Source: Defluviitaleaceae bacterium (GTDB lineage Bacteria; Bacillota; Clostridia; Lachnospirales; WRAA01). Taken from it: a stretch of DNA of 34,484 nucleotides. Positions 1-34,484 of the stretch are shown one piece after another. A program made the translations under genes and the position numbers. The notes under the pieces were generated by a model. It did no database searches. It saw only the letters and a program-made list of their open reading frames with translations, and was not told the DNA's origin. The stretch is from contig WRAW01000021.1 in the NCBI GenBank assembly GCA_009780015.1, positions 1-34,484 on the forward strand. The letters run 5' to 3'. The first letter of the stretch is position 1, and each line of letters begins with the position of its first letter.

Positions 1-50
1 TAATTATTGAATCCTCCGTGGGAAACCTCTTGACCAGCTCTAAGAATGTC

Positions 51-87
51 ATAATAGCACCTCGTAACGCTTATTTAGTGCTATTAT
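51..87. promoter_or_regulatory. 10-bp perfect inverted repeat upstream of RHH gene
   Basis: ATAATAGCAC (51-60) and GTGCTATTAT (78-87) are perfect reverse complements separated by 17 bases, about 65 bases before the RHH gene start. No T-run follows directly, so an operator is at least as likely as a terminator of an upstream gene outside the window. The rest of 1-150 shows no gene, only AT-rich leader and the Shine-Dalgarno AAAGGAG before 152. Confidence 0.4.
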
Positions 88-151
88 ATCATATTAATTA
101 AACTATGTCAAGGGATAATTCCGTAATGAATTTTGAAAAGGAGCGTTTGTC

Positions 152-355
152 ATGCCCACTACAAAAGCTCAACAACGAGCAACAGCTAAATATCGTAAGG
201 ATAACTATGACCAGTTGAAGATAGAGGTAAGGAAAGGTAAAAAAGAACTGTTGCAAGCACATGCCGCTGAAATGGGAGAAAGTCTGAATGGTTTTGTAAA
301 TCGTGCCATTGATGAAGCTGTTAATAGAGACAAAAATGATGCCGCCTACGTATGA
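152..355 (+). CDS. Small ribbon-helix-helix (Arc-type) DNA-binding protein
   Basis: A 67-residue basic protein. The pattern is a short beta strand (LKIEVRKGKKE, about residues 22-32) followed by two helices with AAEMGESLNGFVNRAIDEAV. This matches Arc/RHH repressors, where the strand inserts in the DNA groove and the protein dimerises. Such proteins are often stand-alone regulators or antitoxins; no toxin-like gene lies next to it. The ATG is preceded by AAAGGAG at good spacing. The stop lies inside an intrinsic terminator (339-368), so it is probably transcribed alone. A decayed second copy lies at 3163-3284. The function as a DNA-binding protein is inferred from the fold pattern; the target is unknown. 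Confidence 0.7.
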   Translation: MPTTKAQQRATAKYRKDNYDQLKIEVRKGKKELLQAHAAEMGESLNGFVNRAIDEAVNRDKNDAAYV

Positions 356-368
356 ATGGCGTTTTTTC
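339..368 (+). terminator. Intrinsic terminator overlapping the RHH gene end
   Basis: ATGCCGC (339-345) pairs imperfectly (two G-U pairs, one mismatch) with ATGGCGT (356-362), followed by a T-run. The left arm is inside the coding region. The degenerate copy at 3268-3296 has the same arrangement with a perfect stem, which supports the reading. Confidence 0.5.
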
Positions 369-467
369 TTAGTTTGCGGCTCGTATACTGTGCATATAAA
401 AACTACCTATTTGACTTTTGGGGTATGGTGTGGTAGTGTTGATTCAAGACTTTTTAGTCATAGACAT

Positions 468-520
468 GAGGTCGTTTAGGCCCTGTTGCGACTCTATTAT
501 ATTAGGTCATTTACGACCTA
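468..520. promoter_or_regulatory. Candidate operator pair upstream of the XRE gene
   Basis: TAGGTCATTTACGACCTA at 503-520 is a perfect 6-bp inverted repeat around a 6-base spacer. A related imperfect copy, AGGTCGTTTAGGCCC, lies at 469-483. The spacing and AT-rich setting fit binding by the XRE protein encoded at 577 (autoregulation); this is inference. The 220-base gap 356-576 holds nothing else clear. Confidence 0.4.
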
Positions 521-576
521 TCAATAGTTTTTATAAGAATTTTTAATTATTTTCAATATTTACAGGAGACTAGAAT

Positions 577-813
577 ATGCCTAAAATTGCTGATAGAATA
601 AAAGAACTGCGAAAATCTAAAGGACTGTCCCAACGAGAAGTCGGGGAAGCCATAGGCATTACCGAAAGAAGCTACCGGCGATATGAAGCAGGGGACATGG
701 ATCCTTCCGCAACTAATATTGTCAATCTCGCAGACTTCTTTGGAGTTAGCGCTGACTATCTCTTGGGACGCACCAACCATTGGCAAGACGATAGCGGCAA
801 TATTAAGGTCTAA
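577..813 (+). CDS. XRE-family helix-turn-helix regulator
   Basis: A 78-residue Cro/CI-type regulator. The HTH runs over about residues 5-60: [20 protein letters not shown], then [13 protein letters not shown], then [19 protein letters not shown]. This last block is the typical end of the Firmicutes XRE domain. There is no second (sensor) domain, only a short polar tail. The ATG follows AGGAGA with normal spacing. The chemoreceptor gene starts 26 bases downstream, so the two are probably co-transcribed, an unusual pairing. The inverted repeat at 503-520 is a likely binding site. The family call is firm; the target genes are unknown. Confidence 0.85.
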
Positions 814-839
814 AATTTATCATGCAGGGTGGTGTTTTT

Positions 840-3098
840 ATGAGAAAATATTACAATAATCTGAAAATAAGGGCCAAGATATTATTTGGATTTTGCGTAG
901 TTATAATTATTATGCTGCTTATGATAACATATACATTAGTGGGACTGATAGGGATAATACACTCGCATGAAAATCTTGCGAGCGGTCATTTTCTCAGAAG
1001 AGATACCCGTTATGACTATAGACATGCTTTTGAGGCAATGCAAGGACATACAAACGCTATGCTCATGTATGCGGGCATAGACGACGCGGATAATATAGAG
1101 TTGGCTTCTTATCGCGCTTATGAAGCTTTTTTAGATGCGCTGTCGTCACTGGAAGCTTACAATAGTCTGGTAATTAGGGATAATGACATACCGATTCAAG
1201 AAAAAGAATTAAGGCTGGTTGCCTCGAATCAAGTTGCGGCTATTTTAGAGGATTATTACAGAAATGTTATCCTCATTGTTTTGCAATATGCCTTAGGTGG
1301 AGATGTTGCGGCAGGCATACAAACAATACGTGACGGTCAGATAATATCTAATCATCTTTATGAAAGCAATGAGTTTTTAAATGGTATTTCAGATGTGTGG
1401 ATTGCCGGAATTGAAGCGGATAATAACCGCAACCAAACCTTGACCTATCTTATTATCACAATAGCGCTGATTTCGATTGTACTTGTTTCTATAATAATAA
1501 CAATATTGACGGCAAATTCTATCAGCAAACCGATAAAGAAACTATCTGAGTACGCATTGGATGTATCTCGCGGCAACTTTAGCGCGTCCGCAAAGTCAAA
1601 TAATAGAGATGAAATGAGTCGCTTGCAAAACCTTATTGTTGATATGACAGAGCCGATAGACCGCTTGATACACGACTTGGATTATATTAGAAGGGAAGCG
1701 GAAAAAGGCGGTCTTAGCATGCGTGTAAACATTGACGGCTATATGGGTTCTTATCAAGAAGCCGCAGAAGGTATAAACAGAGTTTTGGACATGTTTGTGG
1801 ATAACACTATGGAACTTTTAAATACTTTCGAGGATTATGCGCATGGAAATTTTGACAAGACATTAAGACCTTTGGAGGGAGAAAGCAAAATATTTAATGA
1901 AACAGCGAATGAAATGCAAAAGGAGCTTAAAAATATATATCAAACCGTACTCCAAGTAGTAGATAGTGGCGACCTGCATTACAGGCTTGACCCGACAAAG
2001 CATAAAGGAGACTGGAATACTTTGGTATCAAGCCTGAACCAACTGCTTGAATCTTTTACAATCCCTATTTCAGAGGCTAAAGATGCCCTGCAAGAAATAT
2101 CTAACGGCAATCTGTCTGTAAAAGTAACAGGTAGCTATCAGGGTGATTTTGCAATTATAGCCGGCGCGATAAACTCTACGGTAAATACTCTTAATAATTA
2201 TATCAGCGAGATGAGCCTTGTTTTATCCGCAATTGCTGATAAAGACCTAACACCATGTATAACCAGTGAATATCTGGGCGACTTTTCGGAAATGAAAAGA
2301 TCACTTAATAATATAGCGCAGAATTTAAATATAATACTTGGGGAGATCGATGTATCATCTCTAAAAATATCTGAGGGGATCGGCAAAATATCAGATATAA
2401 ACCAAAGCCTTGATAGAGGCGCCTCAGAGCAAAATGAAGCGTTAAACCATTTAAATGGCCTAATGTCCGTAATGCTCGAAAAAACAAGGAAGCAATCGGA
2501 AAGCGCCGCTCAAGCGGACAGCTTAGCGCTCCTTTCCAGGCAAAGCGCGGATACGGGAAGTGAAGATATGAAAGGGCTGCTTATAGCTATGGACGCTATT
2601 AATGAATCTTCTGAAAACATCGCAAAAGTTATAAAGGTTATTGAGGACATAGCTTTTAGGATAAACTTGCTGGCTCTAAACGCTGCCGTAGAAGCTGCGC
2701 GAGCAGGTAAACACGGCAGTGGGTTTGCCGTTGTTGCGGAAGAGGTGCGGGCTTTGGCAAACAGGAGCCAAGATTCGGCAACAGAGACCAAAAACCTCAT
2801 TGAGACATCTATAGCAAAAACACGGCAAGGGTCAATAATCGCTAATAAAACAGCAAACACATTAGAACAGGTGATTTCCAGCGTTAACGATATAAGTTGC
2901 ATTATTACTGATGTTTCTAATTCATCCGCAGAACAGACCGAAATGATTAATGATATTAACGAGTTTGTAAGTCGTATATCTAGCGTCACGGCATCTAACA
3001 CATCCATAATTGAAGAGGGAGTATCTGTTAGCCAAAACATCAATAGCCAAACGGAAACTTTTAGGTCTGTGGTTTCCGAGTTCAAGCTTAGACGGTAA
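840..3098 (+). CDS. Methyl-accepting chemotaxis protein (poly-HAMP chemoreceptor 1)
   Basis: Membrane chemoreceptor of 752 residues. The start at 840 is preferred over the in-frame ATG at 822 because AGGGTGG sits just before 840, while 822 has no ribosome site. TM1 is about residues 14-38 and a helical extracellular sensor spans about 40-200. TM2 is about 202-223 and leads into a HAMP domain. After this come several HAMP-like modules marked by repeated GNL/GDL and Y.GDF motifs (about 280-510), then the signalling domain. The hairpin tip near residue 604 reads [20 protein letters not shown]. Most receptors have QTN at the RIN position, so the kinase/CheW contact tip is altered. The gene is AT-rich compared with the other two receptors in the window and directly follows an XRE gene. 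The ligand cannot be read from sequence. Confidence 0.93.
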
Positions 3099-3162
3099 TG
3101 TAATAAAACTAAATTTCTTCATAATGAAACGCTACCGACTTTGCGTCGAACAACGCTTTTCA

Positions 3163-3284
3163 ATGTCTGCTGCAAAGTCTCAACAATGAGCAAGGGCGAA
3201 GTATCGCAAGGGAAACTAGGTTCTGTAAATCATGCCATTGATGAATCTGTCGACAGAAACAAGAATGATGCCGCCCACGCATGA
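3163..3284 (+). pseudogene. Decayed copy of the RHH gene at 152-355
   Basis: Aligns base by base with the RHH gene. The start reads M-S-A-A-K-S-Q-Q-stop-A-R-A-K-Y-R-K, against MPTTKAQQRATAKYRK in the intact copy. About 82 bases are then missing, and the end reads GSVNHAIDESVDRNKNDAAH (intact: GFVNRAIDEAVNRDKNDAAY). It carries an in-frame TGA at codon 9 and an out-of-frame deletion, so it cannot make the protein. Similarity continues through the 3' terminator. Together the two copies bracket the XRE gene and chemoreceptor 1. The 60 bases before it (3099-3162) hold no clear feature. Confidence 0.85.
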
Positions 3285-3296
3285 GCGGCATTTTTA
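3268..3296 (+). terminator. Intrinsic terminator after chemoreceptor 1
   Basis: Perfect 7-bp stem ATGCCGC / GCGGCAT (3268-3274 and 3285-3291) followed by TTTTTA. It is the 3' end of the RHH pseudogene and now ends transcription from the chemoreceptor gene. It may also partly stop the convergent transketolase operon, where the U-tract is weaker. Confidence 0.75.
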
Positions 3297-3321
3297 GTTT
3301 GTGACCCGTTATCGGGAAGGG

Positions 3322-4278
3322 CTAAACGGACTTATGATGGCTGAAAAAATTTTCTGTACGACTGGCGATTTCTATGGGATCAAGACCATATTTGTCCATC
3401 AGTTCGGCGTGCGGGCCGGATTCCGTGTAGCAGTCGGCGATGCCCAGCCTCAGGAGGGGAGTGGGGAGTAGGGAAGAAAGCACTTCGGCGACGGCGCCTC
3501 CCAGGCCGCCGACAATGTTATTCTCTTCCACAGCCACAATTCGTTTGGCTGTGCGGGCCGCGGCAAGGATAGCGTCTTCATCAATCGGCTTGACGCAGGG
3601 CATTTCGATGATTTGCGCGGAAATGCCTTTCTCGGCAAGCAGCTTGTCGGCCTGAAGTACGCGGTGGACGGCTGCTCCGTTGCAGATGAAGGCGATGTCT
3701 GCCCCTTCCGTCTTTATTGGGTTGGCCTTGCCGATTTCAAATTTATATGAATCGAAAACTTTTGGAACCTCTCCTCTGCCGACGCGCAGATAGACCGGCC
3801 CATTGTGGCGGGTAATTACCCGGGTAATCTCTTCGGTTGAGCAGCTATCGGCAGGAACCACCACCACAATGCCCGGGATGCAGCGCATAATCGAAACGTC
3901 TTCCAAACCCTGGTGAGTTGTGCCTTCCACGTTGCCGGAAAGCCCGCCCAGGCCGGAAATGACCTTGACGTCCAGGTTTGGATATGCGATAAATGACCGC
4001 ACCTGCTCCAGCATACGCATGGCGGCAAAAGGCGCGTACGTGGCGCAGAAGGCTTTGCCTCCGCAGGAGGCGATTCCTGCGGCCGTAAGAGCCATGTTTT
4101 GTTCGCTGATGCCGACATTTATTACACGATTGGGGAACTCTCTGCGCATAGGCTCATAACCCATTGATTTTGTGGTATCGGCGGAAACGGCGTAAATCTG
4201 CGGGTTTTCTTTGGCCATTTCCAGCAGGGACTTGCCGAAGGCATCCCTTGTTGAATAACTGTCATATACAACGCCCAT
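3322..4278 (-). CDS. Transketolase, C-terminal subunit
   Basis: A 318-residue protein covering the pyrimidine-binding and C-terminal domains of transketolase. NVGISEQNMALTAAGIA holds the glutamate that activates thiamine diphosphate. A glycine-rich GLGGLSGNVEGTTHQGLEDV segment and the C-terminal domain (IVAVEENNIVGGLGG) follow. The start is placed at the ATG at 4278, preceded by GGAGGG and two bases after the partner's stop; a longer reading frame upstream only overlaps the partner gene. With the N-terminal subunit it should form one thiamine diphosphate-dependent enzyme moving two-carbon ketol units between sugar phosphates. Split transketolases are common in Clostridia catabolic operons, for example AptAB of apiose use. 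It is the last gene of the operon. Confidence 0.92.
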   Translation of the reverse strand: MGVVYDSYSTRDAFGKSLLEMAKENPQIYAVSADTTKSMGYEPMRREFPNRVINVGISEQNMALTAAGIASCGGKAFCATYAPFAAMRMLEQVRSFIAYPNLDVKVISGLGGLSGNVEGTTHQGLEDVSIMRCIPGIVVVVPADSCSTEEITRVITRHNGPVYLRVGRGEVPKVFDSYKFEIGKANPIKTEGADIAFICNGAAVHRVLQADKLLAEKGISAQIIEMPCVKPIDEDAILAAARTAKRIVAVEENNIVGGLGGAVAEVLSSLLPTPLLRLGIADCYTESGPHAELMDKYGLDPIEIASRTENFFSHHKSV

Positions 4279-4280
4279 GG

Positions 4281-5105
4281 TTATATGCCCTCCGTGATTT
4301 CTTTCCGTGCCTGAGCGTATTCGGCTTCGGTGGGAATTTTCTGATGCCAGTCGTTGTTGTGCTCCATAAAGCTTACTCCCTTGCCCTTGACCGTGTGAGC
4401 GACAACGACGGTCGGGCGTCCGCGAAACGCGACGCCGCGCTCCAGCGCGCTGACGACTTCTTCCATGCTGTGGCCGTTGATCTCTATTACGTTCCAGTTG
4501 AAAGCGCGCCACTTGTCCACGATGGGTTCAATCGGAACAATATCGTCGGTGGCTCCGGTGCTTTGAAAGTGGTTGTAATCCACAATGGCTATCAGGTTGT
4601 CAAGTTTCAGAGCAGGAGCCGTAATCGCGGCTTCCCACACGTTTCCTTCCTGTAATTCTCCGTCCCCCAAAATGACGAATACCTGGCTGTTCTTCGCCTG
4701 GTCTTTCAGATAATAGGCCATGCCGAGGCCGGCGGAAAGGCCGTTTCCCAAGGAACCGGCAGTCATGTCGACGCCGGGGGTTTTGTTCATGTCGGGATGT
4801 CCTTGAAGATTGCCCCCCACGCGGCGGACGTCTTTGAGCCACTCCATCGGAAAATAGCCCCGCTGCGCCAAAGCCGCGTATATAACCGGACAGGCGTGTC
4901 CTTTGGACAAAATTAAGCGGTCACGATCAGCCCATGCCGGGTTTTTCGGATCAATATTCATGATGCGGTAATACAAAGCGGTGACAATATCCGCGCAGGA
5001 AAGCGCCGGACCCGGATGCGAAGGTCCCTGCGCCTTAAAGGCTATCTCCAAAATATTCAGCCGCGTTTCCTTGGCTCGTTCCTTCAGGTATGGAATATCA
5101 TGCAT
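4281..5105 (-). CDS. Transketolase, N-terminal subunit
   Basis: A 274-residue protein covering the pyrophosphate-binding domain. It has the thiamine diphosphate/Mg motif GDGELQEGNVWEA (from about residue 147) ending near VDYN, and conserved histidines in GPSHPG (30), SKGH (70) and QGHPD (103). The length fits the N-terminal half of split transketolases. The ATG at 5105 follows GGAGGG at rather long spacing. The stop is two bases from the next gene's start, so the two subunits are translationally linked. It lies 21 bases after the otnC-like gene in the same operon. This suggests that the pathway product is rearranged with pentose-phosphate intermediates. The exact acceptor is unknown. Confidence 0.92.
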   Translation of the reverse strand: MHDIPYLKERAKETRLNILEIAFKAQGPSHPGPALSCADIVTALYYRIMNIDPKNPAWADRDRLILSKGHACPVIYAALAQRGYFPMEWLKDVRRVGGNLQGHPDMNKTPGVDMTAGSLGNGLSAGLGMAYYLKDQAKNSQVFVILGDGELQEGNVWEAAITAPALKLDNLIAIVDYNHFQSTGATDDIVPIEPIVDKWRAFNWNVIEINGHSMEEVVSALERGVAFRGRPTVVVAHTVKGKGVSFMEHNNDWHQKIPTEAEYAQARKEITEGI

Positions 5106-5126
5106 TTTTACATCTTTCCCTCCGAA

Positions 5127-5729
5127 TTATAGTGTAATTGTATTCGCGGAGCTCTCATTCCTGAGAGACCAGGCGATTCTCGCGCCTTCCTCAAACTCTT
5201 CCAGCGCGTAAAACGCGGACAAAATATCGCTTCCTCCCGCAATAGGCCCGTGGTTTGCCAAAAGGTATCCGTTCGTATTTGAAATGCGTTCGGAAAACAG
5301 CGCAAACAGCTCCTCGGAGCCTGGAGGCGCGTACGGCACAAGGCATACGCTGCCAAGCCGCATACGCAGGTACGGCGTATAGGCTGGGATAACGTCCTGA
5401 TGGTTCTCGTGCGGCAGACATGACCAGAGTACGCTGTAAAAACTATGAGTATGTATTATGGCTTGTATGTTGGGTCGTTGTTTGTAAAGAGCGGTATGCA
5501 GCGGATATTCCTTGCTGGGCGCTATGTCTCCTGCATGTGCGCCCGTTTCGTCAATAAGGGCGAAGGAATCCGGCGTAAGGAAGCCGAAGCATGTGCCGCT
5601 TCCGGTAATATAGATGCCGTCCTGATGGCGAAAGCTCAGGTTTGCGGTTGAGCCGGAGGTTTTTCCGCGGTCGAACAGGCTTTTGGCAACCCAGATGGCC
5701 TGATCCATTGGCGTAAGCGATTCAACCAT
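5127..5729 (-). CDS. otnC: Class II aldolase/adducin family, OtnC-like 3-oxo-tetronate 4-phosphate decarboxylase
   Basis: A 200-residue zinc enzyme of the class II aldolase fold. Visible metal ligands are H93 and H95 in IIHTHSF and H160 in LANHGP; E74 in PSKEYPLH matches the catalytic acid position. It starts three bases after the kinase stop with AAGGGGGT ahead of the ATG. The family includes L-fuculose-phosphate aldolase, ribulose-phosphate 4-epimerase and OtnC. Pairing with a DUF1537 kinase is the hallmark of OtnC, which decarboxylates 3-oxo-tetronate 4-phosphate to dihydroxyacetone phosphate. The exact substrate is inferred from context; an aldolase on another phosphorylated sugar acid is possible. 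Confidence 0.8.
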   Translation of the reverse strand: MVESLTPMDQAIWVAKSLFDRGKTSGSTANLSFRHQDGIYITGSGTCFGFLTPDSFALIDETGAHAGDIAPSKEYPLHTALYKQRPNIQAIIHTHSFYSVLWSCLPHENHQDVIPAYTPYLRMRLGSVCLVPYAPPGSEELFALFSERISNTNGYLLANHGPIAGGSDILSAFYALEEFEEGARIAWSLRNESSANTITL

Positions 5730-5732
5730 GGC

Positions 5733-6980
5733 TTACCCCCTTGTCTGGTCAAAAGCCCGGCGGAAAAAGTCCGTTTGGCCGAAGTTGCCCGATTTTAGTA
5801 CAACGCGGATACCCTGACGTCTGGCCGGAATCATTACGGGAACTCCGAGAGCGATGCTTTCCCCTATGTGGAATGAGTCAAAGTCAAGCGCAAGAGTCAC
5901 GGCGCCGGATGTTTCCCCTCCCGCGACAATAATTCGCGAAAACCCGTTTTTAAAGGCTCGCTTTCCTACTTCCGAAAAAGTCTTTTCCAGCAAGGCGGCG
6001 GATGTTTCGGCGTCCTGCTCGCCGCGAGGCGCGCTGTATAAAAGAGGTTCATCATTTTGGTTTACGAAGCCCCACAGACTTTCAACCGTTTGACTGCCGT
6101 CAAGAAGCTTGCCTGGGTCTACGGCCAACGCGGCGCGCCCGCTGTCGCGATACTCCTTGATCTGAGCCTTGGTCGCGTCGGAGCAGCTTCCTGAAAGGGC
6201 GATTCCCTTGCCGGGGCATCTGCTGTCGATTACCGGGACATCCGCAAGTCCGTATTCCGACTTGTAGCGCTCGGCCAGGGGGGCCAGCAGCCCGGAACCG
6301 CCTGTGATAAGGCGCAGTCCTCCAAATACCTCGACAATTCGCCGTCCGTCGCTGCCGTCGGCATAATCGGGTATTACGTAGCAGCGCTTGTTTTTTTCCG
6401 CGCAACTTGCTGCCAATGCCGTAAGCTCCGCCTCTGGGCGATTCATGTCCGCGGCGTTCAGGACAAGGCAGGCGTACTTGCCCTGCGGTTCCATGAGCTT
6501 GGCCAGGTCGGAGTCCCACATGGGGTTTAGCGGGTGATTGCGCATATGGCTGTCGCTTAGGGGTATGCCGTCCACATACAAGAGTCCGTCTCTGACAACC
6601 CGCTTGTTAACAGGCAGAGCCGGGCATAGAAGAGTGTAGGGAATGTCGTATCTATCCAGCACCGCGTCCACCGTCGGGCCGATATTTCCTTTCGGAGTGG
6701 AATCAAAAGTGGAGCAATACTTGATGTAAAACTGTTTTGCGCCGCGCTTCTCAATAAAGCCGCACGCGTCAAGAGTATCCCGGACGGCTTCGTCTGCCGG
6801 AGCGTTGCGGGTTTTTAACGCTATAACCACTGCCGCGCAGTTTTGCAGGCTGTCGCTGTCTTGTGGCACGCCGTTGTACAGCATGGTCGGAATACCATTG
6901 TTGACCAAGAATGATGCCGCGTCGCTCGCGCCGGTAAAGTCGTCGGCGACGCATCCCAGCAGAAACGGTAAGCTTGTCAT
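5733..6980 (-). CDS. otnK: DUF1537 four-carbon sugar-acid kinase, OtnK-like
   Basis: A 415-residue ATP-dependent kinase of the four-carbon acid sugar kinase family. The N-terminal domain begins with LLGCVADDFTGASDAASFL, the family's acid-sugar-binding signature. The C-terminal nucleotide-binding domain holds IIVAGGETSGAVTLAL. The length fits OtnK (about 420 residues). Known members phosphorylate 3-oxo-tetronate at O4, but some act on erythronate, threonate or 3-oxo-isoapionate. It starts after AGGTG, with a 26-base leader between it and the repeat at 7007-7170. It is tightly linked to the otnC-like gene. No otnI (oxo-tetronate isomerase) gene is present in the operon. Confidence 0.87.
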   Translation of the reverse strand: MTSLPFLLGCVADDFTGASDAASFLVNNGIPTMLYNGVPQDSDSLQNCAAVVIALKTRNAPADEAVRDTLDACGFIEKRGAKQFYIKYCSTFDSTPKGNIGPTVDAVLDRYDIPYTLLCPALPVNKRVVRDGLLYVDGIPLSDSHMRNHPLNPMWDSDLAKLMEPQGKYACLVLNAADMNRPEAELTALAASCAEKNKRCYVIPDYADGSDGRRIVEVFGGLRLITGGSGLLAPLAERYKSEYGLADVPVIDSRCPGKGIALSGSCSDATKAQIKEYRDSGRAALAVDPGKLLDGSQTVESLWGFVNQNDEPLLYSAPRGEQDAETSAALLEKTFSEVGKRAFKNGFSRIIVAGGETSGAVTLALDFDSFHIGESIALGVPVMIPARRQGIRVVLKSGNFGQTDFFRRAFDQTRG

Positions 6981-7006
6981 TTCATCACCTGTCTTATTGT
7001 AGTATT

Positions 7007-7170
7007 AGGGCGTGTCCCCACTACGCAAAATGCATATCTTTGCGGCGGATTTTGCGCCCTTCGTCGTTGTTCGTTCCTTGCGTACCCAAGGGTACGCGGC
7101 GTCTCTCACGCCTAGAATGGCACAAAATCGCGCTCGCAAATATGCGCTTTTGATAGTGGGAACACGCCCT
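7007..7170. repeat. Nested palindromic repeat, copy E (variant ends)
   Basis: Ends are AGGGCGTGTCCCCACTA (7007-7023) and the reverse complement of its near-twin (7154-7170), 16 of 17 paired. The inside has TTTGCGGCGGATTTT on the left and CTCGCAAAT on the right. A central hairpin GCGTACCC-AA-GGGTACGC and the CCTAGAATGGC segment are also seen in the other copies. TA flanks both sides, as with Tc1/IS630-type target duplications. It sits between dctM and otnK and supplies the dctM stop codon. Confidence 0.85.
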
Positions 7171-8434
7171 ATTGCACGGCCCACATGGAGAGCGCCGGAA
7201 CAAACGTCACCAGCAACAGAACGAATGTCATTATGATGTAGAATGGAATAAGGCTCTTGTTCAGCCGGCCGAGGGGAACGCCAGACACAGAGCTGGCCAC
7301 AAACAATCCCGTTCCCACAGGCGGAGTAAGCAGGCCCATTGCCGCGTTAACTACAACGATAGCGCCAAAGTGCAGAAGGTCTACGCCCAATGAAACGGCT
7401 ACGGGAGCAAATATGGGCGTAAAAATCATGATCTTGGGGCCGCTGTCCATGAACAGGCCGATAATAATCATCAGTACGAGAATAATAAGCATCAGAAGCG
7501 TTTCATTGTCCGTAAGGTTCAGCATTATGCTCGAAACCGCCTGAGGTATCTGTTCCAGGGTCATCAGCCACCCGAAAAGTGAAGTCGCGGCGATAATCAT
7601 TGCGACTATGGCGGTGCTGAAAGAGGCTTCCATGCATATCTTGGGGATGTGTTTAATCTTTATCTCTTTGTACACAAACATGCCGATCAGAAAAGCGTAT
7701 AACGACACAACCGCTCCCGCTTCCGTAGGCGTAAAGACACCGCCAAATATTCCGCCGATAAGGATAATAGGCATCAACAAGGCAAGTATGGACTCCTTAA
7801 ACCTCTTCCACCGCTCGCCCCACGAGACCTTTCCTTCCTTGGGATAGCCCTTGATCCTGGCGTAAATATAGCCGTATATTAACACAAGAAAACCCATCAA
7901 CAAACCGGGAACCAGGGTGGCCATAAACAGGTTGCCTATGGAGACCTGGGCTGTTACGCCATAGATAATAATGGCAATGCTGGGGGGGATGATAAGAGCT
8001 ACCACGCCCGAAGAAGCCACAAGCGCCGCCGAGAAAGCCGGGTCATAGTTGCGCTTCTTCATTTCGGGCAGCATTATAGTGCCAAGCGCCGCCACATTGG
8101 CCACGCCTGAGCCGGTAATGGTTCCGAGGGCAATGCCGGAAGCGCCGACCACAAGAGCCAGGCTGCCCCGGATATTTCCAAGGAAGGCAAGAGCAAGGTT
8201 TATTATCCTGGAAGTAATGCCGCCATGGCCCATCAATGTGCCCGCCAGCATAAACAAGGGTATGGCCATAAGCGGAAAAGAGTCCAGCCCCGTGTACATT
8301 CGCTGCGTAAATATAGTTATCGGATAGCCCGAAACAGTTATAATTCCAAGAGACGCCAACGCAATCGAAAACCCAACCGGAACCCCCAGTATCAGCAGTA
8401 CAAAAAAAGTAACAAACAGTAAGATTCCAATCAT
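7169..8434 (-). CDS. dctM: TRAP transporter large membrane subunit DctM
   Basis: A 421-residue, highly hydrophobic protein with about twelve membrane segments. Family motifs include PLFMLAGTLM near residue 58, the glycine/serine-rich GTITGSGVANVAALG segment, and LLTPPVGTGLFV near the end. It carries solute across the membrane with a sodium or proton gradient, fed by DctP. The start ATG at 8434 follows AAAGGA. The stop TAG is made by the junction with repeat copy E, so the last codons may have been set by that insertion; the protein length is still normal for the family. Confidence 0.95.
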   Translation of the reverse strand: MIGILLFVTFFVLLILGVPVGFSIALASLGIITVSGYPITIFTQRMYTGLDSFPLMAIPLFMLAGTLMGHGGITSRIINLALAFLGNIRGSLALVVGASGIALGTITGSGVANVAALGTIMLPEMKKRNYDPAFSAALVASSGVVALIIPPSIAIIIYGVTAQVSIGNLFMATLVPGLLMGFLVLIYGYIYARIKGYPKEGKVSWGERWKRFKESILALLMPIILIGGIFGGVFTPTEAGAVVSLYAFLIGMFVYKEIKIKHIPKICMEASFSTAIVAMIIAATSLFGWLMTLEQIPQAVSSIMLNLTDNETLLMLIILVLMIIIGLFMDSGPKIMIFTPIFAPVAVSLGVDLLHFGAIVVVNAAMGLLTPPVGTGLFVASSVSGVPLGRLNKSLIPFYIIMTFVLLLVTFVPALSMWAVQ

Positions 8435-8464
8435 ATAAGCACATTCCTTTTCGTAAGTTTACTT

Positions 8465-8814
8465 AGAACCTGTATTCAGTACGCCGAAACGCTGCCTTAG
8501 CGGCTGAACTCCACCCCACGAAGCCAAAACCAGGCTTCGTGGGGGCCCCGGTTTTCCGCCACAGTCCACCCCATAAAGCCCAAACCGGGCTTTATGGGGA
8601 CCCCGGGTCGTCGTCAGCTCCTTGCGTACCGCTTCGGGTACGCTCAGTCCACCCCACAAAGCCAAAATCGGGCTTTGCGGGGGCCCCGGGCGTTGCTTCC
8701 TCCGCCTACGCTGGCGCTCCGGACGCTAAACGTGTGCCACCGGCACACAGTATCCTAGATTGGCGTAAAATCAGGCTCGCTAATCCAGCATTCCGGGTAC
8801 TGAATACAGGTTCT
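8465..8814. repeat. Nested palindromic repeat, copy A (350 bp, longest)
   Basis: Ends read AGAACCTGTATTCAGTAC and GTACTGAATACAGGTTCT, perfectly complementary over 18 bases and flanked by TTA/TAA. Inside are three CCCC...GGGG hairpins, a GCGTACC/GGTACGC hairpin, a GTGTGCC-ACC-GGCACAC hairpin and the CCTAGATTGGCG segment near the right end. It fills the dctM-dctQ gap (8435-8845), which otherwise holds only the dctM ribosome site. Short open frames through it are not genes. Confidence 0.9.
8514..8682. repeat. Three 12-bp hairpin modules with compensatory changes
   Basis: Stems lie at 8514-8525/8533-8544, 8569-8580/8588-8599 and 8652-8663/8671-8682, each with a 7-base loop. Left arms are CCCCACGAAGCC, CCCCATAAAGCC and CCCCACAAAGCC. 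The right arms change in step at two positions (C-G to T-A, G-C to A-T). Module 3 has one A-C mismatch. A fourth module, identical in stem to the second, is at 9462-9473/9481-9492 in copy B. Each is followed by a CCCCGG tail. Confidence 0.85.
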
Positions 8815-8845
8815 AACTATCGGCTGTACGGTTGCCGTACTATCG

Positions 8846-9319
8846 CTATTTCAGATCTTTGTTAAAGATAGTAAGGTACAGTTTTCGCAGTGAAAAGTAC
8901 AGCATCAGCGCGCCGCTGGCGGGCAGCACCATGAACACCATATGCATCGGAAGGGAAAGCGCCGGGCTGCGCTGCAAAGTTCCGATCCCTACCATTCGGA
9001 TTCCGCTCATCAAAATAGCCGCCGCCAGTATGACGGTCAGCGCAATGATTAAAAGATTAAGTCCCTTTTTGTACACGCCTGTCAGCTTGTTCGGCAGTAT
9101 GTCGAAGGCAACGTGAGAGCCCTTGTAATATACGGCTACAACTCCCAGAAAGGACATCCAAATGAATATGTACCGCCCAAGCTCCTCAGACCAGGGAATA
9201 GAGGCGCTAAGAACATATCTAAAAAATACCTGTACACATATTAATATCATCATAGAAAACATAAGGCCGGAGCATATCCAACAAAGGGCTTTGAATATGA
9301 CCTCATCCACTTTTTTCAA
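8846..9319 (-). CDS. dctQ: TRAP transporter small membrane subunit DctQ
   Basis: A 157-residue protein with four membrane segments, including SGLMFSMMILICVQVFFRYV and a segment around LGVVAVYYKG. SIPWSEELGRYIFIWMSFLG is the typical DctQ signature. A TTG at 9319 is chosen as start because AGGAGGT lies eight bases before it. The in-frame ATG at 9346 is upstream of that ribosome site and has none of its own. DctQ pairs with DctM in the membrane. The gene lies between repeat copies A and B. Confidence 0.9.
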   Translation of the reverse strand: MKKVDEVIFKALCWICSGLMFSMMILICVQVFFRYVLSASIPWSEELGRYIFIWMSFLGVVAVYYKGSHVAFDILPNKLTGVYKKGLNLLIIALTVILAAAILMSGIRMVGIGTLQRSPALSLPMHMVFMVLPASGALMLYFSLRKLYLTIFNKDLK

Positions 9320-9401
9320 GGTACGATACCTCCTATCAAAAATCATCCCATGAACCTGCCGACTCGCTCACTGTAGGCTCATGGGATGGGTGTCAAGATT
9401 T

Positions 9402-9610
9402 AGAACCTGTATTCAGTACGCCGAAATGCTGTCTATGCGGCTGGCCTTCCGCCACAGTCCACCCCATAAAGCCAAAACCGGGCTTTATGGGGACCCCGGG
9501 TCGTCGTCAGCTCCTTGCGTACTACTATGGGTACGCGGCGTCGCTTCCTCCTAGATTGGCGAAAAACCAGGCTCGCCAATCCAGCATTCCGGGTACTGAA
9601 TACAGGTTCT
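9402..9610. repeat. Nested palindromic repeat, copy B
   Basis: A 209-bp element. Ends AGAACCTGTATTCAGTACG and GGGTACTGAATACAGGTTCT pair almost perfectly and are nearly the same as those of copy A. The inside has one CCCC/GGGG hairpin (9462-9492), GGTCGTCGTCAGCTCCTTGC and GGGTACGCGGCGTC shared with copy A, and TCCTAGATTGGCGAAAAAC. It lies in the dctQ-dctP gap; 9347-9401 holds no gene. Confidence 0.9.
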
Positions 9611-9619
9611 TATTTCACG

Positions 9620-10669
9620 TTATCTTCCAAGTTCTGTCATTATTCTGTTAAACAGGTCGATGTCAATGGTTTGGGCAAATGGCTCGTGAGCTGTTCTGGC
9701 TACCGCGGAAATTCCGGCGATATCGGGATTGGTAACGGTTATACCGTCGGCCACCATTGAGGCAAGAAACTCGTCGGTCAGTTCGGCGACCCGGTAATTC
9801 TGGTATTCCGTCGCTATATTGGCCGCTTCGATAATAATTTCTTGCTGTGCCGGGGTCAGACCCTGCCAGAACAATTCGCTCATGGACATAGTTACATATT
9901 CGTACTTGTGGTTGGTTAAAGCGATGTAATTCTGAACTTCGTGTATGCGTCCGCTGTAGATGAACGGTATTGGGTTTTCCTGCGCTTCTATTACGCCCTG
10001 TTCAAGACCGGTATAAACCTCAGCCCATGCCATAGGAGTAGGGGACGCGCCCATAACATTCCAGGTCGTTACCATCGCGGCGATTTCAGGAACGCGTATG
10101 ACAAGTCCCTGTATGTCGTCCAGGGTATTTATCGGCCTGTTGGATGTTACTTGACGCGAGCCGCGGTTCCACCAGTTCAAAATGCGGATGCCCGACGAGT
10201 TTAGCACGTTTTGAGCGATCTCAGCCCCGGAAGCCCCGTGTATTACCCTGTCGAATTCATCCTGTGATTCAAACAGATAAGGAAGCTCAAGCAGCAGCAC
10301 GGTAGGCTCAAAAACGCCCAAAACCCCGGCGATTAATGCCATGTCCACAACGCCTATCTGCATACCTTCGCCCATATCCCTGTCGCCGCCCAAGGTGGAG
10401 TTGGGGAAGATAGTAACCGTGATATTTCCGCCGGACAGTCTTTCTACTTCTTCTTGGAATCTTACGGACGCCAGGTGCCAGATGTCGTTTTCATTCTGGA
10501 CGTGTCCCAGCCTTATGTTGACCGGATCGCCGAGATCACCGGCATCTGCGGCTGTTTCCGCAGGCGCCCCCCCACCGGCGGGTGCCGCTGGAGCAGCCGG
10601 AGCCGCGCAGGCTGAAAGCATCATGAACGACATCATTACAGCAACAATTACGGTAATACGCTTTTTCAT
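9620..10669 (-). CDS. dctP: TRAP transporter solute-binding lipoprotein DctP
   Basis: A 349-residue extracytoplasmic binding protein. It has a basic N-terminus, a hydrophobic stretch and the lipobox LSAC (Cys21), so it is a lipoprotein, followed by an Ala/Pro/Gly-rich linker. The core has the DctP pattern VIRVPEIAAM, whose arginine binds the ligand carboxylate in the family, then PTPMAWAEVYTGLEQGVIEA and QENPI. The substrate is therefore likely an organic acid, consistent with the sugar-acid genes downstream. The start follows AAGGAGG with a 10-base spacer. It lies between repeat copies B and C. Confidence 0.95.
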   Translation of the reverse strand: MKKRITVIVAVMMSFMMLSACAAPAAPAAPAGGGAPAETAADAGDLGDPVNIRLGHVQNENDIWHLASVRFQEEVERLSGGNITVTIFPNSTLGGDRDMGEGMQIGVVDMALIAGVLGVFEPTVLLLELPYLFESQDEFDRVIHGASGAEIAQNVLNSSGIRILNWWNRGSRQVTSNRPINTLDDIQGLVIRVPEIAAMVTTWNVMGASPTPMAWAEVYTGLEQGVIEAQENPIPFIYSGRIHEVQNYIALTNHKYEYVTMSMSELFWQGLTPAQQEIIIEAANIATEYQNYRVAELTDEFLASMVADGITVTNPDIAGISAVARTAHEPFAQTIDIDLFNRIMTELGR

Positions 10670-10703
10670 ATTGACATAGCCTCCTTGAAATATTTTGGTT
10701 CTA

Positions 10704-10867
10704 AGAACCTGTGTTCAATACCCGAAATGCTGGCTGGAAGAGGCAGTTTTTCGCCAATCTAGGAAGTGACGACGACGCGTACCCTTGTGGTACGCTAGGA
10801 GGAGTTGACGACGAGTGGCGGAAAACTGACCTTCTAGACAGCATTTCGGGTATTGAACACAGGTTCT
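10704..10867. repeat. Nested palindromic repeat, copy C
   Basis: A 164-bp element with ends AGAACCTGTGTTCAATACCC and its exact reverse complement; the match continues through CGAAATGCTG. The core is in reverse orientation to the other copies: TTTTTCGCCAATCTAGGAAG, then a GCGTACC/GGTACGC hairpin, then GGAGTTGACGACGAGTGGCG. It lies between dctP and the dehydrogenase gene, ending 18 bases after the dehydrogenase stop. Confidence 0.9.
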
Positions 10868-10885
10868 AAGCCGCTAAGGCGGATG

Positions 10886-11908
10886 TTATGGAAGTGTAAC
10901 GAGGACTTTTACAACGTTTTCCTTTTTCTCGCTTAGAACCGCTAAAGCGTCCTGAGTGCGGGACAACTCATACTTTTGCGTAACCAGATCGTTAAGATCA
11001 AGTCCTGTGTTAATCATTTCGACCGCTTTTACGAAGTCCTTCGTTTCGTATGTCATTGAACCAAACATGGTCTGCTCTTTAAAGACAATGGCATAGCTGT
11101 AAAACGGAATTTTTTCCGTAATCATAGATACGACACCGATTTCACCACGTTTGCGTACGCAATCGGAAGCTTGGTCTAATATGCCGGGAGCGCCTGCCGA
11201 TACAATGGCAAGGTCTGCGCCGCGCCCGTTAGTCAGCTCTTTGACTTTGGCCGCGACGTCTTCTGTGATAGGGTCTAAGGCGGCGGCGGCGCCAAGCTTT
11301 AAAGCCATTTGGCGGTTGAAGGGGGCGGTGTCTGTGCAAATAATGGTTTTGTATCCCATTTCACGGGCGACTATCTGAGTCAAAAGCCCTATTGATCCGG
11401 CGCCCAGGATCACGATGCAATCCTTTTCTTTAACGGTTACTCGATTCATTACGTGAACGGCAACCGCCAAAGGCTCTATCATTACGCCCATTTCATAGCT
11501 GATATTATCCGCGATCTTATGTACTGACTTCTCAGGAGCGTTGAAGAATTCAACAAATGTGCCGATCCACTTGGGGGTTCCCGGCGCCGCTTTATTAAGA
11601 CAGATGTTAACAAGATCCTGCTTGCAGAACTCACATTCTCCACAGCCGGAATGCGGTTCGACAGTCACGCGGTCACCGATTTGGAATTTTTTAACATCCG
11701 GGCCGACTTCAACAATGTCGCCCGCAACTTCGTGCCCCAATACCGCCGGCGGTTTGCGGAATGCGTGAGTGCCGTGGAAAAGGTGTAAATCCGAACCGCA
11801 CACCCCCGCTGCCGCTACCTTTATTAAGACTTCGTCATTTTTCAAAGCAGGTTTTTCGATGTCGTTAATTGACACAGTTTCTTTCTCTGTTACAAGCGCT
11901 GCTTTCAT
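10886..11908 (-). CDS. Zinc-dependent medium-chain alcohol/polyol dehydrogenase
   Basis: A 340-residue MDR-superfamily enzyme. Catalytic zinc ligands are in GVCGSD and GHE. Structural zinc cysteines lie in GCGECEFCKQDLVNIC. The Rossmann motif is ILGAGSIGLL, with an acidic residue further on (CTDTAP) that favours NAD. It resembles sorbitol/L-iditol 2-dehydrogenase and threonine dehydrogenase. It is the first gene of the operon, with AAGGAGG before the ATG and a clear promoter upstream. It probably oxidises a hydroxyl of the imported sugar acid to give the keto acid that the OtnK-like kinase uses. Known otn pathways use other dehydrogenase families plus OtnI, so the exact substrate is open. Confidence 0.88.
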   Translation of the reverse strand: MKAALVTEKETVSINDIEKPALKNDEVLIKVAAAGVCGSDLHLFHGTHAFRKPPAVLGHEVAGDIVEVGPDVKKFQIGDRVTVEPHSGCGECEFCKQDLVNICLNKAAPGTPKWIGTFVEFFNAPEKSVHKIADNISYEMGVMIEPLAVAVHVMNRVTVKEKDCIVILGAGSIGLLTQIVAREMGYKTIICTDTAPFNRQMALKLGAAAALDPITEDVAAKVKELTNGRGADLAIVSAGAPGILDQASDCVRKRGEIGVVSMITEKIPFYSYAIVFKEQTMFGSMTYETKDFVKAVEMINTGLDLNDLVTQKYELSRTQDALAVLSEKKENVVKVLVTLP

Positions 11909-11928
11909 TAAGGCCTCCTTCTAAGCAT

Positions 11929-11948
11929 ACTCCAGACAATATTGGAGT
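11929..11948. promoter_or_regulatory. Inverted repeat in operon leader
   Basis: ACTCCA and TGGAGT are perfect inverted 6-mers separated by 8 bases, between the operon promoter and the dehydrogenase start. The spacer includes most of the left CAATATTG palindrome. The position fits a repressor or activator site acting just downstream of the transcription start; it is unproven. Confidence 0.4.
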
Positions 11949-12030
11949 GGTTGTGTTTTAATTATATACAATTATCAATTGAAGTCAATACAAAATACTC
12001 AATTAACTGTCTTATTTTTAAACAATATTG
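11937..12030. promoter_or_regulatory. Paired CAATATTG palindromes in the divergent promoter region
   Basis: The 8-bp palindrome ACAATATTG occurs at 11937-11944 and again at 12023-12030, 86 bases apart, on either side of the operon promoter. Also present are CAATT-ATC-AATTG (11969-11981) inside the operon promoter spacer and TGTAG-TTT-CTACA (12053-12065) just before the regulator promoter. These are candidate sites for the divergently encoded regulator. Confidence 0.4.
11961..11988 (-). promoter_or_regulatory. Sigma-A promoter of the catabolic operon
   Basis: On the minus strand, TTGACT (11983-11988), a 16-base spacer and TATAAT (11961-11966), about 53 bases before the dehydrogenase start. 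No GG/GC -24/-12 (sigma-54) element is seen here. Confidence 0.7.
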
Positions 12031-12078
12031 TAAATAATGACGCCCGTACTGTTGTAGTTTCTACAGAATGTTAAAATG

Positions 12079-12107
12079 TTGACACAGTTTCCCCAATCTG
12101 TTATAAT
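12079..12107 (+). promoter_or_regulatory. Consensus sigma-A promoter of the regulator
   Basis: TTGACA (12079-12084), exactly 17 bases, then TATAAT (12102-12107): a perfect consensus, about 24 bases before the likely start codon. A strong, probably constitutive or repressible promoter. Confidence 0.85.
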
Positions 12108-12130
12108 TTTATATTAAGGATGTGACTACA

Positions 12131-13912
12131 TTGGATACAATTAAAATTCTTGCCATAGCTCCATATCAAGGATTAAAGGAATTACTTGAAGAAGCCGCGG
12201 CTTCTTATAAAGAAATAGAATTGCATTGCCATGTCGCCGATATGCATGATGGAGTAATGCTTGCGCGTTCTCTGAATTTAGAGGATTATTCGGCGCTTAT
12301 TTCCCGTGCCGGAACAGCGGAATTGCTGGATCAGTTTTCACCAATACCGGTGGTGGACGTTGGGATTACAGTGTATGACATGCTGCGTGCCACCCGCCTT
12401 TTGCAAAACTATAAGGGAAAGTTTGCCGTTGTCGGATTTTCGGCGATCACCGACTACGCGTTTATGCTAAACGATATTTTGCTGTCCAATCTTCAGATAT
12501 TTACCGTACGTTCGCAACAAGAAATTCTCGAATGCATGGAGCGGCTCAAGTCACAAGGCTTCAGTCTGGTTATCGGAGATATGATTACAGTAACAAATGC
12601 CAGGCGCTCAGGGCTAAACGCCATTTTGGTCACTTCTAACAGAGAGAGTGTCGACAGGGCTTTACAAGAATGTATACGGTGGCAGAAAAAAAACACATAT
12701 TCCAAGTGTGAAACACATGTTTATGAGAAATTGCTCCAATATGTAGAAGGCGGTTTTTTCATATTCAGCGCTGACGGGAAGTGTATTTTTAAAATGCAGC
12801 ACGAACATATAATTTCGGAAAATGATATGTCAAGCGTTTTAAACAGGTACGCAAGCGAAATATTTTCCGGGAAATTGCAGCAATTTGTTAGACAATACAA
12901 CGGAGTTTCATGCAAAATTCAGTTCCATATGGCTGATATTTCCGGCCAAGACGTATGCGTTTGCCATTGGAAGCCGATACAAACGCTTATGAGAGAAGAG
13001 CAGTCAATGGTGTCATATCAAAATCTGGACGATGCACCTACGGTAAACTTGGAAACATTCAAATCCTCAAGTTCTTCCTATCTTAAAACAATCGATACTG
13101 TAAAAAAATTCGCGAAAAGCAGGGTCCCAGTTATTATCAGAGGACAGCGGGGATGCGGCAAGGATAGCTATTCTTACGCTCTATACCGCTTTAGCGGGCA
13201 TACTCAAAAACCGATGATAACCATTGACTGTATGCAATATACTCCAAAAAAATGGGCCGCGCTTATGGAAAGTGAAAACTCGCCCTTGAGCGAATCGAAT
13301 TGTACGATATATTTCAAGGAAATCCATCTTCTCTCAAACAGCCTTCAAATGCAATTGGAGACATTTTTTGAAAGCACGCACATTCATAAGCGAAACCAGC
13401 TTATTTTCTCGCATATTCCCGGAGCTTCCGCGGAATTTGACGAAGGAAATCTATATTACTATATTCGCAATGTAATGCAATCACTTGTACTTTCTATCCC
13501 GACACTTAATGACCGCACTGAAGATATCCCGAATCTTGTCGCGTTATACCTTAACCAGATGAACGCTACAATGGCGAAGCAGGTTGTTGGTATGCATCCC
13601 GGCGCGCTTGCGGCTCTTCAAGAATTTTTTTGGGATGATGGGCTGGATCAACTCAAAAGAATCATGCAGGAACTGGTGGCACTTACGGAGTCGAGCTATA
13701 TCAGCGAAGACCTTACACGGGAGATACTGTGCAAAGAACAATCGTTAGCGACAACACAAGCAAACAACCCGCAAATAAACCTCAGCGGCACACTGGATGA
13801 AATCATAGATCAAGCTGTCACAACTGTTTTGAAGCAGGAAAACATGAACCAATCCAAAGCCGCCAAACGTCTTGGAATCAGCCGAAGTACATTGTGGAGG
13901 AGGATTCAATAA
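12131..13912 (+). CDS. PrpR-N domain regulator with degenerate AAA+ domain and Fis-type HTH
   Basis: About 593 residues. Residues 1-190 match the PrpR N-terminal sensor domain (IKILAIAPYQGLKELL, ALISRAGTAELL, VVDVGITVYDMLRA). A PAS-like stretch follows (about 205-290). The AAA+ domain has Walker A GQRGCGKDS near 341 (numbered from 12122). The GAFTGA loop that contacts sigma-54 is missing, and the Walker B region reads TIYFKEIHLLS instead of TLFLDEI. It ends with a Fis-type HTH (NQSKAAKRLGISRSTLWRRI). It is therefore unlikely to act as a classical sigma-54 activator. The start is set at TTG 12131, 10 bases after AAGGA; the GTG at 12122 is too close to that site. It is divergent from the sugar-acid operon, so probably its ligand-responsive regulator. 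Confidence 0.82.
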   Translation: MDTIKILAIAPYQGLKELLEEAAASYKEIELHCHVADMHDGVMLARSLNLEDYSALISRAGTAELLDQFSPIPVVDVGITVYDMLRATRLLQNYKGKFAVVGFSAITDYAFMLNDILLSNLQIFTVRSQQEILECMERLKSQGFSLVIGDMITVTNARRSGLNAILVTSNRESVDRALQECIRWQKKNTYSKCETHVYEKLLQYVEGGFFIFSADGKCIFKMQHEHIISENDMSSVLNRYASEIFSGKLQQFVRQYNGVSCKIQFHMADISGQDVCVCHWKPIQTLMREEQSMVSYQNLDDAPTVNLETFKSSSSSYLKTIDTVKKFAKSRVPVIIRGQRGCGKDSYSYALYRFSGHTQKPMITIDCMQYTPKKWAALMESENSPLSESNCTIYFKEIHLLSNSLQMQLETFFESTHIHKRNQLIFSHIPGASAEFDEGNLYYYIRNVMQSLVLSIPTLNDRTEDIPNLVALYLNQMNATMAKQVVGMHPGALAALQEFFWDDGLDQLKRIMQELVALTESSYISEDLTREILCKEQSLATTQANNPQINLSGTLDEIIDQAVTTVLKQENMNQSKAAKRLGISRSTLWRRIQ

Positions 13913-13970
13913 TGAGTCATGACGATGCTTTGGGTATAACCGTAAAGATATAATTAGAAGCAATAAAATA

Positions 13971-14010
13971 ACCGTCTCCAAAAGGCTGTAGATGTTGGGA
14001 CGGTATTTTT
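13971..14010 (+). terminator. Intrinsic terminator after the regulator
   Basis: ACCGTC-T-CCAA pairs with TTGGGACGGT (one bulge), followed by ATTTTT. It lies about 60 bases after the regulator stop. Confidence 0.75.
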
Positions 14011-14049
14011 CCAATATATATCCCCAAGCCGGATTAATACGCATTTATA

Positions 14050-14083
14050 CTGAAAATATAACCCGCCGGCTTTCATTGCCGGC
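14050..14083 (-). terminator. Likely terminator after yvyF
   Basis: On the minus strand, GCCGGC-AATGAAA-GCCGGC begins three bases after the yvyF stop and is followed by an AT-rich TTATATTTT tract. The U-tract is interrupted, so this is less certain. Confidence 0.5.
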
Positions 14084-14085
14084 TG

Positions 14086-14487
14086 TTAGAACTTGTCCTT
14101 GATCTGCATCTTTATACCGGTGCGCTTGGTCTCGACTTTTGGCGAATTGTCGTCGCTGTACGCATCCTTGATACCCTTATTGAGCTTGAGCATACATGCT
14201 TCGCAGAAATTGCCGATGGTTACCGGTTCGCCGCAGCTTTTGCAGGTTATGTCGCCGGCCATGCCCGATGTGGCCATAAGGCGGCCTTCCCGCACATATC
14301 CCAATATCTTCTTGACAGATACTCCCGTAGCTTTTGAAATTTCACCAAGGGTGCTTTCTTCATTTTCTTCAATATATTCCTTGATGGCGCTGAACCCTTC
14401 TTCTTCGCCGATTTTACATGCCTCGCACATTCCCAAGGAGTTTTGGACATACATCTTTCCGCATCCGGGGCAGTTCTTCACGTTCAT
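14086..14487 (-). CDS. yvyF: YvyF-type flagellar operon protein
   Basis: A 133-residue protein with two zinc-ribbon cysteine pairs at the N-terminus (CPGCG, CEAC), a central winged-helix or MerR-like HTH (STLGEISKATGVSVKKILGYVREGRL), and two more cysteine pairs (CKSC, CEAC). This layout matches the flagellar-operon family TIGR03826 (B. subtilis YvyF, next to flgM). The precise role is unclear; a regulatory role in motility is suspected from context. The start follows AAGGAGG. It is 34 bases downstream of trpS and probably co-transcribed. It fits the three chemoreceptors in the window as a sign of a flagellated cell. Confidence 0.75.
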   Translation of the reverse strand: MNVKNCPGCGKMYVQNSLGMCEACKIGEEEGFSAIKEYIEENEESTLGEISKATGVSVKKILGYVREGRLMATSGMAGDITCKSCGEPVTIGNFCEACMLKLNKGIKDAYSDDNSPKVETKRTGIKMQIKDKF

Positions 14488-14521
14488 ATAGGCCTCCTTC
14501 GAGCTTTTGGTAAGTGAGTTG

Positions 14522-15526
14522 TTACAACAAGCCTAACTTATTCCTGACCTGTATCATGGTTCCTGACGCGATGGCTTGAGCTCTTCCGGCGTTTGTGCGC
14601 ATAGTGGACTCAAGTTGTATCTTGTTGGATAAGGCGGCGGCGTAGCGTTGTTTAATCGGCTCCAGAGCGGCGACGGCGGCTTCGGCCACGGCCTCCTTGA
14701 GCGCCCCGTAAGAGCAGGACCCCAGAGCAGCAAGGGTTTCTTCTATTGAGATACGTTTAACCGCGGCGTAAATGTCCAGGAGGTTGCTGACCCCCGGCTT
14801 GTCGGAGCTGTAGCTGACTTTAGAGTCGGAGTCGGTCACGGCCTTCTTAATCTTGGAGCGAATTACGTCAGGTTCGTCCGTAAGATAGACAATCGAACCT
14901 TCGCCGCCCTTGTCCGACTTGGACATCTTCTTTTCGGGATCTTGCAGGCTCTTGATTCTTGCGCCGATGCGCGGGATGAGTATGTCGGGTACAACGAATA
15001 CGCCGCCGTGAACATTGTTGAAGCGCTCCGCCACATCCCGTGAAAGCTCGAGGTGCTGACGCTGGTCTTCGCCTATGGGGACGAAGTTTGTCTTGTACAG
15101 CAGTATGTCGGCGGCCTGCAGGACGGGGTAGGTAAACAGTCCGGCGTTTATATTGTCTTCGTTTTTCTGCGACTTTTCCTTATACTGGGTCATGCGGTTA
15201 AGTTCGCCCATGTAGGTATAGCAGTTGAGAATCCAGGCCAGTTCGGAATGTGCGGCCACTTGCGACTGCATATAGAGTATGGAGCGCGCCGGGTCTATAC
15301 CAACCGCTATCAGCATTGCGAACGTTTCGCGGCATTTCTTGCTGAACTCCGCGCTGTCCATTCGCACGGTAAGCGCGTGCAGGTCTACAATACAGTATAT
15401 GCAGCTGTAGTCCGTCTGCAAATGCACCCAATTGGAGAGAGCTCCAAGATAGTTCCCCAGATGCACCACGCCTGTGGGTTGTATCCCGCTGTATATTATC
15501 TGTTTGTTACTGCTTGCCCATGCCAT
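14522..15526 (-). CDS. trpS: Tryptophanyl-tRNA synthetase
   Basis: A class I aminoacyl-tRNA synthetase of 334 residues that charges tRNA-Trp. The signature IQPTGVVHLGNYLGAL (HIGH equivalent) lies at the N-terminus and EKKMSKSDKG (KMSKS) about residue 195. YTYMGELNRMTQYKEKS and GEDQRQHLELSRDVAERFN are typical TrpRS blocks. ATG 15526 is favoured, since AAAGGTG stands six bases ahead of it; earlier GTG (15535) and ATG (15532) codons overlap that site. The gene start lies inside the end of aroB (20-base overlap), so the two are translationally coupled. Confidence 0.96.
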   Translation of the reverse strand: MAWASSNKQIIYSGIQPTGVVHLGNYLGALSNWVHLQTDYSCIYCIVDLHALTVRMDSAEFSKKCRETFAMLIAVGIDPARSILYMQSQVAAHSELAWILNCYTYMGELNRMTQYKEKSQKNEDNINAGLFTYPVLQAADILLYKTNFVPIGEDQRQHLELSRDVAERFNNVHGGVFVVPDILIPRIGARIKSLQDPEKKMSKSDKGGEGSIVYLTDEPDVIRSKIKKAVTDSDSKVSYSSDKPGVSNLLDIYAAVKRISIEETLAALGSCSYGALKEAVAEAAVAALEPIKQRYAAALSNKIQLESTMRTNAGRAQAIASGTMIQVRNKLGLL

Positions 15527-16631
15527 GTTCATCACCTTTGTTTGTCGTCATTGTCATTTGCAATCCGATCAGAACTTCTTCGCGCGTCGGGGCATATATA
15601 ACGGCTTCGCCCACTTGTTTTAGAAGTATCAGCCGGAGCTTGCCGCCTTTTACCTTCTTGTCGCTTAACATGAGGTCGTATATCTGTTCTGGAGAAAAGC
15701 CGCCGGCCGTCACGCCGGTTGGAAGCCCCAAGGTTTTAAGCAGTCCTATGGCGGAGCGTACTTCATCGTCCCCGATGTATCCAAAATGAGCCGAAAGCCT
15801 CAGCGCTGCCGACGTTCCGATAGACACGCATTCTCCGTGGCGCATATTGTAGCCCGAAAGACCTTCTATCGCGTGGCCGAATGTGTGGCCAAAGTTTAGA
15901 ATCTCCCTTACTCCCTTGCGCTCAAATTCATCCTGCGCGACTACCCCGGCCTTGATCTCGCACGACCATGTAACCAAGCGGTCGAGCGTGTCCAAGTCTT
16001 TCGCGCGGATACCGTCTAAATTCGAGCCGATCCATTCCAGGTACGATTCATCTTTTATCAGAGCGTGCTTCACGACCTCGGCCATGCCGCTTGCGAACTC
16101 GCGCGCCGGCAAGGTGCGCAGGGTCTCCACATTGCTGTATACCAACGCGGGGGCGGCGAACGCGCCTACGACATTTTTGTGTTCGCCAATGTCGATGCCT
16201 GTCTTGCCGCCGATGCTGCTGTCGCACATGGACAGCAAGGTCGTGGAAACTATAACATACGGTATGCCGCGCATGTATATAGCCGCCGCAAAACCCGCAA
16301 CATCGGAAACAACGCCGCCGCCGAGGATAATCATCAATGAGTCGCGCTGCATCCTGTTATCCATCAGAAAACTGCAGATGCTTTCGAGCGCGGGGAAACT
16401 CTTGGCCGCTTCTCCGGCGCCGATTATCATTTCTGCGTAGTACTCGGCATTTGGAGCGACGCGTTCGCGCACATCGGCCAGATACAGAGGAGCAACGCCG
16501 TCATCGCAGATTACCGCCGTCCGGCGTCCGGCAAGCCCTGCCTGTGAAAGCGCCTCCGCAAGCCCGTCAAATCCGCGTGTGACACAAACATTATATGTAT
16601 TTTCACCTGAAACTACATCAATAATTCTCAT
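15507..16631 (-). CDS. aroB: 3-dehydroquinate synthase
   Basis: A 374-residue NAD- and zinc-dependent enzyme of the shikimate pathway that cyclises DAHP to 3-dehydroquinate. NAD-binding IILGGGVVSDVAGF is near residue 101, with TTLLSMCDSSIGGKTGID about 130. Zinc ligands are E185 (MAEVVKHALI), H249 (NFGHTFGHAIE) and about H265 (NMRHGE). The length is normal. A weak GAGAG-type ribosome site precedes the ATG. It overlaps trpS by 20 bases, so tryptophan precursor synthesis and tryptophan charging are coupled here. The 117 bases upstream (16632-16748) show only a short CGGAA/TTCCG hairpin. Confidence 0.96.
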   Translation of the reverse strand: MRIIDVVSGENTYNVCVTRGFDGLAEALSQAGLAGRRTAVICDDGVAPLYLADVRERVAPNAEYYAEMIIGAGEAAKSFPALESICSFLMDNRMQRDSLMIILGGGVVSDVAGFAAAIYMRGIPYVIVSTTLLSMCDSSIGGKTGIDIGEHKNVVGAFAAPALVYSNVETLRTLPAREFASGMAEVVKHALIKDESYLEWIGSNLDGIRAKDLDTLDRLVTWSCEIKAGVVAQDEFERKGVREILNFGHTFGHAIEGLSGYNMRHGECVSIGTSAALRLSAHFGYIGDDEVRSAIGLLKTLGLPTGVTAGGFSPEQIYDLMLSDKKVKGGKLRLILLKQVGEAVIYAPTREEVLIGLQMTMTTNKGDEHGMGKQ

Positions 16632-16748
16632 TCGTTTCTCTCACATTTTCACAATATAAAAAAGAAGCCTTTCGGAATTTTTCCGGCCAATATATAGATC
16701 GAATTCCAGCGCACAACAACAACAAAACTATATTATGAGCGGAACAGC

Positions 16749-17426
16749 TTAATGCAATCTGTTGCTGTAATTGCCGGCGGCTATCGTCATCGCGTTGGCT
16801 TCCTGCGCAAACTGTTCACGGAAATTCAAGACCCTTGGCACGTAGTTCTGGGTCTCTTGGAACGGCGGTATGCCGCCGTGCCTGGTCACGGCTCCGGCTC
16901 CGGCGTTATAGGCGGCAAGCGCCAGCTCGTAGTCGCCGTCGAAACGGTCGAGCTGCCGCCGCAGATATCGTGTGCCCCCAAAAATATTCTGCGTAATGTC
17001 GAACGGCTCGGTTACGCCCAAAGAACGCGCCGTGGCCGGCATGAGCTGCATCAGCCCCATTGCCCCGGCTCTCGAAACGGCCGAGGGGTTGAAGTTGCTC
17101 TCCGTGCGGATTACCGCGCGTATCAGGTTCGGGTCTATGCCGTACTGCTGGGCGGCACGCAGGATTACGTCGTTAATCATTTGGCCGTGCTCGCCGCTGA
17201 CGTTCAGGTTGGCGAAGTTTTGCAAAGTCTGCTCAAAACTAAGCTGATTCGCGCCTTGCGCAGACTGAACGCCATCCTGAGGAGCCTCCCCGGCCGCTGC
17301 GCCGTCTCCCGCTCCCTCGGTCGGCAGCCGCCTCGCGCTCCGAGGATGATGCACAAGCGAGACGCCTATCGTCGACTGTATGTTATTCAATATTTCATTA
17401 AACAAACCCTGTACGCTGAGACCCAT
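16749..17426 (-). CDS. Lytic transglycosylase (SLT domain)
   Basis: A 225-residue protein that should cleave peptidoglycan glycan strands. The SLT domain spans about residues 78-200: the catalytic glutamate is E109 in [12 protein letters not shown], followed by [13 protein letters not shown] and the AYNAGAGAV motif. The N-terminal 75 residues are low complexity (Ala/Gly/Gln). No signal peptide or membrane segment is visible, as in some flagellum- or sporulation-linked transglycosylases that use other export routes. AGGAG precedes the ATG. Its place upstream of aroB-trpS-yvyF may hint at a link to flagellar assembly, but this is inference. Confidence 0.9.
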
Positions 17427-17540
17427 AATAATCTCCTATAGCAATCAAGTTACAATAATATTATAGCCTAAATCTCTTTTTGTCAATGCTTTCTTAATAT
17501 AGATAATAGCAACTGCGGAGGCTGCCACAACAACCGACTA

Positions 17541-17807
17541 CTAAAATAAATCTGAGTGAGTGCCTGTCCTTAAAAAAATAATATCATTACCATCAATTTT
17601 GTAAATCAACAGCCAATCACTTTGTATATGGCATTCTCTGCAACCAATATAATCGCCGATTAAATCATGATCCCTATTCTGTGGAGGTAAAGGAAGCTCA
17701 TTAACTAACTGTGCAATGATTTTATCAATTTTTCCAAGGTCAAGCCCTCTCCTTTGCGACAACTTATACTCTTTCTTAAATCTTGTCGAATATACCGGCG
17801 ACTTCAA
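17541..17807 (-). CDS. yafQ: YafQ-family mRNA interferase toxin
   Basis: An 88-residue RelE-superfamily ribosome-dependent RNase. All YafQ catalytic positions are visible: H47 (RDHDL), H60 (CRECHI), D64 (SDW) and H84 (RTGTHSDLF). The numbering offset from the E. coli protein is a constant three, so it is probably active. The start is TTG at 17807, which overlaps the antitoxin stop as TTGA with GAAGGA close ahead; no ATG alternative exists near the N-terminus. It is translated in coupling with the DinJ-like gene. It is more AT-rich than the neighbouring housekeeping genes, which fits horizontal gain. Confidence 0.92.
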   Translation of the reverse strand: MKSPVYSTRFKKEYKLSQRRGLDLGKIDKIIAQLVNELPLPPQNRDHDLIGDYIGCRECHIQSDWLLIYKIDGNDIIFLRTGTHSDLF

Positions 17808-18067
17808 TCTTCCTTCAACTCCCTAAGCAACTGGTCAAGGCTGTCGCATTTGTGGAGATTCAACCCCTGTTCAGCTTCTTTTATAGCGGCAATTGTTTCA
17901 TCGTTAGGTACGCGCAAATCAAGAGGGATTCCTCGATAACGGATAATTTGACGGAAAAACATATTGATTGCCTCTGTAGTTGAAATACCTAAGCCATCCA
18001 GAATTGTGTCAACTTGCTCTTTGATTTCCGGTTCGATCCGCGTGTGAATAGTTGATGTTTTTGGCAT
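17804..18067 (-). CDS. dinJ: RelB/DinJ-family antitoxin
   Basis: An 87-residue antitoxin. The N-terminal ribbon-helix-helix DNA-binding domain (STIHTRIEPEIKEQVDTILD, then GISTTEAINMFFRQII) is followed by the C-terminal toxin-binding tail (residues about 50-87). It should neutralise the YafQ toxin and repress the operon. It has AGGAGGTG before the ATG, and a promoter with an embedded inverted repeat lies directly upstream (18090-18118). It overlaps the toxin gene by four bases. Confidence 0.92.
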   Translation of the reverse strand: MPKTSTIHTRIEPEIKEQVDTILDGLGISTTEAINMFFRQIIRYRGIPLDLRVPNDETIAAIKEAEQGLNLHKCDSLDQLLRELKED

Positions 18068-18089
18068 AGCTGCACCTCCTTATGTCATA

Positions 18090-18118
18090 ATTGTATCACG
18101 TTATAGATACATTTGCAA
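18090..18118 (-). promoter_or_regulatory. Toxin-antitoxin promoter with embedded operator
   Basis: Minus strand: TTGCAA (18113-18118), 17 bases, TACAAT (18090-18095). TGTATC (18092-18097) and GATACA (18106-18111) form a perfect inverted repeat across the spacer and -10 box. This is the expected position for autorepression by the RHH antitoxin. Confidence 0.7.
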
Positions 18119-18158
18119 CACTCAAAGTAAATAATCGATCATGATGCTTTTGTCGCTC

Positions 18159-18371
18159 TTATGATTTTGTCCTGGGATTGTTCAATTTTATATTAACCAG
18201 CCCGGCGGCCTCCAATTCTCGCAGTTGCCGTTCTTTTTCAGCCTCGAGAAAGGCTTCATCAATCATAACGATATTGCAAGCGTCACATGTACCCAAGTGA
18301 TTTATCTCAAGTTTACCTAGAATGCATTTCCATTTCCTATTATAAATACAAAAATTGAACGCACACTTCAT
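18159..18371 (-). CDS. Small Cys-rich putative zinc-binding protein
   Basis: A 70-residue protein of unknown function. Five cysteines lie at positions 3, 8, 16, 29 and 32, in a pattern (MKC....C.......C, then CDAC) that suggests a small metal-binding knuckle. A charged helix rich in Glu/Arg (EAEKERQLRELEAAG) follows. AAAGGGTGATGAA precedes the ATG. I recognise the pattern as like short hypothetical proteins of Clostridia but cannot name a function. It is divergent from the RHH gene at 18499, with a perfect inverted repeat between them. Confidence 0.6.
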   Translation of the reverse strand: MKCAFNFCIYNRKWKCILGKLEINHLGTCDACNIVMIDEAFLEAEKERQLRELEAAGLVNIKLNNPRTKS

Positions 18372-18394
18372 TTCATCACCCTTTAAAAATTTAT

Positions 18395-18423
18395 TGCACT
18401 TATTTAGTAATATTTTAAGTGCA
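18395..18423. promoter_or_regulatory. Inverted repeat between divergent small genes
   Basis: TGCACTTA (18395-18402) and TAAGTGCA (18416-18423) are perfect inverted 8-mers with a 13-base spacer. It lies in the gap between the Cys-rich gene and the RHH gene and is a candidate operator for the RHH protein. The spacer starts TTTAGT, as in the repeat at 51-87. Confidence 0.45.
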
Positions 18424-18498
18424 TATATAACATTGTATCACAATAGCGGACTAAAATAAATAGAAAATTAGTGCTTGTGAGTGGGAGAGATTTTGATA

Positions 18499-18675
18499 AT
18501 GAGTAATCAAAAACATATTAGCATACGTATTGACGAAGATGCGCTTAATAAATTTCATTATGTCGCCAAGTATGATAATCGTTCCGTTAGCTGGCAAATT
18601 AAGCACCTAATACACCAATGTATTAGAGAATTTGAAAAAGAACACGGCAAAATTGATCTATCGGATATGGACTGA
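18499..18675 (+). CDS. Arc-type ribbon-helix-helix protein
   Basis: A 58-residue protein. KHISIRIDEDALNKFHYVAK (strand plus first helix) and NRSVSWQIKHLIHQCIREFE (second helix) match Arc-like RHH repressors, where SVS.QI..LI is the usual second-helix pattern. The ATG at 18499 is chosen because GGGAGAG stands nine bases before it; the GTG at 18481 precedes that site. The C-terminus is acidic. It is probably a transcription regulator or an orphan antitoxin; no partner toxin is adjacent. Confidence 0.7.
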   Translation: MSNQKHISIRIDEDALNKFHYVAKYDNRSVSWQIKHLIHQCIREFEKEHGKIDLSDMD

Positions 18676-18697
18676 TGTATTTTTGATATGCTATAAT
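18668..18697 (+). promoter_or_regulatory. Possible mutS2 promoter
   Basis: TGGACT (18668-18673), 18 bases, TATAAT (18692-18697), 40 bases before the mutS2 start. The -10 box is exact, but the -35 box is weak and lies in the end of the RHH gene. Confidence 0.5.
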
Positions 18698-18737
18698 CGT
18701 TAAATATATCACATCCGCAATTGCTAAGGAGAACTCA

Positions 18738-21131
18738 ATGAATATAAAATCACTGAAAACATTAGAATTTACGAAGATAACGCACATGCTTGCCGAGCGC
18801 GCGATATCACAGGCGGGTAAGCGTCTAGCTCTGGAGATTGCCCCGTCCGGGGATATACATCGTGTGACGCGCGCGCTAAAGGCCACAACCGAGTCGTCGG
18901 CTATAATCGTGAAGCGCGGGTCGCTGCCGCTTGGCGGAATAAAAGATATTTCGGGAAGCTTGTCGCGGGCGCGGCTTGCGGGGGCGCTTTCTGTGGAAGA
19001 GCTTCTGGCGGTGGCCGACTTCGCGTATGTAACGCGCAAGGCGGAATCGTACTTCAAGGAAAACTCGCGCGGGGCCGAACACGAGGAATTCCCCATTGTT
19101 GCGGATCTGTTCGGCGCGCTTGTTACAACAAACGATTTGGAAAGCGAGATCGGGCGCTGCGTTTCGCCGCCAAATCTTGTGAACGACGGGGCAAGCTCAC
19201 ATCTGGCCTCGATTCGCCGCCAGATAAAGTCGGCGGGTGACAAAATCCGCGAGAGTCTGAACAAGATAATCCATTCCGGCGACTATAAGAACATGCTGCA
19301 AGACAATGTTATCACAATACGCAACGACCGATTTGTCGTGCCAATCAAGCACGAGTACCGCGGCAACTTCCCCGGGATGATCCACGACCAGTCGTCCAGC
19401 GGCTCTACATTGTTTATAGAGCCGGCAAGCGCTGTGCAGATGAACAACAAGATCAAGGAATTGCTTGCCGACGAGAAGATCGAGATCAACAAGATTCTGA
19501 CGGAGCTTTCGGCGCTGGTTGCGTCTAAGGCCAATGTGCTGGCGGTCAATCAGGAGGCGTTGACGGAGCTTGACTTCATATTCGCCAAGGGGGAACTGTC
19601 GCTTGAGATGCGGGCAAGCGAACCTGTATTCAATACGCTTGGGGAGATCGATATCAAGAAGGGGCGCCACCCGCTTCTTCCGCGAGACAAGGTCGTCCCG
19701 ACCGATATATATCTGGGTAGGGATTTTACTACTTTGCTGATAACCGGACCTAACACCGGCGGTAAGACCGTGGCGCTCAAAACGCTTGGGCTGTTTACGC
19801 TGATGGGGCAGGCGGGGCTGCATATCCCTGCCTTTGACAATTCGAGCCTTGCGCTGTTCGACAACGTGTTCGCGGACATAGGAGACGAGCAGAGCATCGA
19901 GCAGAGTCTGAGTACGTTCTCGTCGCATATGACAAATATCGTGAATATACTTAAAGATGTGACCGACGACTCTCTGGTGCTTCTGGACGAACTCGGTGCC
20001 GGAACCGACCCCACCGAGGGCGCGGCCTTGGCCATCGCCATTATAGACAGGCTGACGAGCCGGGGCATACGCACGGCGGTTACGACGCATTACAGCGAAC
20101 TGAGGGTGTTCGCTTTACAGGAACAAGGCGTTCAAAACGCCTCGTGCGAATTCGACGTTGAGACTCTTCGTCCTACGTACAAGCTGCTTATCGGCATACC
20201 CGGCAAGAGCAACGCGTTTGCCATATCGTCAAAGCTTGGACTGCCCGAAGATATAATACAAGCGGCCAGGGAACGCATCAGCAGCACCGACATCAAGTTC
20301 GAGGATGTGCTGACCGATCTTGAAATCAGCCGCAAGACAATGCAGCTTGAAAAAGAGCGTGCCGAGGAATACCGCCAGGAGGCCCAGCGGCTTCGCGAGG
20401 ATGTCGAAGGCCAGAAAGTCAAGATTGCCGCTTCCCGCGACAAACAGTTACAGGCCGCGAAAGAGGAGGCCCGCGCGATTGTGGCGGCCGCCAAGGACGA
20501 GGCCGACGCCCTGATGAAGGAGCTCCGCAAGAGCCTGAGCCGCGCTACGTCATCGAACCAGATCGAAAGCGAATCTGCGCGCCAAAAGGTGGGCGATCTT
20601 CTGCGCCGGCATGACGACGCGCTCGAAGCCGGCCGCGCTCCGGACGTCGCGAAGGAGCCGCCGGCTTCGCTGCGTAAAGGCGACAGCGTGTTCATTCACA
20701 CGCTTTCGCAAAATGGAGTAGTATCCGAGCCGCCCGACTCAAACGGCGACGTCATGGTCGTGGCCGGGATTATGAAGATAAAGGTTCACATATCCAAGCT
20801 GTCGCTGAACGAGGAAGATACCGTAAAGGTTCGCCGGTCATCCGCGGTGTTCGCCGCGCCCGTCAAATCTACCAAGAGCCTGAGCATATCTCACGAAATA
20901 AATCTCCTGGGCTGCCTTGCCGACGAAGCCGTCGAAAAGGCCGACAAGTACCTGGACGACGCATATCTAAGCGGCCTCAGCCAAGCGCGCCTGATACACG
21001 GCAAGGGTACGGGAGCGTTGCGTACAGCCATCCACAACTATCTGCGCAGCCACCCGCTGGTCAAAAGTTTCCGTCTGGGCGGTTTAGGCGAAGGAGACGC
21101 CGGTGTTACAATAGTCGAGTTTAATAAATAA
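18738..21131 (+). CDS. mutS2: Endonuclease MutS2
   Basis: A 797-residue MutS-family ATPase without the mismatch-recognition domains. It has a clamp/lever region, then Walker A GPNTGGKT (337-344), Walker B SLVLLDELGAGTDPTEGAAL, a long coiled coil (about 510-620, rich in Glu/Lys/Ala), and a C-terminal Smr domain (about 720-797, with HGKGTGALR). Known roles are rescue of collided ribosomes in Firmicutes and suppression of recombination. Oddly, the Smr LDLR motif reads INLLG, lacking the acidic and basic residues linked to nuclease activity, so the Smr part may bind more than cut. AAGGAG precedes the ATG. Confidence 0.96.
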   Translation: MNIKSLKTLEFTKITHMLAERAISQAGKRLALEIAPSGDIHRVTRALKATTESSAIIVKRGSLPLGGIKDISGSLSRARLAGALSVEELLAVADFAYVTRKAESYFKENSRGAEHEEFPIVADLFGALVTTNDLESEIGRCVSPPNLVNDGASSHLASIRRQIKSAGDKIRESLNKIIHSGDYKNMLQDNVITIRNDRFVVPIKHEYRGNFPGMIHDQSSSGSTLFIEPASAVQMNNKIKELLADEKIEINKILTELSALVASKANVLAVNQEALTELDFIFAKGELSLEMRASEPVFNTLGEIDIKKGRHPLLPRDKVVPTDIYLGRDFTTLLITGPNTGGKTVALKTLGLFTLMGQAGLHIPAFDNSSLALFDNVFADIGDEQSIEQSLSTFSSHMTNIVNILKDVTDDSLVLLDELGAGTDPTEGAALAIAIIDRLTSRGIRTAVTTHYSELRVFALQEQGVQNASCEFDVETLRPTYKLLIGIPGKSNAFAISSKLGLPEDIIQAARERISSTDIKFEDVLTDLEISRKTMQLEKERAEEYRQEAQRLREDVEGQKVKIAASRDKQLQAAKEEARAIVAAAKDEADALMKELRKSLSRATSSNQIESESARQKVGDLLRRHDDALEAGRAPDVAKEPPASLRKGDSVFIHTLSQNGVVSEPPDSNGDVMVVAGIMKIKVHISKLSLNEEDTVKVRRSSAVFAAPVKSTKSLSISHEINLLGCLADEAVEKADKYLDDAYLSGLSQARLIHGKGTGALRTAIHNYLRSHPLVKSFRLGGLGEGDAGVTIVEFNK

Positions 21132-21139
21132 AAAAAAGT

Positions 21140-21168
21140 TGACTTGTAAACATTAATTTATTATAATC
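21140..21168 (+). promoter_or_regulatory. Sigma-A promoter of chemoreceptor 2
   Basis: TTGACT (21140-21145), 17 bases, TATAAT (21163-21168), starting nine bases after the mutS2 stop. Confidence 0.75.
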
Positions 21169-21221
21169 TTATTAAATCAAACTACCATAAAAAGTAAAAA
21201 GCTAATGAAGGGAGTAGTGTT

Positions 21222-23504
21222 TTGCCTTTGGCGAAACATGTGGACAGTATGCTTAAAAATATGAGGATCAAGGGGAAATTGTGGCTTGGGTTTGGCTTTC
21301 TTCTAGCGATAATGATATTTGTGACGGGCTATGCAATACTCAATATGAACAGAATAAGCGAAGACTATTTTTACGCGAATGATTTTCCGCAGGAAAGGTA
21401 TATAACTCTTAATTACATGACGGCCGAAATCTTAGAACTTAGGCGTCTTGTGACCTTGATGGCGTTTCACTCCGGCGATGCCGACATACTTGGCGGACTG
21501 CTGAATGACGTTCATCAGGTAAGAGCAAGGATATCCGCTTATTTTAGTGACTACAGGACCAGTCTTGAATCGGATCCTCAGCTTGAGGCCGATAGGCGGA
21601 ACTTTTTTCTGAGTACGGCAAACGGTTTGGATCAATTGTTAAACCGGTATATAAACGAGGTTGCGCTGGCTATGCACGAAAACGCCCTGGCCGGCGACAG
21701 GAACGGAAAGCTTCAAACTCTTGAGCGCGGCGCCGCTACATACGCGGAAATAGAAGCTCAGTTTGGTCTACTGGCGGACGGGGCGCATCAGACTATGGAC
21801 GCAGTTTTCGACAGAGTGAGCGCCCTGGTGAATTTTACTGCGATGACTCTGTTGATTTTATTCCTTGTCGGGCTGGTTGTAAGCGTAGTTGTTGCGTTGT
21901 TCATTTCCAGGACTGTGACAAAGCCTATCCAGGAAATAGTGAAAGTACTGGACGATGTGGCCGCCGGCAATTTCAACGTCAACATCCGTACGGAAAGCAA
22001 TGACGAAACAGGTATGCTGGCCAAGAGCGCCAAGAACCTGGTCAACACACTTACCACATTGATATACGACATGGAGCATATGTCCGAGGAACATGAAAAA
22101 GGTGATATTGACGTATTTATACAGGAAGATAAGTATGTGGGCGAGTTTAAAGTTGTGGCCGAACACATCAACTTTATGGTAAGCACTCATATCAAAACAA
22201 AGAGAAGAGCTGTAAACGCGTTTTCCGAATTGGCAAACGGTAACTTTGAGTTCCAGCTTGATAGGCTACCGGGCAAAAAAGTATTCATTAACGAAGCGCT
22301 TGAGAGCATGAGGTCGCACATCAAGAGTGTTGTTGATGGATTAAACATTATAATTAAGGCCGCCGCCGTTGACGGCGACCTGGCCGTAAGTATTGACGAG
22401 AGCAAGTATTCAGGCGGCTGGCGCGAGATAATGAAGGGTCTGAATTCAATCGCCAAAGCTGTGGACGATCCTGTTGTAGAAATAAGGGATGTCATGGAAA
22501 ACCTGTCGCGCGGCAATTTTGACAAGAAGGTTACCGGTAATTACACAGGAGACTTCCTGTCTTTGCGCGAGTCTGTCAATGGTACAATCGACAAATTATC
22601 CGGCTATATATCTGAAATTACCGACTCCTTGTCGCAGATGGCGAAAGGTGACTTTACCAACTCTGTCAATCGCGAATATGTGGGAAGTTTTGAAGCAATC
22701 AAGGATTCGATGAACAACATCAACAAGACTCTGAATAATACTATGCTCGAAATTTCGACCGCGGCCGAACAGGTTCTTTCCGGCGCAAAGCAGATATCCA
22801 GTAGCGCGATGGATCTGGCCAATGGGGCTCAAACGCAAGCCAGTTCCGTAGAAGAACTCGTCGCCTCAATGGACATGATTAACCATCAGACAAAGAAAAA
22901 CGCCGACAGCGCCGACGAAGCCAACGACCTATCCAGCAAGTCCACGGTCAACGCCAAAGAGGGCAATGACGCGATGAGGCAGATGCTCGACGCCATGACT
23001 CAGATCAAGGAATCTTCCAACAGTATTTCCAAGATCATTAAGGCCATACAGGATATCGCTTTCCAGACAAACCTGCTTGCTCTTAACGCCTCAGTCGAGG
23101 CTGCCAGAGCCGGCGAACACGGCAGGGGCTTCAGTGTTGTAGCCCAGGAAGTGCGCGCTCTCGCTAATAGAAGCCAGGAAGCGGCATCCGAAACCACAAG
23201 CCTTGTGGAAGACTCCATCTCAAGGGTGGAATCAGGCTCGTCAATTGCCGCCGTTACCGCGGAATCTCTTGACTCCATCGTTAAGAGTTCTAACGAAGTA
23301 CTTTCCATCGTTAACGCCATCTCCCAAGCCTCAAGGGATCAGGCGGAAGCGATAGACCAGGTAAGTATCGGACTCGGACAGATATCCGTGGTAGTACAGA
23401 GCAATTCCGCCGTGTCGGAAGAAGCTGCGGCCACAGCCGAAGAACTTAACTCCCAAGCCGTTATGCTTCGCGAGATGGTTTCTTACTTTAAGCTTCGCAG
23501 ATAG
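21222..23504 (+). CDS. Methyl-accepting chemotaxis protein (poly-HAMP chemoreceptor 2)
   Basis: A 760-residue membrane chemoreceptor starting at a TTG with GAAGGGAG ahead of it; the first ATG (21249) has no ribosome site. TM1 is about residues 20-43, a helical sensor domain lies outside, and TM2 is about 205-230. A HAMP and further HAMP-like modules follow (repeated GNF/GDF and Y.GDF or YVGSF motifs, about 230-510). The signalling domain has the standard tip [20 protein letters not shown]. It ends in SYFKLRR, similar to the ends of the other two receptors. It differs from receptor 1 by having the canonical QTN tip. Its own promoter and a strong terminator make it a single-gene unit. Confidence 0.94.
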
Positions 23505-23523
23505 ATAGACTGCTGAAATTTAA

Positions 23524-23572
23524 CGAATTTAAACACCCGCTTCGGATATTCCGAAGCGGGTGTTTAAATTCG
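23524..23572. terminator. Strong bidirectional terminator hairpin
   Basis: A perfect 22-bp stem (23524-23545 with 23551-23572) around the loop ATATT. The stem core CACCCGCTTCGG is flanked by AAA and TTT, the usual shape of a two-way terminator between converging genes. It serves chemoreceptor 2 and the broken parA-like gene. Confidence 0.9.
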
Positions 23573-23575
23573 TTT

Positions 23576-24617
23576 CTACAGGATACTAATCAAACCGTTG
23601 ACAATTTTGTCGCATTCACCTTTAAAATCAATTATTTTTTGTCGGTACGGTTCAGTATTTAAAGATTCTGCATTCAAAATTTTATTATCAAGTCCAACAA
23701 CAGGAATTTTATTATCTTCAGAAACTCTAAACTAGCTGATTATAGTCAGGTATGTTTGCAATTCTGTAAGGAGCAGAACCGTCAAACATCTTTTCAAACT
23801 CACTAGGCGCCAATGCCATACCAAAGCTGTTCAAATCAGTTGCCAGTTCGATAGCACATTTATTTATTTCAACCAAGCTATTTTCAAACCGTTTTGCGGA
23901 TTTTGTGTTTTTTTCATCTAATCTTGAATAAGGTCTATAGTTTTGGTAAACTATTCCTAGTAATTTAGGTAAGTTTTTAATTTTTCTATTAAAAATTTCA
24001 AAACCTGAAAGCTTACTGTTCCATCTCCTGAATATTTCATTTAAATTCATGAGAGCTTGGCGACTGAATAGTCCCGGATTCACAGGAATAATAAAGTAAT
24101 CGGAAAGCATTAAGAGCAATTGATTTGTCGCCGAAAGAGCAGGTGATAAGTCAATAATAATGCAGTCAACATTTTTATTTAGCTCCTATAATGCTTCATA
24201 AGTTGATTTGGGGATATGACCCATCCCAGGTACATTTGAGACGGATAACGAAACAGCATCATCCAACTCAGCAAATCTTATGAATCCTGGTAACAACCTT
24301 AAATTGTAAGACTTGTTAAATGTCTTTATTTCCGGCCGCCCAATACCCAATGTTGGAAGTATATATGGCGAAAAGTACTCATAAACATTGTTTTGTAAGA
24401 AAAAATCAGGATCATAGTTTAATTCTTGAATACGTTGTTGTGGTTCGCCATATAAAAATTTATCTTCAACGGTGACTTCAGTTAGATTGCATTGAGAATC
24501 TGCATCTATCATTAAAACACGCTTACCAACGCTACTTAATCCCCAAGCAACATTATACGCTAACGTAGTTTTCCCTACTCCACCTTTATGGTTAAAAAAG
24601 GTTATTATTTTTCCCAT
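23576..24617 (-). pseudogene. Broken ParA-like (Walker-type) ATPase gene
   Basis: Reads as one gene of about 346 codons with two lesions. It starts MGKIITFFNHKGGVGKTT (deviant Walker A) and RVLMIDADSQCNLTE, as in ParA/Soj. Codon 144 is TAG (after STYEAL), but the same frame goes on with VDCIIIDLSPALSATNQLLL (Walker B region) and PVNPG. After IPDYNQLV (near 23729) one extra T shifts the frame; removing it continues as RVSEDNKIPVVGLDNK to a stop at 23576. CAG to TAG is the simplest source of the stop. No parB or origin is adjacent, so it looks like a stray orphan parA. It is AT-rich against rpsI/rplM next door. A sequencing error at either site is possible. Confidence 0.85.
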
Positions 24618-24718
24618 ACACTACCCCTTTTCCCATTTTTCAAAAGTATTGATGCATATATCAATTATATTCCATACTCAAATTTTTGCCAACGGACGTT
24701 AGTTAGTTAATCAAGTAC

Positions 24719-24752
24719 AATAAAAACGCTGAACTGTAAACAATCCAGCGTT
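24719..24752 (-). terminator. Intrinsic terminator after rpsI
   Basis: Minus strand: AACGCTG, loop, CAGCGTT, then TTTTA; a perfect 7-bp stem about 25 bases after the rpsI stop. Confidence 0.8.
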
Positions 24753-24776
24753 CTAACTCTCAAAAATCGAGAATAA

Positions 24777-25169
24777 TTACCTCTTCGAGAACTGTGGAGC
24801 GCGTCTGGCGCCTTTTAGGCCGTACTTTTTGCGTTCCTTCATGCGCGGGTCGCGCGTCAGGAACCCGGCGCGCTTGAGGGCGGGGCGCAGTTCCGAATCC
24901 GCGTCGAGAAGCGCGCGCGAAATGCCGTGGCGTATTGCTCCGGCCTGGCCTGTATAGCCTCCGCCGTAAACGTTGACGCGCACGTCAAAACGCGACAGGG
25001 TCTGTGTAAGCTCGAGGGGCTGCTTTACGATAAGCTTAAGCGTTTCTAGTCCGAAGTATTCGTCTATGTCGCGCTTGTTGATCGTTATCTTGCCGCTGCC
25101 CGGGACGAGGTAAACCCTCGCGACCGAGCTCTTTCTGCGGCCTGTTCCATAATATCTGGCGTCGCTCAT
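24777..25169 (-). CDS. rpsI: 30S ribosomal protein S9
   Basis: A 130-residue ribosomal protein. [20 protein letters not shown] at the start and the basic tail ending [16 protein letters not shown] are diagnostic; the C-terminal tail reaches the P-site tRNA in the ribosome. AAGGAGG precedes the ATG. It follows rplM by 17 bases in the conserved L13-S9 order. Confidence 0.98.
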
Positions 25170-25186
25170 GTTATCCTCCTTCCAGG

Positions 25187-25624
25187 CTAGTATGTGATTT
25201 TAAGGGCTTCCGGCTTCTGCGCCTCATGCGGATGCACAGAACCGGCATAAACGTTCAGCTTGCGGAAACACGCGCGGCCAAGTACGTTCTTGGGCAGCAT
25301 ACCTTTAACGGCAAGGCGGATTACCTGGGAGGGCTTTGTCTGCATCATTTCGCGGAGCGTGGTAGTCTTTAGCCCTCCGGGGTGGCCTGTGTGCCGGCGG
25401 TACAGCTTGTCGTTCATTTTATTTCCTGTAACCTTGATCTTTTCGGCGTTTATTACGATAACGTGGTCGCCTGTGTCCACGTTAGGGGTAAATATAGGCT
25501 TGTGCTTGCCACGAAGAATCTTTGCGATCTCGGACGACAAACGTCCAAGAGTGTGGCCTTCCGCGTCAATTACGTACCACTTGCGCTCGACCTGCGTTGG
25601 CTTGGCAATGAAGGTGGTTCTCAT
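25187..25624 (-). CDS. rplM: 50S ribosomal protein L13
   Basis: A 145-residue early-assembly protein of the large subunit. [20 protein letters not shown], the [14 protein letters not shown] block and [20 protein letters not shown] are typical L13. AGGAGG precedes the ATG. A perfect consensus promoter lies about 85 bases upstream (25707-25735), leaving a leader with no evident structure. Confidence 0.98.
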
Positions 25625-25706
25625 GCTCTTCCTCCTGCGTTATAACATTTATCCGTAAACATTCTCAATCCGGGGCTAACGAATTAGAAGTGGATTAAAC
25701 TGCCTA

Positions 25707-25735
25707 ATTATAGTACATTTATCGCGTTGTGTCAA
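25707..25735 (-). promoter_or_regulatory. Consensus promoter of rplM-rpsI
   Basis: Minus strand: TTGACA (25730-25735), 17 bases, TATAAT (25707-25712): an exact match to the sigma-A consensus, as expected for ribosomal protein genes. Confidence 0.88.
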
Positions 25736-25787
25736 CACAAAAATTAATGTGGGGACATTTCAAAGCGCATGGCGAAAAATGATGCTT

Positions 25788-26033
25788 TTAAGCGCTCTTC
25801 TTTCTTGGTATGTTTTTTATGCTCACTGCCGGGCGCCGTGATCTAAGCAGCCAGTACGTCACCGCTAACCCCAGGGAAGCCGCCGCGGCAAGTTTTCCAT
25901 AGCGAACGAAGCGGCTGTGCGCCGCTATATCTGACGCAATGTCCGCCGACTCGGCCTCTTCCAGAAAGGAATCGTTAATTTCGCCTATGCAAGCCAATAA
26001 CCTTGCGGCTGTGCCTCTTCTATCCATGTTCAT
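25788..26033 (-). CDS. Minimal membrane anti-sigma-like protein
   Basis: An 81-residue protein whose ATG overlaps the sigma factor stop (ATGA), with GGAAGGAG ahead. The cytoplasmic part has AARLLACIGEINDSFLEEAE, a short motif at the start of many Clostridia anti-sigma proteins paired with this sigma type. One membrane segment follows (about residues 48-64, LAAAASLGLAVTYWLL), then a basic tail. It lacks the long extracytoplasmic sensor domain usual in the family, so it may be a reduced anti-sigma factor or a remnant. Function is inferred from position and the short motif. Confidence 0.6.
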   Translation of the reverse strand: MNMDRRGTAARLLACIGEINDSFLEEAESADIASDIAAHSRFVRYGKLAAAASLGLAVTYWLLRSRRPAVSIKNIPRKKSA

Positions 26034-26590
26034 ATTATAACTCCTTCCTTTTCTAAGTATATGCCCAGTTTCTTGCGCGACCTGAATAGTATGGACTTGA
26101 TCTTGCTTTCGTTCATCTGAAACCGTTCGCAAATAGCGCGGATGCTCTCCCCATGAAAGTACCGCAGCACAAAGACGATCCTCGCCGTTTGCTCCATAGT
26201 ATTCAAAAAAGAGTTTATGGCTTCCGTAACAAGGGATGCCTCGTACTCATCCTCCGGCCCGCCTTTAGAGGGCACACATTCCTCAAGCTCGCTAAGGAGC
26301 ATGTTGACCTCGCCCCCGCCGCGCTTGGCCGCGCCCCTGGCCTCCCATTTGTTGATAGAAAGATTCCGTGCGATCCTTGCTAAAAACGCTCCGAATTTCA
26401 TAGGGCGATTAGGCGGAATCGCCTCCCATGCTTTAAGCAGCGTGTCGTTGACGCACTCTTCCGCGTCTTCATTACTGTGCAGAATGTTCATTGCCGTCCT
26501 ATAGAGACGTTGGCCATACTTTCGCCTTGTTTCCGCAATAGCCGATTCCTGGCGTTTGAAAAATAATTCTAAAATCATGTGGTCGTCCAC
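26030..26590 (-). CDS. ECF-type RNA polymerase sigma factor
   Basis: About 186 residues. Region 2 runs over about residues 5-75 (AETRRKYGQRLYRTAMNILH, EDAEECVNDTLLKAWEAIPP, FLARIARNLSINKW). Region 4 is near the end (QTARIVFVLRYFHGESIRAI, SKIKSILFRSRKKL). GTG 26590 is chosen as start since GAGGTGG lies five bases before and the protein then begins MDDHMILELFFKR, as relatives do; a GTG at 26599 is also in frame. It is coupled to the small membrane protein downstream, so the unit is probably a stress- or envelope-responsive sigma/anti-sigma pair. The regulon is unknown. Confidence 0.92.
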   Translation of the reverse strand: MDDHMILELFFKRQESAIAETRRKYGQRLYRTAMNILHSNEDAEECVNDTLLKAWEAIPPNRPMKFGAFLARIARNLSINKWEARGAAKRGGGEVNMLLSELEECVPSKGGPEDEYEASLVTEAINSFLNTMEQTARIVFVLRYFHGESIRAICERFQMNESKIKSILFRSRKKLGIYLEKEGVII

Positions 26591-26736
26591 ATTTACCACC
26601 TCTATGCATACACTAAGTATCCCTTAATATTATAGACAGGAAAAACACAAGCCGGTTGTACGGATGCGTTGATTTTGTATGATTGTATCATATATGAATA
26701 TCGTGTGGTAATTATATGCAAGATTATGCTAAACAA

Positions 26737-26763
26737 AATTCTGCCTTATTGGCGGAGTTTTTA
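26737..26763. terminator. Terminator after the XRE gene
   Basis: AATTCTGCC / GGCGGAGTT (9 pairs including two G-U) around TTATT, with T-runs on both strands (TTTTT on plus, ATTTTGTTT on minus). It lies 26 bases after the XRE stop on the minus strand. The remaining gap to the sigma gene (26600-26736) shows no gene. Confidence 0.65.
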
Positions 26764-26785
26764 GTTCTTTAAAAGTCCATATAAA

Positions 26786-27133
26786 TCACATTACAGATTT
26801 TTTTGTATCCTTGACCTTGGGAGCGAGTGAAGCTTCAAAAGACAGAATATTTTTTACTGTTTCCTTCGCTCGCTGGTCAAGATTTCTATAAGTTCGTATT
26901 ATTCCGATTTCTTCATCATCAAAAGGGCTGTTCGTCACATCGGAACGCCCAAGCAAATAGTCGGTAGTTACATTGTATAGGTCAGCCAACATGCAAAGAG
27001 ATTCAAAGTTCATTTCTCGCTTGCCGGATTCGTAAAACGAATAGGCCTGCCGCGTTATTTTGAGATATTCCGCGACATAATCATGAGTAAACCCTCTTTT
27101 TTTACGCAAGTCTACAAGAGTTTGAGATAACAT
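26786..27133 (-). CDS. XRE-family regulator
   Basis: A 115-residue protein. The N-terminal HTH (about 5-60) reads LVDLRKKRGFTHDYVAEYLK, ITRQAYSFYESGKREMNFES and YNVTTDYLLGRSD. The C-terminal 50 residues (DDEEIGIIRTYRNLDQRAKE and on) form a helical extension common in such repressors and likely to mediate dimerisation. AAGGGGTG precedes the ATG. It is divergent from the lipoprotein gene, with inverted half-sites GTAACT (27156-27161) and AGTTAC (27218-27223) between them, so it may control that gene. Confidence 0.87.
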   Translation of the reverse strand: MLSQTLVDLRKKRGFTHDYVAEYLKITRQAYSFYESGKREMNFESLCMLADLYNVTTDYLLGRSDVTNSPFDDEEIGIIRTYRNLDQRAKETVKNILSFEASLAPKVKDTKKSVM

Positions 27134-27200
27134 AGGCTCACCCCTTCACTTTAGGGTAACTTATGACAGGATATTCTTCAACGCACGAAACAAAAAGTTG

Positions 27201-27229
27201 TTGATAAGGCAACATATAGTTACTATACT
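27201..27229 (+). promoter_or_regulatory. Promoter of the lipoprotein gene
   Basis: TTGATA (27201-27206), 17 bases, TATACT (27224-27229), about 49 bases before the start. AGTTAC lies against the -10 box and could be part of an XRE operator. Confidence 0.6.
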
Positions 27230-27277
27230 AATAATTGGCAAGCATGTTTTTACATAAGATAACAAAGGAGGTAACAC

Positions 27278-27922
27278 ATGAAAAAGAAATTACTAATAGC
27301 AACGGCTGTTGTAGCCGTCGCGTTGGCGGCTTGTGGGGGAACACCCCAAACCCCACAGCCAACGCCTGAACCGGCTCCGTCCGTTGAAACCGCTGCATTA
27401 GAACTTGAAACAGAACCCGACGCAGAACCCGATGTTGAACTGGAACTTGTTACGGATGCAGGCGGCATTAACGCCCAATCCTTCGCGCTGATACGCAACG
27501 GCATGAGTGTTGACGAAGTTCAGGAGCTTATAGGAGTCGCGCCTAGTTCAGAAACCACTACGGAGACTCTAGGCATAACATCTACAGTGATAATGTGGAT
27601 GGGAAGCGGCCTTGAGTCAATAACCGTGCTATTTACGAATGGTAACGTGACTTCGACAACTCAAATGAGTTTGCGGGGTGAACCGCAAGTTGAAGTCGTC
27701 ACTGCCGGCGGGGTTAATATGGACACTTTTGTATCTTTGCGAAACGGTATGAGTATTAGCGAAGTGCAAGACGCTATCGGAGTACCTCCCACATCCGAAA
27801 CATCTACAGAAATGCTAGGTATCACAACTACTATGATTATGTGGATGGGTGACGGGCTCAGCTCCATTACTGTTACATTTACAGACGGCTACGTGTCAAT
27901 GACTTCACAGCTCGATCTGTAA
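27278..27922 (+). CDS. Lipoprotein with two tandem BLIP/SmpA-like repeats
   Basis: A 214-residue exported lipoprotein with a lipobox LAAC (Cys19) after a short signal. An acidic Pro/Glu-rich linker follows (about 20-60). Two repeats of about 70 residues come next: the first from GGINAQSFALIRNGMSVDEV, the second from GGVNMDTFVSLRNGMSISEV. Both continue through the pattern LGIT.T.IMWMG.GL.SITV.FT. The NGMS..EVQ..IG pattern resembles SmpA/BamE and beta-lactamase-inhibitory-protein type domains (DUF3862), which are tandem in BLIP. The role is unknown; surface protein binding is plausible by fold only. AAAGGAGG precedes the ATG. Confidence 0.8.
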   Translation: MKKKLLIATAVVAVALAACGGTPQTPQPTPEPAPSVETAALELETEPDAEPDVELELVTDAGGINAQSFALIRNGMSVDEVQELIGVAPSSETTTETLGITSTVIMWMGSGLESITVLFTNGNVTSTTQMSLRGEPQVEVVTAGGVNMDTFVSLRNGMSISEVQDAIGVPPTSETSTEMLGITTTMIMWMGDGLSSITVTFTDGYVSMTSQLDL

Positions 27923-27960
27923 TAGTATTGTACAGAGCAATAAAATAGTACCACCGCAAA

Positions 27961-27993
27961 ATTAAAAAGAAAGCAGCATTAGAGCCGCTTTCT
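27961..27993 (-). terminator. Intrinsic terminator of the subtilase operon
   Basis: Minus strand: AGAAAGCGGC and GCTGCTTTCT form a 10-base stem with one mismatch, followed by TTTTAATTTT. The left arm covers the last codons of the subtilase gene and the stop is in the loop. It may also stop the convergent lipoprotein gene. Confidence 0.8.
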
Positions 27994-30900
27994 GACATTG
28001 AAGGCATTCATGAGGTTGAGTTTACCATAGCCCCATTTTGTGTTGGGGAATGTCAGGGCCGGGTTGCGTTCGCAGCCTCTGACTAGAAATGTACGCATAC
28101 GAAGGGTATTCATGTTTGGGTAGTTTCCTTGGATGATAGACCACTGCAGGACTATCGCGCTGGCTCCGCAGGTTATTGCCGCGGCTACGCTTGTGCCGCT
28201 CATAACGCCGTAGCCGGTGGGGGTGACGCCCCCCACGTTTACGCCTGGGGCGACAAGGTCGGGAACCATCATGTTGTTGCGCGAAGGGCCCCACGACGAC
28301 GATATATAGAGCGAGCCGTCGCGGGAGTTGTAGGCTCCGCAGGTGACGGGGCCGACGGCGGTGGCCGGACACACGACGGTGAAGTTTGGGTCGGGTGTGA
28401 GGAACTCGACAGAGCCGTCTATGAATTGCGGCAACGAGAGCCATGAATGGAAAACTCCGTCCAAAATGATCTCGCCGTACAGGTTTATTGTCCAGACTCC
28501 TTTTGTGGGTGCGGTAACGGTTACGACTATGATGTTGTTTTCGCCCAGGAAATAAATCACCCTCACCACAGAGTTTTCGAGCGTAAGCTTCTTCTCGAAG
28601 ACCTCGCCTATGTTCATAGGTATACGGGATATGCTGTCGCCCGTGGGGGACGTAATCGAAATATGCATACGGTCGTGCGGCGATGTGACGACATTCGCCA
28701 GGAACCCGGCCGTGTTGTCGCCGACGTTCAGTTGGAATTCCGATGAATCGCCTTCCTTGGCGATAGAGCCCTTGAAGTGATGCCTCGCGTTTGCCTCGTT
28801 TCCCGCGGGAACGCATAGGGCTAAGCCTGTTTCGCCGCTAAGCCCGTAGAGGTACTGCTCAAATATTGATGAGCCGTCATGACTGCTGGCACTTGTCCCC
28901 ATACCTATGCAAATTGCCACGGGGCGATTCATTTTCAACGCCTTTTGCAAAATATAATCAATGCCCAGCATTACGTCCGTACTCTGGTAGATATCCTGGT
29001 TTTTCTTGCTGAGGGCGAAATAGTCGATGTAGAAGTCCCTGGCCTTGCGAACCTTCACCATAATTATGTCGGAATCGGGGGCCGCCCCGAGGTAATCGTT
29101 GTCCTCCCGCCCGGCAGCCACGGACGCCAAGAATGTTCCATGCCCCGATTCGTCCCTATGAGGCACGACCGTGAATGGATTTTCGCTAACAAGGGCACGG
29201 TCTATATCCTCCTTAGAGTATTCTGTTCCCATATACTGGCCCCTTGGCGGCTTGCCGGAGATTGTCTGATCCCAGATATACTGTATCTTAGAGCTTCCGT
29301 CCTCGTAGCGGAAGGCGGCCTTTGTATAGTCGATTCCTGTATCTACAATCGCGACAAGTACACCGCTTCCGCGCAGGTTCACATTTGGCGTGTTGTGGAC
29401 GTTGGTTATGCCCGCGTCGCCGAGGCTCACACGATCCATAAGACCCAGCGGGTAGGGGTATATATTGTTAAAATACTGACCTAAGTCAAGGAATATCCGC
29501 GCTATTCGATCCATAGGAGCATAGGCGATTACGTACCCCCCTTGCAGTTTGGCTCCGATCTTTATATAAGCCCTGCCATTGACGTACTGGCGAAACACCT
29601 TGTCATCAAGCGTATTAAAATCGACTATGTTGGGCAGGTTCACGAATTCTTCCAGGGTCATATCTTCATAGCGCTTAGCCTGACTGTCCGAAGCCTCCAT
29701 TATCTTGAGCCCCTTGCCGGCGTAGTCGCGCAGATAGCCCATTGTCGCCTCTAGGCAAACCCTGCCGTATCCCCATGTCCCATTGGGGTATGTCTCGCCC
29801 GGCGTGCGCTGAGCTCCGAGCCGCAAGAACGCCTTCGCGCGCTGGCCGTACAGGAAAGGGTCATTGCCCTGCACAATACCCCACTGCATCATGAGCGCCG
29901 CGCAGCCGGTGACAATCGGCGCCGCGATGCTCGTTCCCGTAAAGCTGTCGTATCCGCCGCCGGCCATCGGGGCAAGCACGTCGACACCCGGCGCCACGAT
30001 ATCCGGCTTCACGGCTCCGTCGCGCTCAAGACCTCTTCCCGAAAAGTTGGCGATGCTTCCCAGCGCGGCGTCATAAGCTCCCACGGTAATTACGCCGTCC
30101 GCTGTCGACGGAATGGTCAGCGTGATATCGGGCGTAGGATTCACAAAGGCTGTCTTATCCGTCACTTCCTGATTTGTGGGAAGCCACACGTCTATACGCC
30201 CGTCGGTTATTTCGCCCGCAACGACGCGCAGCACCCAAAGTCCTTCGGCTATGCGTCCTCCGCTCTGAGCGGCTTCCAGCCGGAAATATATATTTTGGTC
30301 GGGGCTGTAGTGGCTGGGCTGCCCGTACTGCGCCACTACATTCGTAGCGCCAAGCCGCACGCTCAGCTCTTGAACAGTGGCGCTCAATTTGCCGGTGGAG
30401 CCCCCATCCGGCGCTACCAGCTCGAATGTCATTGTGTCGGTGAAGTTCTTCCATACCGTCAGATACGCGCTGGGCTGCGCCCCGGAGAAGAAGAATTCGA
30501 CATCTTTGGTTTCGCCCGGGCGAAGGCTCCCCATGTAGTGGTGCCCCGCCGCGCCTTCGTTTCCCGCGGCTACGACGAACACAACCTTCCAAACCTGTGA
30601 CATGGCGTCAATATATGACGCGAACAGTGATCGCCCGTCGTGGGGGCCGTCGTTTGTCCCGTAGGATATATTAATGCACAAGGGCATGTTCAGCCCGACG
30701 GCCTTGTCGATTGAGTACTTAATCGCGCGCATAAGTTCCGTAGTACGCGCGAAGGACTTGCGGCCTGTCTCACCCAGGCGCACGACGATCAATCCCGCCT
30801 CCGTCGCGACGCCCTTGTTGCGTCCGTCGCTTGCGCTCCCGTTCCCGGCGGCTGCCCCGGCTACGGCGGTTCCGTGGCTCAGTGTGTTCAACTGAGGGTT

Positions 30901-31398
30901 TGTTGTAAGCGGAGTATTGTTCTTCAGCGCGTCAGTCAACTGCTCGTTGGTGTACTCGCGCCCGTGATGGAATCCGCTTGGAGGCGTACCTTCGTCCAGT
31001 TGATCCCATATGTAAAGAATACGGCTGCTTCCATCCGCGTTACGAAAGTCGGTATGACGAAAATCCACGCCGGAATCCAGGATCGCGATCAGTACGCCCT
31101 TACCGCTCAATCCGTATCCCCCGGTGTCCTGTACGGGAAAAACGCACGCTTCGCGCAGACTCTCATACAGTGACTGAGTAATTACCTTAGGACGTTCCAC
31201 GCTGATGATTTCGGGATACGTGGACAGCTTGTCAATGTCCTCCGGTCTTACCGTAAGTATCGCAAAGCCTTCGCCCAGCAGCTCCACACCGGTGTTAAGC
31301 AGCCCCTCCAGTCGCATTATGTCGCCCGTATATCTTACGATGACTTCCCACTTGCCCGTGGTTTCGTCCAGGCCGATTTTGTCATTACTTTCAGGCAT
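27979..31398 (-). CDS. Tandem subtilisin-like serine protease, Csp-like double-domain protein
   Basis: 1139 residues with two subtilase (S8) domains. Domain 1: prodomain-like about 17-75; catalytic D108 (AILDSGVDF), H175 (LSHGTAVAG), S490 (FTGTSIAAP); oxyanion N280 (AAGNEG). Domain 2: prodomain-like about 585-655; D686 (AIVDTGID), H753 (SGHGTFLA), S1070 (MSGTSVAAA); N867 (PAGNEA). No signal peptide. Each domain has the long insert between the Asn and Ser motifs seen in Csp proteases, which process the spore-cortex hydrolase SleC in Clostridia. C. difficile CspBA is also a fusion, but its CspA half is inactive; here both triads look intact. The start overlaps the upstream gene (TGATG) and has GGAGGGG. 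Germination function is inferred from family likeness. Confidence 0.88.
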   Translation of the reverse strand: MPESNDKIGLDETTGKWEVIVRYTGDIMRLEGLLNTGVELLGEGFAILTVRPEDIDKLSTYPEIISVERPKVITQSLYESLREACVFPVQDTGGYGLSGKGVLIAILDSGVDFRHTDFRNADGSSRILYIWDQLDEGTPPSGFHHGREYTNEQLTDALKNNTPLTTNPQLNTLSHGTAVAGAAAGNGSASDGRNKGVATEAGLIVVRLGETGRKSFARTTELMRAIKYSIDKAVGLNMPLCINISYGTNDGPHDGRSLFASYIDAMSQVWKVVFVVAAGNEGAAGHHYMGSLRPGETKDVEFFFSGAQPSAYLTVWKNFTDTMTFELVAPDGGSTGKLSATVQELSVRLGATNVVAQYGQPSHYSPDQNIYFRLEAAQSGGRIAEGLWVLRVVAGEITDGRIDVWLPTNQEVTDKTAFVNPTPDITLTIPSTADGVITVGAYDAALGSIANFSGRGLERDGAVKPDIVAPGVDVLAPMAGGGYDSFTGTSIAAPIVTGCAALMMQWGIVQGNDPFLYGQRAKAFLRLGAQRTPGETYPNGTWGYGRVCLEATMGYLRDYAGKGLKIMEASDSQAKRYEDMTLEEFVNLPNIVDFNTLDDKVFRQYVNGRAYIKIGAKLQGGYVIAYAPMDRIARIFLDLGQYFNNIYPYPLGLMDRVSLGDAGITNVHNTPNVNLRGSGVLVAIVDTGIDYTKAAFRYEDGSSKIQYIWDQTISGKPPRGQYMGTEYSKEDIDRALVSENPFTVVPHRDESGHGTFLASVAAGREDNDYLGAAPDSDIIMVKVRKARDFYIDYFALSKKNQDIYQSTDVMLGIDYILQKALKMNRPVAICIGMGTSASSHDGSSIFEQYLYGLSGETGLALCVPAGNEANARHHFKGSIAKEGDSSEFQLNVGDNTAGFLANVVTSPHDRMHISITSPTGDSISRIPMNIGEVFEKKLTLENSVVRVIYFLGENNIIVVTVTAPTKGVWTINLYGEIILDGVFHSWLSLPQFIDGSVEFLTPDPNFTVVCPATAVGPVTCGAYNSRDGSLYISSSWGPSRNNMMVPDLVAPGVNVGGVTPTGYGVMSGTSVAAAITCGASAIVLQWSIIQGNYPNMNTLRMRTFLVRGCERNPALTFPNTKWGYGKLNLMNAFNVRKRL

Positions 31399-31649
31399 CA
31401 GAAAAACCCCTCCACTTCACACGCGAGAAACGACACAAACACCCATTCCGAATACATTTCGCGGAACCCGCTAAAAAGCTGCCCGTCGATTCGCGTGGGC
31501 AAGAACCAAAAGTTGTCGCCGCCGTACAGCCATATGTAGGTAAGCGTTCCGACCCGTATGAAATCAGTGTCGTCAAGCGGGTTCTTTTTTTGCAAATCAA
31601 GATCGAAACTTGGCGGCCGAAACCGAGGTGCTTCAAATGCTGAATCCAT
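31398..31649 (-). CDS. Small conserved-looking protein coupled to the double subtilase
   Basis: An 83-residue protein, rich in aromatics (FEAPRFRPPSFDLDLQKKNP, then TYIWLYGGDNFWFLPTRIDG, then YSEWVFVSFLACEVEGFF). It has no recognised motif, signal or clear membrane helix. AGGTGA precedes the ATG. Its TGA overlaps the subtilase ATG by one base, so the two are translated in coupling and probably act together, for example as a chaperone, inhibitor or partner. I do not recognise the family. Confidence 0.65.
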   Translation of the reverse strand: MDSAFEAPRFRPPSFDLDLQKKNPLDDTDFIRVGTLTYIWLYGGDNFWFLPTRIDGQLFSGFREMYSEWVFVSFLACEVEGFF

Positions 31650-31716
31650 AACTCTTCACCTGTCAGCACAGTCTTTTATAATGATATGCTCTCACCCCTA
31701 CCGTAGTTCCGCTTTA

Positions 31717-31896
31717 AGAACCTGTTTACTATCTTTTTCCCATCGTCTTTGCGGCTGATTTTCCGCATTTCTTCGTCATCTCCTACGCCTACGCTGGCGC
31801 TTCGGATGCTAAACCCCGCCCCCGGCGGCGTCGGTTCCTAGAATGGCGAAAAATCAACTCGCAAATCCGACAGGGAAAAGATAGTAAACAGGTTCT
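31717..31896. repeat. Nested palindromic repeat, copy D
   Basis: A 180-bp element with ends AGAACCTGTTTACTATCTTT and its reverse complement. Inside are TCTTTGCGGCTGATTTTCCG, CTACGCTGGCGCTTCGGATG (almost as in copy A), and TTCCTAGAATGGCGAAAAAT with CTCGCAAAT (as in copy E). It lies between chemoreceptor 3 and the subtilase unit. In the 455-base gap 31650-32104 this element, the palindrome at 31922-32029 and a terminator take up almost all the space. Confidence 0.9.
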
Positions 31897-31921
31897 AAGA
31901 GCTTGTACATCTGCAACAGTT

Positions 31922-32029
31922 TATAGTAATATGCCTCTCAATCAGTAACATGCGCCGGGTTAAACAGCGGGAAATCTCCCGATTTCCCGCACCCCTCCTT
32001 TGTTACTGTTTCGAGGTCATATTGCTATA
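31922..32029. repeat. 108-bp nested palindrome (cruciform or structured RNA)
   Basis: Three nested stems. Outer: TATAGTAATATGCCTC (31922-31937) with GAGGTCATATTGCTATA (32013-32029), one mismatch and one bulge. Middle: CAGTAACA (31943-31950) with TGTTACTG (32001-32008), perfect. Inner: GCGGGAAATC (31967-31976), loop TCCC, GATTTCCCGC (31981-31990), perfect. No long T-run follows. It could be an RNA, a small mobile repeat or a processing site. Confidence 0.8.
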
Positions 32030-32033
32030 GCAT

Positions 32034-32069
32034 ATAAAAATCGCCATCAGACAATGCCGCTGACGATTT
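32034..32069 (-). terminator. Intrinsic terminator after chemoreceptor 3
   Basis: Minus strand: AAATCG-TCAG pairs with CTGA-(TGG)-CGATTT, followed by TTTATAT; about 35 bases after the stop. Confidence 0.65.
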
Positions 32070-32104
32070 GAATTATTGAATGATTAACGGACTTTTCCGC
32101 AACC

Positions 32105-34372
32105 CTATCTAATCTTAAAAAACGCAATTTTCTGCCGCAGTACCTCGGCCTGGGAATTCAGTTCCTGTGAAGACGCCGCCGACTGCTCCGCTGTTGCCGA
32201 AGTATCGGTAACAACCCTTGTTATCTCCGTTACGCTGTCATTTATATTGGAGATTGATTCCAACTGTTCGCCGGAAATACCGGCGATATGAGATACAAGC
32301 TTTGATATTTCGTCAATATTATTTGCGATGGTTTCAAACGAAGCTACGACCTCTTCCGCGGCTTTTATACCATCTTCTACGTTCTTGGTATCCTCTGCGA
32401 TTATTGTTGTTGTGTCGGAAGTTGACCGCTGGCTTCTTCCGGCCAATGTACGCACTTCATCGGCCACGACTGAAAAGCCTTTCCCGTGTTCGCCTGCGCG
32501 GGCGGCTTCAACCGAGGCATTAAGAGCAAGTAGATTGGTTTGGAAAGCGATATTGGTAATAACGTCAATAATTTTCACAATACCTTCGTTAGACTCTTTT
32601 ATCTTGTGCATGGTTTCCTTCATGGAGTGGACGGCTCCCCTGCCCTGCACGGTAAATTCCTGAGAATGTACGGTGCTTTGCTTCGCGCTGGTTGCGTCGC
32701 TGCTCGCCTGCATAGCATTTTCATGAATGACCGCGAGAGAAGTGCTTAATTCTTCTATTGAAGCGGTCTGTCTTACCGCGCCGTCCGCAAGGTGCATCGC
32801 GCTGGTTGATATTTGATTCGCTCCCAGCGCCACCTGACCCACCGCCGCCTGAATATCCGACATTGTGTTGTTAAGAGAGTCCAAAATAGTGGTCAGCGCA
32901 GTCTTTATAGGTGCGTAGGAGCCTATGTAATCACGTTTGACCGAAGCGGTCAAGTCTCCCTTTGAGATGACGGTCAGCACATCGGCAATTTCTTCCACAA
33001 TTGCGAAAGTCGTGTTGTTGTTGAGGTTGCAGGCATCCTTAACTACTTTGAATTGCCCCTTGAAGTCGCCCTCCATCATGGAGAAATCTCCCTTAGACAT
33101 AAGAACCACATTTTTCTCGATCTCGTCCAAAGGCTCCTTTACAACCTTCATCAAATTATTCAATGTGTGGGCAAGTTCGGCCCAGCTTCCTTTAAATTTA
33201 GTCGAGTCCGTCATTACGTCAAGCTTGCCGTTGGCAGCGCTTCCGGCCAAGTAGACGGCTGATTCGTAAATTTCCTGCAAGTTTGTGATAACTGCGCGAA
33301 GAGTCTGCGGCAGAATCATTTTCTTGCCGGGCAGATCGTTTATTTTTACGTTGAAATCCCCATCAGTAACTTGATTGAGAACGCTTATAGCCATAAATAT
33401 ATCCTTAACCTGGTTTGCCAGTATATTATTTATACTTTCCATCATTTCTCTGAACGAGTTCTGATATTTGCTTGAATCCGCCCTGTATTCCACATCGCCC
33501 GATACGTTAAATTCATGGTCAATGACCGTCAGGTCATGGACTATGGCTCGTACAACGTCTACAAGCTCGCAGACATCCCGGGTCAATTCGCCGATCTCGT
33601 CTTTCGAGGCGGTAGAGCGGTCGATATTGACATTCATTTTTCCCATGGAAACATCACTTGCTGCAGAGACCAGCTTCCTTATAGGCCGGGAAATACCCTC
33701 GGCCACCGACAGCGCCAGAACCAGCGCCACCAAAAATATCACAACGCTCACGGCAATCAGCACAAGCAAGCTTGTATCGGCCATGTTGACGGTAGCATAT
33801 GTTTGTACATTCAATAATATGCCGGCCGCTCCCTCCATGCTGAAAGTTATGTCTACAAGCTGGTTAATGATACCGGATCCCGATTCGACCAGCGAAATAG
33901 CGGCAGAGTGATTACCGGCCAATGAATACGCCAGAACCGGCAAGAAAATGGTATCATGATACGTTTGAAGCAGATGGCGCAATTCAGATGAGTCGTTCAT
34001 GCGGATGTCAATATAAGCCTGTGGTAAAGTTGCGTCTGTTCTTACAGCGTGCTCATAATTGTCAAGCGCCCCCATAGAGGCTTCAAAAAGCCCAAGGCCT
34101 TCCCGGCTTAAAGAATTTTTAGCCGCGGTGCTGTCGGTAGGGGCGTACATAACCAGGCTGGCCACTGTCCGGCGAAAACCGCGGATGTTTGATTGCGCCT
34201 GCAAGATAGCCTCCCTAGTTGCGACAGGGTGATTGATAACATTATAGTACTCCGCATTGATGTTACGCACCTGAATAATGGCATACATTGCCAAGACCAT
34301 CACCAGCGCCAGCACAGCGCTAAAACTAACCAACAGCTTTGTCCTGATTTTCATGTCGTTAAACCATTTCAC
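32105..34372 (-). CDS. Methyl-accepting chemotaxis protein (poly-HAMP chemoreceptor 3)
   Basis: A 755-residue chemoreceptor. GTG 34372 is chosen as start because AGGAGAG stands about seven bases before it and the protein then begins [17 protein letters not shown]. The in-frame ATG at 34417 has no ribosome site. TM1 is about residues 11-33, a helical sensor follows, and TM2 is about 200-225. HAMP and HAMP-like modules follow ([37 protein letters not shown]). The signalling tip is [20 protein letters not shown], and the end is AFFKIR. The architecture is the same as receptors 1 and 2, pointing to an expanded paralogue family. The ligand is unknown. Confidence 0.94.
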
Positions 34373-34484
34373 TGTAATCTCTCCTGTCCTTTTTATCCTT
34401 AGCTGATTGTTAACCATAGACTCAAATTGCGTTTGTCCTGCTTTTCATTTTTCCAAGTTTATAAATAAGCGTACCTTTATGTAA

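Follow-up and report, generated by a model that had tools for sequence, protein, structure and literature searches.

The closest described counterparts of the repeats analysed here are the bacterial MITEs (Nezha, Chunjie, Correia/NEMIS), non-coding elements shorter than 500 bp that have TIRs and target duplications, lie between genes in high copy number and give stable hairpin transcripts (PMC10969869). To judge from the title of reference 11 in that paper, Chunjie lies inside an operon and leaves it undisturbed. Two repeats of Streptococcus pneumoniae are also relevant: RUP, ~100-200 bp long and given to clustering and nesting, is presumed to depend for its movement on an IS that shares its ends and acts in trans, and BOX is modular, with an internal unit in variable copy number (PMC3049150). 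ERIC of the Enterobacteriaceae is a long imperfect palindrome, intergenic and found in transcription units, with a predicted common secondary structure (PMC2267715), and REP/BIME sequences are likewise palindromic, intergenic and located within operons. Among insertion sequences, the IS427 elements of the IS5 family mostly give 2-bp duplications (PMC3281130). Against this background we examined four palindromic repeats in consecutive gaps of one operon of a Defluviitaleaceae bacterium. They are, with high probability, four independent insertions of a high-copy, non-autonomous MITE-like family that were not placed for regulation, with IS5-family (DUF4096-type) transposases as the most likely movers.

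The window, i.e. the whole stretch of 34,484 nucleotides that was analysed, is contig C21 of a 2.77-Mb draft genome in 183 contigs. Its operon for sugar-acid uptake and breakdown lies on the minus strand and consists of a Zn-dehydrogenase, dctP, dctQ, dctM, an otnK-like kinase, a class II aldolase and a split transketolase (Table 1). Repeats E, A, B and C occupy all four of the roomy gaps, from the dehydrogenase through otnK. The remaining downstream gaps measure 3, 21 and ~2 bp and are free of repeats, in line with the packing that the first-pass annotation had reported. That annotation had also described the four as one palindromic family with very strong predicted hairpins, lying strictly within the gaps; this description stands, and its lengths of 164, 350, 209 and 164 bp agree with the boundaries of the terminal repeats.

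Table 1. Operon genes, divergent regulator and family elements in the window (for elements, the strand is that of the core sense)
Feature	Position	With target bases	Strand	Length (bp)	Remark
Transketolase C-terminal subunit	3322-4278		-		
Transketolase N-terminal subunit	4281-5105		-		
Class II aldolase	5127-5729		-		otnC-like
Four-carbon acid sugar kinase	5733-6980		-		otnK-like; SBD_N + NBD_C
Element E	7008-7169	7005-7172	-	162	dctM-otnK gap
dctM	7169-8434		-		
Element A	8466-8813	8463-8816	-	348	dctQ-dctM gap
dctQ	8846-9346		-		
Element B	9403-9609	9400-9612	-	207	dctP-dctQ gap
dctP	9620-10669		-		TRAP transporter solute-binding protein
Element C	10705-10866	10702-10869	+	162	MITE-like hairpin; dehydrogenase-dctP gap
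Zn-binding dehydrogenase	10886-11908		-		first gene of the operon
PrpR/sigma-54-type regulator	12122-13912		+		divergent to the operon
Element F	31718-31895	31715-31898	-	178	fifth copy in the window

The elements range from 162 to 348 bp, have TIR arms of 18-40 bp and contain neither a transposase nor a conserved protein gene. Element B has the TIR GAACCTGTATTCAGTAC and is flanked by the target duplication TTA/TTA; A has the same TIR, and its flanks, TTA/TAA, form no matching duplication. An internal 42-nt hairpin module is present once in B and three times in A. Element C, with TIR GAACCTGTGTTCAATACCC and target duplication TAA/TAA, has its core sense strand antisense to the operon, opposite in orientation to E, A and B. 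The TIR of element E is of the GGGCGTGT type, a class found also in L101, L041, L135 and L145, and its flanks are TA/TA; as read from the sequence, the dctM stop codon TAG consists of the target TA plus the outermost base of E. The fifth copy, F, has TIR GAACCTGTTTACTATCTTTTTCCC and TAA/TAA flanks. The minimum free energies of C, B, A and E are -88.8, -119.6, -200.4 and -96.9 kcal/mol, far beyond those of shuffled sequences (z -11.3 to -13.3).

The extent of the family was determined in a sample of 834 kb in 41 stretches, namely the window and the leading 20 kb of each of 40 contigs, where places were gathered by blastn until convergence and genes were taken from a simple coding-score caller. 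The sample holds 89 places, or ~1 per 9.4 kb, of which 86 are clearly intergenic, three partly overlap a predicted gene and none is inside a gene; by extrapolation the whole genome would have ~300 copies. Exact 3-bp TNA duplications flank 31 of the 41 elements with GA[A/G]CC-type ends (15.3 expected, with a maximum of 28 in 5000 shuffles), and the cases flanked by TGA/TGA and TCA/TCA show it to be a target duplication and not a longer palindrome. We take this 3-bp TNA duplication of the main element class to be IS1031-like. Nesting is seen in L056, where the element at 1189-1524 encloses another at 1260-1467. One empty site was found: in the congener G001, the genes flanking L034 655-785 are present and the element is missing. 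With an identity of only ~69-77% in the flanks, the two sequences do not align cleanly across the junction. The empty-site reading is limited to this place, as the alignment for L034 13340-14700 is not interpretable. TIRs, target duplications, dispersal, nesting and an empty site are the defining features of MITEs. The TIR GAACCTGTATTCAGTAC has 26 matches in this genome and none in 294 other genomes of the same order, which implies a lineage-specific expansion. A search of genome and relatives, as the first-pass annotation had proposed, places the family genome-wide here and recovers frequent related elements with other ends in G001.

As to how the gaps were filled, the elements insert at TNA (or TA) targets, which they duplicate, and persist only in the spaces between genes; insertion into a TAA or TGA stop, or into a TA at the end of a gene, regenerates a stop codon. 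Stop codons as preferred targets were not significant (7 of 24, 5.5 expected). The operon would originally have had four gaps of ~24-63 bp, all of them filled by chance, with almost no site offered by the packed genes. The first-pass annotation had called such placement unlikely by random insertion alone. Of 618 gaps in total, 67 (~11%) carry an element, and the proportions are similar for co-directional (52/495), convergent (6/62) and divergent (9/61) gaps. Among co-directional gaps, occupancy is 2/103 below 5 bp vs 9-18% above 20 bp; it therefore grows with gap size, and the packed operon genes are accordingly without repeats. Runs of two occupied gaps number 5, with 3.6-5.8 expected. When the 834-kb sample is permuted, 3-8% of the trials contain a run of four, and an estimate by size class (12/113 occupied, 52 four-gap windows) gives ~0.007-0.015 such runs in the sample; the two methods together put the expectation at 0.007-0.08 per 834 kb or, scaled very roughly to the genome, 0.02-0.25. 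Four of four is thus above expectation, and since the window was singled out for this very pattern, i.e. selected after the fact, we grade it as a mild outlier. For a family that is genome-wide, confined to gaps and distributed by gap size, the earlier judgement reduces to mildly unlikely. Even scatter over the genome with no bias to this operon was the pattern named beforehand as speaking against special placement; the scatter is there, and the absence of bias nearly so. There may be a local insertion bias in the operon, and it would suffice for the four insertions that the operon is permissive and under weak constraint; no special regulatory explanation is needed. More generally, a miniature transposon can occupy the intergenic spaces of a compact genome at high density while leaving the genes intact, and the fact that repeat placement is largely predicted by gap size cautions against inferring regulation from it.

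Local copying had been offered as an alternative, whereby the repeats spread inside the operon from one founder, by copying or short-range hopping. Elements A and B, with their common TIR and 91-95% identity across most of B, are what such spread could have left behind, but their similarity to copies on C106 (93%), C43 (94%) and C4 (95% over 170 bp) is about equal to that between the two. Element E is of a different TIR class and finds its best match at C28:3492-3657 (95%), and element C is closest to copies on the contigs C56 (96%) and C22 (95%). Given that every element has close relatives elsewhere, local copying is unnecessary; the similarity ranking, which points to the four lying outside one clade, rejects it, and we regard it as extremely improbable.

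Under independent insertion, the elements would have been moved in trans by IS5-family transposases. Searches of the genome with PF01609 and PF13340 recovered broken IS5-family (DUF4096) transposase genes only, and no intact autonomous IS with exactly these ends was found in the draft genome, which breaks at repeats. Two DUF4096 remnants, on C149 and C10, have ends that, compared by eye, resemble the TIR classes of the elements. The C149 fragment, at a contig end, starts beside TTAGGGCGTGTTTGAAAAAGG, which by eye has the 15-bp GGGCGTGTTTGAAAA in common with the element at L041:17306 and with the G001 elements in L135 and L145; element E matches the first 8 bases, again by eye. The end of the C10 remnant, GAAACTGTTTAGGATCTTTTCC, matches element F at 19 of 22 positions by the same kind of comparison. 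Because of these similar ends, mobilisation by an IS5-family transposase is likely but unproven, and the partner IS would bear the ends GAACCTGTATTCAGTAC or GGGCGTGTCCCC and move the elements in trans.

If selection had kept the repeats, their hairpins would set unequal mRNA levels for dctP, dctQM and the enzymes through attenuation, by shielding 3' ends or as sites of cleavage by RNase III. The filling of all four gaps and the strength of the hairpins (z -11 to -13) fit such a role, and there are precedents, in that Correia elements are cleaved by RNase III, ERIC acts via RNase E and BIMEs attenuate (PMC10969869; PMC3049150). We nevertheless consider it improbable, as the same family fills ~11% of all gaps whatever the direction of the neighbouring genes, its members point both ways within the operon and show random orientation across the genome (14/31), no U-tract terminators are present at the elements, and the operon of Clostridium symbiosum exists without long gaps. 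A terminator scan gave 7 sites, none at an element, vs 6.4 by shuffle, and an Rfam search of the window returned no match above the gathering score. The REP-like or attenuator design suggested earlier is not supported, the TIRs and target duplications being foreign to REPs. The proposition that the transcribed strand is preferentially the more stable hairpin strand was likewise rejected (14/31). In the reading as independent insertions, the hairpins would have no selected regulatory role; once transcribed, they would plausibly have side effects on mRNA processing in the operon, which would be incidental.

An uninterrupted version of the operon is found in another species. The best DctP matches in GTDB contigs come from C. 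symbiosum and another Clostridia strain (50-52%). C. symbiosum (L074) conserves the gene order regulator, dehydrogenase, dctP, dctQ, dctM, where the gaps measure 28, 81 and -4 bp (dctQ and dctM overlap) and the next gene follows after 45 bp; identities are 60% for the dehydrogenase, 57% for DctM, 34% for DctQ and 37% for the PrpR-type regulator homologue at the same position. Here dctQ and dctM are 411 bp apart with element A between them, so any translational coupling of the two would have been lost. Among the 38 relatives listed, DctP is above threshold in 2 other genomes (33-34%), and the congener G001 has no DctP match, hence no empty site is demonstrable for these four insertions. The comparison of the operon between strains that the first-pass annotation had in mind thus yielded the same order without long gaps in C. 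symbiosum, but no empty sites among the relatives.

The stem itself shows a polarity. An alignment of 12 elements gives a 55-pair consensus stem in which 17 of the pairs are altered on both sides with pairing kept, and the consensus folds much better on one strand than on the other (-76.4 vs -60.1), the same core strand on which individual elements also fold better. In a strand-neutral self-alignment of 47 oriented elements, G-T mismatches outnumber A-C mismatches by 264 to 86; the bias runs one way in 43 of the 47 elements and the opposite way in one. The G-U preference stays on a fixed strand regardless of the direction of the neighbouring gene. A G-U excess of this kind is not expected from a purely DNA-level palindrome. 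A mutational keto skew as the cause of the G-T mismatches is unsupported by the loops (0.515 keto). In disjoint sister pairs, one-sided changes number 95:49 (p 1.6e-4), a test weakened by shared ancestry and apparent recombination among copies, through which inherited differences can inflate the bias.

It can be hypothesized that the element amounts to a structured RNA of inherent polarity, whose hairpin is kept as sense RNA (or as one DNA strand) in the service of the element and independently of the host gene. The double-sided changes in the stem, the consistently better-folding strand, the mismatch and sister-pair asymmetries and the loops without keto skew speak for this. Apart from the possible inflation by ancestry and recombination, the ratio is only 18:10 in pairs at least 95% identical and 5:4 in the G001 sister pairs, and the elements have no Rfam match and no clear promoter of their own, so that we hold the idea to be unlikely, if worth keeping in mind. 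A mosaic mobile element, in which a common hairpin core is combined with several transposase ends and RNA-level upkeep acts, or formerly acted, on one strand, is an equally tentative picture. If the polarity survives a recombination-aware analysis, RNA-level selection on bacterial MITEs becomes testable.

Compared with the known systems, the elements described here are distinct in several respects. They differ from ERIC in sequence, host group and ends. REPs are 20-40 bp long (PMC3733652) and without TIRs or TNA duplications, whereas the present elements measure 162-348 bp and have both. No sequence relation to BOX is seen; the likeness is one of architecture, and the terminal repeats are longer here. 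RUP is A+T-rich and tied to IS630-Spn1 (PMC3049150), whereas the ends found here suggest the IS5 family, with TNA or TA targets. The tie to the IS427-like group of that family (PMC3281130) runs through the DUF4096 transposase remnants of this genome, whose ends are similar; the elements themselves are without transposase, and in their main class the target duplication is a 3-bp TNA. In size, coding content, ends, location and abundance they are most like the bacterial MITEs, from which they are set apart by related cores that carry several different terminal repeats, by an estimated ~300 copies and by a G+C-rich hairpin core.

Among the sampled stretches L031-L070, related cores of the MITE-like family bear many differing terminal repeats, including GAACCTGT, GAGCCTGTTTAATATC, GAGCCTATCC and GGGYGTGT, and in these variants the two ends are altered in concert. 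Of the 40 contigs sampled, roughly one in four starts within or close to an element, so the draft assembly probably breaks at these repeats and the family's copy number is probably underestimated.

Several other features were seen alongside the family. Four sites carry palindromes of another family, whose ends resemble TATAGTCAAACAACCTGAAA and which is apparently unrelated to the one studied here. Contig C10 of G000 carries a degenerate IS5-family element that seems to be split by a segment bounded by GGGTGTAAAC and GTATTTACACCC; judged by eye, this segment looks as if it encodes an HNH-type protein. The gap separating the regulator and dehydrogenase genes holds divergent sigma-70-like promoters and the palindrome ACTCCAGACAATATTGGAGT, a candidate operator. 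The core of element C has an 82% match across 82 bp in a genome of the same class but a different family (G464).

Coordinates of the features discussed
Feature	Stretch	Position	Strand	Score
Element at or near contig start	L034, L036, L041, L043, L047, L049, L051, L052, L062, L065	first ~250 bp
TATAGTCAAACAACCTGAAA-ended family	L054	17692-17853
TATAGTCAAACAACCTGAAA-ended family	L039	11155-11317
TATAGTCAAACAACCTGAAA-ended family	L059	2811-2935
TATAGTCAAACAACCTGAAA-ended family	L056	19122-19227
Degenerate IS5-family element	L102 (G000:C10)	~37.4-38.1 kb
Regulator-dehydrogenase gap	window	11928-12107
Predicted sigma-70-like promoter	window	12079-12107	+	12/12
Predicted sigma-70-like promoter	window	11988-11961	-	11/12
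Match to element C core	L117 (G464:C52)	5826-5907
Element A, 42-nt module x3	window	8463-8816
Element B, 42-nt module x1	window	9400-9612
42-nt module outside A and B	L034	3991-4203

Within the MITE-like elements lies a 42-nt hairpin module, CCACCCCATAAAGCC...GGGCTTTATGGGG, whose number differs between A and B and which also recurs outside them. Through this variable number of modules, the family resembles BOX elements in its modularity.
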